From the NCBI RefSeq assembly GCF_900102545.1, contig NZ_FNBN01000005.1, positions 372,001-436,000 of the forward strand: a stretch of 64,000 nt of DNA. Reading direction: 5' to 3'. The position numbers were made by a program, and so were the translations under genes. Below, piece after piece: positions 1 through 64,000 of this stretch. This stretch comes from Chitinophaga filiformis. GTDB lineage: Bacteria; Bacteroidota; Bacteroidia; Chitinophagales; Chitinophagaceae. Within the stretch, counting starts at the first letter, position 1, and each line of letters begins with the position of its first letter. Under the pieces are notes generated by a model, which ran no database searches, was not told where the DNA came from, and saw only the letters and a program-made list of their open reading frames with translations.

Positions 1-1
1 T

Positions 2-892
2 GTAGCTGTTTGTTTCAGTATGTCGCACTACCGGCCGGCAAAAGGAAAGTACGTTTTCATGCTGGCCTATTGTACAGGACTTACAATCGTATGGGAAACC
101 TTTAGTTATTGTACCCTGTTTCACATTTTTGAATCGGCAAGCTATTATCAGCACTGGCTGATCGTTGCACTCCCCGTACGTTTTATAATAGGCTGGCTGG
201 TAATCACCGCGCTGGGTTTTAAAAACGTGATGTGGTACAGTATGGAAGACCAGCGGGAAGAACTGGCGCGTAAAGAAGCAACAGAGCGACTGGCAAGAGA
301 AGCAGAGTTGTATAAACTAAGACAGCAGCTGCAACCGCACTTCCTGTTCAACAGTCTGAACTCTATCAATGCGCTGATCGCTTTACGCCCGCAGCAGGCA
401 AGGGAAATGGTACTGAAGCTGAGCGATTTTCTGCGGGGCACACTCAAACGGGAAGACCAGCAATGGATCTTTCTGCCGGAAGAATTACAGTATCTGCAGT
501 TATATCTTGATATTGAAAAAGTGCGTTTTGGTCACCGTTTATCTACGGAAATTACTGCGGATGATGATACAACACGTTTGATGCTTCCTCCGATGCTGCT
601 GCAGCCTGTTGTGGAAAATGCCATCAAATACGGATTGTACGATACAACAGAGTCTATTACTATTGCAATTACCGCATGGCAGACAGATGACATGCTCTAT
701 ATACAGGTGCAGAACCCTTTTGATCCTGAACTGCAAACACACAGAGGTACAGGCTTCGGGCTCTCATCTATCGAACGGCGGCTCTATCTGTTATTTGGCA
801 GAAGAGACCTGCTGGACGCAAAAGCAAACGGAAATATTTTTACTACCCTGATTAAAGTGCCGCAACTATATGATAAAAGCAGTAATAATTGA
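2..892 (+). CDS. LytS-type sensor histidine kinase (5' end outside window)
   Basis: Membrane histidine kinase of the His_kinase (LytS/YehU-like) family, which phosphorylates a LytTR regulator. Counting from the first ATG at 20, two membrane segments are visible (about residues 12-34 and 45-67), then a short coiled linker, the H-box QLQPHFLFNSLNS with the likely phospho-acceptor His107, an N-box LLQPVVENAIKYG near 193-205, and a G-box GTGFGLSSIERR near 242. The reading frame is open to the left edge of the window, and family members usually have four membrane helices, so the true start is probably upstream and this is a partial gene. The stop overlaps the next gene by 23 nt, which implies translational coupling to the response regulator. 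The signal sensed cannot be told from the sequence. Confidence 0.9.
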   Translation, partial: VAVCFSMSHYRPAKGKYVFMLAYCTGLTIVWETFSYCTLFHIFESASYYQHWLIVALPVRFIIGWLVITALGFKNVMWYSMEDQREELARKEATERLAREAELYKLRQQLQPHFLFNSLNSINALIALRPQQAREMVLKLSDFLRGTLKREDQQWIFLPEELQYLQLYLDIEKVRFGHRLSTEITADDDTTRLMLPPMLLQPVVENAIKYGLYDTTESITIAITAWQTDDMLYIQVQNPFDPELQTHRGTGFGLSSIERRLYLLFGRRDLLDAKANGNIFTTLIKVPQLYDKSSNN

Positions 893-1610
893 TGATGAGC
901 CCCTGGCGCGTGAGATCGTAAAAGAATACCTGCAGTCCTTTCCACAGGTACAACTGATGCAGGAATGCGGAGATGGATTTGAGGGATTAAAAGCTATACA
1001 ACAACAACAGCCGGACATTATCTTCCTTGACGTACAGATGCCTAAAATCACTGGCTTTGAAATGCTGGAACTGGTGGAAGAACTGCCTGCCGTTATATTC
1101 ACTACTGCGTTTGAAGAACATGCTATCCGTGCCTTCGAAGTGAATGCTGTAGACTATCTGCTGAAGCCGTTTTCGAAAGAACGTTTTGATAAGGCAGTAC
1201 AGAAATGGCTGGACCGCCGTGCAGCCGATGAACTGCAACAAACCGCAGCTGTGCTGGAAACAGCAGCTACATCGCCGCTGCAGAGCAATAGGGTAGTGGT
1301 GAAGATCAGTGGTAAGATCAAGATCATTCCCATACAGGATATTCACTACCTGGAAGCGGCGGATGATTATGTAAAAATAGTGACGCCGGAAGGAACTTTC
1401 CTGAAGAACAAAACCATGCAGTTCTTCGAGAATTCACTGGACCCGCAACAGTTTGCGCGTGTGCATCGTTCCTATATGCTGAACATTAACCAGGTGACGC
1501 GTATCGAACCTTATGAGAAGGAAAACCACCTGGCCATTTTAAAGACCGGCGCTAAAGTACCGGTAAGCAAGACAGGATATCCAAGGCTCAAAGCAGCGCT
1601 GGGATTATAA
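870..1610 (+). CDS. LytTR-family response regulator
   Basis: Two-domain response regulator of 246 residues. The receiver domain (about 1-120) shows the acidic pair in IIDDEP and the phospho-acceptor Asp54 in IFLDVQMPK, followed by the conserved TTAFEEHA and YLLKPFS segments. The C-terminal half (about 140-240) is a LytTR DNA-binding domain with DIHYLEAADDYVKI and the FARVHRSYMLNI motif. It overlaps the kinase gene by 23 nt, so the two form one operon and presumably a cognate pair. A terminator-like hairpin follows at once. Target promoters are not identifiable here. Family assignment is secure; the physiological role is unknown. Confidence 0.95.
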   Translation: MIKAVIIDDEPLAREIVKEYLQSFPQVQLMQECGDGFEGLKAIQQQQPDIIFLDVQMPKITGFEMLELVEELPAVIFTTAFEEHAIRAFEVNAVDYLLKPFSKERFDKAVQKWLDRRAADELQQTAAVLETAATSPLQSNRVVVKISGKIKIIPIQDIHYLEAADDYVKIVTPEGTFLKNKTMQFFENSLDPQQFARVHRSYMLNINQVTRIEPYEKENHLAILKTGAKVPVSKTGYPRLKAALGL

Positions 1611-1630
1611 GATATATTGCTTTTTTCAGA

Positions 1631-1664
1631 AGAAAAGGGAGAGATGTTATCATCTTTCCCTTTC
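1631..1664 (+). terminator. Rho-independent terminator after the LytTR gene
   Basis: The arms AAAGGGAGAGATG and CATCTTTCCCTTT pair around a TTAT loop and are followed by a T-rich run (ctttttttatt). It lies 20-55 nt after the response-regulator stop and just before the stop of the convergent mntH-like gene. Confidence 0.75.
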
Positions 1665-1669
1665 TTTTT

Positions 1670-3550
1670 TTATTGTACTACCAATACTGGTATTCGTACT
1701 TTATGTCTTACCTGGTTGGTCGTTTCTCCATAGATCCAGTCTTTGATACCGGTATGTCCATGGCCGCCCAGCACCAGGAAATCAGCTCTCTCTTCTTTCA
1801 CGATCCTTACAATTTCTTCCGCACGATGCCGGTAACCCAACAATCCTTTCGCCCTGATATTTTTTGCATGTAGTAAGGAGATGTACGCCTGCATCTGCTC
1901 TTTGTCTTTCCTCGTTTCAAAGTCGTCAGACTCTCCGCCAAGGTATCTCGCAGAGGCGCTTTCAACAACATGTATGAGCAGGTATTCCGTCATCGGATTC
2001 CCATGAGCCAATGCATTGGAGATGATCCTTTCATCATCTCTGCTGAAGTCCAGTGCCAGCGCAATGCGGTTGTATACCGGTGGCTGAATATCTCCCAGTG
2101 AGAAATCGGGCGTAGTATGAATACGTGCAGATGCTTTCTGCTGATAACGACTGATAAGCGGATATGCTACCGTAATAACGATCAGTGCCAGGAAGCCCAG
2201 TCCAGCTGCGATGATCAGTATATCCACCCAGATGTTACCATTGTTGCTGATATACTTTGCCGCTTCTGTATACACCATGCGGGTATTGAGATAAACCAGT
2301 ACACCAGTGATGATCCAGCTGATGACTTTTACCAGCGGACCTACCGCATAACTACCCATGGTCTTTTTATCGCTCACGAAATGTATGAGGGGAATGATGG
2401 CAAAGCCCAGTTGTAAACTTAACAGCACCTGGCTGAATACGAGTAGTTCGCCTACTTTCTCCGGACCGGCAATCAGTATCACAAACAGGGCCGGAATGAT
2501 GGCCAGCAGTCGTGTAAGCAGGCGGCGCAACCAGGGATTGATACGTAGTCGCAGGTACCCTTCCATGACGATCTGCCCTGCCAGTGTACCTGTAACGGTG
2601 GAGCTTTGTCCGGCTGCAATTAGTGCGATAGCAAAGAGGGCAGGGGCCCATTTATTGCCCAGCAGTCCTTCCAGCAGCCGGTGTGCATCCTGTATCTCGG
2701 CAATGTCTGTACGACCGGTTTTGAAGAATACCGCTGCCGCCAGTATCAGGATGGCTGCATTCACCAGGAAGGCCAGGTTCAACGCTACAGCACTGTCTAT
2801 AAAGTTGAGTTTCAGTGCCAGCCGGATACCTTTTTCATCCCGCTGGATCTTGCGGGTCTGTACCAGTGCTGAATGTAGATAAAGGTTGTGCGGCATCACA
2901 GTCGCTCCTATGATTCCGATTGCAATATATAAAGCGGCATTATCGGGAATGGTGGGTACAAAACCTGTTACCACTTCACCCATCACAGGTTTGGCCATCA
3001 CCAGCTCTGCAAGGAAGGAGATGCCTACAATAGCCACCAGGGCAATGATAAAGGCTTCCATCTTTCGGATGCCATAGCGCTGTAATATCAGCAGCAGGAA
3101 GGTATCCAGCACGGTGATGCTTACGCCCCATTGCAGGGGCAGTCCTGTCAGCAGTTGTATACCAATGGCCATACCCAGCACTTCTGCCAGGTCTGTGGCT
3201 GCAATGGCTATTTCCGCCAGTATGTATAGAATGAAATTAACGCCGGGGGGATAGGTTTCGCGGTTAGCCTGTGCCAGATCTCTGCCGCGTACGATACCGA
3301 GACGGGCACTCAGCGATTGCAGCAGCAGGGCCATGAGGTTACTCATTAAGAGCACCCACAGCAGTGTATAACCATATTGGCTGCCGCCCGCGAGGTCAGT
3401 AGCCCAGTTGCCGGGGTCCATGTATCCTACGCTGACGAGATATGCAGGACCAAAAAATGCCAGTAGTTTACGCCAGCGGCTCGTGCTGGGAACAGTAGTA
3501 TCTACACTCTGATGAACTTCGCCTAACGAGGTTGTGTGCTGATGATTCAT
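1670..3550 (-). CDS. mntH: Nramp-family Mn2+/Fe2+ transporter fused to a universal stress (Usp) domain
   Basis: Proton-coupled divalent metal importer of the inner membrane. Residues about 25-455 are a polytopic Nramp domain. It carries the metal-site motif DPGNW in transmembrane helix 1 (VGYMDPGNWATD) and the MPHNLYLHS motif of helix 6. A C-terminal extension (about 480-626) has the Usp/UspA fold: IALALDF, LLIHVVES, VLGGHGHTG and IPVLVVQ. Its nucleotide-loop signature is G-2x-G-9x-G followed by Glu rather than Ser/Thr, so nucleotide binding may be altered. The 626-residue length fits the Nramp-Usp fusion; plain MntH is about 410-450. It sits 108 nt downstream of the mntR-like gene on the same strand, so the two are probably one Mn-responsive operon. 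Fe versus Mn preference is inferred from the DtxR/MntR neighbour, not proven. Confidence 0.92.
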   Translation of the reverse strand: MNHQHTTSLGEVHQSVDTTVPSTSRWRKLLAFFGPAYLVSVGYMDPGNWATDLAGGSQYGYTLLWVLLMSNLMALLLQSLSARLGIVRGRDLAQANRETYPPGVNFILYILAEIAIAATDLAEVLGMAIGIQLLTGLPLQWGVSITVLDTFLLLILQRYGIRKMEAFIIALVAIVGISFLAELVMAKPVMGEVVTGFVPTIPDNAALYIAIGIIGATVMPHNLYLHSALVQTRKIQRDEKGIRLALKLNFIDSAVALNLAFLVNAAILILAAAVFFKTGRTDIAEIQDAHRLLEGLLGNKWAPALFAIALIAAGQSSTVTGTLAGQIVMEGYLRLRINPWLRRLLTRLLAIIPALFVILIAGPEKVGELLVFSQVLLSLQLGFAIIPLIHFVSDKKTMGSYAVGPLVKVISWIITGVLVYLNTRMVYTEAAKYISNNGNIWVDILIIAAGLGFLALIVITVAYPLISRYQQKASARIHTTPDFSLGDIQPPVYNRIALALDFSRDDERIISNALAHGNPMTEYLLIHVVESASARYLGGESDDFETRKDKEQMQAYISLLHAKNIRAKGLLGYRHRAEEIVRIVKEERADFLVLGGHGHTGIKDWIYGETTNQVRHKVRIPVLVVQ

Positions 3551-3658
3551 ATGTTAGCTGTTATGCAGTCGCAGACCTCCGCCGGTTGTTCCTTGTACAA
3601 TGTGTCAGGAGTGACCTGTATGCGTGTTAATGGCCGGATGTATTGTCTGCCGACTGCT

Positions 3659-4324
3659 TTATATCGGTTTGACCATTATATTTTTTGAGACCTGCTCACT
3701 GATGGTAAAGGCAGGCTGATTGCGGATCTTCAGTTCGATAGAGTTGTCAAACTCATACCGTTCTATTACATCTATCTGTGTCCCTAAACGGATGCCTTTG
3801 GCATTCAGGAATTCGAGCAGCGCGGTTGATTTGTCAGAAACCGCTACTACTTCCAGTCTTTTCGACTTCGCTTTATGCAGAGGCGTTTGTGCACGGGGCT
3901 TGCCCATTTTACCCTGGGCGTCAGGAATAGGATCGCCATGAGGATCTATCTGCGGGTTACCCAGGAACTCGCTGAGACGGTTGGTCATCTTTTCGCTGCG
4001 CACATGTTCCAGCTCTTCCGCCAGCTCATGTACCTCTTCCCAGCTGAATAATAATTTATCTACCAGGAAACATTCCCACAGGCGATGCCTGCGGATAATG
4101 GATAGCGCCGCTTTTTTTCCTTCGGCAGTCAGGTTGATACCCTGGTATTTTTCGTATTCGATGAGCTTTTTCTCTTTGAGTTTTTTAGCCATGTCGGTAA
4201 CCGATGCGGGCTTTGTATCCAGTTCGCCGGCTAGTGCGTTGGTCGAAACCGCTTCCTGTCCCTCTTCTTCCAGTTTATAGATCGACTTAATGTAATTCTC
4301 CTCAGCAATCGACAAATTCATCAT
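3659..4324 (-). CDS. mntR: DtxR/MntR-family metal-dependent repressor
   Basis: Metalloregulator of 221 residues. The N-terminal winged helix (about 1-65; SIAEENYIKSIYKLEEEG then TKPASVTDMAKKLKEKKL) precedes a dimerisation and metal-binding domain (about 66-140, with the HVRSEKM helix) and a C-terminal FeoA/SH3-like domain (about 150-221). The three-domain length is closer to DtxR/IdeR-type regulators than to the short Bacillus MntR. The gene lies directly upstream of the Nramp transporter on the same strand. The interrupted palindrome at 4339-4354 begins 15 nt before its start codon, consistent with autorepression when metal is replete. The symbol is given from context; iron as co-repressor remains possible. 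Confidence 0.88.
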   Translation of the reverse strand: MMNLSIAEENYIKSIYKLEEEGQEAVSTNALAGELDTKPASVTDMAKKLKEKKLIEYEKYQGINLTAEGKKAALSIIRRHRLWECFLVDKLLFSWEEVHELAEELEHVRSEKMTNRLSEFLGNPQIDPHGDPIPDAQGKMGKPRAQTPLHKAKSKRLEVVAVSDKSTALLEFLNAKGIRLGTQIDVIERYEFDNSIELKIRNQPAFTISEQVSKNIMVKPI

Positions 4325-4338
4325 TCCTTAAAATAAAG

Positions 4339-4354
4339 TTTAGGTAAATCTAAA
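4339..4354. promoter_or_regulatory. Candidate MntR/DtxR operator
   Basis: TTTAGGT-AA-ATCTAAA is an inverted repeat with one mismatched pair. It lies 15-30 nt upstream of the mntR start and resembles the TTAGG/CCTAA half-sites bound by DtxR-family repressors. Its position would block the mntR-mntH promoter. It could also influence the divergent lipoprotein gene starting at 4460. Confidence 0.6.
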
Positions 4355-4459
4355 TAAAAGGTGTGAGAATTGCAAATGCAACGGCCAGAGCAGCACCCTT
4401 ATTTTGATCATATCATTTTTTTCTCTAACTTTTCGGCCGTAATAAACAAGCATATACGC

Positions 4460-5380
4460 ATGAATAAGCTCGTGTTAGCGCTGTTGACTATCGGTTTACT
4501 GGCCGGTTGTGGATCAAAAAATAAGCATTCAGGAAAAGCTACTGTTACATTTGAAGATTTCCGTCATTTATTTACACAGGCTAAACTGCCTTACAAACTG
4601 ACCCCGGAAGCTTTAAAGGAGAAAATAGCTGATTCTGCTGCTATTTCGCCGGAATTAATGAAACAATTCCTGATCGATACGTTGGGTAAATCTGATTTTC
4701 CTGAAGGCACAGTCCTCAAATTCTATCCGCTGGCTACTATAGACGGCGCTGCAGTGAATTATTTCATAGTAAAGGCAGTTGGTAAATCAACAAACACTGC
4801 TTACGTATGCTTCCTCGATAAGAAAGGTCACTACCTGAACCGCCTGACGGTTGCTAAGGTAGACGATCAGAAAGACCGCCATTATTTCTCTATAGATACC
4901 CGTCAGGTGATCAAGATCACTAATGAAAAAGAACTGAGCCCTGGTCATACAGCTACCAGGGAAGATTTCTATGGTGTAGCAGAAGATGGAAAGACGACGC
5001 TGATCATGACCAACAGCAGCGGAGAAGCTACTGCGGGCCAGATCTTCAACCCGATCGATACATTGGCAGCTAAACATAAATTATCCGGCGACTACCTTTC
5101 CGGCGAAACCAGTATCGTATCTATCCGTGATGGAGAAGATCCGAAATCATTCCTGTTCTTCATTTCCTTCTCAAAAGATAAGACAGGTTGTAAGGGTGAA
5201 TTGTCCGGAACAGGGCATTTTACAGGCGCTAATAAAGGCGAATACAAAGACAAGGAAACATCCTGCGGTATTGCTTTCCAGTTTGCTTCTGGAAAAGTGA
5301 GCATCAGAGAAATAGGAGGATGTGGCGCTTACAGGGGAGTGCGTTGTTTCTTTGAGGGAAGTTATAGTAAGAAGAAGTAA
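4460..5380 (+). CDS. Predicted lipoprotein of unknown function
   Basis: 306-residue protein starting at ATG 4460. The frame is open upstream to 4370, but only the internal Met gives a proper signal peptide. The signal sequence MNKLVLALLTIGLLAGC ends in a lipobox with the acylated Cys at 17, so the mature protein should be anchored in a membrane facing the periplasm or cell surface. The body has no motif I recognise. The C-terminal third is Gly/Cys-rich (GCKGELSGTGHF, TSCGIAF, GGCGAYRGVRCFF), with several Cys that could form disulphides. It is transcribed away from the mntR operon and ends at a strong terminator. No function can be assigned. Confidence 0.8.
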   Translation: MNKLVLALLTIGLLAGCGSKNKHSGKATVTFEDFRHLFTQAKLPYKLTPEALKEKIADSAAISPELMKQFLIDTLGKSDFPEGTVLKFYPLATIDGAAVNYFIVKAVGKSTNTAYVCFLDKKGHYLNRLTVAKVDDQKDRHYFSIDTRQVIKITNEKELSPGHTATREDFYGVAEDGKTTLIMTNSSGEATAGQIFNPIDTLAAKHKLSGDYLSGETSIVSIRDGEDPKSFLFFISFSKDKTGCKGELSGTGHFTGANKGEYKDKETSCGIAFQFASGKVSIREIGGCGAYRGVRCFFEGSYSKKK

Positions 5381-5400
5381 GTACAATCAGTATAAAAATG

Positions 5401-5431
5401 AACTCCGCTTCGTGTATAATGGGGCGGAGTT
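5401..5431. terminator. Intrinsic terminator shared by convergent genes
   Basis: AACTCCGC and GCGGAGTT form a perfect 8-bp stem around a 15-nt loop. TTTTTTATT follows on the plus strand. It lies between the lipoprotein stop (5380) and the aat stop (5434). Confidence 0.8.
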
Positions 5432-5433
5432 TT

Positions 5434-6078
5434 TTATTGAGACTTTTTGATGATGTTGAGGAATTCTTCACGGGATATCATTCTCGCTCCCAGTGAGGCC
5501 AGATGGGCCGTATATACCTGGCAGTCTATCATTTCCAGGCCCTGCGCTGCTGCATATTGTACGAAGGTGATAAAGGCTGCTTTAGAGGCATTGCTGACGC
5601 GCGCAAACATCGACTCACCAAAGAAACAGTCGCCGAGCTGTATGCCATAGAAGCCACCCACCAGCTCATCACCCTGCCAGCATTCTATAGAATGGGCATA
5701 ACCGGCTTCATGCAACGCGGTATATGCGTTTTCCACATCAGCAGTGATCCAGGTGCCATCCTGACCAGGTCGGGGTACCTCTTTACAGCCCCTGATCACT
5801 CCCCCGAAGTCTTTGTTGATGGTGAAAGTGAAAATGCCTTTCTTCAGCACTTGTTTCATGCTGGAAGAGATTTGCAGTTCTTCAGGAAATAATACGAATC
5901 TTGGATCGGGGCACCACCAGAGGACAGGCGGCTCATTATACCAGGGAAAAATGCCTTCACTATAAGCCAGCAGTAATCTGTCTGGCGACAGGTCACCACC
6001 ATAGGCAAGCAGTCCATCCGGCTCCGCCAGATCAACAGGTGGGAAAATCAAATCATTGCTGAGTTGGAAAACTGGCAT
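5434..6078 (-). CDS. aat: Leucyl/phenylalanyl-tRNA--protein transferase
   Basis: Transfers Leu or Phe from aminoacyl-tRNA to the N-terminus of proteins with a basic N-terminal residue, creating an N-degron read by ClpS. The 214-residue protein has the family hallmarks: GLLAYGGDLSPDRLLLAY, IFPWYNEPPVLWWCPDPR, HEAGYAHSIECW, GGFYGIQLGDCFFGESMF and EMIDCQVYTAHLASLGA. Length is normal. Its start codon overlaps the clpS stop in a TAATG arrangement, so it is translated by coupling with clpS and the two gene products serve the same degradation pathway. Confidence is high. Confidence 0.97.
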   Translation of the reverse strand: MPVFQLSNDLIFPPVDLAEPDGLLAYGGDLSPDRLLLAYSEGIFPWYNEPPVLWWCPDPRFVLFPEELQISSSMKQVLKKGIFTFTINKDFGGVIRGCKEVPRPGQDGTWITADVENAYTALHEAGYAHSIECWQGDELVGGFYGIQLGDCFFGESMFARVSNASKAAFITFVQYAAAQGLEMIDCQVYTAHLASLGARMISREEFLNIIKKSQ

Positions 6079-6386
6079 TAGCTTTCAACCGCTTCTTCAA
6101 GAGTAGCGCTGATGCCCCTGTCAAGCAGTGCCTCGCACATAGGGCGAAGGCGGGAGAATTCACCCTGTTTTACGGCATATTTGCCATTATGGTGAATGAT
6201 CATGGCACATTGTTCAGCCTGTTCCGGTGAATGATCACACACTTCAATCAAAGATTGGATCACCCAGTCGAAGGTGTTCACCTCATCATTCCATACAATG
6301 AGGCTGAAAGGGAACTGCTCATCCTCAGCCACCAATACATCTTCCCATTCTTTTGTTTGCGTGCCTGTTTGCTTACGCTGGCTCAT
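6078..6386 (-). CDS. clpS: ATP-dependent Clp protease adaptor ClpS
   Basis: Small cytosolic adaptor (102 residues) that binds N-degron substrates and delivers them to ClpA/C-ClpP. The core shows the specificity-pocket segment VWNDEVNTFDWVIQSL (Asn-Asp, Asn-Thr-Phe), the MIIHHNGKYAV strand with paired His, and the terminal GISATLEEAV. The N-terminal roughly 25 residues are a polar flexible tail, as is usual. It is first in a two-gene operon with aat; stop and start overlap. The pairing is functionally coherent because Aat makes the substrates ClpS recognises. Confidence 0.96.
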   Translation of the reverse strand: MSQRKQTGTQTKEWEDVLVAEDEQFPFSLIVWNDEVNTFDWVIQSLIEVCDHSPEQAEQCAMIIHHNGKYAVKQGEFSRLRPMCEALLDRGISATLEEAVES

Positions 6387-6551
6387 AATCCGGTAAAAAC
6401 TTTACACAAAACTACAGCTAATAATCGTTAAATTAAATAGGAAAGTTTTAAACCGGCACAACAGCAATGATTTTGATAATCATGTGTTTAACATAATCGG
6501 TAGGCATTGGCTGATAATTATTATTATTGTAGATCATTAGAAGCGTAGGTT

Positions 6552-8708
6552 ATGAATGTATTGAACGGCACTAAATTGTTGATGGATATTAGCTTACCGT
6601 TAAAAGATCCAGTTCCGATTTTCTCATTGGTATTGTTTATCATCCTGTTAGCTCCTATTATACTCCGTAAATTCCGAATTCCGAGCATAATAGGGCTGAT
6701 ACTGGCAGGGATGGCAATAGGTGATCATGGATTCAAGATCATTGAGAAGGGGAGTATTGACCTGTTTGGAAAGGCCGGCTTACTCTACATTATGTTCCTT
6801 GCCGGCCTGGAGCTGGATATGACTGAGTTCAGGAAGAACCGTAACCGCAGTCTCGTCTTTGGGGCTTTTACATTTTTCATTCCGCTTATCTCAGGATATT
6901 TTGTCTGCACTTATCTGTTGCACTTCAATTTTATGGCCACTTTGCTGGTATCCAGCATGTTTGCCACCCATACGCTGGTAGCTTATCCGCTGGCCAGTCG
7001 CCTGGGTATTACCAAAAACGAAGCAGTCACCGTTGCAGTAGGAGGTACTATCATTACCGATACAGCCGTACTGGTGATCCTGGCGATCATCACAGGTGCT
7101 GCTGCGGGCAACCTGAACACACATTTCTGGGTGCGGCTGTCTGTATCGCTCATCGTGTTTGGCGCCATTATACTCTGGATATTTCCGCTGGTGGGACGCT
7201 GGTTCTTCAAAAAGATCAAAGACGACAAAACCTCCCACTTCATCTTCGTGCTGGCGCTGGTATTCCTGGCCGCATTTCTGGCTGAACTGGCAGGCGTAGA
7301 AGGTATCATCGGCGCCTTCCTGGCAGGGCTTGCCCTGAACCAGCTGATACCGCATACGTCTCCGCTTATGAACAGGATAGAGTTTACAGGCAATGCCCTG
7401 TTCATTCCTTTCTTCCTGATCAGTGTGGGAATGCTGGTAGATCTGCGGGTATTACTAAGAGGCCCGGAAGCGTTAATGATAGCCGGTGTACTCACCGCAC
7501 TGGCGCTGATCAGCAAGTGGTGTGCAGCCTTCTTTACACAACTTTCATTTGGTTATACACCTACACAGCGTAATGTCATATTCGGATTGAGTGGTTCGCA
7601 TGCTGCCGCTACGATCGCCGTAATACTGATCGGGTTCAATATGGGTATCATCAACGAGAATGTGTTGAATGGCACGGTGGTACTGATACTCGTTACCTGC
7701 CTGGTAAGTTCTTTCGTGACTGAAAGCGCAGGCCGTAAACTGGCTATCGTAGAAGCTGAGCGGAAGCCTGTGATGGAGGAAATGCCTGAAAGATTGCTGG
7801 TCCCTATTTCCCGTCAGGGACATATGGAATCACTGCTGGACTTCGCTCTTATGATCAAAGATCCTGATGCCAGTACGCCTATTTATCCGCTGGCAGTAGT
7901 ACAGGATGATGCAGAGGCAAAACAGAAGGTGGCGCTTACCGGCAAGATCATGGAGGCCGCTGTGATGTATGCGGGAGCTACTGAAAGCAAAGTACAGGCT
8001 GTAACACGTATTGACCTGAACGTTTCCGATGGTATTGCACGCGCTGCAAAGGAGCTGATGATTACAGATGTAGTATTGGGCTGGCCGGATAAAACCACTA
8101 CAACAGAACGTCTCTTCGGCTCTATCTTCGGTACAACGCTCGACAACGTATTACAGAGCGTGTGGGAAAATATGTATGTATGCGATTTCCACTATCCGCT
8201 GAATACTACACGCAAACTGGTGCTGGTCATGCCTAAGAATGCTGAATATGAATTAGGTTTCCTTCACTATATACAAAAGATTTTCCTGCTCAGTAAGCAG
8301 GTAGGAGCGAGGCTGTTGCTATGTTGTTGTGCCAAAACACAATCCGCTGTAGAAGCCTATCTGCAACAGTTTAAACTGAACATCGAGATCACATTCAAGC
8401 AATTCAGCAACATTGAAGAACTGCTGAAGCTTGAAAAGGATATCACTAAAAATGATCTCCTCATGGTGGTAGCTGCCCGTAAAGGCACACTCTCTCATCA
8501 TCCTTATATGGATGGTATGCCCGGACGCTTAAGCAAGCATTTCCCTGCAAATAACCTGGTACTGATCTATCCTGAGCAGACAGAGATTGACTACATCGAA
8601 GCAGGTGTGCAACCGGAAGACCTTACGCTGGCGCCTATTCAGGAACAGCTGGCTAATCTGAATAAACTGGGTAAAGCAGTAAAACGTATCCTCAGAGGGA
8701 AGAAATAG
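6552..8708 (+). CDS. CPA2-type monovalent cation:proton antiporter with C-terminal Usp-like region
   Basis: 718-residue inner-membrane protein. Residues about 18-395 are a Na+/H+ exchanger domain of roughly 12 segments, including LLAPIILRKFRIPSIIGLIL, GLLYIMFLAGLELDM and AGVEGIIGAFLAGLALNQL. The hydrophilic C-terminus (about 400-718) begins PERLLVPISRQGHMESLLDFAL, which looks like one or two degenerate universal-stress-like domains, as in KefB/YjbQ-like relatives. It has no TrkA-N dinucleotide-binding loop that I can see. Translation could start at 6552 or at an in-frame Met 11 codons later. It is a single-gene unit. The ion carried (K+ or Na+) is not determinable. Confidence 0.88.
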   Translation: MNVLNGTKLLMDISLPLKDPVPIFSLVLFIILLAPIILRKFRIPSIIGLILAGMAIGDHGFKIIEKGSIDLFGKAGLLYIMFLAGLELDMTEFRKNRNRSLVFGAFTFFIPLISGYFVCTYLLHFNFMATLLVSSMFATHTLVAYPLASRLGITKNEAVTVAVGGTIITDTAVLVILAIITGAAAGNLNTHFWVRLSVSLIVFGAIILWIFPLVGRWFFKKIKDDKTSHFIFVLALVFLAAFLAELAGVEGIIGAFLAGLALNQLIPHTSPLMNRIEFTGNALFIPFFLISVGMLVDLRVLLRGPEALMIAGVLTALALISKWCAAFFTQLSFGYTPTQRNVIFGLSGSHAAATIAVILIGFNMGIINENVLNGTVVLILVTCLVSSFVTESAGRKLAIVEAERKPVMEEMPERLLVPISRQGHMESLLDFALMIKDPDASTPIYPLAVVQDDAEAKQKVALTGKIMEAAVMYAGATESKVQAVTRIDLNVSDGIARAAKELMITDVVLGWPDKTTTTERLFGSIFGTTLDNVLQSVWENMYVCDFHYPLNTTRKLVLVMPKNAEYELGFLHYIQKIFLLSKQVGARLLLCCCAKTQSAVEAYLQQFKLNIEITFKQFSNIEELLKLEKDITKNDLLMVVAARKGTLSHHPYMDGMPGRLSKHFPANNLVLIYPEQTEIDYIEAGVQPEDLTLAPIQEQLANLNKLGKAVKRILRGKK

Positions 8709-9006
8709 TTTACCGCATCCTTTCCACATGAATAAATATCATTCCCTTCATTGAGAGGGATAGGCCCCTCGCATCCCACATCCATCACATCCCGTTGTAT
8801 AATATACTAAGATCAGGAGTATGATAGTGCCTCCGATCCTGAATTAGGGGATGCCTTTTAACCGGTTTCGGGGATAAGCGCATCGCCGCACCGGTTATAC
8901 CTTTGCCCCGTACCCATTCCCCGCAAAAACAGAATACGGAATAAGGTATAACTGTCAAGTATATACAATAACAAGACCTCATTAATCAGCAAACAACATT
9001 TCAGTA

Positions 9007-10338
9007 ATGACAAAGCACGACCAACAATTGAAAGGCAAAAAAATCCTTTTTGGCACTGTACCTGCCGACGGACATTTTAACCCATTGACCGGACTGGCAA
9101 AACATCTACAGGCATCTGGCTGTGATGTACGGTGGTATGCTTCCCCTCTATTTACAAAGAAACTGGAGAAACTGGGTATTCACCATTACCCTTTTGTGAA
9201 AGCCCTGGATTTGAACCAGGATAATCTTGGGACTGTACTTCCTCAAAGAGCATTGATCGAAGATCCTGCAGCAAAACTGGACTTTGATATGATAGAGGTC
9301 TTCGCTAAAAGAGGTCCCGAGTACTATGAAGATATCAAAGAGATCTATCAGTCTTTTCCTTTTGATATTATGATTGCAGATTCTGTGTTTACTGCCATCC
9401 CATTTGTTAAATCCCTGATGAACATTCCTGTACTATCAATCGGCATTGTTCCGCTTGCAGAGAATTCTGTTGATCTTGCACCTTATGGTATGGCACTGCC
9501 TCCTGCTACCAATGAAGCTGAAAAAGCAAAATATGCAGAGTTACGCGAGCTGATGACAACAGTTGTGTTCAAAAAGTCAACTGATACTTATGATGATATT
9601 TTGAACAGTTATAATATTCCTCACGAGAGGAGCTTCCTGTTTGACCTGCTGATACGTGAAGCTACTTCTTATCTGCAGATAGGAACGCCTTCTTTCGAAT
9701 ACGAACGCAGTGATATAGGAAAGAACGTCCGTTTTGTAGGCGCGTTGATGGCATATTCAGAGCGGCAACAAACGCCATGGTTTGATGAGCGCCTGAAAAA
9801 ATATAAGAAAGTAGTGCTGCTTACCCAGGGTACTGTGGAGAGAGACATCAATAAACTGATCATTCCGACACTGGAAGCTTTTAAGGGCTCTGATGTGCTG
9901 GTGGTGACTGCCACTGCTAATAATCAGACGGCCGCATTACGGGCGCAATATCCGCAGGATAACATTATTGTGGAGGATTATATCCCATTTGATGAGATCA
10001 TGCCTTATACCAACGTTTATGTAACAAATGGAGGATATGGCGGTACGCTCTTAAGCATTAAACATAAGGTGCCGATGGTGGCTGCGGGTATACATGAAGG
10101 AAAGAGTGAAATATGTGCCCGCATAGGCTATTTCAAACTGGGTATTAACCTGGTGACGGATACGCCTACATCTGAGCAGGTAAAAGATGCAGTGAACAAG
10201 GTATTGGCCGATGGCAGTTATAAGGAACATGTTGTAAGGCTGGCCGATGAAATAAATACCTACAATGCAATAGAAACAAGTGCCGGTTATGTTGCCCAGC
10301 TGATACAGGTGCATGCCGCCAGTGCAGTTGCGCAGTAA
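9007..10338 (+). CDS. MGT/UGT-like glycosyltransferase (GT1 superfamily)
   Basis: 443-residue GT-B fold enzyme of the UDP-glucosyltransferase/macrolide glycosyltransferase type, likely transferring a sugar from a nucleotide donor to a small hydrophobic acceptor. The N-terminal acceptor domain begins KILFGTVPADGHFNPLTGLA. The C-terminal donor domain has VLLTQGTVERD and the signature region DYIPFDEIMPYTNVYVTNGG-YGG, followed by PMVAAGIHEGKSE. No signal peptide or membrane helix is seen, so it is cytosolic. It stands alone, with its own strong terminator and a -7-like TACCTTTG at 8898-8905, so there is no pathway context for the acceptor. Such enzymes often modify secondary metabolites or xenobiotics; that is family knowledge only. 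Confidence 0.85.
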   Translation: MTKHDQQLKGKKILFGTVPADGHFNPLTGLAKHLQASGCDVRWYASPLFTKKLEKLGIHHYPFVKALDLNQDNLGTVLPQRALIEDPAAKLDFDMIEVFAKRGPEYYEDIKEIYQSFPFDIMIADSVFTAIPFVKSLMNIPVLSIGIVPLAENSVDLAPYGMALPPATNEAEKAKYAELRELMTTVVFKKSTDTYDDILNSYNIPHERSFLFDLLIREATSYLQIGTPSFEYERSDIGKNVRFVGALMAYSERQQTPWFDERLKKYKKVVLLTQGTVERDINKLIIPTLEAFKGSDVLVVTATANNQTAALRAQYPQDNIIVEDYIPFDEIMPYTNVYVTNGGYGGTLLSIKHKVPMVAAGIHEGKSEICARIGYFKLGINLVTDTPTSEQVKDAVNKVLADGSYKEHVVRLADEINTYNAIETSAGYVAQLIQVHAASAVAQ

Positions 10339-10365
10339 GACAGCTTGTAGCCATAAATGAAAATA

Positions 10366-10400
10366 AATAAGCCACAGATCACTGGTATCTGTGGCTTATT
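10366..10400 (+). terminator. Intrinsic terminator after the glycosyltransferase
   Basis: A perfect 14-bp stem, AATAAGCCACAGAT paired with ATCTGTGGCTTATT around CACTGGT, lies 28 nt after the stop codon. The arms carry A and T tails, so it could work in both directions. Confidence 0.8.
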
Positions 10401-10467
10401 CTATTGTTTGCCATACTGCTTTTTATTTGGTGCCCAGAATCTCCCACAAGATCAGATATTTTTAAAA

Positions 10468-10508
10468 TTGGTACAATTTGTACCAAATGGGATTTTTATG
10501 TATCTTTG
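10468..10508 (+). promoter_or_regulatory. Promoter with overlapping palindromic operator for the TA-like cassette
   Basis: TTTG at 10477-10480 and TATCTTTG at 10501-10508 are separated by 20 nt, matching the Bacteroidota housekeeping promoter. The -33 element lies inside a perfect inverted repeat, TTGGTACA-ATT-TGTACCAA (10468-10486). This is the arrangement expected if the downstream HTH protein represses its own operon. The predicted transcript starts about 30 nt before the TTG start at 10545. Confidence 0.75.
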
Positions 10509-10544
10509 GAGTAACACCGAAACATCGAGCTAAACGCAAGAAAA

Positions 10545-11066
10545 TTGAAAGTAAAAATTCTTGAGGTTAAATCTGGCAGTGCAATCGAGGCGCTGATCAG
10601 AAAAGGTACAATTAAGGAGATGCCATCCATGCATGACGGCTGGCAATTCAATTTTGATAAAGAGCTTAAAAAACTGAAAAATGCTACAGGTTATCTTCTG
10701 GTTACAGACGAAGTTCCGCTTGTTATTGAAGGATGCATGATATTCCAGCTAATTGACAAAAGGGAACCATATTTATCTATGATCGAAGTAGCGCCTCACA
10801 ACCGGAATGAGGAAAAGAAGCATGATTGGGTTGCTGGTTGTCTTATCGCTTATGCTTTCATGCTGAGTGTTCGGCTTGGTCAGGACGAGTATAAGGCGTA
10901 CTTGCAACTTGATGTGCTGGAAGAGCATGAAGAAAATGAGAAAAAATTAATGAAAGTGTATTCGAAAAGGTACAATGCGAAACGAATCGGTACAACAACC
11001 ACAATGGTTATTGCAGATGAAGATGGCGAAAAGCTTGTAGAAAAATACCTGAAAGGAACAGAATAA
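10545..11066 (+). CDS. GNAT-fold-like protein, putative toxin of a toxin-antitoxin pair
   Basis: 173-residue cytosolic protein beginning at TTG 10545 (MKVKILEVKSG). The second half follows the order of a GNAT core: a strand ending in an APHNR-like segment (LSMIEVAPHNR), an alpha helix (VAGCLIAYAFMLSVRLG), a strand (AYLQLDV), then a helix and strand (KLMKVYSKRYNAKRIG, MVIAD). I recognise this pattern from small acetyltransferase-like proteins encoded next to HigA-like regulators. No clear acetyl-CoA P-loop Q/RxxGxG/A is present, so catalytic activity is uncertain. It is first in a two-gene unit, 17 nt before a HigA-like gene, and is driven by a promoter overlapping a perfect palindrome. Toxicity is inference from architecture. 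A non-toxic GNAT-like protein is the alternative. Confidence 0.6.
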   Translation: MKVKILEVKSGSAIEALIRKGTIKEMPSMHDGWQFNFDKELKKLKNATGYLLVTDEVPLVIEGCMIFQLIDKREPYLSMIEVAPHNRNEEKKHDWVAGCLIAYAFMLSVRLGQDEYKAYLQLDVLEEHEENEKKLMKVYSKRYNAKRIGTTTTMVIADEDGEKLVEKYLKGTE

Positions 11067-11083
11067 ATTCAAAAATTTGTGCA

Positions 11084-11590
11084 ATGGAAAAGAAAAGAAG
11101 AACCCGCCAACAGCTAGATGTCACCCTTGGGCCAAAAGATGGTCTGGCAAGAAGCGCCAAGCATAAAGCAGTTGTTGCCGCTGCTGCCAAAGAACATAAT
11201 GCAAACCGAAGTGTTGCGCGATTGATCAGGAATGAAATGTTAGCCATCCGTTATCAAATGGAGTCCTACATTTCAGACCAAACGATTACTGCAAATGAAT
11301 TGCGATCTATTAAAGATTTTGCCAATGATTTCCTACGTATTTTGAATTTGAAGAAGGGAGATTTTGCTTATTATATCGAAATTGATCTTGCCAACTTAAA
11401 TAAATACTATAAAGAAGATAGAAAATTCAACCCGGAGCTGGCTTTAAAATTTGGGCATTTCTTTCATACGCCTGCTGATTTATGGCTTAGGGTTCAATTT
11501 AAAAATGAAATGTTAAAGTTTGAGCAGGAGACAAGGCTGGAAAAGAAATACCAGAAATACGATTACGAAAAAGTCTTACAGATTGCATAA
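11084..11590 (+). CDS. HigA-like HTH protein, putative antitoxin and autorepressor
   Basis: 168 residues. The N-terminus is basic and low in complexity (MEKKRRTRQQ, with an Ala-rich helix at about 24-38). The C-terminal half (about 95-160) resembles the HigA/XRE addiction-module antidote: a helix-turn-helix around LNLKKGDFAYYIEIDLANLN, then the typical end of the fold, FNPELALKFGHFFHTPADLW followed by LRVQ. In this family the pattern aLaLrLarffgtspelWlnLQ is diagnostic. It follows the GNAT-like gene by 17 nt in toxin-first order, as in higBA. The palindrome at 10468-10486 is its likely binding site. The long N-terminal extension is unusual for HigA. Confidence 0.65.
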   Translation: MEKKRRTRQQLDVTLGPKDGLARSAKHKAVVAAAAKEHNANRSVARLIRNEMLAIRYQMESYISDQTITANELRSIKDFANDFLRILNLKKGDFAYYIEIDLANLNKYYKEDRKFNPELALKFGHFFHTPADLWLRVQFKNEMLKFEQETRLEKKYQKYDYEKVLQIA

Positions 11591-11727
11591 AAATTCATGG
11601 CATTCTGCCTGTCACATATGTTCTCTTGCACTAAAATAATAGTTTCATTGGCGCCTCTTCCGAATGGAAGGCGCCATTTTGATTTTATAGCGACCGATAC
11701 TCAATGAGTTTGAGACAATTCGCTGCA

Positions 11728-11775
11728 ATCAACCCCTTTAGGGCTAGCCTTGTTTCTAGCCCGGTGAAACCCCGG
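11728..11775 (+). repeat. Degenerate copy of the dispersed double-hairpin element
   Basis: The segment caatcaacccctttaggg followed by ccttgtttctagccc matches the element at 26241-26292 at nearly every position across 40 nt. Hairpin 1 is reduced to CCC-TTTA-GGG, and hairpin 2 (CCCGG-TGAAA-CCCCGG) has lost two G. It sits between the HigA-like gene and the terminator of the GH5-like gene. Confidence 0.6.
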
Positions 11776-11796
11776 TATGATGGCAAAAAAAGAAGA

Positions 11797-11827
11797 AAGC
11801 CGTCTCAAAAAGTAATTGAGACGGCTT
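11797..11827 (-). terminator. Intrinsic terminator of the GH5-like gene
   Basis: AAGCCGTCTCAA and TTGAGACGGCTT form a perfect 12-bp stem around AAAGTAA. On the minus strand it is followed by a T-rich tail (TCTTCTTTTTTT). It lies 13 nt after the stop of the glycoside hydrolase. Confidence 0.85.
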
Positions 11828-11839
11828 CTATTCAACCAT

Positions 11840-12880
11840 TTATAACCCCCAACCGTAACGCAACCTGAAAACGCCGGAGGAGCTCACTGTAGAAATAGTA
11901 ATATTGGTACCACTGCCTCCACGCTTCAACAGGCTATAGGAATCGTTGTCGCGCAAGCCTGGCCAGTAAACGCTTGCAATTTTATCGTTCCTGCAAACGT
12001 CGCTGGTTGAAACGATATAGGCAATTTCATTATCAGATTGTGGACCATTCTGGTAATCTTTACCTGAATTCATAGTGGCGCCGAATTCAGTTATGACCGT
12101 GCGGCTTCCATAACTGCCTATACGGTTCCTCCAGTCAGTCCTCCAGTCAGCGGCACTGTGGGTAGCCCAGTATGCATAGTTATGAAGTCCCAGCAAACAA
12201 CTGCTAAACCGGCTATCAGCACCGACACCGGTAACATTTTCAGAATAGCCCTGACCATCCAGTATGATCCTGCCTTTTGGAACATTAGGGTAATTTGAAA
12301 GGAACTGTGCATATATAGCAGTCAGTTGACTCAATGTGTAACCATGTGGCTCATTAAACGGCTCAAAGTATACATTACTGTTACCCTGGTATTTATTTAC
12401 AATGGTAGTCCACATATTCCAGAAGTCGGTAGTGTTATCAATTATACCATCCTTAGAAGAGGCGCTTTCCCAGCATGCGATAATAACTTTCCAACCTTTA
12501 CTGGTGGCTTTATCAATAGCCGCCGTATAACTTCCCCACCAACTTTCGGCTACAGAAGGCGGATTAACCGGAATGCGTATAGTGTTTACTCCGTTCACTG
12601 CGCTCGAAAAGCCGTTAAGAATAGCATCTGTTTTGGCAGCTACCGTACTATAGTTATCACTGGCTGTTAAACCGGAGGGGATCACCCAGCCATCTACAAA
12701 ATTGTCTCTTCCATCGGCCCAGTTTAATCCGGAAATACTTGCTGCGCCTACAGATTCAGTGGATGCCACGAGGGTATTGGCGTCGTCGGAGGGTTCAACT
12801 ATCTGATTATTGGTTTTAGTGCAGCTACCCAAAATCAGGATACAACCTGAGATGTACAGGACGTTCATTAATTTTTTCAT
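11840..12880 (-). CDS. GH5-like (cellulase-fold) glycoside hydrolase lipoprotein
   Basis: 346-residue exported (beta/alpha)8 glycosidase. The signal peptide ends in the lipobox LGSC (Cys20), followed by an acidic, Ser/Thr-rich linker. The catalytic domain (about 50-330) shows the acid/base motif FEPFNEPHGY (N-E-P) and the nucleophile strand VITEFGAT, both typical of clan GH-A/GH5. Other supportive segments are TIRIPVNPPS, WKVIIACWES and LLGLHNYAYW. The expected substrate is a beta-1,4-linked glucan or mannan, but the subfamily is not resolved by eye. It stands alone without a SusCD pair beside it. As a lipoprotein it would sit on the outer membrane, probably facing outward. Confidence 0.8.
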   Translation of the reverse strand: MKKLMNVLYISGCILILGSCTKTNNQIVEPSDDANTLVASTESVGAASISGLNWADGRDNFVDGWVIPSGLTASDNYSTVAAKTDAILNGFSSAVNGVNTIRIPVNPPSVAESWWGSYTAAIDKATSKGWKVIIACWESASSKDGIIDNTTDFWNMWTTIVNKYQGNSNVYFEPFNEPHGYTLSQLTAIYAQFLSNYPNVPKGRIILDGQGYSENVTGVGADSRFSSCLLGLHNYAYWATHSAADWRTDWRNRIGSYGSRTVITEFGATMNSGKDYQNGPQSDNEIAYIVSTSDVCRNDKIASVYWPGLRDNDSYSLLKRGGSGTNITISTVSSSGVFRLRYGWGL

Positions 12881-13102
12881 AACAAGTGGTTTTAACGTTA
12901 ATATTTGAAATTACAGGGTATTCCGGAGTAGGAAGGGGGGCGATTTCTTAAAAAAGAGGGGGGAAAATAACAAAATGAATATGATCTGCCTGTGAAATGG
13001 AGCTGTTATAAACCAGCCGGGCTATCTCAATAAAAAAGGTGCACAGAAATGTGAACCTTTAGCCATCTTTTTCAAAAAGATCAATTCAATTACTGAAAAT
13101 AC

Positions 13103-13127
13103 AAAACCCGCTACAGGAGCGGGTTTT
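13103..13127 (-). terminator. Intrinsic terminator of the 13.2-14.7 kb membrane-protein gene
   Basis: AAAACCCGCT and AGCGGGTTTT pair perfectly around ACAGG, with A/T tails on both sides. It is 38 nt beyond the stop of the minus-strand gene. The remaining spacer (12881-13102) up to the GH5-like start holds no other feature I can support. Confidence 0.8.
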
Positions 13128-13164
13128 AAAGTTTCATGGAGTCCACTTGTGTCTGTATAGGAAC

Positions 13165-14658
13165 TTAACTCAATAAATTCGGGGGTGGCAAGCGGGCATT
13201 TGAATATCCAGCAACCTCTCCTACAGTTTCATCAATTCCTTTGGGGGTTTGTTCTGTTTTGATCACTTCTATATGAAAGATAGGCAGCATTACAACAAAC
13301 TGTACGACAGTAAAAGCGCCTGTAAGCCACATAGTCGCATTGCTGCGAGTAAAAGGTGATGCTGAGTCAAAGTAATTTTCGCCCTTCAGGGCTGTCACTG
13401 CCAATATGCCAGAGTAAACCAGCATGGCCATCCAGCCCGTACCCAGGAAGAAATAATAACCCCTGACTGAAACGCAATATATTACCAGTATGATTGAATC
13501 AATTAGCCACATTATCCAGGATGAGTAGAGCACGTCGAAGCCTTCCCCGATCCACATACCTATGAAATTAAATAACAGCATCAAGAACATGATGCTGCCT
13601 GCCTTCTGTCCCAGCTGAGCTTCGTAATAAAAGAAACGGGTCCTTTCTTCCACCTCAGGAATGGCTTTGGCAAACAGCACTACGAAGGGAAAGACCAGCA
13701 TGCCCACTATGGGGAGGTTGACGATCCAGTATAACCAGGAGATCTTTATCTGGTTGCTGCTAAAGTATTCTAACAGAAATTTTCGGTAATACAGGGTTAC
13801 GGCCACCAGAAAAGTCAGTGCGCCTGCCATGCCCAGGATCATTAAGAGCAAGGAATGGCCATTAAAAAGCTGCTGCTGGTATTTCTGGGATAAAATTACT
13901 GCCGGGTAGGAGAATAAACCAACTATCAGCAGGTTGATAAGAAAACGCAAAGCGTAGAAAATACTTAGAGCGGCCGGCTTGGTATAATGGGTGGAAAGAT
14001 CGATGCGAAATAATTGCTTCCAGCTCCTTTTGTTTATGGCAGCCATATAACATGTTGCATAAAGTATGTACGTACCACATTGTATAGCCGGGTGAGCGAC
14101 ATACATCAGTACATTCAAAGAGCGATAAGTATTTTCGCCTGTAGGTACGCTGAACAGGTCATTTAATCGAATATAGCGAAACAATACATTATAGGGTGAA
14201 CGGTCGAGGTAAGCACTGCCATAAAACAGCAATGATGTAATGGCAGCGAATACCCACACAGGCCAGAAGTACCGGAGGCTCTGTTTTTTGAAACAGATGA
14301 AAGCGAATACAAGTGCTGGTAAAAATTCGGAATTAAAGAACAATGCATGCAGGTTGGTCAATACCACTGATCCCTCCAGGATATGATGCTTGTTCAGGAA
14401 GAAATCGGTAAAATAAATAATCAGCGAAACGCCAAAAGCGAGGGTTGCAGGTTTTACTGTGCGAAAAGCCAGCCCCATGGCAGCCCATAAAACTGCATTT
14501 TTTATAAGGAAGACCAGGAATTGCAGCCCGTCGAATCGGGTAGCTTCTGCATTAAAGTCGTAATACAGATTGTGGTACATCTGAATACCCGCAGAGACCA
14601 GGGCAGTCAGGAAAACAAGGGGTAATACTTTTAACCAGGAAAAACGGATTTCAGTCAT
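13165..14658 (-). CDS. Polytopic membrane protein of unknown function
   Basis: 497-residue integral membrane protein with about 11-12 hydrophobic segments spread over its length, starting at residue 9 (VLPLVFLTALVSAGIQ). No signal peptide, catalytic motif or transporter signature is recognisable. The last 40 residues (from EVIKTEQTPKG) are polar and end in a Pro-rich tail. It is transcribed alone, upstream of its own terminator. The layout of large loops between helices recalls uncharacterised Bacteroidota membrane proteins, but I do not recognise the family and assign no role. Confidence 0.75.
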   Translation of the reverse strand: MTEIRFSWLKVLPLVFLTALVSAGIQMYHNLYYDFNAEATRFDGLQFLVFLIKNAVLWAAMGLAFRTVKPATLAFGVSLIIYFTDFFLNKHHILEGSVVLTNLHALFFNSEFLPALVFAFICFKKQSLRYFWPVWVFAAITSLLFYGSAYLDRSPYNVLFRYIRLNDLFSVPTGENTYRSLNVLMYVAHPAIQCGTYILYATCYMAAINKRSWKQLFRIDLSTHYTKPAALSIFYALRFLINLLIVGLFSYPAVILSQKYQQQLFNGHSLLLMILGMAGALTFLVAVTLYYRKFLLEYFSSNQIKISWLYWIVNLPIVGMLVFPFVVLFAKAIPEVEERTRFFYYEAQLGQKAGSIMFLMLLFNFIGMWIGEGFDVLYSSWIMWLIDSIILVIYCVSVRGYYFFLGTGWMAMLVYSGILAVTALKGENYFDSASPFTRSNATMWLTGAFTVVQFVVMLPIFHIEVIKTEQTPKGIDETVGEVAGYSNARLPPPNLLS

Positions 14659-14766
14659 AGAATAGGATTAGGTCGGAGAAGCACAGCGAATGGCTTAACA
14701 ATACAAATAATAATCTTTTAATAATTCCATAAAACCAGCAGGGTAGGTTTTATTCAAAAAACAAAA

Positions 14767-14795
14767 AAGCGAATGATCAGATTGACCATTCGCTT
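14767..14795 (-). terminator. Terminator of the tRNA-Val pair
   Basis: AAGCGAATG and CATTCGCTT form a perfect 9-bp stem with an 11-nt loop. On the minus strand it ends in a TTTTTT run, 4 nt after the second tRNA. Confidence 0.85.
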
Positions 14796-14798
14796 TAG

Positions 14799-14873
14799 TG
14801 GGAGTTGACGGATTCGAACCATCGACCCTCTGCTTGTAAGGCAGATGCTCTGAACCAGCTGAGCTAAACTCCC
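14799..14873 (-). tRNA. tRNA-Val (anticodon TAC), copy 2 of the transcript
   Basis: Read on the minus strand, GGGAGTT and AACTCCC form the acceptor stem. The anticodon loop is CTTACAA with anticodon TAC (reads GUA/GUN), the T-loop is TTCGAAT and the discriminator is A. CCA is not encoded. The sequence is identical to the copy at 14906-14980. Confidence 0.97.
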
Positions 14874-14905
14874 TTGAAGAAAAAAATCAGTGAAAATTTA
14901 AAGAG

Positions 14906-14980
14906 TGGGAGTTGACGGATTCGAACCATCGACCCTCTGCTTGTAAGGCAGATGCTCTGAACCAGCTGAGCTAAACTCCC
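14906..14980 (-). tRNA. tRNA-Val (anticodon TAC), copy 1 of the transcript
   Basis: It has the same 75-nt cloverleaf as the neighbouring copy, 32 nt away: acceptor GGGAGTT/AACTCCC, D-arm GCTC-GAGC, anticodon loop CTTACAA, T-loop TTCGAAT. Both are transcribed from one promoter at 15026-15056. Confidence 0.97.
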
Positions 14981-15025
14981 TCTTTTTTTCTTCGTTACCG
15001 TCAGGCCTTTCGTCTGATGGGATTG

Positions 15026-15056
15026 CAAAGGTATAAACTATTTTTATTCTACCAAA
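15026..15056 (-). promoter_or_regulatory. Promoter of the tRNA-Val pair
   Basis: On the minus strand, TTTG (15053-15056), a 19-nt spacer and TACCTTTG (15026-15033) match the Bacteroidota consensus. The first tRNA begins 45 nt downstream. Confidence 0.75.
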
Positions 15057-15151
15057 TTTTTTTGAGAAGATTTTAAAAAAAAGTAAACGCCTTCTCAATT
15101 TGTATTGCTCTCAAATGCTTTGCTGTGCAGTGTTTGAGACGATCCGATTTA

Positions 15152-16429
15152 TTATTTCAACTCCCAATCTATCAGCTGATTTGTCCATTCAAGACGATAA
15201 GGTGTTGTCACTTTGATGTAGTTATCCGTATATCCTTCCATCATACCATCCTTGCCATGTTTCTCAAACAGCACCTTCCTTGTTTCACCAACATGCTGTT
15301 CATTGAAATACTGTTGTTTCTTATGGCTCAGGTTACGCAGCATCTTATTGCGTTCATTCCTTACGTGCACAGGTATCACCGGTGTAATATCAAGCGCAGC
15401 GGTATTAGCGCGTTCGGAATAGGTGAATACGTGCAGGTAGCTGATGTCGAGTGAATGGAGGAAATCATACGTTTCCTGGAAGTGTGCATCAGATTCTGCC
15501 GGGAAGCCTACTATCACATCTACGCCAATGGCGCAATGCGGCATAAACTGTTTGATAAGAGCAACCTTTTCTGCATACAGTTCACGGCGATAACGGCGAC
15601 GCATCAGACCCAGTATCTCGTTACTGCCGCTCTGCAGGGGAATATGGAAATGCGGCATGAACTTTTTGCTGTTAGCCACAAATTCAATGATCTCATTGCT
15701 CAGCAGGTTAGGCTCTATGGAAGAGATGCGGTAACGCTCTATACCTTCCACCTTATCCAGTTCCTGTATCAGTTCAAAGAAGGTTTCTTCTCTTTTCTTA
15801 CCGCCTTCCAGGCCCTTGCCAAAGTCGCCCAGGTTAATACCGGTCAGCACGATCTCTTTCACACCACTGGTGGCCAGGGAATGGGCATGCTGTACTACAC
15901 TGGCCACACTATCGCTACGGCTTTTACCGCGCGCCATAGGAATGGTACAGAAAGCACAGGTATAATCACAGCCATCCTGCACCTTCAGGAAGGTACGGGT
16001 ACGGTCGTTCAGTGAGTAAGAAGCATGGAAGGTATTCACGTCTTCGATATCGCAGGAGCAGATCTTTGCGCTATCGCCTTTAGTGAGTGTTTTCAGATGG
16101 TCTACGATATTGAACTTCTCTGCGGCCCCCAATACCAGGTCAACTCCTTCAATTTCAGCGATTTCCTTTGGTTTCAGCTGGGCATAACAGCCGGTGATGA
16201 CGATCATGCTTTCAGGAGCCCTCCGCTGGATACGGCGTACCAGGTGGCGGCACTCCTTATCCGCATTGTCGGTAACAGAGCAGGTATTGATCACATATAC
16301 ATCGGCCTGTTCCTCAAAATCCGTTTTCACAAATCCATCCTGTTCCAGCAGCCTGCTCAGGGAGGAGGTTTCTGAAAAGTTCAGCTTACAGCCGAGGGTA
16401 TGAAATGCTACTTTTTTACCTGTTGTCAT
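15152..16429 (-). CDS. mtaB: tRNA t6A37 methylthiotransferase (MtaB-type radical SAM)
   Basis: 425-residue radical-SAM enzyme that adds a methylthio group to t6A at position 37 of ANN-decoding tRNAs. The N-terminal UPF0004 domain holds three Fe-S Cys (LGCKLNFSET, NTCSVTDNAD, ITGCYAQL). The central radical-SAM domain has the CxxxCxxC cluster in QDGCDYTCAFCTIP. A TRAM-like region closes the protein (from about 360). The sub-family (MtaB rather than MiaB or RimO) is chosen from the KVAFHTLGCKLN start and the RTFLKVQDGCDYTCAFC signature. A TACCTTTG box on the minus strand lies just upstream (16438-16445), which would give a very short leader. It is next to tRNA genes but not co-transcribed with them. 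Confidence 0.93.
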   Translation of the reverse strand: MTTGKKVAFHTLGCKLNFSETSSLSRLLEQDGFVKTDFEEQADVYVINTCSVTDNADKECRHLVRRIQRRAPESMIVITGCYAQLKPKEIAEIEGVDLVLGAAEKFNIVDHLKTLTKGDSAKICSCDIEDVNTFHASYSLNDRTRTFLKVQDGCDYTCAFCTIPMARGKSRSDSVASVVQHAHSLATSGVKEIVLTGINLGDFGKGLEGGKKREETFFELIQELDKVEGIERYRISSIEPNLLSNEIIEFVANSKKFMPHFHIPLQSGSNEILGLMRRRYRRELYAEKVALIKQFMPHCAIGVDVIVGFPAESDAHFQETYDFLHSLDISYLHVFTYSERANTAALDITPVIPVHVRNERNKMLRNLSHKKQQYFNEQHVGETRKVLFEKHGKDGMMEGYTDNYIKVTTPYRLEWTNQLIDWELK

Positions 16430-16539
16430 AAGGACGGCAAAGGTACCACCTTTTTTTTTATACTGGTTATATTGCCAAAATTGTATAGATTGCCGCCCGG
16501 CAGAGCAAATGCTGAAATATTTCGTAACAGAGCGTAACC

Positions 16540-16995
16540 ATGAAATCTAAGGGCAAGTATGTACCTATGTTGTTATTAGCGCTATTGTTGTGGCTGGCCT
16601 GGCAGCAACAATGGTGGAAAGGGCCTCAGCGGTCTCCGCGTGTGTCTTCTTCCGGTAACACAACTATCGCCAGGGCAAACCACAGAAATACTAATACTAC
16701 TGGCAGCGGCCCGGCAATTCTCAACCGGCATGCTCCCCTAAAATATACCCGTCACGCCAGATGCCGGATGGCCTGCCGCCATGTTACCGAAGCTGAGGTA
16801 GTCGAAATCCTGGAAAACGGACGTGTAAATACAGAGAAATCCAATCCCCACGACGAACCATGCCCCACCTATGCGCTGGAAGGCTATTCAGAAGAAGGAC
16901 AGCACCTCCGCGTGGTCTTCGCTCCCTGTGAAGATACTACCAGCGTAGTTACCTGTATTGACCTCGACAAGGACTGGTCTTGCAGCTGTAATTAG
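16540..16995 (+). CDS. Membrane-anchored DUF4258 protein
   Basis: 151 residues. One N-terminal hydrophobic segment (about 8-20, LLLALLLWLAW) acts as signal or anchor, followed by a Ser/Thr/Asn linker. The C-terminal domain (about 65-150) matches the DUF4258 pattern: KYTRHARCRMACRHVTEAEV, then VVEILENGRVN, YALEGYS and LRVVFAPCEDTTSVVTCIDL. DUF4258 is distantly related to RelE/BrnT-like folds, but the biochemical function is unknown. Here it is exported or anchored rather than cytosolic, so toxin action is unlikely. Five Cys residues in the domain could form disulphides. It precedes plsC by 65 nt on the same strand and may be co-transcribed with plsC-priA. Confidence 0.75.
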   Translation: MKSKGKYVPMLLLALLLWLAWQQQWWKGPQRSPRVSSSGNTTIARANHRNTNTTGSGPAILNRHAPLKYTRHARCRMACRHVTEAEVVEILENGRVNTEKSNPHDEPCPTYALEGYSEEGQHLRVVFAPCEDTTSVVTCIDLDKDWSCSCN

Positions 16996-17060
16996 GTATT
17001 TCCGTCAGTAAGCAGTAATTTTCCGGCTTGGATCCGACAAATAAAGAGACTGGCATTATT

Positions 17061-17801
17061 ATGAAGTTACTGCTCAAGCCTTTACATCTGGTATATATCA
17101 TATACGCTGTAATTGTTTTTCTTGCTATCATGTTCCTAATCCTTCCACCCATTTTTGTGGCTTCTTTCTTTGGAAGGGTAAAAGGAGGGAACATCATCTT
17201 CTATTTCCTTCGCTTCTGGTCTCATACATGGTTTCCTGCAGTTGGTATAAGGGTAAAAAGAATTTATAAACATGACAGAAAGGATAAAACGCCTTACCTG
17301 TATGTGGTGAATCACCGTTCCTATCTCGATGCCGCACTGGCCGTACAGGTCATGCGCCTGCCTTTCCGTCCGCTGGGAAAGATAGAAATGAAAAAGATCC
17401 CGTTCTTCGGATTTATCTATAAACAATCTGTTGTACTGGTAGACCGCAAGGACGCCAAAGCCCGATCGCGTAGCGTAAGAGAGATGATAGCTGTTCTGAA
17501 GGAAGGTGTCTCTATCCTTATCTTTCCTGAAGGTACAACCAATCATACAGATCAACCGCTGCAACCGTTCCATAACGGTGCTTTCCGTATAGCCATTGAA
17601 ACGCAGACACCCATTCAGCCGGTCCTGTACCTCGATAACGGAGACCGCCTCCATGCCAAAGGATTCAACCTGAATCCCGGCCGCTGCAGAGTGGTATATC
17701 TGCCTCCCGTACCTGTTGCCGGACTGACAATGGACGACCTGCCAACCCTGAAACAACAGGTGTTTGACATTATGGAACGGGAATTGAAGGCTAGTGTATA
17801 A
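17061..17801 (+). CDS. plsC: 1-acyl-sn-glycerol-3-phosphate acyltransferase (PlsC-like)
   Basis: 246 residues from ATG 17061; an upstream in-frame TTG at 17028 is less likely. It acylates lysophosphatidic acid to phosphatidic acid at the inner membrane. N-terminal hydrophobic segments (about 8-40) precede the acyltransferase motifs: the catalytic H-x4-D in VNHRSYLDAAL, a substrate-binding segment RPLGKIEMKKIPFFGFIY, and FPEGTTN (motif III). Its stop is 9 nt before priA, so both are likely on one transcript. Membership of the family is clear; acceptor preference (LPA or an aminolipid precursor) is not. Confidence 0.88.
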   Translation: MKLLLKPLHLVYIIYAVIVFLAIMFLILPPIFVASFFGRVKGGNIIFYFLRFWSHTWFPAVGIRVKRIYKHDRKDKTPYLYVVNHRSYLDAALAVQVMRLPFRPLGKIEMKKIPFFGFIYKQSVVLVDRKDAKARSRSVREMIAVLKEGVSILIFPEGTTNHTDQPLQPFHNGAFRIAIETQTPIQPVLYLDNGDRLHAKGFNLNPGRCRVVYLPPVPVAGLTMDDLPTLKQQVFDIMERELKASV

Positions 17802-17810
17802 CTATTTCAA

Positions 17811-20258
17811 ATGAAGTTTGCCGACGTCATACTGCCATTGGCCCTGCCAAAGAATTATACTTACTCGGTGCCTCCTCATATGGAGGAAACCCTGAAGGTA
17901 GGCAGCCGTGTGGCCGTACAACTGGGCAAACAGAAGAAATATGCCGGTATTGTAAAGGCGATCCATGAACAGGCTCCTGCCGACTACAAGACCAAACCAC
18001 TACTGGATATGCTGGATAAAGATCCGGTAGTATATCCCACACAACTGTCATTCTGGCAATGGCTGTCTTCCTACTACATGTGTAGCGAGGGAGAAGTACT
18101 GAATGCCGCCTTACCCGCTCACCTCAAGCTTTCCAGCGAAACACTGCTCCTGTTCAACGATGCCTACGGCGATGATTTCACTGCCCTGGATGATGATGAA
18201 TATATGGTTGCAGAGGCACTGCACATACGAAAAGAACTGAGAATAGAAGAGGTACAGCTGATCCTCGACAAGGCAGATGTATATTCTACTATCAAGAAGC
18301 TGATAGAAAAGAAAGTATTGCTGGTGTATGAAGAGCTGAAAGAGGTCTATAAGGAGAAGAAGGAAAACTATGTGCAGCTGCACGCGCAATACGAAGATGA
18401 AGAACTACTGGCGCCGCTCTTCAACGAACTATCCCGGGCTCCCAAGCAGATGGAACTACTGCTGGCTTACCTGCACCTGGTAAAAACACAAGGCAGTGTA
18501 CTGCAGAGTGAGCTGCTGAAAAAATCGGGTGCTACCACCGCGCAGCTGAAAGGACTGGTGGACAAAAACGTGGTGTGGATTGAACAGCGGGTGGTGGATC
18601 GTGTGCCCGGCAACGGTAAAGCAGAAGTGCAGATTGACTTTGAACTCAGCCCTGCGCAGGAGAAAGCCCTGGCGGAAGTACGTAACAGCTTTGCTGCCAG
18701 ACCAGTGACTTTATTGCATGGCGTTACTTCCAGCGGTAAAACACAATTGTATGTGAAACTGATCGAGGAGTATGTAGCCGGCGGCAAACAGGTATTATAT
18801 CTTCTGCCGGAAATAGCGCTGACTGCGCAGATCGTCCGCCGCCTGCAGAAACATTTTGGTAAGAAGATCGGGATCTATCACTCCCGTTTTAATAACAACG
18901 AAAGAGTAGAGATCTGGAACAAGGTAAAGACCGGCGAACTGCAAATATTGCTGGGCGCACGTTCCAGCTTATTGCTACCTTTCCGCGACCTCGGTATGAT
19001 CATCCTGGATGAGGAACATGATACTTCCTACAAACAACAGGATCCTGCTCCCCGTTATCACGCCAGGGATGCAGCTATCTATTATGCCGGATTATTCAGC
19101 GCAAAGGTATTACTGGGTTCTGCTACACCTTCACTGGAGTCTTATTTCAATGCACAGCAGGGGAAGTATGGACTGGTAGAACTGATGGAGCGTTTCGGCG
19201 GACTGGAAATGCCGGAAATAGAAATTGTGGATGTAAAGAAGGAACGTGCAGAAAAGAATATGCAGGAGAACTTCACGCCACAACTCAATGCAGCTATCAA
19301 TACCAGTATGGCTGCCGAGAAACAGGTGATCCTCTTCCAGAACAGGCGTGGATATGCGCCTTTCCTCATGTGTACCACCTGCGGCTGGATACCCAATTGC
19401 AAGAACTGTGATGTTTCCCTGACTTATCACCGTAACCAGGATAAACTGCATTGTCACTATTGTGGTACCCGTTATCCTTATCCGCAGACCTGCGCGGCCT
19501 GTGGTAGTCAGACGCTCATTCCCAAGAGCTTTGGTACAGAGAAGATAGAAGACGATCTGCAGCAGCTGTTCCCGAAAGCACGCATTGCCCGTATGGATAT
19601 GGATGCGGTGCGTAACAAGGATAGTCATAACAAGATGATCCAGCTGCTGGAACAGCGGGGCATAGATATCCTGGTAGGTACGCAGATGGTAGTGAAAGGA
19701 CTGGACTTTGAGAATGTGAACCTGGTAGGCATATTGAGTGCAGATAGTTTACTGAGCTTCCCCGACTTCCGCGTAAATGAAAGGGCTTTCCAGCTGATGG
19801 AACAGGTGAGTGGCCGTGCCGGCAGAAAACATGGAAAGGGGAAAGTGATCATACAGGCCAGCAATACACGGCATCCTATATTGCATTATGTGACTACGCA
19901 CGACTATAAAGCGATGTATGCTGCGGAAATAGCAGAACGGGAACGTTTTGGTTATCCGCCTTTTTACAGGCTTTTGAAGATTACCCTCAAACATAAGAAT
20001 CAGCAGACCGTAGAACAGGCAGCACAGGTATTGGGCAACTGGTTACGCCCTCATATCGGGCCAAGATTGGTAGGACCAGCCGTACCATTGGTAGGACGTG
20101 TGCGTAATAATTACCTGCAGGAAATGTTGATCAAGCTACCCCGCGATACAAAAGTCATTGCCAATACCAAACGGCTGTTGCAGGAGCATTTTATCAAACT
20201 GCTGGCAGAGAAGCAGTTCCGTTCGGTGATTATCGTTCCGGATGTCGATTGTACCTGA
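17811..20258 (+). CDS. priA: Primosomal replication-restart helicase PriA
   Basis: 815-residue superfamily-2 helicase that reloads the replisome at stalled forks. The N-terminal DNA-binding domain (about 1-105) begins FADVILPLALPKNYTYSVP. The helicase core has Walker A LLHGVTSSGKTQLY, Walker B LDEEHD, GSATPSLES, and motif VI GRAGR. Eight Cys in CTTCGWIPNCKNCDV, CHYCGTRYPYPQTC and ACGS form the two zinc sites. The length is slightly above E. coli PriA because of an insert at about 110-240. It is essential-type housekeeping and is coupled to plsC. Confidence 0.97.
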   Translation: MKFADVILPLALPKNYTYSVPPHMEETLKVGSRVAVQLGKQKKYAGIVKAIHEQAPADYKTKPLLDMLDKDPVVYPTQLSFWQWLSSYYMCSEGEVLNAALPAHLKLSSETLLLFNDAYGDDFTALDDDEYMVAEALHIRKELRIEEVQLILDKADVYSTIKKLIEKKVLLVYEELKEVYKEKKENYVQLHAQYEDEELLAPLFNELSRAPKQMELLLAYLHLVKTQGSVLQSELLKKSGATTAQLKGLVDKNVVWIEQRVVDRVPGNGKAEVQIDFELSPAQEKALAEVRNSFAARPVTLLHGVTSSGKTQLYVKLIEEYVAGGKQVLYLLPEIALTAQIVRRLQKHFGKKIGIYHSRFNNNERVEIWNKVKTGELQILLGARSSLLLPFRDLGMIILDEEHDTSYKQQDPAPRYHARDAAIYYAGLFSAKVLLGSATPSLESYFNAQQGKYGLVELMERFGGLEMPEIEIVDVKKERAEKNMQENFTPQLNAAINTSMAAEKQVILFQNRRGYAPFLMCTTCGWIPNCKNCDVSLTYHRNQDKLHCHYCGTRYPYPQTCAACGSQTLIPKSFGTEKIEDDLQQLFPKARIARMDMDAVRNKDSHNKMIQLLEQRGIDILVGTQMVVKGLDFENVNLVGILSADSLLSFPDFRVNERAFQLMEQVSGRAGRKHGKGKVIIQASNTRHPILHYVTTHDYKAMYAAEIAERERFGYPPFYRLLKITLKHKNQQTVEQAAQVLGNWLRPHIGPRLVGPAVPLVGRVRNNYLQEMLIKLPRDTKVIANTKRLLQEHFIKLLAEKQFRSVIIVPDVDCT

Positions 20259-20381
20259 CCTTTACATACACTGAAGCTGTCAGTTCCTTGACAGCGTTGT
20301 TATTGTACATGATCCATCGTTCTGAGTATTCAGTCTCTTAGCAGTTTCAATCATCCTCCCGGCCTGGATTGTACCTGATCC

Positions 20382-21050
20382 TTATCTTCCCTGCATGGCC
20401 AGTTCCTTAATCGCATCATATTCGTAAACATGCGTGCCGTCAGGCGCCTTCTTTGCTACGTTGAGCATAGCACGGGCAACATTGGCAGCCTTCACAGGAC
20501 GGTATTTCCGCCAGCGTCCCTGCCATAGAAAATAGAATACCATCGCGAGCACTATTCCCAGCCATTCTTTCAGGCGGAATACTTTACGTATGCCAATCAG
20601 TATGGAGGGACGGAAGATATGCAATGAAGGGAAGCCCAGCTTTTCCACTGCATGTTCTACTTCTCCCTTGGTACGCAGGTAGAAGTTGCGGGCATGGGCG
20701 TTCGCACCGATGGCGGAGATCAGCTGGAACTGCTGTATACCATGCCTGCGGGCCAGGGTAGCACAGCGTACAGGTATTTGGAAATCCACTTCGCGGAACC
20801 TTTCTTTAGTGCCTGCCTGGCGGATGGTAGTGCCGATACAGCAAAAGAGCACATCGCCCTGTAATGCCTCGGAAAAACCCTCCTCATCATTGAAATCAAC
20901 CAGTACGATCTCCAGGCCAGGCCGCTGTTTGAAGGAAGGATTGCGCAGCAGTACCTTTACCTTACTGAAGTTAGGGTCATGCAACAGCAAAGTGACCAGG
21001 GTAGTGCCTGTAAGTCCGGTAGCGCCTATTACAACAGCAGTTTGAGGCAT
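20382..21050 (-). CDS. NAD(P)-binding Rossmann oxidoreductase (TIP30/YbjT-like)
   Basis: 222 residues if translation starts at MPQTAVVIG (21050); the frame is open for 12 codons further upstream. The N-terminal nucleotide-binding motif GATGLTGTTLV is followed by VDFND, FCCIGTTIRQAG and VDFQIPVRCATLARRHGI. The segment RTKGEVEHAVEKLGF with HIFRPSILIG matches atypical short-chain dehydrogenases of the HIM1/TIP30 group, where the catalytic Tyr is often displaced. It is divergent from murB, with only 65 nt between starts. Substrate unknown; a redox or regulatory role is family-level inference. Confidence 0.8.
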   Translation of the reverse strand: MPQTAVVIGATGLTGTTLVTLLLHDPNFSKVKVLLRNPSFKQRPGLEIVLVDFNDEEGFSEALQGDVLFCCIGTTIRQAGTKERFREVDFQIPVRCATLARRHGIQQFQLISAIGANAHARNFYLRTKGEVEHAVEKLGFPSLHIFRPSILIGIRKVFRLKEWLGIVLAMVFYFLWQGRWRKYRPVKAANVARAMLNVAKKAPDGTHVYEYDAIKELAMQGR

Positions 21051-21115
21051 GGTTTTATTATATTTGTCAGTTGTAGAATGCTGCAAGAGCAGCTTTATAC
21101 TAAATTTACGATCAT

Positions 21116-22135
21116 ATGCGCATATCCGAAAATGTTTCGCTCAGGTCTTATAATTCGTTTGGCATTGGTGGCCAGGCCCGTTTCTTCGCGTCTTTTACAT
21201 CCACAGATGAGTTGAAGCGACTCCTGGAAAATCCACCTTTACCGGAGCTGCCCCATATGATCCTGGGAGGTGGTAGCAACATCCTCTTCGTCCACAATTT
21301 TTTTGAAGGTATCCTCTTAAAGAATGAAGTAAAAGGCATTGAAGTAGTACGTGAAGATGACGAGTACGTATATGTGAAAGCGGGAGCAGGAGAGAACTGG
21401 CATCGCTTTGTGATGGATTGCATCGAGCATAACCGTGCAGGACTGGAAAACCTGTCGCTCATACCTGGTAATGTAGGCGCCAGTCCTATGCAGAATATCG
21501 GTGCCTATGGTGTGGAAATCAAGGATTGTTTCCATGAGCTGGAAGCTTATCATCTAAAGGACCATGCACTCGTTACCTTCAATAACGCAGATTGTGAGTT
21601 CGGATATCGTGAAAGTGTGTTTAAGCGCAAGTACAAAGGACAGTTTGCTATTATTTCTGTGACCTACCGTTTATCCAAACATCCGAAGTTCAATACTACC
21701 TATGGCGCTATCGAAGAAGAGCTGAAACACATGGGTGTGCATGAGCTGAGTATAAAAGCCATCAGTCAGGCAGTGATCAATATTCGTAGCTCTAAACTGC
21801 CTAATCCCGCAGAGATAGGCAATGCTGGTAGCTTTTTCAAGAACCCGACAGTAGATGCAGCGAAGTATGCTGCATTGAAGGAGGCATTCCCCAATATAGT
21901 AGCCTATCCTGTCGCGAACGGAGATTATAAACTGGCAGCAGGCTGGATGATAGAACAGTGTGGATGGAAGGGTTTCAGGGAAGGGGATGCGGGTGTGCAT
22001 GCCCGTCAGGCCCTGGTGCTGGTGAATTACGGCAATGCTACCGGCGATGAGATCTATCGTTTATCACAGCGGGTGCTGGACAGCGTGCAGGAGAAATTCG
22101 GTGTGGAACTGGAAAGAGAAGTGAATATTGTCTGA
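21116..22135 (+). CDS. murB: UDP-N-acetylenolpyruvoylglucosamine reductase
   Basis: FAD-dependent cytosolic enzyme that reduces UDP-GlcNAc-enolpyruvate to UDP-MurNAc in peptidoglycan synthesis. 339 residues, of the type I (E. coli-like, longer) form. FAD-binding motifs are YNSFGIGGQARF, LGGGSNILFVH and GNVGASPMQNIGAYG. The C-terminal active-site region is NPAEIGNAGSFFKNP (Ser proton donor) and GWMIEQCGWKG. It is a monocistronic unit ending just before a double-hairpin repeat and the convergent ypdA-like gene. Confidence 0.96.
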   Translation: MRISENVSLRSYNSFGIGGQARFFASFTSTDELKRLLENPPLPELPHMILGGGSNILFVHNFFEGILLKNEVKGIEVVREDDEYVYVKAGAGENWHRFVMDCIEHNRAGLENLSLIPGNVGASPMQNIGAYGVEIKDCFHELEAYHLKDHALVTFNNADCEFGYRESVFKRKYKGQFAIISVTYRLSKHPKFNTTYGAIEEELKHMGVHELSIKAISQAVINIRSSKLPNPAEIGNAGSFFKNPTVDAAKYAALKEAFPNIVAYPVANGDYKLAAGWMIEQCGWKGFREGDAGVHARQALVLVNYGNATGDEIYRLSQRVLDSVQEKFGVELEREVNIV

Positions 22136-22189
22136 CAGGTTCAGGCGTAAAATACTATGGGAGGTCTCGGAACGTCCTATCGCTTCGAT

Positions 22190-22241
22190 CGGCTCCGTCA
22201 GGAGCCGTTGTTTTTGTAGCCCCCGGGTTTTCAACCCGGGG
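22190..22241. repeat. Dispersed double-hairpin element (copy at 22.2 kb)
   Basis: Hairpin 1 is CGGCTCC-GTCA-GGAGCCG (perfect 7 bp). The spacer ttgtttttgtag follows. Hairpin 2 is CCCCGGGTT-TTC-AACCCGGGG (perfect 9 bp). The layout equals the copies at 11.7, 26.2 and 63.4-64 kb, but the stem sequences differ with pairing kept. It lies between convergent murB and the ypdA-like gene and may also act as a terminator. Confidence 0.8.
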
Positions 22242-22273
22242 AGTTGATATGGTTGGACACCAGATTGAAATAT

Positions 22274-23242
22274 CTAATAGCCCTTACCCGATATATGTGC
22301 GATGATCTTATCCGCATGATCTCTTGAGTTCTCAATGAACCACACATGCGTATCCATACCACCGCAAACCACGCCCGCCAGATACATGTTTGGCATATTT
22401 GTCTCCATGGTATCCGGATTGTAAGTAGGATATCTCTTCGCATCACGGCTTAGGGTAACGCCCACCTTTTCCAGGAAGTTGAAATTAGGCTGATAGCCTG
22501 TCAGCGCGAGCACAAAATCATTCTGTATAGTGATCATGCCTTCCGGCGTTAATATATCCACCTGGTTCTCCCTGATGGCTTTTACATGGGAATGGAAATA
22601 AGCTTTTATACTGCCCTCTTTGATACGGTTTTCTATATCCGGTTTCACCCAGTATTTGACCCGTTTCCCGATGCCATCTTCCCTTATCACCATCGTAACA
22701 TCGGCTCCTTTCCGGTAGGTTTCCAGCGCTGCATCCACGGAAGAGTTGTTGGCGCCGATCACCACTACCTTCTGTGCGGCATAGAAATGCGGGTCCTTAT
22801 AGTAATGATTGACCTTAGCCAGGTGTTCACCCGGTATGTTCAGCATATTGGGAATATCATAGAAGCCTGTTGCAATGATCACATGCCGGGCTTTATAAGT
22901 TGTTTTATCGGTGGTGATGGTATAGTCATCCCCAATGCGTTTAATGTCCTCTACGGGCTCGAATAAGCGCACATTCAGGTGATTGGAGATAGTGACCCTG
23001 CGGTAATATTCCAGGGCCTCAGGACGCACCGGCTTGGCGCTGATCGAAACAAAGGGAATACCGCCAATTTCCAATCTTTCCGAAGTGGAAAAGAAGGTCA
23101 TGTATAGAGGATAGTTGTAGAGGGAGTTGGTTAGACATCCTTTTTCCGCAATAACATAACTTAATCCTGCCTTTTGTGCCGCCAGTCCACATGCAATGCC
23201 AATAGGACCAGCCCCTACTATGAGTATATCGTATGTTTCCAT
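22274..23242 (-). CDS. YpdA-like NAD(P)H flavoprotein (putative bacillithiol disulfide reductase)
   Basis: 322-residue FAD/NAD(P)-dependent oxidoreductase of the thioredoxin-reductase superfamily. It has the FAD dinucleotide motif ILIVGAGPIGIACG, the second NADPH motif VVIGANNSSVDAALE, ATGFYD, and the C-terminal FAD contact MYLAGVVCGG. There is no CxxC redox pair, which fits YpdA rather than TrxB. Family members are proposed to reduce oxidised bacillithiol, and some Bacteroidota make bacillithiol, so the role is plausible but inferred. The 21-nt gap to the upstream amidotransferase gene suggests co-transcription. Confidence 0.85.
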   Translation of the reverse strand: METYDILIVGAGPIGIACGLAAQKAGLSYVIAEKGCLTNSLYNYPLYMTFFSTSERLEIGGIPFVSISAKPVRPEALEYYRRVTISNHLNVRLFEPVEDIKRIGDDYTITTDKTTYKARHVIIATGFYDIPNMLNIPGEHLAKVNHYYKDPHFYAAQKVVVIGANNSSVDAALETYRKGADVTMVIREDGIGKRVKYWVKPDIENRIKEGSIKAYFHSHVKAIRENQVDILTPEGMITIQNDFVLALTGYQPNFNFLEKVGVTLSRDAKRYPTYNPDTMETNMPNMYLAGVVCGGMDTHVWFIENSRDHADKIIAHISGKGY

Positions 23243-23263
23243 AAGGGATAAAATTACGAATGA

Positions 23264-23962
23264 TCACCCGTAATTGCTAGTCAGGAAGTCCAGTAAGCGG
23301 TACATCGTTATGTTACCGCCCTCTATATATCGCTGTTCGCTTTTAATCGTATCTGCATCCTGTACATAAGCAGCGGGAACCAGTTCTTCCATACCATCAT
23401 CAACCATCCTGGTGAGCAGGTCTGCCGTCACCTCAAAATGATATTGCAGTCCCATCACGTTATGCCCGATCAGGAACGCCTGGTTGCGGGTAACCGGTGA
23501 TGCGGCGAAACATACAGCTCCTTCCGGCAGGTCAAACGTATCGCCATGCCAGTGAAAAACTGTCTGGGCTTCAGGCAGTTCTACCGCCAGTGCAGGCGGA
23601 AGCAGGGCAGTGGAGTAAACCACCGGGAACCAGCCGATTTCTTTCTCTGTGTTGACATATACGTTAGCTCCCAGGGCAGTGGCAATGAGTTGTGCCCCCA
23701 GGCAGATACCCAGCACCTTTTTACCCGCCCGGATAGCCTCCAGGATACACTGTTTTTCCGTTTTCAGCCAGGAGTATTCCGCTTCATCATTTACGCTCAT
23801 ATGCCCTCCCATAATAACCAGAAAATCCACTTCCGACATATCCGGCTGCTCCGGCTGTTCATACCACCTGGTAAAAGTAACAGTATGATGATGCGTTTCT
23901 GCCCAGTCTAAAATACACCCCGGACCCTCAAAAGAGACATGCTGAAAAATGTGTATATGCAT
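23264..23962 (-). CDS. Class I glutamine amidotransferase-like protein
   Basis: 232 residues with the GATase1 fold found in GMP synthase-like stand-alone proteins. The nucleophile elbow is VLGICLGAQLIATALGA (Cys), and the His of the triad lies in GLQYHFEV. LVIMGGHMSVNDE forms the oxyanion region. The mutation-prone C-terminus adds a short helical tail. Stand-alone members hydrolyse glutamine or gamma-glutamyl compounds; the partner synthetase is not encoded nearby. It is followed 21 nt later by the YpdA-like gene on the same strand. Confidence 0.8.
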   Translation of the reverse strand: MHIHIFQHVSFEGPGCILDWAETHHHTVTFTRWYEQPEQPDMSEVDFLVIMGGHMSVNDEAEYSWLKTEKQCILEAIRAGKKVLGICLGAQLIATALGANVYVNTEKEIGWFPVVYSTALLPPALAVELPEAQTVFHWHGDTFDLPEGAVCFAASPVTRNQAFLIGHNVMGLQYHFEVTADLLTRMVDDGMEELVPAAYVQDADTIKSEQRYIEGGNITMYRLLDFLTSNYG

Positions 23963-24047
23963 GATATATGATATTATGCTACTATAAAATCATCTGATAA
24001 AAAAATGAGTACATCTGTAGCTTTTCAAATAACCTTTGTAAAGCTTC

Positions 24048-24190
24048 TACCATAGCCTATTCGGTGAGATAACCCATATATAACCCATATATAAGCCATA
24101 TATGACCCATATATAACCCATATTTATAAAGATATGGGTTATATATGGGTTATATGTGGGTTGACCATAGCTTATATATAGGTTATGGTA
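24048..24190. repeat. 143-bp palindrome made of 11-bp TAACCCATATA units
   Basis: Outer arms TACCATAGCCTAT (24048-24060) and ATAGGTTATGGTA (24178-24190) are complementary except for one base. Inside, about five direct units of TAACCCATATA (24070-24123) meet inverted units (24132-24162). The central stem is roughly 31 bp with three mismatches around the loop TTATAAAG (24124-24131). The rest of the 23963-24301 spacer shows nothing else. It lies between two same-strand genes and upstream of the amidotransferase gene. Confidence 0.85.
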
Positions 24191-24301
24191 AATAAAAGAC
24201 AGGTATAGCAACGATATCAGCGCCCGTTTCTGGACGCTAACAGCCTTCACAGGGCAGGAAGCCGGTGCAATATTTGGGAAGATGATAAAGGGGGCTGAGG
24301 G

Positions 24302-25189
24302 CTATCTTACCCGTGCCATGGCTACACGGTAGAATTCATAACCTTTCATGTCAATGGCGTCATCGCCAAAATACATGCGGCGGAACGTGGGAGTGTCCAG
24401 ATTATGGAGCAGTTCCATATTGTAGGAGGCCAGGAATTCCTTTATGCTGGCAGGGTCGATGCCGAAGTTCCAGAACTCGTCATTATGGCGTAAAAGCTTT
24501 GTAACGCTGACTGCGCCGGTGAATTTCTCCGGCTTTTCAAGCATCTCTTTGTCTACATAGGTGAATACAATGATGGTACCGGGACGGAAGCGTTTGAAGT
24601 AGTCAAAGGCCCTGGGAGCGACAGGAGCAGTCAGGTTGTTGGTTACACCCTCCCAGACAAACATGGTTTTATAGTGACCCTGCTGGAAGACCTGGGTGAT
24701 TACATCGTCCAGCTCCTGGGTTTCGAAATCTACCGGCACATAATTGACCATCGCTTCCCTTCCATTCCTGCGACGGTTCTTATCCAGTATCTCTCTTTTC
24801 TCCGCCTGGAAGCTGGGATGGTCTATCTCAACAAACTGTATGCGTTTCTTCAGTTTTAGTCGTAAGGCCCTTGAATCATAGCCTGCTCCGAACACAATAA
24901 CCTGGTTGACGCCTTCATCGTGGATAGTGTTCTCTATCATTACGTCTACCAGCCTTGTTCTGGCAGAACAACAGGTAAGGGCCCCCTTCCAGTTCCTGTC
25001 TATAAACCAGGCAATAAAGCTGTTCAGAAAAGGGACACGTGACAGTTTTTCAACCAATCGGAGAGAGGATGGCAGGAAAAGTTTTGCAAAAGGATCATAA
25101 AATAAGCGCTTATTTTCAGGGCGGTTCGATTCAATAGCACGTAATAAGGCTAAATAGGTCGCAGCCTTGCCGGCAGGAACCAGGTTCAT
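24302..25189 (-). CDS. SAM-dependent methyltransferase of the leucine carboxyl methyltransferase family
   Basis: 295-residue cytosolic class I methyltransferase. The SAM-binding segments are VIVFGAGYDSRALRL and FVEIDHPSFQAEK, with an upstream ARTRLVDVMIEN helix and FVWEGVTNNL. These are typical of the bacterial LCM/TIGR00027-like group, many of whose members are tailoring enzymes of unknown substrate. The N-terminus (KAATYLALLRAIES, KRLFYDPFAKLFLP) also fits the group. It appears to be a single-gene unit. The acceptor cannot be named from the sequence. Confidence 0.85.
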   Translation of the reverse strand: MNLVPAGKAATYLALLRAIESNRPENKRLFYDPFAKLFLPSSLRLVEKLSRVPFLNSFIAWFIDRNWKGALTCCSARTRLVDVMIENTIHDEGVNQVIVFGAGYDSRALRLKLKKRIQFVEIDHPSFQAEKREILDKNRRRNGREAMVNYVPVDFETQELDDVITQVFQQGHYKTMFVWEGVTNNLTAPVAPRAFDYFKRFRPGTIIVFTYVDKEMLEKPEKFTGAVSVTKLLRHNDEFWNFGIDPASIKEFLASYNMELLHNLDTPTFRRMYFGDDAIDMKGYEFYRVAMARVR

Positions 25190-25308
25190 AACGTCTACTA
25201 GTTTTAAAATTGGATATGCAGATTACAAACATGATAGGTTTAGCAATGCATTACTAACTAAAACAGATATTGGTTTAAATTTTATTGTTGTCTAAATGTA
25301 GCGAATAT

Positions 25309-25743
25309 TTACTTACCGGAGATGACAGCGGCAATTTTATTGTAAGCCCTGATGTATTTGTTTAAGCGGGGAATATCTTTTTCTGATATCTCGGGAATAC
25401 GTCTGATATCCATATTGTCTGTCAGGTCGTTGATTTTCACCGCGCAGGCAAGACGGTTGGTGATAGTGCGGTTAAGGAAATGATCGTAGTCTTCATCTTC
25501 AGACAGTTTGGTCACACAGCGCAACGCTTCCAGCTGATAGGGTGTAAGCCCTTTCTCTATCAGCTGTTCGAAGGTCCAGGAAGTATCTTCCACTACATCA
25601 TGCAGCACACCAACGACCTTCTCGTCTTCTGTTTTACCGAGTTCCATTACCCGCATCACATGTTTGAGATAAGGGGCTCCATATTTGTCCAGCTGGCCGG
25701 CATGGGCCTGCACCGCGATAGAGATTGCTGTATCAAGTGTCAT
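25309..25743 (-). CDS. Small HD-domain phosphohydrolase (SpoT/MESH1-like)
   Basis: 144 residues comprising just an HD hydrolase domain. The metal ligands are visible as His in AVQAHAGQLDKYG, the YLKHVMRVM helix, the HD pair in GVLHDVVEDT, and a later Asp in VKINDLTDNM. This layout is that of the hydrolase half of RelA/SpoT and of stand-alone MESH1-type enzymes, which hydrolyse (p)ppGpp or NADPH. There is no synthetase or ACT domain. Its 5' leader is occupied by a seven-copy 65-bp tandem repeat that begins about 15-20 nt before the start codon, so its expression could depend on repeat number. Confidence 0.82.
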   Translation of the reverse strand: MTLDTAISIAVQAHAGQLDKYGAPYLKHVMRVMELGKTEDEKVVGVLHDVVEDTSWTFEQLIEKGLTPYQLEALRCVTKLSEDEDYDHFLNRTITNRLACAVKINDLTDNMDIRRIPEISEKDIPRLNKYIRAYNKIAAVISGK

Positions 25744-25758
25744 GTAATAAAGCTACGG

Positions 25759-26209
25759 AAAAAGGAGCAAGTCGAAAACAAGATTGCCTGAAACAACCAC
25801 GCCTCAGGCAGATGGGTATCATAACCAGGAGCAAGTCGAAAACAAGATTGCCTGAAACAACCACGCCTTCAGGCGGATGTGTATCGTAACCAGGAACAAG
25901 TCGAAAACAAGATCGCCTGAAACAACCACGCCTTCAGGCGGATGTGTATCGTAACCAGGAGCAAGTCGAAAACAAGATTGCCTGAAACAACCACGCCTTC
26001 AGGCGGATGTGTATCGTAACCAGGAACAAGTCGAAAACAAGATCGCCTGAAACAACCACGCCTTCAGGCGGATGTGTATCGTAACCAGGAGCAAGTCGAA
26101 AACGAGATCGCCTGAAACAACCATGCCTCAGGCGGATGTGTATCGTAACCAGGAGCAAGTCGAAAACAAGATCGCCTGAAACAACCACGCCTTCAGGCGG
26201 ATGTGTATC
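25759..26209. repeat. Seven-copy 65-bp tandem array
   Basis: The motif GGAGCAAGTCGAAAAC starts units at about 25764, 25828, 25893, 25958, 26023, 26088 and 26152, so spacings are 64 or 65 bp. Each unit contains an inverted repeat GCCTGAA and TTCAGGC around an 11-nt loop. Units 2 and 4 share GAGC/ATTG variants and units 3 and 5 share GAAC/ATCG, so a 130-bp dimer was duplicated. Period 65 is not a multiple of 3, so it is not a protein repeat. It lies wholly between the HD-hydrolase start and the 26.2-kb double hairpin. Confidence 0.92.
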
Positions 26210-26240
26210 CAGGGGGAATCCGGTAACAACAACAAAACGT

Positions 26241-26292
26241 CAATCAACCCCTTTAGGGGTTGTCTTGTTTGTAGCCCGGGGTGCACCCTGGG
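26241..26292. repeat. Dispersed double-hairpin element (copy at 26.2 kb)
   Basis: Hairpin 1 is CAACCCC-TTTA-GGGGTTG. The spacer tcttgtttgtag follows. Hairpin 2 is CCCGGGGTG/CACCCTGGG with one G-U pair. It shares the first 40 nt with the degenerate copy at 11.7 kb, and the TTTGTAG-GC-hairpin layout with those at 22.2 and 63-64 kb. Confidence 0.8.
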
Positions 26293-26318
26293 GACAAATA
26301 GCCCCGGACAATAAAAAA

Positions 26319-26339
26319 CCCCCGTTCATTGAACGGGGG
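26319..26339 (-). terminator. Terminator of the NagB-PIG-L gene
   Basis: CCCCCGTTC and GAACGGGGG pair around ATT. On the minus strand it is followed by TTTTTTATTG. It lies 26 nt after the gene's stop codon. Confidence 0.9.
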
Positions 26340-26364
26340 CGGAATGTATTTTTAAAGCTGGCGA

Positions 26365-28290
26365 TTACATGAAATGATATCTCACGAAAGCTTCCATCGC
26401 CGCATATTTCTGCAAACCTAACTGATCGTACAGGTTTGCAGTGTTGGCGTTACGGTCTTCCGCTCTTTCCCAGAACTCACGAAGGTCAGTACCCTGGAAA
26501 GGTACTACGTCTTTCTGGCTCTGGTGGATGAAGATACCGAGGCGTTTCTGTAATACCTGGTCAGGGCTCATTGGTACAGCCATTTCGATTTCATGGATGT
26601 TCCATTCCTGCCATGCGCCTTTATACAGCCATACCCAGCAATCTTTCATGAAGTCTTCGTGTTTCAGTCTTTCCAGTGCTGCAAAGATGATGTCCAGACA
26701 TACCTTGTGCGTACCATGTGGGTCAGCCAGGTCGCCTGCGCAATAGATCTGCTGAGGTTTTACCTCACGGAGCAGGTCTACCGTCATCTGAATATCTTCT
26801 TCACCCATTGGTTTCTTCTCTATCGTACCTGTTTCATAGAAAGGCAGGTTCTGGTAGTGAATATTGGTTTCAGGGATACCTACGTAGCGGCAGGTAGCTT
26901 TTGCTTCACCACGACGGATCAGGCCTTTGATGGCACGGATCTCAGGCGTATCTTTCTGGCTTGGCTTCTTCACGCGGAGGAATGCTTTCGCATCTTCCAG
27001 GATCTGTGAGCTCTTGCTGCGGTCGATGTCGAACATACCTTCGAAACCTACTGCGAAGTCGATGAAACGCAGTACGAATTCATCTGTAACAGCGATGTTG
27101 CCGGAAGTCTGATAAGCTACGTGTACATCGTGTCCCTGTTCGTGCAGGCGGATGAAGGTACCTCCCATAGAGATGATATCATCGTCAGGGTGAGGGGAGA
27201 AGATCAGCACGCGTTTGTGCAGTGGCTCCGAACGTTCAGGATGGTTAGGCAGCTGTGCGCCTGGTTTACCACCTGGCCATCCGGTGATGGTGTCGCGGAT
27301 ACCGTTGAACTCTTCGATGTTCAGTTCATAGGCAGAACCATACTGTACGATCAGGTCATTCAGACCGTTTTCGTTGTAGTCTCTGTCTGTGAGCATCAGG
27401 ATCGGCTTGTTCAGTTTCAATGCCAGGTTGGTAACTGCTTTACGACGGAGTTTAGGTGTCCATTCGCAGTCGCCGGTGAGCCATGGCTCTTTGAAACGGG
27501 TCAGCTCTTCAGCTGCCTGTTCGTCGATCACGAATTTACAGTCAGGATGCTGTTGCAGTAAGGATGCAGGTACCTGATCGGTGCTGTGGCCTTCTACAGA
27601 CCTGCGTACGATCTTGGCTTTGTGCGTACCCCAAGCCAGCAGTATAATGCGTTTTGCTTTGAAGATTGTGCTCAGACCCATGGTGATGGCCAGACGGGGC
27701 ACCTGGCTCATATTGGCAAACTCGAATGCGTTAGCCTGTCTGGTAGCGTTGTCCAGCGTAACCAGGCGAGTGTGTGAGGTCAGGGTAGAACCGGGCTCGT
27801 TGAAACCGATATGTCCGTTTGTACCGATGCCCAGGATCTGGAGATCAATACCACCGGCTGCTTCTATGCGGCGCTCGTATTCAGCGGCATATTCTTTCAC
27901 TTTTTCCTTAGGTAAAGTGCCGTCCGGAACATGACAATTCTCTGCAGGAATATCAATGTGATTAAAGAGCTGCTCTTTCATGAACCTGTTGTAGCTCTGA
28001 AGTGCATCTGCTTCAATCGGATAATATTCATCCAGGTTGAATGTGATCACATTTTTAAAGCTAAGCCCTTCTTCTTTATGCAGTCTTACCAGTTCTGCAT
28101 ACAGGTACTTGGGAGTTGAACCTGTTGCGAGGCCCAGCACTACAGGTTTGTTACTGCCCTGTCTTGATTTAATCAGTGCTGCTATTTCCTGCGCAACTGC
28201 CTTGGAACCGTCTTTAGCAGTAGGATGTATATCCACGGCTATTTGTTCGAAACTGTCGATCAGTTCAATTTCCTGATGATTAAGCGTCAT
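26365..28290 (-). CDS. nagB: Glucosamine-6-phosphate deaminase fused to a PIG-L/LmbE deacetylase-like domain
   Basis: 641-residue two-domain protein. The N-terminal domain (about 15-280) is NagB, converting GlcN-6-P to fructose-6-P and ammonia: VLGLATGSTPKYLY, the catalytic FNLDEYYPI, GIGTNGHIGFNEPGS, and TRLVTL. The C-terminal domain (about 355-630) has the PIG-L/LmbE zinc motif in LIFSPHPDDDIISMGG and a likely ligand in DPHGTH, so it is a predicted N-acetylglucosaminyl deacetylase. Such a fusion would couple N-deacetylation and deamination in amino-sugar use; activity of the second domain on GlcNAc-6-P is inference. Plain NagB is about 260 residues. A transporter, ROK kinase and glycosylasparaginase lie about 8 kb away. 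Confidence 0.93.
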   Translation of the reverse strand: MTLNHQEIELIDSFEQIAVDIHPTAKDGSKAVAQEIAALIKSRQGSNKPVVLGLATGSTPKYLYAELVRLHKEEGLSFKNVITFNLDEYYPIEADALQSYNRFMKEQLFNHIDIPAENCHVPDGTLPKEKVKEYAAEYERRIEAAGGIDLQILGIGTNGHIGFNEPGSTLTSHTRLVTLDNATRQANAFEFANMSQVPRLAITMGLSTIFKAKRIILLAWGTHKAKIVRRSVEGHSTDQVPASLLQQHPDCKFVIDEQAAEELTRFKEPWLTGDCEWTPKLRRKAVTNLALKLNKPILMLTDRDYNENGLNDLIVQYGSAYELNIEEFNGIRDTITGWPGGKPGAQLPNHPERSEPLHKRVLIFSPHPDDDIISMGGTFIRLHEQGHDVHVAYQTSGNIAVTDEFVLRFIDFAVGFEGMFDIDRSKSSQILEDAKAFLRVKKPSQKDTPEIRAIKGLIRRGEAKATCRYVGIPETNIHYQNLPFYETGTIEKKPMGEEDIQMTVDLLREVKPQQIYCAGDLADPHGTHKVCLDIIFAALERLKHEDFMKDCWVWLYKGAWQEWNIHEIEMAVPMSPDQVLQKRLGIFIHQSQKDVVPFQGTDLREFWERAEDRNANTANLYDQLGLQKYAAMEAFVRYHFM

Positions 28291-28619
28291 GATCTATGTT
28301 TTGGATTAGATGCGGTTTAAAAACGAGACGGAAAATTAAAAAAAATCTCTCTATCCACATAGGAATTGAGGGTTTTGTTTAAGTTATATTCATAAGATTT
28401 CGATAAACGTACAGAATACCCTTAACATTCTACACATAAATGAGATAAAACCATCAGTGGCCCAAACGCGTTAATTATTGATATAGACATCGGAACCTTG
28501 CAAATGAAAGCGGTTAAAAGGGCATAACCGCTGGTACCTCAAATATTCCGCTATTCCGCCGGGAGCGCTACAAGCAGCCCTGTTGTCACGTACCCGTCAG
28601 TTCAATCTTTAAAATCTAC
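28291..28619. other. Intergenic spacer between nagB and a small secreted protein
   Basis: 329 bp holding the promoters of two divergent genes. The only structure I see is a perfect 8-bp inverted repeat AGCGGTTA-aaagggca-TAACCGCT (28509-28532), a possible operator. No convincing ORF or RNA gene was found. Confidence 0.5.
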
Positions 28620-29045
28620 ATGTTTATGAAAAAGTCATCTCTGACGATGCTTTGCATCTGCTTCTTCCTTGCTGCCAATGTGAACGTACATGCAGCAAGT
28701 CCCCGACCTGTATACAGCAAATATGTTGCTGAAGAATGGACAAAAGCCAAAGACGGTGTCTGGAACGGGGTAAAAGACAAGAAAAACTACTGGTATAAGT
28801 TAGATAAAGACGCAAAGCTCTGGTCAAGCACTAATGGCAAGAAATGGACTGCTGTGGAGGATGGTATCTGGTGCGATAAAGACGAGCACTGTCTGAAAGT
28901 AAGCGAAGGTAAACTGATGTGGAGCGCTGATAAGGGCGCCAGCTGGTCAGAAGTGCCTGATTGGAAATGGGAAGGACCGAAAAACGAATGGTATAAATTC
29001 GATAAAGACTGGACTGTATGGGTAACAGGTATGGGAATGATGTAA
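28620..29045 (+). CDS. Secreted Trp-rich protein with three internal repeats
   Basis: 141 residues from ATG 28620; a second in-frame ATG two codons later (MKKSSL) is equally likely. The signal peptide is about residues 1-26 (ending HAAS), and no lipobox is seen, so it is periplasmic or secreted. The mature part is three similar units of about 31-35 residues (roughly 38-72, 74-104, 107-136) of the form W-T/S-x-A/V-x-DG-x-W followed by WYK-L/F-DKD and a closing Trp-containing strand (KLWSS, LMWSA, TVWVT). The unit recalls beta-propeller or BNR-like blades, but three short units would not close a propeller. I do not recognise the family. It is monocistronic. Confidence 0.75.
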   Translation: MFMKKSSLTMLCICFFLAANVNVHAASPRPVYSKYVAEEWTKAKDGVWNGVKDKKNYWYKLDKDAKLWSSTNGKKWTAVEDGIWCDKDEHCLKVSEGKLMWSADKGASWSEVPDWKWEGPKNEWYKFDKDWTVWVTGMGMM

Positions 29046-29203
29046 TCTGACAGTATCAATTTATTTCAAAAAATTTCGAATGCTTAATATTGAACATGTG
29101 TTTAGTATTAAGCATTTTTTATTTTAACTTTATCCGCCACCAGTAGAGAAACATTAGTATTAACAGCGCAGGGGTCAATCATCTGATATCAACCAATTTC
29201 GTA

Positions 29204-29764
29204 GTGCAGCCAGATCATGCCACTATACAAATGCTCGCCGGGAGGATTGCAACAGGGGACGAAAACGCTTACAGGCAGTTGTTCAGGCTTTTTTACAAGC
29301 CATTATGCCAGTTCGCCACTTCCATCGTAAGATCCAATGAACAGGCCGAGGAAATAGCTTCAGACGTATTCGTAAACATCTGGAAGAACAGGGAACGCCT
29401 TTTACAGGTCGGCAACCTGAAAATATACCTCTATGTATCTACCCGTAACACTGCTCTTAACTACCTGAACAAACAGCAGTTACAGCATTTCAGTATAGAT
29501 GAACTGTCTGTCGAACTGACCATTTCCGACAATACCCCCGAACAGCTGCTGATATCAGGCGAAATGGCCCGGAAAATGGCGGAAGCCGTCAATAATCTGC
29601 CTCCCCGCTGTAAGATCATCTATAAACTGATCAGGGAAGATGGGCTGAAGTATAAGGAAGTGGCCAGCATCCTGGAAATCTCTGTCAACACCATCGATGT
29701 ACAGATGGCCATTGCCTGTAAAAAGATCAGTGAATCCCTCCGTTTATACCTGCCAAAACGCTAG
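29204..29764 (+). CDS. ECF RNA polymerase sigma factor (FecI-like)
   Basis: 186-residue extracytoplasmic-function sigma factor. Region 2 (about 15-85) includes YRQLFRLFYKPLCQFA and EEIASDVFVNIWKNRERL. Region 4 (about 125-180) includes LPPRCKIIYKLIREDGLKYK and the helix-turn-helix EVASILEISVNTIDVQM. The annotated start is GTG 29204; a Met 9 codons later (29231) is possible. It is followed by a FecR anti-sigma factor and a SusC protein with an STN signalling domain, so it most likely turns on the SusCD genes when the cognate ligand is bound at the outer membrane. Confidence 0.92.
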   Translation: MQPDHATIQMLAGRIATGDENAYRQLFRLFYKPLCQFATSIVRSNEQAEEIASDVFVNIWKNRERLLQVGNLKIYLYVSTRNTALNYLNKQQLQHFSIDELSVELTISDNTPEQLLISGEMARKMAEAVNNLPPRCKIIYKLIREDGLKYKEVASILEISVNTIDVQMAIACKKISESLRLYLPKR

Positions 29765-29854
29765 CATTTACTTTTTTTAAATTTTTTTTCAGAAGACTTA
29801 GTAGATGTCTTCAAATCCTTTGTCTTATTAAGTGTAAAGCCCATAAAAAAGTTT

Positions 29855-30958
29855 ATGAGTCAAGACAGAACCTGGATATTGCTGGGAAGAAAGATATCAG
29901 GTGAGGCCACGTTAGATGAACTGAGGGAACTGGAGATGTTGTTAAAAGAGGATGCACAACTGAGTTATCAGGCATCCCTTATCAAGGAGCTGGAGCTGCA
30001 TACACCTGACGACACGGGGGAAACGGAAACCGCGCTGGAAAAGCATATGCAGCGTATGCAGGAACTGTACCCGGAAGATTTCCAGGTAACTGCTACGGGC
30101 CAGACCACACTTCCGGTAATGCCGGAAAACAGGTCCTGGCTGAGAAGGAACGGTATCCGTGTGCTGGCGGTTGCAGCTTCGCTGATGATAGTGGTGATGG
30201 GGGGATGGTGGAGCCTGCGTGACCATAAAAAGACTGAGAATAAAGAACTGGTAAGTGAAATATCTACCCGCCATGGGTCCCGTACAACGGTAACATTGCC
30301 CGACGGATCCGTTGTTTTCCTTAATGTAAGCAGTAAACTGACCTATGATTACGGAAAAGAAGACAGCAGGCAGGTGGTGCTGGAAGGAGAGGCCTTTTTT
30401 GATGTATTTAAAGACGAACAACGGCCTTTTATTATCCATACGAAAAAGATGGACATTACAGTATTAGGGACAACGTTTAACGTCAGGGCTTATGAAGAGG
30501 ATAAAACAGTAGAAACCTCATTAATACAGGGGAAAGTAGAAGTAACGATAAAAGGGGAGGTGCCGGAAAAGGTCATCCTGTCGCCCAACCAGAAGATAGT
30601 TTTGTTTAACGAAGAAGCACAACAACCAAAGATAGTTTCAGTACCTGTTCCTGCAAACCCGGACAGGGAAGTATACCGGCTGGAAGAAGTGACTATGAAC
30701 CCGCATGACAGCCTGGTAGCAGAAACAGCATGGAAGGAGAATTGTCTTGTATTTAACAACGAGCGCTTTGCCGACATAGCGCTTAAAATGGAAAGATGGT
30801 ACGATGTACAGATTATTTTTGAAGACACACAAGTAGAAGATTACCGCTTTACAGGGACTTTTATTAACGAAACAGTGGCCCAGACTTTAGAGGCTCTCAG
30901 ATTTACATCTCCATTTCAATACCGCATAGACAAGAAGAAGATCATTATAAAACGATAA
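29855..30958 (+). CDS. FecR-type anti-sigma factor
   Basis: 367-residue inner-membrane regulator. The cytosolic N-terminus (about 1-90) should bind the ECF sigma factor. A single membrane span lies at about 101-121 (VLAVAASLMIVVMGGWWSL). The periplasmic FecR domain (about 135-240) shows HGSRTTVTLPDGSVVFLNV, VVLEGEAFFDVF and TVLGTTFNVRAY. A C-terminal DUF4974-like domain (about 285-367) ends with FTGTFINETVAQTLEAL, the STN-like fold common in Bacteroidota FecR. It sits between the sigma gene and the SusC-like transducer, the classical order of trans-envelope signalling modules. Confidence 0.93.
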   Translation: MSQDRTWILLGRKISGEATLDELRELEMLLKEDAQLSYQASLIKELELHTPDDTGETETALEKHMQRMQELYPEDFQVTATGQTTLPVMPENRSWLRRNGIRVLAVAASLMIVVMGGWWSLRDHKKTENKELVSEISTRHGSRTTVTLPDGSVVFLNVSSKLTYDYGKEDSRQVVLEGEAFFDVFKDEQRPFIIHTKKMDITVLGTTFNVRAYEEDKTVETSLIQGKVEVTIKGEVPEKVILSPNQKIVLFNEEAQQPKIVSVPVPANPDREVYRLEEVTMNPHDSLVAETAWKENCLVFNNERFADIALKMERWYDVQIIFEDTQVEDYRFTGTFINETVAQTLEALRFTSPFQYRIDKKKIIIKR

Positions 30959-31046
30959 ACAGTCCATATTGAGCTTATGAAGTGATACTATGGGACCTTT
31001 TGAACTTTAACTATTGAACTATTAAAATTAACAACTAAAAAAAGTA

Positions 31047-31072
31047 AGGGGAAATGTGGCAACATTCCCCCT
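31047..31072 (+). promoter_or_regulatory. Hairpin in the susC leader
   Basis: AGGGGAAATGT and ACATTCCCCCT pair around GGCA with one unpaired base, 85 nt upstream of the susC start. It lacks a T-run, so it may be an attenuating or processing hairpin between the regulatory genes and the transporter genes rather than a full terminator. Confidence 0.5.
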
Positions 31073-31156
31073 CAACCAAGATCAGCGAGCCGCAGGTGCG
31101 TTCATTTGGCGATGAGACCTGTCTGGCATTTTATTGACCTTAAACAATCTAAAAGT

Positions 31157-34100
31157 ATGGAAAAAACCAGACTTAATCTGTTTCTTTTACCTAAACCGAA
31201 GTCTTTCCTAAAAGCAATTCTATTGATGAAACTGGCCTTTTTGCTGACGCTCGTAACCTGTATGCAGGTGTCTGCCAGTGTATACTCACAGAAAAGGTTC
31301 ACCCTTAACCTGGAAGATGTAAAACTGGCTAAATTGCTTAAAATCATTGAAAAGCAAAGTGATTATCGTTTCGTGTATAGCAACGATGTAATTGCTGCTG
31401 ATACTAAGGTGACGGTGGCAGTAACAGATAAGACTGTAGAGCAGGTATTAGACAAGGCGCTCAGCAGCACCGGGCTTACGTTTCGCGTAATGTCTGACAA
31501 GCTGGTAGGCATTGCTCTCAAAAATGAAACAATAGCAGATATCAATATCAAAGGTCGTGTAACAGATGCTGCAGGCGCTCCCCTGGTAGGTGTGAGTGTA
31601 CGTATTGCAAGAGGTAATAAAGGGACTGTTACCAATATAAAAGGAGAGTTCGAGATCGAAGCACCAACTACCGCTACACTCGTATTCAGTTATATCGGTC
31701 ATATTGACCAGGAAGTAGCCATTAACGGCCGTACCGCGCTAAACGTGGTATTACAGACAGACACCAAGGGACTGAACGAAGTAGTGGTCATTGCTTATGG
31801 TACTGCCAACCGTAAGACTTTTACCGGCTCACTGACACAGATCGAATCAAAATCACTGCAAACGCGTCCCGTTACGAACGTGTTCAATGCGCTGGAAGGT
31901 GCTGCAGCCGGTATACAGGTAAACGCCGGTAGTGGTCAGCCAGGTGAAGGTCCTTCTATCCGCATCCGCGGCGTAGGTTCTATCAACGCATCCAGCGAAC
32001 CACTGTATGTAGTGGATGGGGTACCTTTCACCGGTAATATTTCCAGTATCAATTCAGACGACATCGAGAGTATGTCGCTGTTAAAAGACGCTTCTTCTTC
32101 CGCCTTATATGGTGCCCGCGCTGCCAACGGCGTAGTGATCATCACTACGAAAAAAGGTAAACGCAATGGGAACCACATTCAGTTCAAAGCCATGCAGGGT
32201 GTTACTTCCCGTGCTATTCCCGAATATGACCGTGTAAATGCTTACGAGTATTATCCGCTGATGTGGGAATCTTACAGGAACAGTTTAATATCCTCTACCG
32301 TAACGCTGGAGCAGGCCAGCCAGACTGCTACTGCCGGTATCAAATCCCGCCTGGGTTACAATCCATTTAATGTTGCCGACAATGACATCGTACGTACTGA
32401 TGGTACAATAAACCCTAATGCGAAACTGCGGTATGAAGATGATCTTGACTGGACAAAAGCTGTGCAGCGTACAGGCAGCCGTGGCGATTATGGCATCAGT
32501 TTTAATGGTGGTTCAGACAAGAGTGATTATTTCATCTCCCTGGGATATGTAAAGGAAAAAGGTTTTGTGATCAAATCAGATTTTGAAAGGGTCACAGGCC
32601 GTGTGAATGTGAATACCACTCCCCTGAAATGGTTCAAGACCGGTATTAATGTGAATGGATCTTATGTGAAATCAAACCAGGGTAATACTGTTGATAACAG
32701 CACAGCCTATATAAACCCGTTTAACTTCACAAGAGGTATGGGTCCTATTTATCCCGTTCATGTACATGATGCCACTACCGGCGCTTATGTGTTAGACCAG
32801 TATGGCAACCAGATCTATGACCGCGGTGATGGCTCACAGGGCGGACAGCTGGCAAGACCTGCAGGCGCTAATGCGGGCCGTCACGTGATCATGGAAACAG
32901 AACTGAATAACAACAGCTTCAAGCGTAATACCTTGTCTGCGCGTACATTCGGTGAAGTATCCTTCCTGCGTGATTTTAAATTCACTACCAACATCAGTGC
33001 CGATGTTACCAACGATCTGGTGGCTACTTTTGACAATACCAGCATCGGCGATGGTGCTCCTGCAGGCCGCGCGAGTCGCACGAACCGCATGAGGACAGGC
33101 TTTACCTTCAACCAGTTGCTGAATTACAGCCATGCCTTTGGTTTGCATCATGTAGAAGTACTGGCTGGTCACGAGAACTACGACATGACCTACAATTATT
33201 TCTACGGTGCAAGACAGCAGGTCATCCTCGATAATGGTAACTCTGAGTTGGGTAATTTCACTACCACCAACAGTCTGACATCCCGTACAGATAAATACCG
33301 CACTGAAGGCTTCTTCTCCCGTGCTAATTACAGCTACAATGAGAAGTACTTTGCTTCTGCTTCCTATCGCCGCGATGGTACCAGCCGTTTCTCTCCTGAC
33401 CTGCGCTGGGGTAACTTCTGGTCTGTAGGAGGTGCATGGAGGATCAATGGTGAAGATTTCATGAAAGATATCAGCTGGATAGACCTGCTGAAAGTACGTT
33501 CTTCCTATGGTTCTGTGGGTAACGATGCATTGCTGGATGCAAATGGTAATGATATTTATTATGCATGGCAGGCATTGTATGAACCTTATGCAAATGCTGA
33601 TGAACCGGGTATGTTACAGAGTTCACTCACCAGTAACCTGGTATGGGAGCAGAACAAGACTTTTGATATCGGTGTTGACTTCAGCTTTTTGCATGAACGT
33701 GTAAGTGGTAGCATTGAATACTTCCACCGTCAGTCAGACAATCTCCTTTTCCGCGTACCATTGCCACTTTCAAGCGGTCTGAAAGAACAGAACGCGAACG
33801 TGGGTTCTATGTGGAATAAGGGTTTCGAATTGCAGGTGGGTGTTGATGTGATCCGTAACAAAGAATTCAAGTGGAATGTGAACCTGAATGCTACGACCTA
33901 TAAAAATCAGGTGACCAAACTGCCGAAAGATGAGATCATCAACGGTACCAAGAAGCTGATGGTAGGTCACTCACAATATGACTATTGGGTAAGGGAATTT
34001 ATGGGTGCAGATGAAACGGATGGTTCTCCGCTGTACAGGGCACTGAACACTGCTCCAACTGCTAACAATACTACCCGTATCACCAAGAGCGGCGATACCG

Positions 34101-34636
34101 TAACTACATTATTATCCAATGCCCGTTACCATTACGCAGGCAAAGCGATACCTGATGTATATGGTGGTATCACGAATACATTCAACTATAAGAACTTCGA
34201 ATTGTCTATCCTGGTAAGTTACCAGATAGGTGGTAAAGTATATGATCAGACATACCAGAACCTGATGCTGGGTGGCGTATATGGAACAGCGTTACACAAA
34301 GATGCGTTGCAGCGCTGGCAGAAGGCCGGAGATGTAACGTATGTTCCTAAAATGAACTTTGCTAATCCAACCAACCTTGCTTCCGGTACATCTGATCGCT
34401 GGCTGACGAATGCCTCTTTCCTGAACCTGAGAAGAGTGAGCCTGGGATATAGTCTGCCTAAAGCATATACTTCTTTATTACACCTGTCCAGCGCCAACAT
34501 TTTTGCGAGTGGAGAGAACCTGTTCCTGAAAACAGCGCGTAAAGGAATGAACGTAACACAAGCTTTCACTGGTGTTACTTCAAACGTATATGTGCCGGCC
34601 CGCGTAGTAACCCTCGGTATTAATGTTACACTCTAA
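31157..34636 (+). CDS. SusC/RagA-family TonB-dependent transducer with STN domain
   Basis: Outer-membrane glycan or oligomer importer, 1159 residues from ATG 31157 (the frame is open 17 codons upstream). After the signal peptide (ending SASVYSQ) come an STN signalling domain (about 45-115, TLNLEDVKLAKLLKIIEKQS), a carboxypeptidase-D regulatory-like domain (KGRVTDAAGAPLVGVSVRIA), the plug with the SusC signature (VVVIAYGTANRKTFTGSL, IRIRGVGSINASSEPLYVVD) and a 22-strand barrel ending in RVVTLGINVTL. The STN domain marks it as the signal-sending partner of the FecR/ECF pair just upstream. The SusD-like gene follows 13 nt later. The ligand cannot be read from the sequence. Confidence 0.95.
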   Translation: MEKTRLNLFLLPKPKSFLKAILLMKLAFLLTLVTCMQVSASVYSQKRFTLNLEDVKLAKLLKIIEKQSDYRFVYSNDVIAADTKVTVAVTDKTVEQVLDKALSSTGLTFRVMSDKLVGIALKNETIADINIKGRVTDAAGAPLVGVSVRIARGNKGTVTNIKGEFEIEAPTTATLVFSYIGHIDQEVAINGRTALNVVLQTDTKGLNEVVVIAYGTANRKTFTGSLTQIESKSLQTRPVTNVFNALEGAAAGIQVNAGSGQPGEGPSIRIRGVGSINASSEPLYVVDGVPFTGNISSINSDDIESMSLLKDASSSALYGARAANGVVIITTKKGKRNGNHIQFKAMQGVTSRAIPEYDRVNAYEYYPLMWESYRNSLISSTVTLEQASQTATAGIKSRLGYNPFNVADNDIVRTDGTINPNAKLRYEDDLDWTKAVQRTGSRGDYGISFNGGSDKSDYFISLGYVKEKGFVIKSDFERVTGRVNVNTTPLKWFKTGINVNGSYVKSNQGNTVDNSTAYINPFNFTRGMGPIYPVHVHDATTGAYVLDQYGNQIYDRGDGSQGGQLARPAGANAGRHVIMETELNNNSFKRNTLSARTFGEVSFLRDFKFTTNISADVTNDLVATFDNTSIGDGAPAGRASRTNRMRTGFTFNQLLNYSHAFGLHHVEVLAGHENYDMTYNYFYGARQQVILDNGNSELGNFTTTNSLTSRTDKYRTEGFFSRANYSYNEKYFASASYRRDGTSRFSPDLRWGNFWSVGGAWRINGEDFMKDISWIDLLKVRSSYGSVGNDALLDANGNDIYYAWQALYEPYANADEPGMLQSSLTSNLVWEQNKTFDIGVDFSFLHERVSGSIEYFHRQSDNLLFRVPLPLSSGLKEQNANVGSMWNKGFELQVGVDVIRNKEFKWNVNLNATTYKNQVTKLPKDEIINGTKKLMVGHSQYDYWVREFMGADETDGSPLYRALNTAPTANNTTRITKSGDTVTTLLSNARYHYAGKAIPDVYGGITNTFNYKNFELSILVSYQIGGKVYDQTYQNLMLGGVYGTALHKDALQRWQKAGDVTYVPKMNFANPTNLASGTSDRWLTNASFLNLRRVSLGYSLPKAYTSLLHLSSANIFASGENLFLKTARKGMNVTQAFTGVTSNVYVPARVVTLGINVTL

Positions 34637-34649
34637 AAATGGAAAAAAG

Positions 34650-36116
34650 ATGACGAAGAAATTATTATATACACTCATAGCAATACCTGTTTTAGTTTTC
34701 AGTGCCTGCACCAAGGACTATTTAGATACTAATCCGACTGATGCCTATCCTTCAGAGTCCGTATTTACGACGGTAGATAACGCATGGTCTGCCATCAACG
34801 GTATTCACCGCTCGCTGTACATCCAGTACGATGCCCAGGACCAGGGAGGTCAGGGTAGTATCATGATCAACAATGATATGCTGGGGGATGATCTGGTAAT
34901 GACGGCAGCTGGTAATGGCTGGTTCAACTCAAACTATCAGTGGATAACACACCGTAACGCTTCGGCTACATTCCTGAAATTCACGTACCTGTTTTACTAT
35001 AAGATCATTGCCAACGCAAATATGATCATTGACAACATAGACAAGGCAGTGGGAGATGATGGTGACAGGAAAGTGATCAAAGGACAGGCGCTGGCTTATC
35101 GTGCCTGGGCTTACTGGAACCTGGTGCAGATGTATGGTAAACGTTATGATGCCACAACTGACAACTCACAGAACGGGGTGCCTCTGGTGCTGACCAGTAC
35201 AACTGCAGGTCTGCCAAGATCGACTGTGGCGCAGGTATATACACAGATTGTAAAAGATATAGACGATGCTATTGTGAACCTGGAAGGATTTACATCCAAA
35301 CCTAAATCGCATATCAGCATTAATGTAGCAAAAGGCATTAAAGCACGTATTGCATTGACGATGCAGAACTGGGCAGATGCAGCGAAATATGCAGCAGAAG
35401 CAAGAGCAGGTGTGGAGCTGATGAGCAATGGGGATTATGTGACTGGTTTCAATGATTTCAGCAATAATGAGTGGATGTGGGGCAGTCACCAGATCTCTGA
35501 GCAGACCACTTATTTTTACTCTTTCTTCGCCTTCATGTCTGCAAACTACAACTCTACCAACATCAGGACTAATCCTAAGGCGATCAATTCTTCGCTGTAT
35601 GGTAAAATCACTGATACAGATGTACGTAAAAAAGTATGGAGTGTTGATGGTAAAAGTGTTCCTGTACCTCCAAACGGTTCGAGATATCCTTACATTCAGC
35701 AGAAATTCCTTGTAGCTACGGCTGCCAGTATAGGCGACGTTCCTTTGATGCGTGCTGCTGAGATGTACCTGATAGAAGCAGAAGCAAATGCGCATCTGCA
35801 CCAGGATGCGGCTGCTGCAGATGCACTGTATACGCTGGCGGTGAACCGCGATCCTAATTACGTAAAGACGACTGCTACCGGTGATGCGCTGCTGCAGGAA
35901 ATCCTGACACAGCGTCGTATAGAACTGTGGGGAGAAGGCTTCCGTTTTTATGATCTGAAACGCCTGCACATTCCTTTGAACAGAACAGGTGCTAATCATA
36001 CTACTGCGCTGACAGCCGGCGTAATGGAAGTACCTGTTGATGATATCCGTTGGGAGTTCCTGTTTCCGCAGGATGAGATCAATGCAAACAAGGCAATCCA
36101 GCAAAACCCTATATAA
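34650..36116 (+). CDS. SusD/RagB-family outer-membrane lipoprotein
   Basis: 488 residues from ATG 34650, preceded by the A-rich site ggaaaaaag; an upstream Met at 34623 overlaps susC and gives no better signal. The lipobox FSACTKDY places Cys about 20 residues in. TPR-like helical regions include INGIHRSLY, KGQALAYRAWAYWNLVQMYG, VPLVLTSTTAGLPRST, and the C-terminal RRIELWGEGFRFYDLKR with FPQDEINANKAIQQNP, all SusD hallmarks. It forms the surface lid of the SusCD complex and binds the same substrate. No glycosidase is adjacent on this strand. Confidence 0.95.
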   Translation: MTKKLLYTLIAIPVLVFSACTKDYLDTNPTDAYPSESVFTTVDNAWSAINGIHRSLYIQYDAQDQGGQGSIMINNDMLGDDLVMTAAGNGWFNSNYQWITHRNASATFLKFTYLFYYKIIANANMIIDNIDKAVGDDGDRKVIKGQALAYRAWAYWNLVQMYGKRYDATTDNSQNGVPLVLTSTTAGLPRSTVAQVYTQIVKDIDDAIVNLEGFTSKPKSHISINVAKGIKARIALTMQNWADAAKYAAEARAGVELMSNGDYVTGFNDFSNNEWMWGSHQISEQTTYFYSFFAFMSANYNSTNIRTNPKAINSSLYGKITDTDVRKKVWSVDGKSVPVPPNGSRYPYIQQKFLVATAASIGDVPLMRAAEMYLIEAEANAHLHQDAAAADALYTLAVNRDPNYVKTTATGDALLQEILTQRRIELWGEGFRFYDLKRLHIPLNRTGANHTTALTAGVMEVPVDDIRWEFLFPQDEINANKAIQQNPI

Positions 36117-36137
36117 TATTCAGCAGATCTAAACCGA

Positions 36138-36170
36138 AAAAGGGCGCCTCGCTTTAGCGGACGCCCTTTT
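36138..36170. terminator. Terminator between susD and cutC
   Basis: AAAAGGGCG and CGCCCTTTT pair, with an inner CGC/GCG stem and a TTTA loop; gttttat follows. It lies between convergent genes, so it serves both strands. Confidence 0.8.
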
Positions 36171-36196
36171 GTTTTATGAGTAAGTTGTTTGCTGGT

Positions 36197-36958
36197 TTAG
36201 ATACCTGCCGCTTCTCTGGCCTGTGCGAGGATCTTCTTTACCTCGCTTACCTGTGTTTTGGAGATACCATATTCAGGTACACCTGGAATGCCTCCCATGC
36301 TGACATTAGGATTACGATACTGCATACCGCTTTCCTCGTAAGCTTTGGCAGTGGTATGAAACTCGGCAGCGCCGGTTTCTTTTACCAGTTCTGCAATGTT
36401 ATGTGCACGCACACCGGAACCGACCATTATGGCGATACGTCCTGCCGCTTTTTCCACCAGTGTTTTCAGCAAAGGAATGCCTTCGGTGGCAGTATTTCGC
36501 TGGCCGGAAGTCAGGATACGTTCACAGCCGGTTTCAATGATATCTTCCAGTGCCTGCAGCGGATCTTCTGTCATATCAAACGCGCGGTGGAAGGTAACAC
36601 CCATCGGCCAGGCCAGTTTCACCAGCTCTTTAGTACGGGGTACATCTACTTTGCCATCTGCAGTTAACAGGCCGATCACCACGCCATCACATCCCAGTGA
36701 CTTGCACAGTTTGATATCTTTCTGCATAACAGCAAACTCCAGGTCATCATATAGGAAATCACCACCACGGGGGCGGATGATAGGGTAGAGGTCGATCTTT
36801 ACCTTTTCGCGTGCTACTGCAATGGTAGCATAGCTGGGAGTGGTACCGCCTTCCAGCAGGTTATCGCATAGTTCTATTCGCTGTGCGCCTCCTTCTTCTG
36901 CAGCGATGCAGGATGCTACGGAAGCCGCACAGATTTCAAGTGTGATCTTATTGTCCAT
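36197..36958 (-). CDS. cutC: CutC-family TIM-barrel protein
   Basis: 253 residues with the CutC fold. Signature segments are LEICAASVASCIAAEEGGAQ, RIELCDNLLEGGTTPSY, IIRPRGGDFLYDD, VIGLLTADGKVD, VTFHRAFDM, ERILTSGQRNTA and IMVGSGVRAHNI. CutC was first linked to copper homeostasis, but its biochemical role is unproven. Here it is the last gene of a run with a sugar transporter, ROK kinase and glycosylasparaginase, with 9 nt separating it from the latter. That context hints at a catabolic (sugar or asparagine-glycan) role rather than copper handling, which is inference. Confidence 0.92.
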   Translation of the reverse strand: MDNKITLEICAASVASCIAAEEGGAQRIELCDNLLEGGTTPSYATIAVAREKVKIDLYPIIRPRGGDFLYDDLEFAVMQKDIKLCKSLGCDGVVIGLLTADGKVDVPRTKELVKLAWPMGVTFHRAFDMTEDPLQALEDIIETGCERILTSGQRNTATEGIPLLKTLVEKAAGRIAIMVGSGVRAHNIAELVKETGAAEFHTTAKAYEESGMQYRNPNVSMGGIPGVPEYGISKTQVSEVKKILAQAREAAGI

Positions 36959-36967
36959 TCTCTATAA

Positions 36968-38020
36968 TCAGAAATAATGCTTGCCGTCTATCAGGATGTT
37001 ATTGTCCTTTTCAGACTTCACTGCATAGTTAAATCCTTTCTGCAGGCAGTATGCACCATGCTCACCTTTTTTATTGATGGCGAGGAAACCTACCTGTAAG
37101 CCCTGAGCCCTTGTTTTATTCTTCTTTACGATACGTGTTACGGCTTCCTTACAGGCTGCTTCAGGGGAATAGCCCTGGCGCATCAGTTCTACTACCAGGA
37201 AGCTACCCACCACACGGATCACTTCTTCGCCTACGCCGGTAGAAGTGGCTGCGCCTACTTCATTGTCAACATAGAGGCCTGCGCCGATGATAGGGGAGTC
37301 GCCCACGCGGCCATGCAGTTTAAATGCCATGCCACTGGTAGTGCAGGCGCCGGAGAGGTTACCGTTGGCATCCATAGCGATCATACCGATGGTATCGTGG
37401 TTATACACGTTTCCAGGCAGTTTAAGCGGGTTAAAAGCCGATTCCTTCTCTGGACCATAGGAAGTGTTCTCTATGTTCATAATAGGCTTGTATTCGGACT
37501 TTTTCAGCCATTCACGCCATGCCTTCTCAGATTCCGGCGTGAGCAGGTTTTCTTTTTTAAAACCGTTGGCTAATGCGAACTGCAGGGCGCCATCGCCTAC
37601 GAGCATCACGTGTGGTGTTTTTTCCATCACAGCGCGTGCTACGGAAATAGCGTGAACAACGTGTTCCAGGGCCGCTACCGAGCCACAGTTGCCCAGTTCA
37701 TCCATAATACAGGCATCCAGGGTTACACGGCCATCACGGTCGGGAAATCCGCTGTATCCTACGGTATGGTTGTTAGGGTCTGCTTCCGGTACTTTTACAC
37801 CAGCTTCTACGGCGTCGAGGGCACGGCCACCGTTCTTTAGTACATCCCAGGCTGCTTCATTGGCCGCACGGCCAAAGTCCCAGGTGGAGACTACAATTGG
37901 TTTTGCCTTTGTTCCTTTCACAAAAGGCGCTGCATGTGCGGGTTTAGATGTAATGCCATCTAAAGATAAAGCAGCGGCACCTAATGCCGCTGCTTTAAGA
38001 AAATGTCTGCGATCTTGCAT
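36968..38020 (-). CDS. N4-(beta-N-acetylglucosaminyl)-L-asparaginase (glycosylasparaginase)
   Basis: 350-residue Ntn-hydrolase that cleaves the GlcNAc-Asn bond of N-linked glycopeptides. The N-terminus has a twin-arginine signal (DRRHFLKAAALGAAALSLDG), so the folded enzyme goes to the periplasm. Family motifs are STWDFGRAANEAAW, GGRALDAVEAG, and the autocleavage site in YNHDTIGMIAMD, where Thr becomes the N-terminal nucleophile of the beta chain. GRVGDSPIIGAGLYVDN and ATSTGVGEEVIR shape the active site. Its neighbours are a ROK sugar kinase and sugar MFS upstream and cutC downstream in one operon, which fits N-glycan salvage. Confidence 0.95.
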   Translation of the reverse strand: MQDRRHFLKAAALGAAALSLDGITSKPAHAAPFVKGTKAKPIVVSTWDFGRAANEAAWDVLKNGGRALDAVEAGVKVPEADPNNHTVGYSGFPDRDGRVTLDACIMDELGNCGSVAALEHVVHAISVARAVMEKTPHVMLVGDGALQFALANGFKKENLLTPESEKAWREWLKKSEYKPIMNIENTSYGPEKESAFNPLKLPGNVYNHDTIGMIAMDANGNLSGACTTSGMAFKLHGRVGDSPIIGAGLYVDNEVGAATSTGVGEEVIRVVGSFLVVELMRQGYSPEAACKEAVTRIVKKNKTRAQGLQVGFLAINKKGEHGAYCLQKGFNYAVKSEKDNNILIDGKHYF

Positions 38021-38058
38021 AATGCTTTATTTATGAAACCGGTTTTCCGGCCGAAAGT

Positions 38059-39024
38059 TTAATCTTTCATTTCCCAGGCCAGCGCGCTGGCGCCTAATAT
38101 CGCCGCATCACTTTCTTTCAGCTCAGAGAATACCAGCTTAACCTTGTTCTGGAAGATAGGCAGCAGGTTTTTCTCCATATGCTCGCGTACAGGTTTCATG
38201 ATCATGTCGCCTGCTTTTGTCAGACCACCAAAGAGGATGATCGCTTCAGGGCTGGAGAACATCACGAAGTTGGCTAATGCCTCACCCAGTATCTTACCGG
38301 TGAATTCGTACACTTCCACAGCCAGCGGGTCGCCCTTCATGGCAGCTTCATATATAACCTTGGAATTGATCTCATCTTTTGGATGATCGCGCAGGATGCT
38401 TTTGGTATCCGGGCGGTTAGCCAGGAATTCCAGTGCTGTATTGGTTACGCCGGTAGCGGAAGCATATGCTTCCAGGGAACCGTGTGCACCGGTACCAGGG
38501 TGAAATCTGCCGCCTGGTATTACGATGCAGTGTCCCAGTTCACCGGCAAAGCCGTCGTGACCGTATATCAGCTGACCATTGGCAACGATACCGCTACCTA
38601 CACCTGTACCCAGGGTAATAACGATAAAGTCTCTCATACTTCTTGCCGCGCCATACTGGAATTCACCCAGTGCAGCAGCGTTAGCGTCATTGGTGAGTAC
38701 AGCCGGAACACCGAACTTCTCAGCCAGCAGTTTTGCTAACGGAATGACACCTTTCCAGCGAAGGTTAGGAGCATATTCAATGTTTCCAGTATAAAAGTTA
38801 CCGTTTGGTGCACCAACACCGATACCTCTGATATTCTCAATACCACCTACCTGTGCTATCAGTACGGACAGGTTTTCATGCAGTTCATCCAGGAAGCCGT
38901 GAACGTCTTCGTGTTGATTTGTAAGCATACGACCATCACACAGAATATTACCTCTGCGATCTACTATGCCAAACTTTGTATTGGTTCCGCCAATATCAAT
39001 GCCCACCGCTAATTGCTGACTCAT
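38059..39024 (-). CDS. ROK-family sugar kinase
   Basis: 321-residue cytosolic kinase for glucose, GlcNAc, ManNAc or a similar hexose. The ATP site is VGIDIGGTNTKFG, and further motifs are GVGAPNG, LTNDANAAALGEFQYGAA and ITLGTGVGSGIV. The ROK zinc motif CxCGxxGC is absent: after GELGHCIVIPGG the aligned stretch reads RFHPGTGAHGSLEAYAS, with His/Thr/Ser at the Cys positions. The start overlaps the end of the upstream MFS gene by 29 nt, indicating tight coupling of uptake and phosphorylation. The sugar is probably an N-glycan-derived hexose or GlcNAc given the glycosylasparaginase next door (inference). Confidence 0.9.
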   Translation of the reverse strand: MSQQLAVGIDIGGTNTKFGIVDRRGNILCDGRMLTNQHEDVHGFLDELHENLSVLIAQVGGIENIRGIGVGAPNGNFYTGNIEYAPNLRWKGVIPLAKLLAEKFGVPAVLTNDANAAALGEFQYGAARSMRDFIVITLGTGVGSGIVANGQLIYGHDGFAGELGHCIVIPGGRFHPGTGAHGSLEAYASATGVTNTALEFLANRPDTKSILRDHPKDEINSKVIYEAAMKGDPLAVEVYEFTGKILGEALANFVMFSSPEAIILFGGLTKAGDMIMKPVREHMEKNLLPIFQNKVKLVFSELKESDAAILGASALAWEMKD

Positions 39025-40666
39025 AATCTATTCCCTGTGATTTTAATATGTTTTTAACTCTGAATGCGAAGAAAGCCAGGTATGCAAAGCATATCACCGG
39101 TATAATGTAAGAATAATGAATACCTATGGAAGGAATGTCTGCCAGACCACCCTGTACCGGAGGGATCAGTGATCCACCCAGGATCATCAGGATCAGGAAG
39201 GATGAGCCCTGGCTGGTATATTTACCCAGGCCTGCGATAGACAGTGCGAAGATGCAGGACCACATTACGGAACAGAACAAACCACCGCTGATGAAGGCGA
39301 AGATAGCTGTTGATCCGGTCGTGCATAAGCCGATCACCATCGCGAGGATACCGAACAGTGCGAATATCATCAGCGTTTTAGCTGGTTTTTCCTGTCCCAC
39401 GAAGAAACCGATAATCTGTACTACCAGTACGCCGGCGTAAGGATATAACACGCTCACGTCAGTACCTTTCAGATGGTTAGCACCAAGTACTACACCATAA
39501 GCGATGAAAGGAACGAATATGGAAAGTATTTTACGGGAACGGTCAGAAAGATTGAATACAGTGATAGCGCCTGTCCAGCGACCCACCATCATGCTGCCCC
39601 AGAAGAGGGATACATAAGGATCGATCTGTGATTCATTCAGGCCTTCCAATGTGAAGAAACCAGGATGTTTCAGCAGGGCGCCCATGTTGCTGGCGATGGT
39701 TACTTCCACACCTACATACACGAAGATGGCGATCATACCGAGGATCAGCTGCGGGTATTTCATAGCACCCCAGCCATTACCGTCTTTCTGAGCTGACATC
39801 CTTGCATTGAACAGGATACCGAAGATACCGATGATACCTACCAGGAAGAACGGCAGTCCCACCTCAGCGGTTGCTGAGAAGCCCAGGTTAGTTTTAATGG
39901 CATTCAGTATAATACCAACAAGGATCAGTATGAACATAGCAGTAATACCGCTTAATGAACGGCTAGCCTTGGCTGATTGTTCAAATGGTTCATCAGAAGT
40001 TTCTTTAGGCATCTTGGAGAACCAGAAGATAGCTGCGGCAACGAGGAACAATACGATCAGCAGGATGTAGAGCGCATTGATCTTGCTGATATCTGTATCA
40101 GCAGAAGCAGAAGCGTCTTTGGCAGAACCAAAAAGCAGGATACTTACAACGAGTGGTCCGATGGTAGTACCAAAGGAGTTTACACCTCCCGCCAGGTTCA
40201 GGCGGTGGGTACCTTTAGCCGGATCACCCAGTAAGATGGCAAAGGGATTGGCAGCAGTCTGCTGCAAAGAAAAGCCCAACGCAACGATAAAGAACGCACC
40301 GAGAATAAGATAGAAGGCCATAGTGGCATCCGCCATTTTATTACCAATGTTCACTGCAGCGATCAACGCTACTGCGCCCACTACGGAAATAAGGAGGCCA
40401 TAAATAATCCCTTTCTGGTAGCCGATCTTGTTTAAGATATCTACGCCCCGCAATGCTGAAAAGAGGTACAGCAATAACGAGCCGATAAAGTAAGCGCCGT
40501 AGAACGAGAAATCGATCAATTGTGATTCGAGTTGTCCCAGATGGAAGTGGGCCTTACAGAAGGGAATAAAGATGCTGTTTGATGCAGCAACAAATCCCCA
40601 GAAAAAAAATACAAGTATCAGTACAAAGAAAGATGGATGTGTACTTTGCTTTGTTTGTTGAGCCAT
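38996..40666 (-). CDS. Sugar MFS transporter (FHS/FucP- or NagP-like)
   Basis: 556-residue inner-membrane permease. It begins FFVLILVFFFWGFVAASNSI followed by FIPFCKAHF, typical of the fucose/glucose-galactose (FHS) branch of the major facilitator superfamily, and has LQQTAANPFAILLGDP, the helix-4/5 motif of that branch. About 12-14 segments are visible. It is longer than FucP (about 430) because of extra hydrophobic segments in the middle and a polar KMPKETSDEPFEQ loop. It is first in the minus-strand operon with the ROK kinase, glycosylasparaginase and cutC. GlcNAc or hexose uptake is inferred from these partners. Confidence 0.88.
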   Translation of the reverse strand: MAQQTKQSTHPSFFVLILVFFFWGFVAASNSIFIPFCKAHFHLGQLESQLIDFSFYGAYFIGSLLLYLFSALRGVDILNKIGYQKGIIYGLLISVVGAVALIAAVNIGNKMADATMAFYLILGAFFIVALGFSLQQTAANPFAILLGDPAKGTHRLNLAGGVNSFGTTIGPLVVSILLFGSAKDASASADTDISKINALYILLIVLFLVAAAIFWFSKMPKETSDEPFEQSAKASRSLSGITAMFILILVGIILNAIKTNLGFSATAEVGLPFFLVGIIGIFGILFNARMSAQKDGNGWGAMKYPQLILGMIAIFVYVGVEVTIASNMGALLKHPGFFTLEGLNESQIDPYVSLFWGSMMVGRWTGAITVFNLSDRSRKILSIFVPFIAYGVVLGANHLKGTDVSVLYPYAGVLVVQIIGFFVGQEKPAKTLMIFALFGILAMVIGLCTTGSTAIFAFISGGLFCSVMWSCIFALSIAGLGKYTSQGSSFLILMILGGSLIPPVQGGLADIPSIGIHYSYIIPVICFAYLAFFAFRVKNILKSQGIDYESAISGGH

Positions 40667-40994
40667 AAACGTGTTAAATTACTGTAATTTTTGCGCGATA
40701 AATGTATAAATTATTTTTCGAGAATTCCTAAATTTCAAAAATAAATGTGCCTATTTTCCTGAGGCAAAAACGTTTTAGCTAATATGTTATAAAATTTCTA
40801 TTTAAATAGACATAGACTGATAAATATTCCGGATTGAGATTTAAAAAGCGTACTTTTTGAGTAAATTAAGATGGGAATTTAACATAAATCTATTAAAAAA
40901 GCAGATTTGGTTGCAAATAACTATGAATTAAGGAAATAGTTGCCTAAGTTCGCAAACATCAATCAAAATCATTAAAATTCTTAAACAGGAAGTA
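40667..40994. other. AT-rich divergent promoter region between two sugar transporters
   Basis: 328 bp without ORFs. It contains GCAAAAACGTTTTAGC at 40765-40780, a near-palindrome centred on CG with the AAAACGTTTT core typical of LacI-family operators. It would be placed to control both transporter genes. No clear TAnnTTTG promoter was located. Confidence 0.5.
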
Positions 40995-42323
40995 ATGGCT
41001 AACACCGCATCTACGCTTGCGCCGCCTAAACAGGCGGGCTATGTCCAGGCACTCAGTATTCTGGGGGTTCTTTATTTCATTATGGGGTTTGTAACATGGG
41101 TGAACGGGACGCTTATACCTTTCCTGCGTATTGCGTGTGAGCTCAACATCTCAGAAGCACTACTGGTGACGTTTGCGTTCTACCTGGCCTACTTCTTCCT
41201 CTCTGTACCTTCTTCCTTTATCATTAAAAGGACGGGCTTTAAGAACGGGATGGCCCTTAGCCTGGTGGTAATGGCTGCCGGCTCGCTCATCTTCATTCCT
41301 GCAGCAAACACGCGCAGCTTCGCTTTGTTCCTGACCGGCCTGTTTGTGCAGGGGGCGGGGCTTTCCTTGTTGCAGACAGCTTCCAATCCGTATGTCAGCA
41401 TCATAGGTCCTATAGAGAGCGCGGCTAAACGTATCAGTATCATGGGTATCTGTAACAAGATAGCAGGCGCTGTCAGCCCGCTGATCCTGGCATCCATCGT
41501 GCTGAAAAATGCCACCGAACTGGAAAGCAAGATAGTGGCCGCTACTGATCCTGTAGAAAAAGCAGCATTGCTGGATAGCCTGGCTTCCCGTGTGATCGGT
41601 CCTTATATCGTAATGGCTGTTATACTGGTGCTGCTGGCCGTGGTTATCAGTCGTTCTTCCCTGCCTGAAATTGAAACAGACAAGAGCGATGCATCCGATG
41701 GCGCCGGTAAACCGATTGCAGGTAGCAGAACAAGTGTTTTCCAATATCCTTACCTGTTGCTGGGGGTGCTGTGTATCTTCATGTATGTTGGTGTGGAAGT
41801 AATGGCGGGAGACGTGATCGGTACCTATGGCAACGCACTGGGTATGAGCCTGGATAAGACCAAATACTTTACCACATTCACCCTGCTGGCAATGCTACTG
41901 GGTTATATTATTGGGATCATTACTATTCCGAAATACCTGTCGCAGGACAAAAGCTTACGGATCTCTGCCATCCTGGGCATCGTGTTTACCGTATGCGCTT
42001 TCATGACCACAGGGTATACTGCAGTTACTTTCATCGCTTTACTGGGTCTGGCTAACTCCCTGATGTGGCCTGCCATCTTCCCGCTGGCGATCGATAAGCT
42101 GGGCAGTTTTACGAAGATTGGTTCTGCCTTCCTGGTGATGGGTATCGTTGGTGGTGGTATACTGCCACAGATATATAGCGGTCTTTATAACAAAGAAAGC
42201 CTGTTCCACTTCCTGTATTCAGATACCATGGACTTCAGGCATGCATTCCTGTACTGTATGGTGCCTTGTTATCTGTACATCCTGTACTATGCGCTGGCAG
42301 GACATAAACTGGGTAAGAAATAA
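40995..42323 (+). CDS. Sugar MFS transporter (FHS/glucose-galactose-fucose type)
   Basis: 442-residue permease with about 12 membrane segments, of normal FucP/GluP length. Diagnostic segments are LGVLYFIMGFVTWVNGTLIP, LFVQGAGLSLLQTASNPYVS and LLGLANSLMWPAIFPLAID. A charged central loop (VATDPVEKAALLDSLA, ETDKSDASDG) separates the halves. It is divergent from the MFS-ROK-AGA-cutC operon and shares its promoter region. With a GH29 fucosidase 1.8 kb downstream, fucose is one plausible substrate, but glucose or galactose is equally possible. Confidence 0.9.
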   Translation: MANTASTLAPPKQAGYVQALSILGVLYFIMGFVTWVNGTLIPFLRIACELNISEALLVTFAFYLAYFFLSVPSSFIIKRTGFKNGMALSLVVMAAGSLIFIPAANTRSFALFLTGLFVQGAGLSLLQTASNPYVSIIGPIESAAKRISIMGICNKIAGAVSPLILASIVLKNATELESKIVAATDPVEKAALLDSLASRVIGPYIVMAVILVLLAVVISRSSLPEIETDKSDASDGAGKPIAGSRTSVFQYPYLLLGVLCIFMYVGVEVMAGDVIGTYGNALGMSLDKTKYFTTFTLLAMLLGYIIGIITIPKYLSQDKSLRISAILGIVFTVCAFMTTGYTAVTFIALLGLANSLMWPAIFPLAIDKLGSFTKIGSAFLVMGIVGGGILPQIYSGLYNKESLFHFLYSDTMDFRHAFLYCMVPCYLYILYYALAGHKLGKK

Positions 42324-42340
42324 TTGTACCTTGATCATAG

Positions 42341-42376
42341 AACAAAAGCCTTCCGCCATGGCGGAAGGCTTTTGTT
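42341..42376. terminator. Bidirectional terminator, perfect 36-bp palindrome
   Basis: AACAAAAGCCTTCCGCCA is followed directly by its exact reverse complement, then TTTTT. It separates the plus-strand MFS gene from the convergent GH109-like gene. Confidence 0.9.
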
Positions 42377-42377
42377 T

Positions 42378-43772
42378 TTAATACTGGTCGTCCAGTGCAA
42401 AGATCGGTTTCCTATTCATCCATCTGCCGCGGGTGAAATCAGGGATGTACTGTACATTCCCGCCTTCTGCTACTGACTGCTCGCTCAGTGGCGTGATCGC
42501 ATACCAGGTAGCCAGATCGTATACATCCAGGGCATAAGGTGCGCCCCGTTTAACACTTTCTATAAAGGAATTGATCACAAACCAGTCCATACCGCCGTGA
42601 CCTGCACCGGCAGCGCTGCTGGTATAACGCTTCCATAAAGGGTGATCATACCTACCCATGTAACTGCCGGCATCCTTTTCTGATCCTGCTTTTTCCCATT
42701 CGTCATAAGGACTCTTACCTTCTACATAGATGGAATCGAAATCGTCCATCCACAGGCCATTAGTGCCCTGTACGCGGAAGTTCAGTGAATAGGGCCGGGG
42801 AGAGTTCGTATCATGTGAAAGCATGATGGTCTCGCCGTTGTTGGTGCGGATCAGTGTTGTGACGATATCGCCCAGTTTGAATTCTACTTTGGCGTTTGGA
42901 TGGTTTTCACCTCCGTTGTCTACAATGTACTTATGCAGGCCCCTGGATTTGGTGGCCACAGAAGTGAGTGACAGCAGTCGGTTGCCCCGGTTGATGTTGA
43001 TCATATTGGCAACAGGTCCCAGGCCATGTGTAGGGTACAAATCACCATTACGGTGTACACTGTGATTGGTGCGCCATTTGGCTTCAGACATGGCATTCTC
43101 GCCAAATTCCACGCCACCGCCATACAGTTGCTTACCGTTGTTGAACTTCACCTTACGCAGGTCATGCTGATAACCACCCTGGAGATGTGTCAGTTCGCCG
43201 AAAAGGCCCTGCCGTACCATGTTCAGTACAGCCATGACGTCGCGACGGTAGCATACATTCTCCATACCGAATAGCGGAATGCCGGTGTCTTCACTGGTAT
43301 TCACAAGGTTCCAGCACTCCTGGATGTCGGATGCACCGCATACCTCTACTGCCGGCGTTTTACCTGCTTTCATGGCAGCGATAGCCTGGATGGAATGCCA
43401 TTCCCAGGGAGTGGCAATGATCACGGCATCGATATCATCGCGTTTCAGCATGTTGTGAAAATCTTCGGGCCCGTTGCTGTATTCGGCTACTTTCTTTTTC
43501 CCGCCATAGGCCTTTTCGATCAACTGGCGCGACTGAGGAATAGCCCATTTGGTATCGGGATCGCAGATGGCAATAACATCTACATCCTCGCGGTGAAGGC
43601 ATAGTTCCAGGTGCCCTTGTCCGCGGGCGCCTACTCCGATCAATCCTAGTCTTACTTTTTCTTTTTTGGTGTTTGCAAAGAGGCGGGCAGGGGTATTGAG
43701 GAGGGTCAATCCTACACCTGCTGCCACAGTGTTTTTGAGAAAGTTTCTCCTGTGTAAGTGCTGCTTTTTCAT
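42378..43772 (-). CDS. GH109-like Gfo/Idh/MocA-fold glycosidase, Tat-exported
   Basis: 464 residues. A twin-arginine signal (HRRNFLKNTVAAGVGLTLL) exports the folded, NAD-loaded protein. The Rossmann domain starts VRLGLIGVGARGQGHLEL, with VDVIAICDPD. The C-terminal alpha/beta domain has IATPWEWHSIQAIAAMKAG, AVEVCGASD, ENVCYRRDVMAV, GGYQHDLRKVKFN and YPTHGLGPVANM. These are the motifs of CAZy family GH109 (alpha-N-acetylgalactosaminidases using NAD+ by an oxidation-elimination mechanism). Plain oxidoreductases of the fold rarely keep YPTHGLGP. The substrate may be alpha-GalNAc or a related glycoside. It faces the GH29 gene divergently, so both may serve host-type glycan breakdown. Confidence 0.85.
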   Translation of the reverse strand: MKKQHLHRRNFLKNTVAAGVGLTLLNTPARLFANTKKEKVRLGLIGVGARGQGHLELCLHREDVDVIAICDPDTKWAIPQSRQLIEKAYGGKKKVAEYSNGPEDFHNMLKRDDIDAVIIATPWEWHSIQAIAAMKAGKTPAVEVCGASDIQECWNLVNTSEDTGIPLFGMENVCYRRDVMAVLNMVRQGLFGELTHLQGGYQHDLRKVKFNNGKQLYGGGVEFGENAMSEAKWRTNHSVHRNGDLYPTHGLGPVANMININRGNRLLSLTSVATKSRGLHKYIVDNGGENHPNAKVEFKLGDIVTTLIRTNNGETIMLSHDTNSPRPYSLNFRVQGTNGLWMDDFDSIYVEGKSPYDEWEKAGSEKDAGSYMGRYDHPLWKRYTSSAAGAGHGGMDWFVINSFIESVKRGAPYALDVYDLATWYAITPLSEQSVAEGGNVQYIPDFTRGRWMNRKPIFALDDQY

Positions 43773-44155
43773 GCGTGTAAAGGTTTTAGCCCTTGCTAAA
43801 AGAACGAGACTGCTGGTGTATGTTGCTAATGTCTAAAAGTATAGAAAATGTGGTATAGTTGCTATAGCTCTTATAAAATAGTTTCTGCGGTATCTCCGGA
43901 ACGACGCTGTTCGTAGCCTGTACGGCCATTACCCGGCTGATTTTCCTCCGACGGAAGGAACAATCAGTTGCCCCGGTTCTCCTGTATTTTAGCTTTCCCT
44001 GCATCAATTTTCTCCTCTTGTATGCTTGACGCTTTATTAAACATTATTTTTAGATGGATACAATGATCCTCCGGATCGTATCAGGAATAAACAAAACAGG
44101 TCGTATCACTGATTGCGCCGGAAGCAATTCCGGTTCCACGAAAGACAAACATCAG
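43773..44155. other. Intergenic region between GH109-like and GH29 genes
   Basis: 383 bp carrying divergent promoters. A small hairpin CCGGAA-GCAA-TTCCGG (44118-44133) lies in the fucosidase leader. The frame from 44054 is open into the fucosidase but is not needed, because Met at 44156 starts the signal peptide. Nothing else is supportable. Confidence 0.45.
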
Positions 44156-46237
44156 ATGAGAAAATTTCTTTTAATGGCGGGGCTTTGCAGTACCCTGGCC
44201 ACTGCTCATGCGCAGGAAATCGCCCCTTATGGCGCACTGCCTTCCAAAGCCCAGGCAGACTGGCAGGACATGGAATACTACATGTTCATCCACCTGGGTC
44301 CGAATACCTTTACTGACAATGAATGGGGACATGGGGATGAAGACCCGAAAGTGTTCAACCCTACTCAGCTGGATGCCCGTCAGTGGGCGCGTACCGCGAA
44401 ACTGGCAGGAATGAAGGCGATCATTATCACCGCCAAACACCACGATGGCTTCTGCCTCTGGCCCAGTAAGTACAGCACCCATACCGTAAGGGAAAGTGCG
44501 TGGAAAAACGGGAAAGGCGATGTACTGAAAGAACTGTCCGCCGCCTGTAAGGAATATGGGCTGAAGTTCGGTGTGTACCTCTCTCCCTGGGACCGCAACC
44601 ATCCAGCCTATGGCACGCCTGAATACAACCAGGTATTCGCCAATACCCTGAATGAGGTGCTCAGCAGCTATGGTCCGGTATTCGAACAGTGGTTTGATGG
44701 CGCCAATGGCGAAGGCCCGAATGGCAAAAAGCCTGTATATGACTGGGATCTTTTCCATAATACGGTATATAAGAATCAGCCCAATGCTGTCATCTTCAGC
44801 GACGTAGGTCCTGGTTGCCGTTGGGTAGGTAATGAAGATGGTATTGCCGGCACTACCAACTGGGCTACGCTGAATGTGAAAGGCTTTACGCCTGGAAAAG
44901 GCGCGCCTGCCCAGTCTGTGCTGAATGAAGGAAATATAAATGGTGAGAAATGGATACCGGCAGAATGCGATGTATCTATCCGTCCGGGATGGTTTTATAG
45001 CCCTTCTACCAACGATAAGGTAAAGAGTGTTCAGCAGCTGCTGGACATCTATTATGGTTCCGTAGGACGTAATGGCAACATGTTGCTGAACGTACCGGTA
45101 GACAGGAGAGGGCTGATCTATTCAGCAGACTCTATCCGCCTGATGGAATTTAAGCGCTTCCGGGATGCCAGCTTTAAAACAAACCTGGCGCTGAAAGCGA
45201 AAGTGACCGCTACTGAAACCCGCCAGAACAATGCGAAGGTGAAAGTGGCTAACCTGACAGATGGCAGGAACAGCACTTACTGGGCAACACCGGATGGCGT
45301 GCTGAAAGGTACGATCACCCTGACCTTTGCCAAGCCGACTTCCTTCAACAGGTTGGTCATGCAGGAATATATTGCCCTGGGCCAGCGTGTGAAAGCTTTC
45401 TCAGTAGAGGTCCTGGAAAACGGCGCCTTTAAGGAGATAGCAACCGCTACTACTATTGGTCATAAACGTATCCTGTCTTTCCCTGATGTAACCACCACTC
45501 AGGTGCGTATCAATATACAGGACGCCCTGGCTTGTCCGGTGATCAGCGAGATTCAGTTGTACAAAGCACCGGGATTAATGGCGGTGCCTGTTATCCATCG
45601 TAATAAACAGGGCGAGGTAAGCATTACCTGCTCTTCTCCTGATCCTGAACTGCGTTATACAACAGATGGCAAGGAGCCGGTGTACAGCTCTCCTAAATAT
45701 ACCGACGCTATTTCCCTGCCAGCCGGAGGTGTTGTAAAGGCAAAAGCATTCCTCGAAAAAGGAAAGAAAGCCAGCGCAACGGTAACAGCTGTTTATGATA
45801 TCGCCCCGGCGAAATGGAAGGTAATCTCTACTGACAGTCAGACGAAAGGCGCCAACCCGGAAAAAGCGATAGACGGTAATCCGGAATCTTTCTGGGCTTC
45901 AGCGACCCAGCCGGAGGTAGCGAAGTATCCTCATGACATCCAGGTAGACCTGGGAGAAGAGCTGACGCTGAAGGGCTTTACCTATACACCGCGACACCTG
46001 ACGGAGAAGGCGGGCACCATCTATAGTTATGCTTTCTATGTAAGTGAAGATGGTCAGAACTGGGGAACGCCAGTGGCACAAGGAAATTTTGCCAACATAG
46101 CAAACAATCCTGTGACACAAACAGTCAGATTTACTAAGCCGGTGAAGGGACATTTTATTAAGCTGGTGGCAGTTGCTCCTGCCAATGAAAAGGAGCAGTG
46201 GGCCACTGTGGCAGAACTAGGCGTAATTACCAAATAA
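44156..46237 (+). CDS. Alpha-L-fucosidase (GH29) with carbohydrate-binding C-terminus
   Basis: 693-residue exported glycosidase from ATG 44156; the signal peptide is MRKFLLMAGLCSTLATAHAQ. The catalytic (beta/alpha)8 domain (about 20-340) begins WQDMEYYMFIHLGPNTFTDN, has AKHHDGFCLWPSKYS and GLKFGVYLSPWDRN, and the nucleophile Asp in EQWFDGANGEGP. A discoidin/F5-8C-like domain (about 345-480), a chitobiase C-terminal-like domain (about 490-560; LRYTTDGKEPVY) and a second F5/8C-like domain (about 570-693) follow, probably for glycan binding. It removes terminal fucose from glycans. GH29-A versus GH29-B is not decidable by eye. Confidence 0.93.
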   Translation: MRKFLLMAGLCSTLATAHAQEIAPYGALPSKAQADWQDMEYYMFIHLGPNTFTDNEWGHGDEDPKVFNPTQLDARQWARTAKLAGMKAIIITAKHHDGFCLWPSKYSTHTVRESAWKNGKGDVLKELSAACKEYGLKFGVYLSPWDRNHPAYGTPEYNQVFANTLNEVLSSYGPVFEQWFDGANGEGPNGKKPVYDWDLFHNTVYKNQPNAVIFSDVGPGCRWVGNEDGIAGTTNWATLNVKGFTPGKGAPAQSVLNEGNINGEKWIPAECDVSIRPGWFYSPSTNDKVKSVQQLLDIYYGSVGRNGNMLLNVPVDRRGLIYSADSIRLMEFKRFRDASFKTNLALKAKVTATETRQNNAKVKVANLTDGRNSTYWATPDGVLKGTITLTFAKPTSFNRLVMQEYIALGQRVKAFSVEVLENGAFKEIATATTIGHKRILSFPDVTTTQVRINIQDALACPVISEIQLYKAPGLMAVPVIHRNKQGEVSITCSSPDPELRYTTDGKEPVYSSPKYTDAISLPAGGVVKAKAFLEKGKKASATVTAVYDIAPAKWKVISTDSQTKGANPEKAIDGNPESFWASATQPEVAKYPHDIQVDLGEELTLKGFTYTPRHLTEKAGTIYSYAFYVSEDGQNWGTPVAQGNFANIANNPVTQTVRFTKPVKGHFIKLVAVAPANEKEQWATVAELGVITK

Positions 46238-46260
46238 GTAAATTATTGATTTTCAGCAGC

Positions 46261-46281
46261 TCCCCGTCAAACTGACGGGGA
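46261..46281 (+). terminator. Terminator after the fucosidase
   Basis: TCCCCGTCA and TGACGGGGA pair around AAC, followed by GTTTTTGTT, 23 nt after the stop codon. Confidence 0.85.
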
Positions 46282-46368
46282 GTTTTTGTTATATGAATTT
46301 TAAAAATCTATGTTGGCCCGTAATTTGCAACTACCTATCTGATAATTTAACTTACCGTCTTTAATTTT

Positions 46369-46402
46369 TTTGACCGCGAAAAAAAATAATAGTATAACTT
46401 TG
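46369..46402 (+). promoter_or_regulatory. Promoter of the arginine operon
   Basis: TTTG (46369-46372), 22 nt, TAACTTTG (46395-46402). The spacing is one or two nt longer than ideal. It implies an untranslated leader of about 280 nt before the first structural gene, which holds the leader ORF and hairpins described separately. Confidence 0.6.
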
Positions 46403-46452
46403 CGTTTGATTTTATTAAAGACAGTTTTTAACAATTTAATGCTGAACTGAAG

Positions 46453-46566
46453 TTGGAAAACTTTGCGGCCCATAACCTTTCTGCATATCATCCTTCTCTG
46501 ATGGAAGGAGAGTACTCTATTGGGTTCAATGTCTTTAGATATCTTTCCCGACGACCTCGTATTTGA
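46453..46566 (+). CDS. Putative Arg-rich leader peptide of the arginine operon
   Basis: The short ORF from TTG 46453 (37 codons) or ATG 46501 (21 codons) ends FRYLSRRPRI then TGA. Four of the last nine codons are Arg (AGA, CGA, CGA, CGT), two adjacent and both CGA. The stop overlaps a hairpin. No good ribosome site precedes either start. Its position between the promoter and the arginine genes is what one expects of an attenuation leader. It could still be a chance ORF. Confidence 0.4.
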   Translation: MENFAAHNLSAYHPSLMEGEYSIGFNVFRYLSRRPRI

Positions 46567-46640
46567 TAGCGTCCGCTTACATAATGCACGCTATCGCAAC
46601 ACCGTGATTTTTCTCTCAGTCACATAACAAAGGTGTTTTT
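46565..46640 (+). promoter_or_regulatory. Tandem hairpins in the arginine-operon leader (candidate attenuator)
   Basis: The first hairpin is GATAGCGT (46565-46572) with ACGCTATC (46588-46595), a perfect 8-bp stem starting inside the leader stop codon. The second is a composite: AACACC (46598-46603) with GGTGTT (46632-46637), enclosing GTGA/TCAC, and followed by TTT. It resembles a weak terminator 50 nt before the GNAT gene. Confidence 0.45.
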
Positions 46641-46690
46641 CATCCAGCAATGGATTCCAGATTATTAATTTTATTGATTTACGTTTTCAA

Positions 46691-47515
46691 TTGACAAAAT
46701 TGGAAAATCCAAATATCATTGTCAGGGTTGCTACCGCTGACGATAAGCATTATGGCAAAACCATCACTGACGAGATGGAAGCTTCCGCCAAAGCACGTGG
46801 TACAGGTATTGCCAAACGTTCTCCCGAGTATGTTCAACTTAAGATGGAGGAAGGTAAAGCCGTTATAGCACTCACAGATAAAGGCGAATGGGTAGGTTTT
46901 TGCTATATAGAAGCCTGGGGACATGAAAAATTTGTGGCCAACTCGGGGCTTATCGTGAATCCCGCCTTCAGGGGACATGGTGTGGCCAAGGCTATCAAGC
47001 ACCGTGTGTTCGAACTGTCAAGGCAGAAATATCCTGACGCTAAAATATTTGGTCTGACTACAGGGCTTGCTGTAATGAAGATCAACTCGGAGCTGGGTTA
47101 CGAACCGGTAACTTATTCAGAGCTGACAGACGATGAGGAGTTCTGGAAAGGATGCCGCAGTTGTGTGAACTTTGACGTGTTGACGAGCAAGAACCGTAAG
47201 AACTGTCTCTGTACCGCTATGCTGTACGATCCTGTTGAGAAAGCAAAAGAGGAGGCTGAGAAGAAGGAAGAGATGAAAAAGGCGATCCTGAGTATCAGAA
47301 CAGAGACAGATGCACAGCCTCATCCGCAGGTACTGGTGGCAGCCAACGGTGAGATGAAGCACAAGAAAGCCAGGAAGTTCAAAGAGAATTTCAAACTGTT
47401 CGAAAGATGGCTGCGCTTCAAAAGACACGTGCTGCTGAAAGGTGGGAAGGAAGGTGTCAGTGGAGGCAGTGCACCAGCCAACAAGAAGAGATTCTTCCTG
47501 TTCAACTTATTTTAA
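46691..47515 (+). CDS. GNAT acetyltransferase, putative N-acetylglutamate synthase
   Basis: 274 residues from TTG 46691, with a second in-frame TTG at 46700. The N-terminal GNAT domain (about 5-165) shows IIVRVATADDKHY, VALTDKGEWVGFCYIEAW-like strands and the acetyl-CoA loop NPAFRGHGVAKAIKHRVFEL (R-G-x-G-x-A). Residues 190-274 are a basic, Lys/Glu-rich tail with a probable helix. It is the first structural gene of the arginine operon. No argA or argJ is present in the cluster, so it most likely supplies the N-acylation of glutamate; that role is context-based. Acetyl versus succinyl donor is open. Confidence 0.8.
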   Translation: MTKLENPNIIVRVATADDKHYGKTITDEMEASAKARGTGIAKRSPEYVQLKMEEGKAVIALTDKGEWVGFCYIEAWGHEKFVANSGLIVNPAFRGHGVAKAIKHRVFELSRQKYPDAKIFGLTTGLAVMKINSELGYEPVTYSELTDDEEFWKGCRSCVNFDVLTSKNRKNCLCTAMLYDPVEKAKEEAEKKEEMKKAILSIRTETDAQPHPQVLVAANGEMKHKKARKFKENFKLFERWLRFKRHVLLKGGKEGVSGGSAPANKKRFFLFNLF

Positions 47516-47583
47516 GAGATCATTTTTTATTATAACGCATCGCCCATACAGTAGTGTGGAGAAGGAGCACAATCTTATCATAA

Positions 47584-48783
47584 ATGAAAAAAGTCGTACT
47601 TGGATTTAGCGGAGGCCTTGATACTTCCTATTGCGTAAAATACCTGACAGAAGAAAAAGGGTATGAAGTGCATTCAGTTATCATCAATACCGGTGGCTTT
47701 TCAACGGAAGAGCTGCAGGAGATTGAAAAGCGTGCATATAGCCTGGGAGTGAAGAGTCATAAAACGGTAGATGCAGTACGTTCTTATTATGATAGTGCTA
47801 TCAAATACCTGGTATTTGGTAATGTGTTGAAGAATAACACCTATCCGTTGAGCGTAAGTGCGGAGCGTGTTACACAGGCGCTGGTAATTGCCCAGCATGT
47901 GAAGGAACTGGGCGCTGATGCAGTAGCGCACGGTAGTACCGGTGCTGGTAACGACCAGGTGCGTTTCGATATGATCTTCCATATCATGATCCCCGGTGTT
48001 GAGATCATCACACCGATCCGTGATATGAAACTGAGCCGTGAAGAGGAGATTGCCTACCTGAAAGGTAAGGGCGTACAGATGAACTTCGAGAAAGCAGCTT
48101 ATTCTATTAATAAAGGCATCTGGGGTACTTCCGTAGGTGGTAAGGAAACACTGACATCAGACGGGTTCCTGCCTGAAGAAGCATGGCCTACCCAGTTGTC
48201 AAAACAGGGTACTGAAAAAGTATCTCTGCAGTTTGTGAAAGGTGAATTGACCGGCGTGAACGGTAAGACCTTCGGTCATCCGTCAGAAGCTATCCAGCAC
48301 CTGCAGGAACTGGCTGGTCCGTATGCTATCGGCCGCGATATCCACGTAGGAGATACGATTATCGGTATCAAAGGCCGTGTTGGTTTTGAAGCCGCTGCAC
48401 CTGTGATCATCATCAAAGCACACCATGCACTGGAAAAACATGTATTGACCAAATGGCAGCTGAGCTGGAAAGACCAGTTGTCACAGTTCTACGGTAACTG
48501 GTTGCACGAAGGACAGGTAATGGACCCTGTAATGCGCGACATAGAAGCCTTCCTGCAGCACAGCCAGGAGCATGTAACAGGTGAAGTATATGTTACCCTG
48601 CAGCCTTACCGCTTCCAGGTAACAGGTATCAAATCTGAATATGACCTGATGAGCAGCAAGTTTGGTAAATACGGTGAAATGAACAGTGGCTGGACTGGCG
48701 AAGATGTGAGAGGTTTCAGCAAAATATTCGGTAACCAGACAATGATCTGGCATCAGATTGCAGAAAGTGTCAAGGACAAATAG
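47584..48783 (+). CDS. argG: Argininosuccinate synthase
   Basis: 399-residue cytosolic ATP-dependent ligase joining citrulline and aspartate. The PP-loop GFSGGLDTSYCVKYL binds ATP. AHGSTGAGNDQVRFDMIF and the ITPIRDMKLSREEEIAYLKG segment are conserved, as is the YSINKGIWGTSVGGKETLTS region. Length is normal. It is the second gene of the operon, followed by argC 23 nt later. Confidence 0.96.
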   Translation: MKKVVLGFSGGLDTSYCVKYLTEEKGYEVHSVIINTGGFSTEELQEIEKRAYSLGVKSHKTVDAVRSYYDSAIKYLVFGNVLKNNTYPLSVSAERVTQALVIAQHVKELGADAVAHGSTGAGNDQVRFDMIFHIMIPGVEIITPIRDMKLSREEEIAYLKGKGVQMNFEKAAYSINKGIWGTSVGGKETLTSDGFLPEEAWPTQLSKQGTEKVSLQFVKGELTGVNGKTFGHPSEAIQHLQELAGPYAIGRDIHVGDTIIGIKGRVGFEAAAPVIIIKAHHALEKHVLTKWQLSWKDQLSQFYGNWLHEGQVMDPVMRDIEAFLQHSQEHVTGEVYVTLQPYRFQVTGIKSEYDLMSSKFGKYGEMNSGWTGEDVRGFSKIFGNQTMIWHQIAESVKDK

Positions 48784-48806
48784 CCGGAGGCGCAAAACAC
48801 AAGAAA

Positions 48807-49790
48807 ATGGCAAACGACAAGAAAATAAAGGCAGGGATTATTGGTGGAGCAGGATATGGCGGCGGTGAAATGATCCGTCTTTTATTGAATCATCCCAACG
48901 TAGAGATCTCTTATGTAAATAGCCGGAGTAATGCCGGCAATCCCCTGTACGCAGTACATGCCGACCTGCTGGGGGAAACTGAGCTCACTTTCACGGGTGA
49001 AGTCAGCAGCGATATAGATGTATTGTTCCTGTGTCTCGGACATGGAGAAGCAAAGAAATTCCTGGAAGAAACGGAGCTTGCTCCAGCTGTAAAAGTGATT
49101 GATCTCAGCCAGGACTTCAGGCTGGGGGAGACAGTGAAGGGAAGGGAGTTCGTATACGGACTGCCTGAAATGCAGCGGGAAAAGATCGTTACTGCCAATA
49201 ATATTGCCAACCCGGGTTGTTTTGCAACTGGTATCCAGTTAGGATTGTTGCCATTGGCCAAAGCGGGTTTGCTGCAGGAAGTACATACCACCGGTATCAC
49301 AGGATCCACCGGTGCAGGACAGAGTTTACAGGCTACCTCACATTTCACATGGAGGGCCAACAACATCTCCACTTACAAAGTACTGACCCATCAGCATTTA
49401 AAAGAAATCCGACGAAGCTTACAGCTGTTGCAGCCCTCCTTTGCCGGAGACGTGAACTTCGTACCGGTGCGTGGGGATTTTCCAAGAGGTATCTGGGTAA
49501 CCTCTTACCTGCAGAGCGATTTGTCGCTTGAAGAAGCGCAGCAGCTGTATAAAGCCTACTACGCAGGACATCCGTTTACACATGTAAGTGATAAACAGAT
49601 AGACCTGAAGCAGATCGTGAACACCAACAAATGCCTGATCCAGCTGGAAAAGGTAGGGAACAAACTGGTGATCCACTCTATAGAGGACAATCTGCTGAAA
49701 GGTGCGTCAGGACAAGCGGTACAGAACATGAACCTCCTGTTCGGACTGGATGAAACTGCGGGATTAAGGCTGAAGTCTATTGTGTTTTAA
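48807..49790 (+). CDS. argC: N-acetyl-gamma-glutamyl-phosphate reductase
   Basis: 327 residues. The NADP-binding Rossmann motif is GIIGGAGYGGGEMIRLLLNH. The catalytic Cys is in NIANPGCFATGIQLGLLPL, and TGITGSTGAGQS plus RGDFPRGIWVTSYL complete the active site. It reduces acyl-glutamyl phosphate to the semialdehyde in the third committed step of arginine synthesis. It starts 23 nt after argG. Confidence 0.96.
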   Translation: MANDKKIKAGIIGGAGYGGGEMIRLLLNHPNVEISYVNSRSNAGNPLYAVHADLLGETELTFTGEVSSDIDVLFLCLGHGEAKKFLEETELAPAVKVIDLSQDFRLGETVKGREFVYGLPEMQREKIVTANNIANPGCFATGIQLGLLPLAKAGLLQEVHTTGITGSTGAGQSLQATSHFTWRANNISTYKVLTHQHLKEIRRSLQLLQPSFAGDVNFVPVRGDFPRGIWVTSYLQSDLSLEEAQQLYKAYYAGHPFTHVSDKQIDLKQIVNTNKCLIQLEKVGNKLVIHSIEDNLLKGASGQAVQNMNLLFGLDETAGLRLKSIVF

Positions 49791-49855
49791 ACTATGCCCA
49801 AGCTGGTGCCAATTTTAACAATCTCCCGTATCAAGCGGGAACAATCTGAGCTACG

Positions 49856-50986
49856 ATGCAATTATTTGACGTATATCCCATTAATGATATCACTATAGAG
49901 AAAGCTGCGGGTTCCAATGTATGGGATGCGCAGGGCAATAAATATCTTGACCTGTATGGCGGTCATGCGGTAATTTCTATTGGTCATACACATCCTCACT
50001 ACGTACAACGCTTAACAGATCAGTTACAGAAAGTAGGATTCTACTCCAACTCCATCAAAATACCATTGCAGCAGCAGCTGGCAGAGAAACTGGGTAAGAT
50101 TTCCGGTAAGGAAGATTACCAGCTGTTCCTCTGTAACTCAGGCGCTGAGGCCAATGAGAATGCGCTGAAACTGGCGTCTTTCCACAACGGCAAGAAGAAG
50201 ATCATCGCATTTAAAAAGTCCTTCCACGGAAGAACTTCACTGGCTGTTGCAGCTACCGACAATCCGAAGATTGTAGCACCGGTGAATGAAACAGACAACG
50301 TGGTATTCCTGCCCTGGCAGGATGAGGCAGCCCTGGAAGCAGCCTTTAAACAATATGAAGTATCTTCTGTTATCATCGAAGGTATTCAGGGCGTAGGCGG
50401 TATCCAGGTAGCAAGTGAGTCATTCCTGAAAAAGATCAGAAGTCTTTGTGATGCACACAATGCCGTGTTTATTGCTGATAGCGTGCAGTGTGGTTATGGC
50501 AGAAGCGGTAAATTCTACTCTCACGATTTTGCCGGTGTGAATGCAGACATTTACACGATGGCAAAAGGAATGGGTAATGGTTTCCCTATCGGTGGTATCA
50601 TCATTGCTCCGCATATCAAACCTTCCTATGGTTTGCTGGGTACCACCTTCGGTGGTAATCACCTGGCTTGTGCAGCTGCACTGGCAGTACTGGAAGTGAT
50701 AGAAAGGGACAACCTGATCGCCAATGCTGCGAAAGTAGGCGGTTACCTGATTGAACAACTGAAAGCATTCCCGCAGGTAAAAGAAGTAAGAGGAAGAGGA
50801 TTGATGATCGGTATTGAGCTTCCGGATTCATTGGCTCATGTGAGGAAGGAACTGTTGTTCAAACACAGGATCTTTACAGGTGAAGCAAAACCGAACGTAA
50901 TAAGACTGCTGCCTTCCCTGGCACTGACCATGGAACACGCAGATCAGTTCCTGACTGCATTCAAACAGGAAGTAGAGAAAAACTAA
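49856..50986 (+). CDS. argD: Acyl-ornithine aminotransferase
   Basis: 376-residue class III PLP aminotransferase that makes N-acyl-ornithine from the semialdehyde. Features are NKYLDLYGGHAVISIGH, LFLCNSGAEANENALKLA, FKKSFHGRTSLAVAATDN, the PLP-binding Lys in TMAKGMGNGFPIGG, and TTFGGNHLACAAALAV. Acetyl or succinyl substrate is not resolved. It is 65 nt after argC. Confidence 0.95.
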   Translation: MQLFDVYPINDITIEKAAGSNVWDAQGNKYLDLYGGHAVISIGHTHPHYVQRLTDQLQKVGFYSNSIKIPLQQQLAEKLGKISGKEDYQLFLCNSGAEANENALKLASFHNGKKKIIAFKKSFHGRTSLAVAATDNPKIVAPVNETDNVVFLPWQDEAALEAAFKQYEVSSVIIEGIQGVGGIQVASESFLKKIRSLCDAHNAVFIADSVQCGYGRSGKFYSHDFAGVNADIYTMAKGMGNGFPIGGIIIAPHIKPSYGLLGTTFGGNHLACAAALAVLEVIERDNLIANAAKVGGYLIEQLKAFPQVKEVRGRGLMIGIELPDSLAHVRKELLFKHRIFTGEAKPNVIRLLPSLALTMEHADQFLTAFKQEVEKN

Positions 50987-51015
50987 ATAGTCATCATTAC
51001 AGAGCCATACATAAA

Positions 51016-51966
51016 ATGAAACAATTTATTTCCGTAGATGATGTGCCAAGTGTCCCGCGGTTAGTGGAGATAGCACTGGAGTACAAAAAACAGCCTTTCA
51101 AAGACAGGGCATTAGGACAGAACAAGACGCTGGGAATGATATTTCTGAACCCCAGTCTGCGAACACGATTGAGTACGCAGGTGGCGGCAAAGAATCTCGG
51201 AATGGAAGTAGTGGTATTTAACATCGATAAGGAAGGCTGGCAGCTGGAAATGAATGATGGCGCTATAATGAACGGAAATACTTCGGAGCACGTGAAAGAA
51301 GCTGCTGCTGTAATGGGGCAGTACTTCGACATCATGGCGATCCGTACTTTTCCGGGACTGAAAGATAAAGAGTCTGATTATAAGGAGAAATATATCAATC
51401 AGTTTATCAAATACGCAGGGGTACCTGTATTGAGCCTGGAAAGCGCGACCCTGCATCCTTTGCAGAGTTTAACAGACGTGATCACCATTAAGGAGCAATG
51501 GCAACAGCCACGCAGACCGAAAGTGGTAATGACCTGGGCGCCGCATGTAAAACCGCTGCCACAGGCTGTTCCCAACTCCTTCGCACAATGGGTTAATGCC
51601 TGGGGTGAAGCAGATTTCGTGATCACACATCCGGAAGGGTATGAACTGGATCCGAAATTCACCGGTAGTGCGCAGATTGAATACAACCAGGACAAAGCCC
51701 TGGAAGGTGCAGATTTTGTGTATGTAAAGAACTGGTCTTCTTATAAAGATTATGGCAAGATTACCTGTACAGACAGCAACTGGATGGTGACCAACGACAA
51801 ACTGAAGGGAACCAACCAGGCGAAAGTGATGCACTGTTTACCGGTAAGAAGGAATGTGGTAATTGCTGATGAAGTGCTGGACGGACCTAATTCCATCGTG
51901 ATCCCTGAAGCCGCAAACCGTGTATGGGCGGCACAGGCGGTATTAAGCCAGATCTTAAAAGGTTAA
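51016..51966 (+). CDS. argF': N-acyl-L-ornithine carbamoyltransferase (AOTCase/SOTCase family)
   Basis: 316 residues. The carbamoyl-phosphate site is FLNPSLRTRLSTQ (Leu in place of the Thr of STRTR-type ornithine enzymes), with SLESATLHPLQSLTDVI, VVMTWAPHVKPLPQAV, and the C-terminal MHCLPVRRNVVIADEVLD. These match the Bacteroidota succinyl/acetyl-ornithine carbamoyltransferases, not ArgF. In that family one position of the MNGxxxEH loop decides specificity: Pro90 in the succinyl enzyme, Glu92 in the Xanthomonas acetyl enzyme. Here the equivalent residue is Ser90 (MNGNTSEH), so substrate cannot be assigned by rule. Position in the operon fits carbamoylation before deacylation by ArgE. Confidence 0.92.
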   Translation: MKQFISVDDVPSVPRLVEIALEYKKQPFKDRALGQNKTLGMIFLNPSLRTRLSTQVAAKNLGMEVVVFNIDKEGWQLEMNDGAIMNGNTSEHVKEAAAVMGQYFDIMAIRTFPGLKDKESDYKEKYINQFIKYAGVPVLSLESATLHPLQSLTDVITIKEQWQQPRRPKVVMTWAPHVKPLPQAVPNSFAQWVNAWGEADFVITHPEGYELDPKFTGSAQIEYNQDKALEGADFVYVKNWSSYKDYGKITCTDSNWMVTNDKLKGTNQAKVMHCLPVRRNVVIADEVLDGPNSIVIPEAANRVWAAQAVLSQILKG

Positions 51967-51971
51967 TTTGT

Positions 51972-52760
51972 ATGATCGATCTCTTTGTAATAAAAGTCGG
52001 CGGTAACGTCATCGATAATCCGAAGTTGCTGGAAGAATTCCTCAGGAATTTTGCAGCAATCAAGGGAAAGAAAATACTGATCCATGGGGGTGGCAAAATT
52101 GCCACCCGCATTGGAGACAAGCTGGGTATTGAGTCAAAATATGTCAACGGCCGCCGTATCACTGATGCGGAGACGATTGACGTAGTGACAATGGTATACG
52201 GTGGATTAGTGAATAAGCAGCTGGTGGCTAAATTACAGGCCAATGGCTGTAATGCGATCGGTATGACAGGCGCTGATGCCAATATCATTCCGGCTGTTAA
52301 ACGTCCGGTGAAAGAGATCGATTATGGATTTGTAGGAGATATCAACACGGCAGATGTACAGGGAGCTTCCCTGAAGGCATTGCTGGAAGCTGAGCTGGTA
52401 CCGGTATTTGCGCCGCTTACACATGATGGTAATGGACAGATGCTGAACACCAATGCTGATACTATCGCTTCATCACTGGCAATAGCTTTGTCGAAGTTTT
52501 ACAACGTAAGACTGATCTATTGTTTCGAGAAGAAAGGTGTGCTGCATAGCCCTGATGATGATAATTCTGTTATTACCCTGATAGACCGTATGATCTATGA
52601 GGAACTGAAGGCTGATAACGTGCTGACAGACGGTATCCTGCCTAAACTGGAAAATGCTTTCGCAGCTATAGAAAGTGGTGTGGCGGAAGTACTGATTGGT
52701 CATGCTGATGACGTACAGAGCAACACCACAGATACAGTAGCGGGTACTTTAATACGCTAA
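51972..52760 (+). CDS. argB: Acetylglutamate kinase
   Basis: 262 residues from ATG 51972; the frame is open upstream into argF' but this Met begins the family N-terminus (MIDLFVIKVGGNVI). It has the amino-acid-kinase glycine motifs IKVGGN and ILIHGGGKIATRIG, then GMTGADANIIP and NTNADTIASSLAIAL. It phosphorylates N-acyl-glutamate. The start lies 5 nt after the argF' stop, suggesting coupling. No N-terminal Arg-sensing helix is visible, so feedback inhibition by arginine is uncertain. Confidence 0.94.
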   Translation: MIDLFVIKVGGNVIDNPKLLEEFLRNFAAIKGKKILIHGGGKIATRIGDKLGIESKYVNGRRITDAETIDVVTMVYGGLVNKQLVAKLQANGCNAIGMTGADANIIPAVKRPVKEIDYGFVGDINTADVQGASLKALLEAELVPVFAPLTHDGNGQMLNTNADTIASSLAIALSKFYNVRLIYCFEKKGVLHSPDDDNSVITLIDRMIYEELKADNVLTDGILPKLENAFAAIESGVAEVLIGHADDVQSNTTDTVAGTLIR

Positions 52761-52764
52761 ACCT

Positions 52765-53829
52765 ATGTGGAACCAACAGCTGTATGATGATGCAGTAACT
52801 TTGTTAAAAGGGCTGATCTCCATCCCTTCCCTGAGCAGGGAGGAACAGGGGACTGCCCAATTGATCGCTGATTTTCTGAGAGAGCGGAATATTCCTTATC
52901 AGCAACACCTGAATAATATCTGGGCAAAAAATAAACATTTTGACCCTGCAAAGCCCGTCATTGTTTTTAATTCTCACCACGATACGGTAAAACCTAATCC
53001 GCAATACACACGCGACCCTTTTTCTCCCGACGTCGAAGATGGCAAATTGTTCGGCCTTGGCAGTAATGACGCAGGCGGTTGCCTGGTCAGTCTTATCGCT
53101 ACCTTTCTGCATTTCTATGATCGTAGCGATATGGCTTACAACATCATTCTTACTGCCACGGCAGAAGAAGAGATCAGTGGTGTAAATGGTATTGAAAGCA
53201 TCCTTTCACAATTACCGGCGATTGATTTTGCCATCGTAGGAGAGCCTACGCAAACACAACTGGCCACTGCTGAAAAAGGCCTGATGGTACTGGATTGTAC
53301 CGTGTATGGCAAAGCAGGACATGCGGCACGTGATGAGGGAGAGAATGCGCTGTACAAGGCGTTGCCGGATATAGAGTGGTTCAGGACTTACCGCTTTCCT
53401 AAAGTGTCTGATACATTAGGCCCCGTGAAGATGAGCGTAACAGTGATCAACACCTCCAACAAAGCACATAACGTGGTACCGGCAGATTGTACCTTTGTGG
53501 TGGATGTGCGCGTAACAGAACAGTATACGCTGGAAGAAGTGCTGGACATCATCCGTGCAAATGTGAAATGTGAAGTGAAGCCACGTTCCCTGCGTATGCG
53601 TCCTTCAGGTATTCCGATAGACCATCCTTTTGTACAGGGTGGCTTACGTCATGGCAAGACGACTTATGGCTCGCCCACCACATCAGATCAGGCGCTGATA
53701 CCGGCAACTTCCATCAAGATGGGACCTGGCGATTCTGCCCGTTCGCATACTGCGGATGAATACATTTACCTGGATGAGATCCGTCAGGGTATTGATAGTT
53801 ACATTAAATTACTGGAAGAAATCTTGTAG
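52765..53829 (+). CDS. argE: Acyl-ornithine/acyl-citrulline deacylase (M20 family)
   Basis: 354-residue zinc amidohydrolase of the M20 family. Metal motifs are FNSHHDTVKPNP, LGSNDAGGCLVS and ATAEEEISGVNG (catalytic Glu-Glu), with PTSDQALIPATSIKMGPG near the end. In this operon it follows an N-acyl-ornithine carbamoyltransferase, so its natural substrate should be N-acyl-citrulline rather than acetylornithine (inference from pathway order). It starts 4 nt after argB. Confidence 0.93.
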   Translation: MWNQQLYDDAVTLLKGLISIPSLSREEQGTAQLIADFLRERNIPYQQHLNNIWAKNKHFDPAKPVIVFNSHHDTVKPNPQYTRDPFSPDVEDGKLFGLGSNDAGGCLVSLIATFLHFYDRSDMAYNIILTATAEEEISGVNGIESILSQLPAIDFAIVGEPTQTQLATAEKGLMVLDCTVYGKAGHAARDEGENALYKALPDIEWFRTYRFPKVSDTLGPVKMSVTVINTSNKAHNVVPADCTFVVDVRVTEQYTLEEVLDIIRANVKCEVKPRSLRMRPSGIPIDHPFVQGGLRHGKTTYGSPTTSDQALIPATSIKMGPGDSARSHTADEYIYLDEIRQGIDSYIKLLEEIL

Positions 53830-53831
53830 AT

Positions 53832-55163
53832 ATGAAAATCTGGCAAAAGGATAAAGCTGCGCTGGCAGAAGTGGACAAGTTCACCGTCGGTAAAGACCGT
53901 GAAATGGACGCTTATCTGGCGCCCTTCGATGTGCTGGGATCACTGGCACATACGGCCATGCTGGAGAGCATCGGGCTGTTGACAGCAGATGAACTGACCA
54001 TCCTGCAAAAGGAATTAAAACAGATATACAAAGAGATACAGGAGGGCAATTTTACACTGGAAGATGGGGTGGAAGACATCCATTCACAGGTAGAATTAAT
54101 ACTAACCCGCAGACTGGGAGAAGTAGGCAAGAAGATCCACAGCGGCCGTTCCCGTAACGACCAGGTGCTGGTAGACCTGAAGCTGTTCCTCCGTCATGAG
54201 CTGGAAGTATTGGTAGGAGAGGTAAAGATCTTATTCGATCTGCTGCAACAGAAAAGTATTCAATACAAAGATCATCTCATACCTGGTTACACCCACCTGC
54301 AGATAGCGATGCCATCTTCTTTCGGATTATGGTTTGGCGCTTATGCGGAAAGTCTGGTAGATGACCTGACTGTGTTACAGGGCGCTTATAAAGTAGTGAA
54401 TAAAAACCCATTGGGTTCTGCTGCCGGATATGGTTCTTCTTTCCCCCTGAATCGTACTATGACCACACAGTTACTGGGTTTTGATGACCTGAACTATAAT
54501 GTGGTGTATGCACAGATGGGGCGTGGAAAAACAGAAAAGATCGTTGCCTTTGCACTGGCAGGCATTGCTTCTACGGTGGCGAAGATGGCCATGGACGCTT
54601 GTCTGTTCATGAACCAGAACTTTGGTTTTATCAGTTTCCCTGATGAACTGACCACGGGCTCCAGCATCATGCCTCACAAGAAGAATCCTGATGTATGGGA
54701 ACTGATCCGCTCACATGGCAACAAACTGCAGGCATTACCGAATGAGATCACCATGATGATCACAAACCTGCCAAGTGGTTATCACCGTGACCTGCAGCTG
54801 CTGAAGGAGAACCTGTTCCCTGCATTTGGCGTGCTGAAAGATTGCCTGCGGATGGCTGGATTAATGCTGGAGAATATCCGCATTAAAGAGAACATACTCG
54901 ATGATGAGAAATACCGCTACCTGTTCAGCGTTGAAGTGGTGAACAAGCTTGTACTGGAAGGGGTGCCTTTCCGTGAAGCATATAAGCAGGTAGGATTGGA
55001 TATCGAGAAAGGTAATTTTGCACCCGAGCAAACCGTGCAACATACACATGAAGGAAGTATCGGTAATCCGGGTAATGAAGAAGTGAACAGGATGATGGAA
55101 GAAGTGATCAAAGGATTTCCTTTCGGGAAAGTGGCAGCAGCGGTGGAGAAGTTGTTAAGTTAA
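53832..55163 (+). CDS. argH: Argininosuccinate lyase
   Basis: 443-residue fumarase/aspartase-superfamily lyase producing arginine and fumarate. Conserved regions are EDIHSQVELILTRRLG, SGRSRNDQVLVDLKLFLR, IPGYTHLQIAMPSSFGLWFG and the signature GSSIMPHKKNPDVWELIRSH. It is the last gene, 2 nt after argE, and ends at a very strong terminator. The cluster thus encodes every step from acyl-glutamate onward. Confidence 0.96.
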   Translation: MKIWQKDKAALAEVDKFTVGKDREMDAYLAPFDVLGSLAHTAMLESIGLLTADELTILQKELKQIYKEIQEGNFTLEDGVEDIHSQVELILTRRLGEVGKKIHSGRSRNDQVLVDLKLFLRHELEVLVGEVKILFDLLQQKSIQYKDHLIPGYTHLQIAMPSSFGLWFGAYAESLVDDLTVLQGAYKVVNKNPLGSAAGYGSSFPLNRTMTTQLLGFDDLNYNVVYAQMGRGKTEKIVAFALAGIASTVAKMAMDACLFMNQNFGFISFPDELTTGSSIMPHKKNPDVWELIRSHGNKLQALPNEITMMITNLPSGYHRDLQLLKENLFPAFGVLKDCLRMAGLMLENIRIKENILDDEKYRYLFSVEVVNKLVLEGVPFREAYKQVGLDIEKGNFAPEQTVQHTHEGSIGNPGNEEVNRMMEEVIKGFPFGKVAAAVEKLLS

Positions 55164-55181
55164 GTAAAAGATGATATCCGA

Positions 55182-55233
55182 TATAAAAGCAGCAGCCTGA
55201 AAGTATCATACTTTCAGGCTGCTGCTTTTATAT
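55182..55233. terminator. Terminator of the arginine operon, bidirectional
   Basis: A perfect stem of about 24 bp: AAAAGCAGCAGCCTGAAAG pairs with CTTTCAGGCTGCTGCTTTT, with TATA/TATA extensions and loop TCA at the tip. It is shared with the convergent gene ending at 55241. Confidence 0.9.
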
Positions 55234-55240
55234 GTATTTA

Positions 55241-56797
55241 CTAAATAGCTTCGATAGATAATCTGGTGGATTTCTCTTTTTCGTCATATTCGGAAACAAT
55301 GATGTGGCCATCCTTTGCAGGATAGATGTTTGTTTTTACCTCATTATTGTTCTTGACTATTTTCCGCGCGATCTTTTTCTCATGGACATTGTAGATAATA
55401 ATATCTTTTTCGCCTTTAACAATCAGGAAGGAAGTTTTGGTGTCCGGGTTGGTTAAGGAATAAAAACTGCAGTTATCAGCGAATTGAAATACCGGCGCCA
55501 CATTCTTTCGTTTATATATTTCGGTGCCGATGCTGTCAACGTAGCTGATCTTGCCATTCTTATCCATTTGCATCAACAGTACATCATCGAAGGAATAGGT
55601 GCCGAATGCACCTGTTGCCATCATAACATAATAGGGGATCAGCAATGGCATTGTTGCTATACCGGCAATCAGAGCTCCCTTGTTTTTCTTTGCAGTAAGG
55701 CGGCTTCCCAGGAAATAAGTGTTGCCCTCAAAGTCTCTGAAAGAAGGGCGCGGCACGATGTGACCCTGAGCGCTGTTGATGTAACCTTTGGTGGTGATAT
55801 CATTACCAGCGCTGTCAGCCCAGCAGGAATAAACGGTTTTCACATCTTCTTTATGGGCGCCGTTTATATCCATTTTGAAAATGCCTTTGAACGCTCCGTT
55901 GTAGATGTCGTATACGTTTCCCTCGCTGTTCTCCTGGAATTTACCGGCAACAATGCCAGAGATAAATAGTTTACCGGTAGCGGGGTCATTCCCAAAGCCA
56001 AGAATATCCAGCGTACGTTGTTTTTTATCCCTTAGTGGCAGTTTCAGTGTAGGAGAGTTGGCGGTGCCACTGTATCCATAGAGGGTATAACCGCTGCCGT
56101 ATTCCTCTGCTTTTTGCGTCAGCAGGTAGATATCATCGCCGGCAGTATGCAGATAATAAGTGGCTGCGATTTCTTTCACTTGTCGTTCACTGATCTTTTC
56201 ACCGGCAGCATTAAAAGTGAGCAAAGATTTTTTAGTCTTGTCACCATAGAAGGCGGCAAAACCCACACCGCTGATATTTTTCAGCTGGATGTCCTGTTTG
56301 AGCGGACGTATACCTGCGTCGTATTCTTTGAGTGCTACATACAGATCGACGTCAGCCTTCTTTTCGAAGGTTTTCGTAATCTCACCCTGCAGGTTGATGA
56401 ACTGTGCGAAGAAAGATACGTAGCCTTTCTTTGCTGCTATTTTGTAAGAGATTTTGTGTTTTGCAGTCGTACCTAATATATCACTTTTGATGTAGGTCAG
56501 ACAGAGGATATCCTGCTCGAAGGCTACGCTGCGCAGGTTTAGCTTCTGCTGACGGAACTTTACCTTTCCGATATCGTTCAGGTTTTCGTCCATGATAGTG
56601 ATCTCGTAGTTAAAAGAGTCCTTGCTGGCTTTTTCCAGTTCTGTAAATGTCAGATAGCCTACAAGGCTTCCATCCTGCAAAATACTGTGCAGAGAGGTGG
56701 AAATGCCACTGCCTACCTGTTTGAATACCCTTGACTGGGCGTGGGTATTAAGTACAATAAATAGCGTGGATAGGAATAATAGGAGTCTTTTTTTCAT
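55241..56797 (-). CDS. Secreted protein of unknown function
   Basis: 518 residues from Met at 56797 (MKKRLLLFLSTLFIVLNTHA, a clear signal peptide); the frame is open 29 codons further upstream without a better start. No lipobox and no membrane segment except a hydrophobic hairpin around ALIAGIATMPLLIPYYVMMA. The body is rich in alternating hydrophobic strands (SLVGYLTFTELEKASKD, NDIGKVKFRQQKLNLRSVAF, KKSLLTFNAAGEKISERQV), suggesting a beta-rich fold. I do not recognise the family. It is convergent with the arginine operon and monocistronic. Confidence 0.75.
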   Translation of the reverse strand: MKKRLLLFLSTLFIVLNTHAQSRVFKQVGSGISTSLHSILQDGSLVGYLTFTELEKASKDSFNYEITIMDENLNDIGKVKFRQQKLNLRSVAFEQDILCLTYIKSDILGTTAKHKISYKIAAKKGYVSFFAQFINLQGEITKTFEKKADVDLYVALKEYDAGIRPLKQDIQLKNISGVGFAAFYGDKTKKSLLTFNAAGEKISERQVKEIAATYYLHTAGDDIYLLTQKAEEYGSGYTLYGYSGTANSPTLKLPLRDKKQRTLDILGFGNDPATGKLFISGIVAGKFQENSEGNVYDIYNGAFKGIFKMDINGAHKEDVKTVYSCWADSAGNDITTKGYINSAQGHIVPRPSFRDFEGNTYFLGSRLTAKKNKGALIAGIATMPLLIPYYVMMATGAFGTYSFDDVLLMQMDKNGKISYVDSIGTEIYKRKNVAPVFQFADNCSFYSLTNPDTKTSFLIVKGEKDIIIYNVHEKKIARKIVKNNNEVKTNIYPAKDGHIIVSEYDEKEKSTRLSIEAI

Positions 56798-57059
56798 TTT
56801 GAATGTTTGATAAGTGCAACTAAGAGGTATAGGTTTGAATTTGTGACGTACAGTGCCTGCACCGGTCGGAAAGGTGATTTGCAATGAAAGTCTTTGCTCT
56901 GCCAGGTATGTGAACAGTTGTGGTCATATGCGACCGGGTATAAGGTATCATGCAATGTCCCCTCGAAGGTATAGGTGTGATTTTCAAGCAATATAATGAA
57001 AAATAATACTATATAGACAGAAATCATTTTCAGACAGGTCACAAACTGCGAAAAAAAAA

Positions 57060-57084
57060 GGCCGTCCGTTATCAGCGGACGGCC
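57060..57084 (-). terminator. Terminator of the TonB-dependent receptor gene
   Basis: GGCCGTCCG and CGGACGGCC pair perfectly around TTATCAG. On the minus strand a TTTTTTTT run follows. It is 22 nt after the stop. Confidence 0.9.
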
Positions 57085-57105
57085 CCATTCCTATTTAAAG
57101 CTAAA

Positions 57106-59481
57106 TTAGAAGGCTATATTGACGCCAGCGAAGAAATTGGTACCTGCCATCGGATAATATCCGTTCGTCGATTTTTCGACCCCATCCTCTCTATATGCGT
57201 AAGTCCATCCGTTGGGTGAGTACTTCTTATTCCAGATATTGTTCAGCATAAACTGTAAACCCAGTTCTTTAAACAGGGGTTGTGGTATTATGTAGTTAAT
57301 GCGGAGATCGTTCGTATAATAGCCATCCAGGCTGCGTTCTTTCGTGCTGGTGTTATCCAGGTATTGCCTGCTTACATATTTGCCCAGGAGGCTTATTTCC
57401 AGGTTCCTGATTGGCTTGGCTGTCAATGTATAACCGCCTACGAAGGAAGGAGAGAAGGCAATATTGCTGTTGTTGTAAGTGGCTGTATCCTGCAGGCCGG
57501 TGTTGTAGTTGTCAACAAAGTTCCTGAAGTCTTTTACCTTGTTACGGCTCAGGGCTGCGTTGGCAGACAGGGTGAAGAGATGCCCCAGTCTTGTACTTGC
57601 CTGCAGCTCTACGCCGGCACGGTAGCTTTTAGGAATATTGGTGCGGGTATAAGCGCCTACATCATTTAACTGGCCGGTTTGTACCAGCTGGTTTTTATAA
57701 TTCATGTAGTAGGCATTGGCCTGTAATACCAGGTTGCTGCTGCGGTAAGAATATCCTGCTTCGATATCGCGCAGTGTTTCGTGCTTAGGAGTATTGTTCA
57801 GACCTGCTTCGAAGTCGTCGCGGTTAGGTTCTTTATTACCCACTGCAAAGGAGGCATATACTTCCTGGTGGCTATCCAGCGTATAGGAAATACCTGCTTT
57901 AGGATTGAAGAAGTTATAGTCATTGTGTTGTATCAGGTGAGGATTATCGTCAAAACCGTCGATATTGTATTTCACTGTACGGTATTGCAGATCGGCAAAC
58001 AGGCGAAGCGCTGTTGTGAGTTTGTATTCACCCTTCCAGTAGATGTTGAAATCACGTTTGAAGGCGTCGTTATCGTAATATTTGTGATCCTTATCTATAG
58101 CATATTGGGCCCAGATGATCTTACCATAGTGGCTGCCCTCATAGCGATTCCAGCCCCCACCCAGGCTCCAGTTCAGGTGAGTGCCTTTATAGTTCACAGA
58201 GAAGATACCACCATAGAAATAGTTGTCCAGCCAGAGTTGTCTGATAAGATCTGTTTTTGTTACAGGCGCGCCGTTGATAACAGGATCAGTGATGCCGTAG
58301 TCGGCAAATGCTTCTGCTTCCCTGTATTGCTCATAATAGCCCCTGCCGCGGGTATAGTGTGCCGCAACGTTGAAATCGAGCCTGGAGTTGAGAGACTGGT
58401 TCAGGAACAGCTGGTAATGGTCCTGCTGATAGTTATCAGTTTCATTATCGTAGTAGGAACCGTCAGAACGTTGTCCGGCGGAATTGTATGTACGATGTGT
58501 TTTCAGCGAATCAAACGGTACGCCATTCCATGCCTGGTAAGTCTTTTCCTTACCGGAAAATACATTGAGGCGGATGGCGGTGTTTTTGGAAATATAGGCA
58601 GCAGATGTATAGAAGGAGCGCAGATCAGAAGTGGCGCGATCTATATAACCATCTGAAGATATTTTGGATAGTCTGGCATCAATGGTGAAGTGATCATTGA
58701 TCAAACCGGAACCTGCTTTCACCGTATGTTTCCAGGAATTAAAGGAACCGTAACTGTTACTGATCTCACCATAGGCTTTATCTCTGAAATCGTTGGTGCT
58801 AAGGTTCAGCGAAGCGCCGAAAGCGCCGGCTCCATTGGTAGAAGTACCTACACCACGTTGCAGCTGAATACTGCTGACAGAAGACGCAAAGTCAGGCATG
58901 TTCACAAAGAAAGTACCCTGTGATTCGGCATCATTGATAGGGATACCATTTGCAGTGACATTGATACGGGTGATATCGGAACCTCTCACGCGGATGCCTG
59001 TGTATCCGATCCCTGTACCGGCATCGGAGTTCGTTACCACACCTGGTTGCTGGTTGAGTAGCAGCGGCAGGTCTTGTCCGAGGTTCTGCCTTTTGATGTC
59101 TTCGGCATTCAGGGTTGACTGTGTGAAAGGGGAGTGTTCACCTGCACGCAGACTGGTAATCTCAACGGGCTTTACGAACAGGCCTGTTTCTTCCAGTGAG
59201 ATATCTGTCTGAATGCTGCTGCCGTTGGCGTTGATATTTGTTGTAAATGTCTTAAAGCCGAGATAAGCAGCCTGTAAGGTGTATTGCCCCTTTGAGGAGA
59301 TGGTAAAGCGGTATTGACCATTTGCGTCGGTATAAACGCCGGTATTGGAGGAAGGGATACTGACAGATACGCCCTGTAGCGGTTTGCCATTGTTCTTGTC
59401 AGTCACTGTTCCTGTCAGCACGGTTTGCGCGTGTACAGTACTTAAGCTGCATAGCAGCAAAAGAAATAAAACTTGTCTCAT
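57106..59481 (-). CDS. TonB-dependent receptor, predicted thiamin transporter of the outer membrane
   Basis: 791 residues: a signal peptide (MRQVLFLLLLCSLSTVHA), an N-terminal carboxypeptidase-regulatory-like domain (about 20-105; LTGTVTDKNNGKPLQGVSVS), a plug (QDLPLLLNQQPGVVTNSD, GIRVRGSDITRINVTANGIP) and a barrel ending GTNFFAGVNIAF. It is not SusC-like and has no SusD partner. The 5' leader carries a TPP riboswitch, so the expected cargo is thiamin, a phosphate ester or a precursor, as with the THI-element-regulated outer-membrane receptors reported for Bacteroidota. Cargo is inferred from regulation, not from the barrel sequence. Confidence 0.9.
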   Translation of the reverse strand: MRQVLFLLLLCSLSTVHAQTVLTGTVTDKNNGKPLQGVSVSIPSSNTGVYTDANGQYRFTISSKGQYTLQAAYLGFKTFTTNINANGSSIQTDISLEETGLFVKPVEITSLRAGEHSPFTQSTLNAEDIKRQNLGQDLPLLLNQQPGVVTNSDAGTGIGYTGIRVRGSDITRINVTANGIPINDAESQGTFFVNMPDFASSVSSIQLQRGVGTSTNGAGAFGASLNLSTNDFRDKAYGEISNSYGSFNSWKHTVKAGSGLINDHFTIDARLSKISSDGYIDRATSDLRSFYTSAAYISKNTAIRLNVFSGKEKTYQAWNGVPFDSLKTHRTYNSAGQRSDGSYYDNETDNYQQDHYQLFLNQSLNSRLDFNVAAHYTRGRGYYEQYREAEAFADYGITDPVINGAPVTKTDLIRQLWLDNYFYGGIFSVNYKGTHLNWSLGGGWNRYEGSHYGKIIWAQYAIDKDHKYYDNDAFKRDFNIYWKGEYKLTTALRLFADLQYRTVKYNIDGFDDNPHLIQHNDYNFFNPKAGISYTLDSHQEVYASFAVGNKEPNRDDFEAGLNNTPKHETLRDIEAGYSYRSSNLVLQANAYYMNYKNQLVQTGQLNDVGAYTRTNIPKSYRAGVELQASTRLGHLFTLSANAALSRNKVKDFRNFVDNYNTGLQDTATYNNSNIAFSPSFVGGYTLTAKPIRNLEISLLGKYVSRQYLDNTSTKERSLDGYYTNDLRINYIIPQPLFKELGLQFMLNNIWNKKYSPNGWTYAYREDGVEKSTNGYYPMAGTNFFAGVNIAF

Positions 59482-59559
59482 GGACTACGACGGTTTAATA
59501 GCTTACAATCTGAAGCTTTCTTTCAACAATAATGTGGTGGGTAAGGAAGAGATTGTTCG

Positions 59560-59640
59560 CTTACCTTTCCTAAACAGCATTACCTGGTCAGGTTCAACGG
59601 GTCTGATCTCAGCCTGATAGTAAGGCACCCCGAGGTGAAA
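59560..59640 (-). promoter_or_regulatory. TPP riboswitch (THI element)
   Basis: Read on the minus strand: GGGGTGCC (59624-59631), GGCTGAGA (59607-59614), the ACCCGT/GAACCTGA pair (59588-59602) and CAGGTAATGC (59577-59586), in the conserved order and spacing of the THI box. ACCT and AGGT at the ends form P1. The switch ends about 80 nt before the receptor's start codon; an expression platform is not obvious. The remaining spacer (59641-59842) before ssb shows nothing else. Confidence 0.93.
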
Positions 59641-59842
59641 CAAGGGAGTTTTGAATGCTAATTTGCGCCAGTACGCACTCCTGTTTCCGGAACAAAGTTA
59701 TAGTTGCTACGATTAAAAAGAGAAAATATTTTTCACAATGAAAGAAAATGTATAATTTCCACATGTTATACTTCTCGTATACATCTCTCTCAAATTGAAT
59801 CCTCCCTGAACTTTTTTTATCGTTAACCAAATTGAATCTGTA

Positions 59843-60235
59843 ATGATCAGACTACAGTTAATCGGGCATCTTGGACAAGATGCAGTTCAGCGGCAAGTAA
59901 ATGGCAAGACCGTACTCAGCTTTCGTGTCGCTCATACCAGGCGGTACACAAACAAGGACGGCGTAATGCAGGAAAAGACCATCTGGGTAGATTGCTCGTA
60001 CTGGGAGCATGAAAAGGTGGGGCCTTATCTCACTAAGGGGACACATGTATACATAGATGGCACGCCTTCTGTAGAAGTATATGTGAACAATCAGGGAGAG
60101 CAAGTAGCTACACTCCGGTTGCAGGTCTCCACTTTAAAGTTACTTTCCAGGCCGCGTAGCAGCAGTGGAAGGGAGCAGGATGTGGAAGAAGTAGCAGCCG
60201 ATGATACGGATGTTGCAGACGACCTGCCTTTTTAG
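59843..60235 (+). CDS. ssb: Single-stranded DNA-binding protein
   Basis: 130-residue OB-fold protein. It begins IRLQLIGHLGQDAVQRQVNG, then VLSFRVAHTRRYTNKDGV and KTIWVDCSYWEHEKVGPYL, KGTHVYIDGTPSVEVY. A short linker leads to the acidic tip DDLPF, which recruits replication and repair partners. It is short compared with typical Bacteroidota SSB and may be a second paralogue in the genome; that cannot be judged from this window. Confidence 0.93.
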   Translation: MIRLQLIGHLGQDAVQRQVNGKTVLSFRVAHTRRYTNKDGVMQEKTIWVDCSYWEHEKVGPYLTKGTHVYIDGTPSVEVYVNNQGEQVATLRLQVSTLKLLSRPRSSSGREQDVEEVAADDTDVADDLPF

Positions 60236-60514
60236 GGAGCGTTGCAGGATGCTTATCGTAGAGCGGAAGTTCCCCTGAGAGGATTGAAAGGTTCCTATTG
60301 CGAACAGTCAGTAGTTGTGTAGCAGTTGCGGACGTGGTCGCCGAAGCACGTTGAAATGTTTTTGCTAACCAGGCAGCAGAGCAACATTTGTTATAGCGGT
60401 AGCGGACGTGACGGCGTGGCATACTGAAACGCTTTCCTGTAGTACATTTTATGTGAATCGGAAAGATGAGTGCTGGTTGTTTTTTTAATCTTTTTCAGAT
60501 TTTTCTAAAAAAGA
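60236..60514. other. Spacer between ssb and initiator tRNA with a diverged direct repeat
   Basis: Two related stretches, tagcagttgcggacgtg at 60320 and tagcggtagcggacgtg at 60394 (74 nt apart), extend over about 38 nt with substitutions and both end near tgaaa. No ORF or RNA motif is supported. Confidence 0.4.
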
Positions 60515-60545
60515 TTTGGCCGGAATGATTTTAATCCTATCTTTG
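60515..60545 (+). promoter_or_regulatory. Promoter of the initiator tRNA
   Basis: TTTG (60515-60518), 19 nt, TATCTTTG (60538-60545). The tRNA 5' end is 10 nt downstream, so the transcript needs little 5' trimming. Confidence 0.8.
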
Positions 60546-60554
60546 CACCCTCAT

Positions 60555-60626
<72 letters not shown>

Positions 60627-60648
60627 CAAAAAATCAAAGCAAAAAAAG

Positions 60649-60664
60649 GCCGAAGTGATTCGGC
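60649..60664 (+). terminator. Terminator after the initiator tRNA
   Basis: GCCGAA-GTGA-TTCGGC flanked by AAAAAAAG on the left and TTTTTTT on the right, 22 nt after the tRNA. Confidence 0.85.
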
Positions 60665-60701
60665 TTTTTTTATTTCAGGAAGTTAAGGAAATTCGTTGTG
60701 C

Positions 60702-61571
60702 ATGCATAAAGCTGGTTTCGTCAATATCTTCGGTAAGGCCAATGCAGGGAAAAGTACCCTGATGAACGCGCTGGTGGGCGAGAAGCTTGCTATTGTATCC
60801 CCGAAGGTACAAACGACCAGGCACCGCATTACGGGGGTAGTCACCACGCCGGAATACCAGATCGTATTCTCTGACACTCCGGGTATTATCGATCCCCGTT
60901 ACCGGCTGCACGAAAAAATGATGGGTGCTGTTAAATCAGCGCTGGAAGATGCCGATGTGGCCATGTTGCTCATGGACGCTAAGGACAACCTCGAAGAGAA
61001 CCTGGAGCTGTTCGGATCCTTGAAACTGAAGGCCCGCAGCATCCTGGTGATCAACAAGTCGGATCTCCTGCTAAAAGAAGAGCTGGATGCACTGGTAAAG
61101 AAATGTGAAGAGTGGGGAAAAACAGAGAAAGTGGTTGTGATCTCTGCCATGCAGGGAAAAGGTCTCCCCGCATTACTGGAAACTGTGGTAGCGATGCTCC
61201 CCGAAAGTGATCCCTTCTATCCGGAAGATACGTTAACCGATAAGTCTACACGTTTCTTTGTAGCTGAGATCATCCGGGAAAAGATATTTCACCTGTTTGA
61301 CGAAGAGATCCCTTATCATACTGCGGTAATTGTTACACAGTACCAGGAGAAGACTACGCTGATCAAGATCTCAGCGGAGATCATTGTAACGCGTGAAACG
61401 CAGAAAGCGATCATCCTGGGTGATAAAGGCGCTTCCATTAAAAAGATCGGTACGCTGGCCCGCCAGGATATCGAGAAATTTGTGGGTCAGAAAGTTTTCC
61501 TTGAACTATTTGTGAAAGTGCGCAGCAAGTGGCGGGATAATGATATTTATTTAAGGGAATACGGTTATTAA
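60702..61571 (+). CDS. era: GTPase Era
   Basis: 289 residues from ATG 60702 (HKAGFVNIFGKANAGKST). It is a 16S rRNA-binding GTPase for 30S maturation. G1 GKANAGKS, G3 DTPGI, and G4 NKSD lie in the GTPase domain (about 1-170). The KH domain (about 200-289) includes IIVTRETQKAIILGDKGASI and the C-terminal KVFLELFVKVRSKWRDN. The usual G1 Gly-Arg-Pro is Gly-Lys-Ala here, common in Bacteroidota. It starts 37 nt after the tRNA terminator and is followed by der 12 nt later. Confidence 0.96.
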   Translation: MHKAGFVNIFGKANAGKSTLMNALVGEKLAIVSPKVQTTRHRITGVVTTPEYQIVFSDTPGIIDPRYRLHEKMMGAVKSALEDADVAMLLMDAKDNLEENLELFGSLKLKARSILVINKSDLLLKEELDALVKKCEEWGKTEKVVVISAMQGKGLPALLETVVAMLPESDPFYPEDTLTDKSTRFFVAEIIREKIFHLFDEEIPYHTAVIVTQYQEKTTLIKISAEIIVTRETQKAIILGDKGASIKKIGTLARQDIEKFVGQKVFLELFVKVRSKWRDNDIYLREYGY

Positions 61572-61583
61572 TTTTTATTTTTT

Positions 61584-62909
61584 ATGGCAGGATTTACAGT
61601 AGCAATCGTCGGTCGTCCAAATGTGGGTAAATCTACCCTGTTCAACCGTTTGCTGGAGCAGCGTAAAGCCATCGTCGATGACGTGAGCGGCGTTACGCGT
61701 GACAGGCAATATGGCGTTGCGGACTGGAACGGGAAATCGTTCAACGTGATTGATACCGGTGGTTTTGTATCCAGAAGTGAAGATATTTTCGAGCGTGAGA
61801 TACGTAAACAGGTAAAAATAGCGATGGAGGAGGCTAATCTCCTCTTGTTCATGTGTGATGTGGCTACAGGCATTACCGACCTGGATGCGGATATGGCAGA
61901 TTTGCTGCGCCGCTCTTCCAAACCGGTGATACTGGTAGTAAACAAAGTGGATAATAATACCCGTCAGCTGGAAGCGACAGAGTTCTACAGCCTTGGGTTT
62001 GAAAAAATATTTTTCATGTCTTCCATGAGTGGTAGTGGCAGTGGTGAATTGCTGGATGAAATTACCGGCATGATCCCGGAAGACGATGAAACACTGGAAG
62101 CAGCACAGGAGGCCGCAGAACTACCAAAGATTGCGATCATTGGTCAGCCGAATGTGGGTAAATCATCCCTGCTGAATGCCCTGATCGGGGAGGAGCGGAA
62201 CATCGTATCCGACATTCCCGGTACTACGCGCGATACAATTCACACGCACTATAAGATGTTCCAGAAGGACTTTATTTTGATCGATACTGCCGGTTTGCGC
62301 CGTAAGAACAAAGTACAGGAAGACCTGGAGTTTTATTCTGTCATCCGCGCCATCAAGGCGATGGATGAAGCAGATGTTTGTCTGCTGCTGCTCGATGCTG
62401 CCAAAGGTGTCACAGCACAGGATCTGAGCATTTTCAGCCTGGCTGGCCGTAAAGGGAAAGGCCTGGTTGTATTGGTGAATAAATGGGACCTGATTGAAGA
62501 TAAAAGTACTAATACGGCGAGGGACTATGAAAAGGACCTGAAAAGCCGTCTGGCGCCATTCTCTGATGTGCCCATCATCTTCACTTCTGTTTTAGAGAAA
62601 CAACGTATTTTCAAGGCGATAGAAGAGGCTTTGCGTGTATACGAGAACCGTAAGCGTAAAGTGCAGACTTCCAGGCTGAATGAGGTGATGCTGAAGGCGA
62701 TAGAGAATTTCCATCCACCAGTAGTGAGAGGTATTCCTATCAAAATCAAGTATGTGACTCAGCTTCCGACGTTTACACCGGCATTTGCTTTCTTCTGTAA
62801 CCTGCCGGATGATGTGAAGCAACCATACAGAAACTACCTTGAAAATCAGCTCCGTAGCAACTTTGATTTTGAAGGAGTACCATTGAAATTGTTCTTCAGG
62901 AAGAAATAA
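61584..62909 (+). CDS. der: Ribosome-associated GTPase Der (EngA)
   Basis: 441-residue double GTPase required for 50S assembly. G-domain 1 (about 1-165): VGRPNVGKST, DTGG, NKVDN. G-domain 2 (about 175-345): GQPNVGKSSLLNALI, DTAGLRRK, NKWDLIEDK. The C-terminal KH-like domain (about 350-441) has VVRGIPIKIKYVTQ. Length and order are standard. It lies 12 nt after era, so the two ribosome-assembly GTPases share one transcript. Confidence 0.97.
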   Translation: MAGFTVAIVGRPNVGKSTLFNRLLEQRKAIVDDVSGVTRDRQYGVADWNGKSFNVIDTGGFVSRSEDIFEREIRKQVKIAMEEANLLLFMCDVATGITDLDADMADLLRRSSKPVILVVNKVDNNTRQLEATEFYSLGFEKIFFMSSMSGSGSGELLDEITGMIPEDDETLEAAQEAAELPKIAIIGQPNVGKSSLLNALIGEERNIVSDIPGTTRDTIHTHYKMFQKDFILIDTAGLRRKNKVQEDLEFYSVIRAIKAMDEADVCLLLLDAAKGVTAQDLSIFSLAGRKGKGLVVLVNKWDLIEDKSTNTARDYEKDLKSRLAPFSDVPIIFTSVLEKQRIFKAIEEALRVYENRKRKVQTSRLNEVMLKAIENFHPPVVRGIPIKIKYVTQLPTFTPAFAFFCNLPDDVKQPYRNYLENQLRSNFDFEGVPLKLFFRKK

Positions 62910-62931
62910 AGGTAAAATTTTAATATAGGTA

Positions 62932-62963
62932 TTGTTCTATAATTAAAAATAACTATACCTTTG
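62932..62963 (+). promoter_or_regulatory. Promoter of the small lipoprotein gene
   Basis: TTG (62932-62934), 21 nt, TACCTTTG (62956-62963), 26 nt before the ATG. It is a near-consensus Bacteroidota promoter. Confidence 0.75.
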
Positions 62964-62988
62964 CGCATCTTTAAAAACAAACTAAAGC

Positions 62989-63207
62989 ATGAAAAAATTA
63001 TTCTTCTTCGCAGTTGCTGCTGGCATGTTCTTCGTAGCTTGCAACGGTGGTGCTTCTACTACAACTGCAGATTCTACTGCTACTCCAGCTGTTGATACAG
63101 TTGCTGCTACTCCAGCTGTTGATTCTGCTGCTGTTGCTACTGATTCTACTGCTACTCCAGCTGCTGATTCAGCTGCTGCTGCTCCTGCTGCAGAAGCAAA
63201 ACACTAA
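62989..63207 (+). CDS. Small Ala/Thr/Asp-rich lipoprotein
   Basis: 72 residues. The signal peptide ends in the lipobox FVAC (Cys18), and the mature chain is an almost pure Ala/Thr/Ser/Asp/Pro/Val sequence with repeats such as ADSTATPAVD and DSTATPAAD, ending EAKH. Such a chain should be disordered or extended and tethered to a membrane. The DNA repeats as GCTGCT, ACTGCT and GATTCT, with GCT the dominant Ala codon, so the gene may evolve by slippage. A near-consensus promoter and strong terminator suggest abundant expression. Function unknown. Members of this type are common in the phylum. Confidence 0.8.
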   Translation: MKKLFFFAVAAGMFFVACNGGASTTTADSTATPAVDTVAATPAVDSAAVATDSTATPAADSAAAAPAAEAKH

Positions 63208-63230
63208 TCTGTTTTGTAAGAATTTATTTA

Positions 63231-63260
63231 GCCGTCTCGTGCAAACGAGGCGGTTTTTTT
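63231..63260 (+). terminator. Terminator of the small lipoprotein gene
   Basis: GCCGTCTCGT pairs with ACGAGGCGGT (two G-U pairs) around GCAA, followed by TTTTTT, 24 nt after the stop. Confidence 0.85.
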
Positions 63261-63289
63261 ATGCAAAAAAACGCGGGTAAAAATGGGAT

Positions 63290-63990
63290 TAAGACAACCG
63301 TGGGATGAAACCGTTTTGTTTCCGGGATTAAAACCTGTATTGTTTCCCGGGGGGCCGGGTCGTTTTGTTTCCGGGGGATCACCCCGCATCGTTTTTGTTC
63401 CCCGGGGTTGTCATCGCGCGCTACAAACACTGGGACTCCTGACGGAGTCCTATTGTGTTTTGTTGATGACGTTTTGTTAATGATATTTTGTTGATGGCGT
63501 TTGTTTTCTGGGGGACACCCTGCGTCATTTTGTTCCCCGGGGTTGTCACCCCGCATCGTTTTTGTTCCCCGGGGTTATCACCCCGCGCTACAAACACTGG
63601 GACTCCTGCCGGAGTCCTATTATGTTTTGTTGATGACGTTTTGTTAATGTTGTTTTGTTGGTGGTGTTTGTTTTCCGGGGGCACCCTGCGTCATTTTGTT
63701 CCCCGGGGTTGTCACCCCGCATCGTTTTGTTTCCCCAGGGTTACCACCCCGCGTTACAAACACTGGGACTCCTGCCGGAGTCCTATTATGTTTTGTTGAT
63801 GACGTTTTATTAATGTTGTTTTGTTGGTGGTGTTTGTTTTCCGGGGGGCACCCTGCGTCATTTTGTTTTCCGGGGTTATCACCCCGCATCGTTTTGTTCC
63901 CCGGGGTTATCACCCCGCGCTACAAACACTGGGACTCCTGCCGGAGTCCTATTATGTTTTGTTAATGACATTTGTTGTAAACATCGGACG
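63290..63990. repeat. Tandem array (166-167-bp period) of double-hairpin units
   Basis: The anchor ctacaaacactgggactcct recurs at 63421, 63588, 63754 (ttacaaac variant) and 63920, with a partial unit before it. Each unit has GGACTCC-TGCC-GGAGTCC (GACG in the first), then TATTATGTTTTGTTGATGAC-type T/G-rich sequence, then three related GC hairpins of the type CGGGGT-TATC-ACCCCG spaced about 28-30 nt apart. Read on the minus strand it gives hairpin 1, TTTGTAG, hairpin 2, as in the single copies at 11.7, 22.2 and 26.2 kb. No ORF in it is credible. Confidence 0.9.
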
Positions 63991-64000
63991 GCCGCCATCC

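Follow-up and report, generated by a model that had tools for sequence, protein, structure and literature searches.

An arginine-codon leader peptide ahead of the arginine operon of Chitinophaga: a probable ribosome-read switch without a conserved terminator

How arginine synthesis is controlled in Bacteroidota that carry no ArgR is not described in the open-access literature that we searched, and the question is raised by the arginine operon of a Chitinophaga genome of 8.6 Mb (G000), from which a stretch of 64,000 nucleotides (the window) was analyzed in this study. No match to the ArgR C-domain (PF02863) was found in G000, and among 98 family genomes the domain was matched in one, at a borderline score (E 8e-5, G004). 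Across 198 sampled Bacteroidota genomes, 83 carry the GNAT gene that heads the operon in the window, 72 carry the ArgR C-domain, 44 carry neither, and the two occur together in one (G004); this near-exclusion counts few independent events because the split follows family lines. The region upstream of the operon offers a possible answer. Judging from its sequence, it is very likely that a tiny gene ending in Arg codons serves as a gauge by which the ribosome senses the arginine supply, and it is probable that this ribosome-read gauge allows expression upon starvation through competing RNA folds.

The arginine genes downstream of the GNAT gene span 47584..55163 on the forward strand (Table 1). 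When duplicates are counted, 166 of the loci reach 2.5 kb, and 162 of these also encode ArgG or ArgC; of the four loci with neither, L190 is not a GNAT locus. The GNAT gene has no confident NCBIfam name. Since ArgJ was not found in G000, the GNAT protein may be an N-acylglutamate synthase. A relative with 57% identity is located at G000:C13:14292-14894.

Table 1. Positions of the leader elements, candidate pairings and genes of the arginine operon in the window
Feature	Position	Strand	Basis
Promoter-like elements, TTTG (46369-46372) and TAACTTTG (46395-46402)	46369..46402	+	sequence
TTTAAT with ATTGGA (GNAT start), candidate long-range pairing	46435-46440 with 46699-46704	+	helix scan
Leader peptide ORF, TTG start, 37 aa, MENFAAHNLSAYHPSLMEGEYSIGFNVFRYLSRRPRI	46453..46566	+	kept in 77/77 genus relatives
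GGAAA with TTTTC, candidate long-range pairing	46455-46459 with 46684-46688	+	helix scan
Control codons CGA CGA CCT CGT (Arg at -5, -4 and -2 from the stop)	46549..46560	+	genus conservation
H1, stop-codon hairpin, 8 bp (GATAGCGT/ACGCTATC)	46565..46595	+	-12.2 kcal/mol; covariation in genus
H2, hairpin (AACACCGTGA..TCAC..GGTGTT) with T-run (46636-46640)	46598..46640	+	weak, -6.2 to -8.8 kcal/mol; core pairs covary
H3, small hairpin ATCC..GGAT	46642..46655	+	-4.6 kcal/mol; similar small hairpins by eye in genus rows
Local hairpin between TTTTCAATT and the GNAT start region AATTGGAAA	46684..46706	+	local fold -5.7 kcal/mol; putative function
GNAT acyltransferase, first gene of the operon	46700..47515	+	PF00583 match; TTG start inferred from relatives
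argG	47584	+	ORF; NCBIfam
argC	48807	+	ORF; Pfam family and operon context
argD	49856	+	ORF; Pfam family and operon context
argF' (N-acylornithine carbamoyltransferase)	51016	+	ORF; NCBIfam
argB	~51972	+	ORF; Pfam family and operon context
M20 deacylase (argE-like)	52765	+	ORF; Pfam family and operon context
argH	53832	+	ORF; Pfam family and operon context

The promoters of Bacteroidota follow the consensus TTTG/TAnnTTTG. A TTTG followed by TAACTTTG is present upstream of the operon, and a TATAACTTTG-like stretch stands at the promoter position in genus leaders, among the leaders listed. Based on this sequence, the transcript is expected to start near 46408. The resulting leader of about 290 nt is composed of a short ORF, H1, H2 with its short T-run, the small H3 and an AU-rich stretch reaching up to the GNAT start, and the stability of its whole fold is unremarkable (z -1.44). 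The initial annotation had read these elements as a possible ribosome-mediated attenuator, and every sequence part that it listed is in place: the promoter-like elements, a stop-to-stop frame (46432-46566) ending in FRYLSRRPRI with the Arg codons AGA (46537-46539), CGA (46549), CGA (46552) and CGT (46558), a perfect 8-bp hairpin over the stop of that frame, and a weak terminator-like fold downstream. In our analysis of the sequence, the sensing half of that reading is well supported and the intrinsic-terminator half is weakly supported at most.

Three sets of leaders were compared. The genus set contains 77 distinct leaders, the row of the window itself having been removed as a duplicate and standing outside the 77. 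The second set contains 69 further leaders, mostly from other Chitinophagaceae and some from neighbouring families, and the third contains 63 leaders from other families, whose loci were drawn from the 83 GNAT-positive genomes of the phylum sample. The 68 other leaders used in the counts that depend on the stop codon exclude L102, which is too short, and L114, in which no stop was found.

The weak point of the leader ORF had been the lack of a good start. A TTG equivalent to that at 46453 is present in 77/77 genus leaders, giving an ORF of 37 or 38 codons, and its context, TTGGAAAA, is the same as that around the inferred TTG start of the GNAT gene (46700). In other Chitinophagaceae, ATG or GTG stands at the aligned place, the codons being readable in L024, L028 and L100. 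These findings remove the difficulty. The ORF ends at TGA 46564-46566, and the next codon in frame is TAG.

The Arg codons before this stop are nearly invariant in the genus. Codon -5 is CGA in 77/77 leaders, codon -4 is CGA in 76 and AGA in the remaining one, and codon -2 encodes Arg in all 77 through five synonyms (CGT, CGC, CGG, AGA and AGG). CGA is a rare codon in genes: in ten genes of the window it accounts for 5 of the 129 codons for Arg, versus 153 of 231 in the leader tails. When the other leaders are included, Arg occupies position -4 in 134/145 (77/77 in the genus and 57/68 of the others); nine of the 11 exceptions have Arg at -5, and the single Arg in the tail of L028 is located at -4. 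The tail is unique in G000 when up to three mismatches are allowed.

The substitution pattern also points to a translated reading frame. Among 56 distinct sequences, the leader frame gave a pN/pS of 0.41 and the two alternative frames gave 1.02 and 1.92, and the median dN/dS was 0.29 over 1521 usable pairs. Within the last ten codons, pN/pS was 0.28 and synonymous change was lower than elsewhere (pS 0.25 versus 0.48); the Arg tail is therefore constrained as a peptide and also as a nucleotide sequence. Outside these codons pN/pS was 0.42, a selection on the rest of the peptide that is not required by plain codon counting. The frame and the Arg codons, on whose conservation the initial annotation had made its reading depend, are thus both kept. 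We conclude that the short ORF is a real conserved leader gene, and the selection on its frame suggests that it is translated.

Selection on the whole peptide leaves room for readings in which the peptide itself, rather than the decoding of its Arg codons, is what matters. The fungal arginine attenuator peptide is the model for direct sensing of arginine by a nascent chain, and a peptide of that kind in the ribosomal tunnel would sense free arginine and stall at high arginine. Such an arrest peptide would be in keeping with the purifying selection and with a core, THT..AFH...GVYS.GF.VF, that recurs in many Chitinophagaceae. However, the N-terminal part differs in other lineages while the Arg tail stays, and leaders with one or two Arg residues in the tail exist (L028 and L024), and we consider this mechanism improbable. 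The same selection could reflect a small functional protein of 37-38 aa that is co-transcribed with the operon and has no regulatory role in it, and in other systems a leader peptide is able to act in trans, as stated for peTrpL in the available part of PMC7298713. Yet across families the peptides have little in common beyond the Arg cluster before the stop, conservation extends to the nucleotides near the stop and the hairpin, and the peptide matched no Pfam family at E <= 0.001, which makes a protein of this kind very improbable.

To describe the spread of such leaders, an ORF was counted when it had at least three Arg codons among its last eight and when its stop lay 30-170 nt ahead of the GNAT start. 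ORFs of this description were found in 77/77 genus leaders (shuffle mean 2.35, reverse complement 5), in 60/69 further leaders (shuffle mean 2.35, reverse complement 14) and in 35/63 leaders from other families (shuffle mean 4.1, reverse complement 6), and no residue other than Arg shows an excess of this size before the leader stop. The high reverse-complement count of 14/69 arises partly because CGACGACG reads as Arg codons on the opposite strand too, and the shuffles are the cleaner control. By family, the phylum sample gave 6/6 for f8, 14/14 for f22, 7/13 for f5, 3/5 for f3, 3/4 for f2 and 2/8 for f23. In 28 of the 63 leaders of this sample no such ORF was found, and all 13 loci from f4, f9, f10, f21, f24, f26, f28, f36 and f38 are among them. 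Families with other leader folds have different peptides in which the Arg theme is repeated, such as those ending in IPRRR or RRRP, and the layout of Arg codons before the stop thus persists across families whose RNA folds differ. Among the f5 leaders (e.g., L217, L222, L224, L225, L228 and L240), several have the Arg codons and the stop inside a tiny hairpin-like element, CGCCC-GTAA-GGG, and close to the gene there is a hairpin with a conserved loop around AGGTGAGTCC and a stem that varies.

The second conserved element is H1, whose 5' arm sits on the TGA stop of the leader. A stem of at least 7 bp at the stop is present in 73/77 genus leaders versus 17 when the downstream part is scrambled, and in 53/68 other leaders versus 10; the conservation of this stem, which the initial annotation had proposed to examine, is also borne out by compensatory changes. 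In an alignment of 75 distinct genus rows (A2), the core pairs of H1 and H2 are standard in 86.6% of cells compared with 18-49% in slid versions, and both the number of double-changed cells and the covariation score of these cores lie above all 500 shuffles. Two further counts in A2 are unremarkable: 66 of the 500 shuffles reach the number of pairs with double changes, and 95 reach the number of extra pair types. Two A-U pairs of H1 are lost in seven genus sequences (L068, L074, L087, L141, L145, L150 and L168). In a scan of the genus leaders for helices, H1 ranked sixth by covariation (0.20). When it was tested against shuffles, it lay above all 300, and it exceeded the slid versions on cells paired, with one slid version exceeding it in double changes (9 versus 8).

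A second alignment (A1) was made of 43 of the 68 other leaders, chosen by the H1 5' arm pattern TGA(C/T)AGG (45 rows) with L005 and L006 then removed; the constancy of that arm in A1 is therefore partly due to the choice. The lower stem of H1 is complete in every row of A1, with a compensatory C-G/U-A pair, and the upper stem covaries (G-C/A-U). RNAalifold, in which pseudoknots are not modelled, gave only the lower stem of H1 on this alignment. An ACGA internal loop inside H1 (A1 columns 11-14; AGGACGAGC..GCCCCT) is well conserved, which suggests a contact, either tertiary or with a protein.

The order of the parts, with a peptide rich in Arg codons, a hairpin at its stop and a second hairpin followed by a T-run, fits a transcription attenuator of the classical trp/his type. 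In such an attenuator, H2 with its U5 would be the terminator and H1 a pause hairpin, and a stalled ribosome would favour an antiterminator. The fold in question (CACC..GGTG followed by TTTTT) is present in the window, and its core pairs covary. We examined the leaders with a lenient search for hairpins that run into a U-rich stretch, which recovered the terminator of the upstream gene as a positive control (-17.6 kcal/mol, TTTTT). Terminator-like folds were found in 33/77 genus leaders versus a single-base shuffle mean of 10.1 and a maximum of 13, an enrichment that is expected with the conserved H2. However, the remaining 44/77 genus leaders are without such a fold, and in the other leaders it occurs at the chance level (11/68 versus a shuffle mean of 7.8). 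In addition, nine f5 leaders have only 58-74 nt between the leader stop and the gene, and no strong hairpin with a U-run was seen in these nine; nor did any antiterminator helix against H2 stand out in the helix scan of the genus. The terminator-like fold noted in the initial annotation therefore exists as a weak structure of the window and does not hold as a conserved intrinsic terminator.

A comparison with the his operon of G000 is informative in this respect. Upstream of hisG (L258, minus strand 2269-2216; contig C2 of G000), a leader encodes the peptide MSINVHTHHHHHFLPRR, followed by a hairpin of -19.0 kcal/mol, whose end lies 75 nt past the first base of the stop codon, and then by TTTTT. 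By its sequence this is a classical his attenuator, and therefore the organism has leader-peptide attenuators as far as the sequence can tell. By the same standard, the arg leader is a poor example of the class. For part of the genus, an intrinsic terminator formed by H2 and U5 is a possibility; elsewhere it has no support, and we regard classical attenuation as a rather unlikely account of the arg leader.

If termination is not the general outcome, other pairings of the leader RNA need to be considered. In A1, pairing is possible between the loop of H1 (ACCA) and a TGGT element (GGTGA) farther downstream, the pairs being standard in 76% of cells. Double changes occur in 4/6 of these pairs, a number reached by 16/500 shuffles, and the covariation score lies above all shuffles and slides. 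This helix also came first in a helix scan of 29 leaders, partly because these leaders were picked by eye for the TGGT element.

In the genus, the scan suggested two pairings between the leader start and the gene start. TTTAAT/ATTGGA is standard in 99.4% of cells and GGAAA/TTTTC in 91.2%, and both have double changes above 300 shuffles and slid versions. The leader-start/gene-start pairing is partly contained in the minimum-energy fold of the window leader. Because the starts of the leader and of the gene share TTGGAAAA, the two pairings are not independent evidence, and since the shuffles also ignore relatedness, the pairing is to be taken as a lead only. By covariation, the genus scan was headed by a hairpin local to the ORF (0.35), followed by GGAAA/TTTTC (0.24), a pairing internal to the ORF (0.23), TTTAAT/ATTGGA (0.21) and a helix between the leader start and the ORF (0.20, equal to H1). 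The top candidate was rejected, as its double changes were reached by 32/300 shuffles and are not above chance. Column-wise mutual information on the genus alignment was set aside because the signal of relatedness dominates it. In the genus rows, inspection by eye also showed a putative local hairpin that joins TTTTCAATT to the GNAT start. In f22 leaders, an early segment is complementary to the RNA after the stop, with a perfect match of at least 7 bases in 13/14 versus 2.3 expected from shuffles; examples of these early segments are TAGAATTGA, TAGGATC and TAACATTGTTCG (L226, L229, L230, L232, L235 and L238).

The structured RNA after the stop, the conserved ACGA internal loop and the covarying loop pairing in other Chitinophagaceae might also be taken to indicate a metabolite riboswitch or a protein-binding leader, in which the ORF would be incidental. 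In the window leader and 16 loci, however, Rfam models (T-box included) gave sub-threshold matches only, none above chance. The selection within the reading frame and the specificity for Arg also speak against an incidental ORF, as does the fact that the RNA folds vary between families while the Arg codons remain. We consider it highly unlikely that the leader is read in this way.

From the ORF, its start codon, its Arg codons and H1, which with their conservation can be read in the sequence, we infer the stalling, its sign and its output for the preferred reading, a ribosome-read arginine gauge. The operon would be transcribed with its leader of about 290 nt, and a ribosome would start at TTG 46453 and read the 37-aa peptide. 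The leading edge of a ribosome lies about 15-16 nt downstream of the first base of the P site, so that with the Arg codon -5 or -4 in the A site this edge would come close to the beginning of the stop codon. When Arg-tRNA is short, the ribosome would stall on the tandem CGA codons at -5/-4 with its leading edge at about the base of H1, and H1 could form. When Arg-tRNA is ample, the ribosome would reach the stop and cover the 5' arm of H1, and the downstream RNA would fold otherwise during the critical time. By this geometry, the formation of H1 would depend on the position of the ribosome; that position would choose the RNA fold, the fold would set the expression of the operon, and starvation would mean expression. 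The course from arginine shortage through stalling and H1 to expression is proposed because it matches the logic of the Salmonella speF leader, as given in the available part of PMC6386406.

In preference to intrinsic termination, the output would be gated translation of GNAT, access for Rho or decay of the mRNA, and its form may differ between lineages. In many other Chitinophagaceae, the loop and 3' arm of H1 could instead pair with the GGTGA element before the gene. In the genus, the leader-start/gene-start pairing would hide the GNAT start codon, and stalled or queued ribosomes would open it, while in the window's own clade the weak fold of H2 and U5 could add termination.

For the phylum, we offer a wider version tentatively, and hold its prospects to be somewhat short of even. 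In GNAT-led Bacteroidota without ArgR, arginine synthesis may stand under a terminator-free leader-peptide switch, in which a stall at -5/-4 lets H1 form and keeps downstream or leader-start RNA off the region before the gene, gating translation or Rho. If true, such a switch would answer how Bacteroidota without ArgR control arginine synthesis. Because ArgR and the GNAT-led operon almost never occur together, it can be tested as the replacement of one control system by another. The absence of a conserved terminator from the arg leader, in a genome whose his leader is a classical attenuator as judged by sequence, makes the output step a tractable question.

Leader-peptide control sensed by the ribosome is a textbook idea. 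The arg leader shares with trp/his-type attenuators an ORF that carries codons for the end product before a biosynthetic operon (77/77 in the genus, with Arg only). It seems to act like a leader-peptide attenuator, yet it misses one feature that defines the trp/his type, a conserved intrinsic terminator, whereas the his leader of G000 has its hairpin of -19.0 kcal/mol followed by U5. ArgR and T-box-Arg control respond to the same signal at the same operon; here, no ArgR C-domain match was found in G000 and no T-box match in the leader. The Bacteroid-trp RNA stands before trp genes. This RNA (RF01692) is described as a cis-regulatory RNA candidate of Bacteroidetes in the available part of PMC2864571; the arg leader is likewise such a candidate from Bacteroidetes, and it gave no Rfam match.

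Clues to leader-peptide attenuation ahead of amino-acid operons have been presented for Flavobacterium psychrophilum (PMC9723704), a member of the same phylum, and no arginine leader is named in the part of that paper available to us. We found no arginine leader in Bacteroidota in the open-access literature searched, with partial prior notice possible in PMC9723704, and none of this kind stands in the available portions of PMC8632094, PMC6429828, PMC2864571 and PMC4833913. Leader-peptide control of arginine in Bacteroidota without a conserved terminator thus appears to be new.

The closest counterpart is the speF leader of Salmonella (orf34/SpeFL). According to the accessible text of PMC6386406, its ORF of 34 aa senses arginine by ribosome pausing at consecutive rare Arg codons; a hairpin after the stop can form when the ribosome is kept at two Arg codons, and a ribosome at the stop prevents it. 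Its controlling Arg codons are codons 12-13, and changing an Arg near the stop leaves the arginine response unaffected. The two leaders differ in that speF concerns polyamine synthesis and the present one an arginine operon of Bacteroidota, in the placement of the Arg codons (12-13 versus -5/-4 here), and in the peptide, which belongs to DUF2618 in speF, whereas the arg leader peptide has no Pfam match. They resemble each other in having a short ORF, tandem Arg codons, here CGA CGA at -5/-4, and a hairpin downstream of the stop, here H1. In the same portion of that paper, the speF leader has no intrinsic terminator and acts through Rho, access to the RBS and RNase G.
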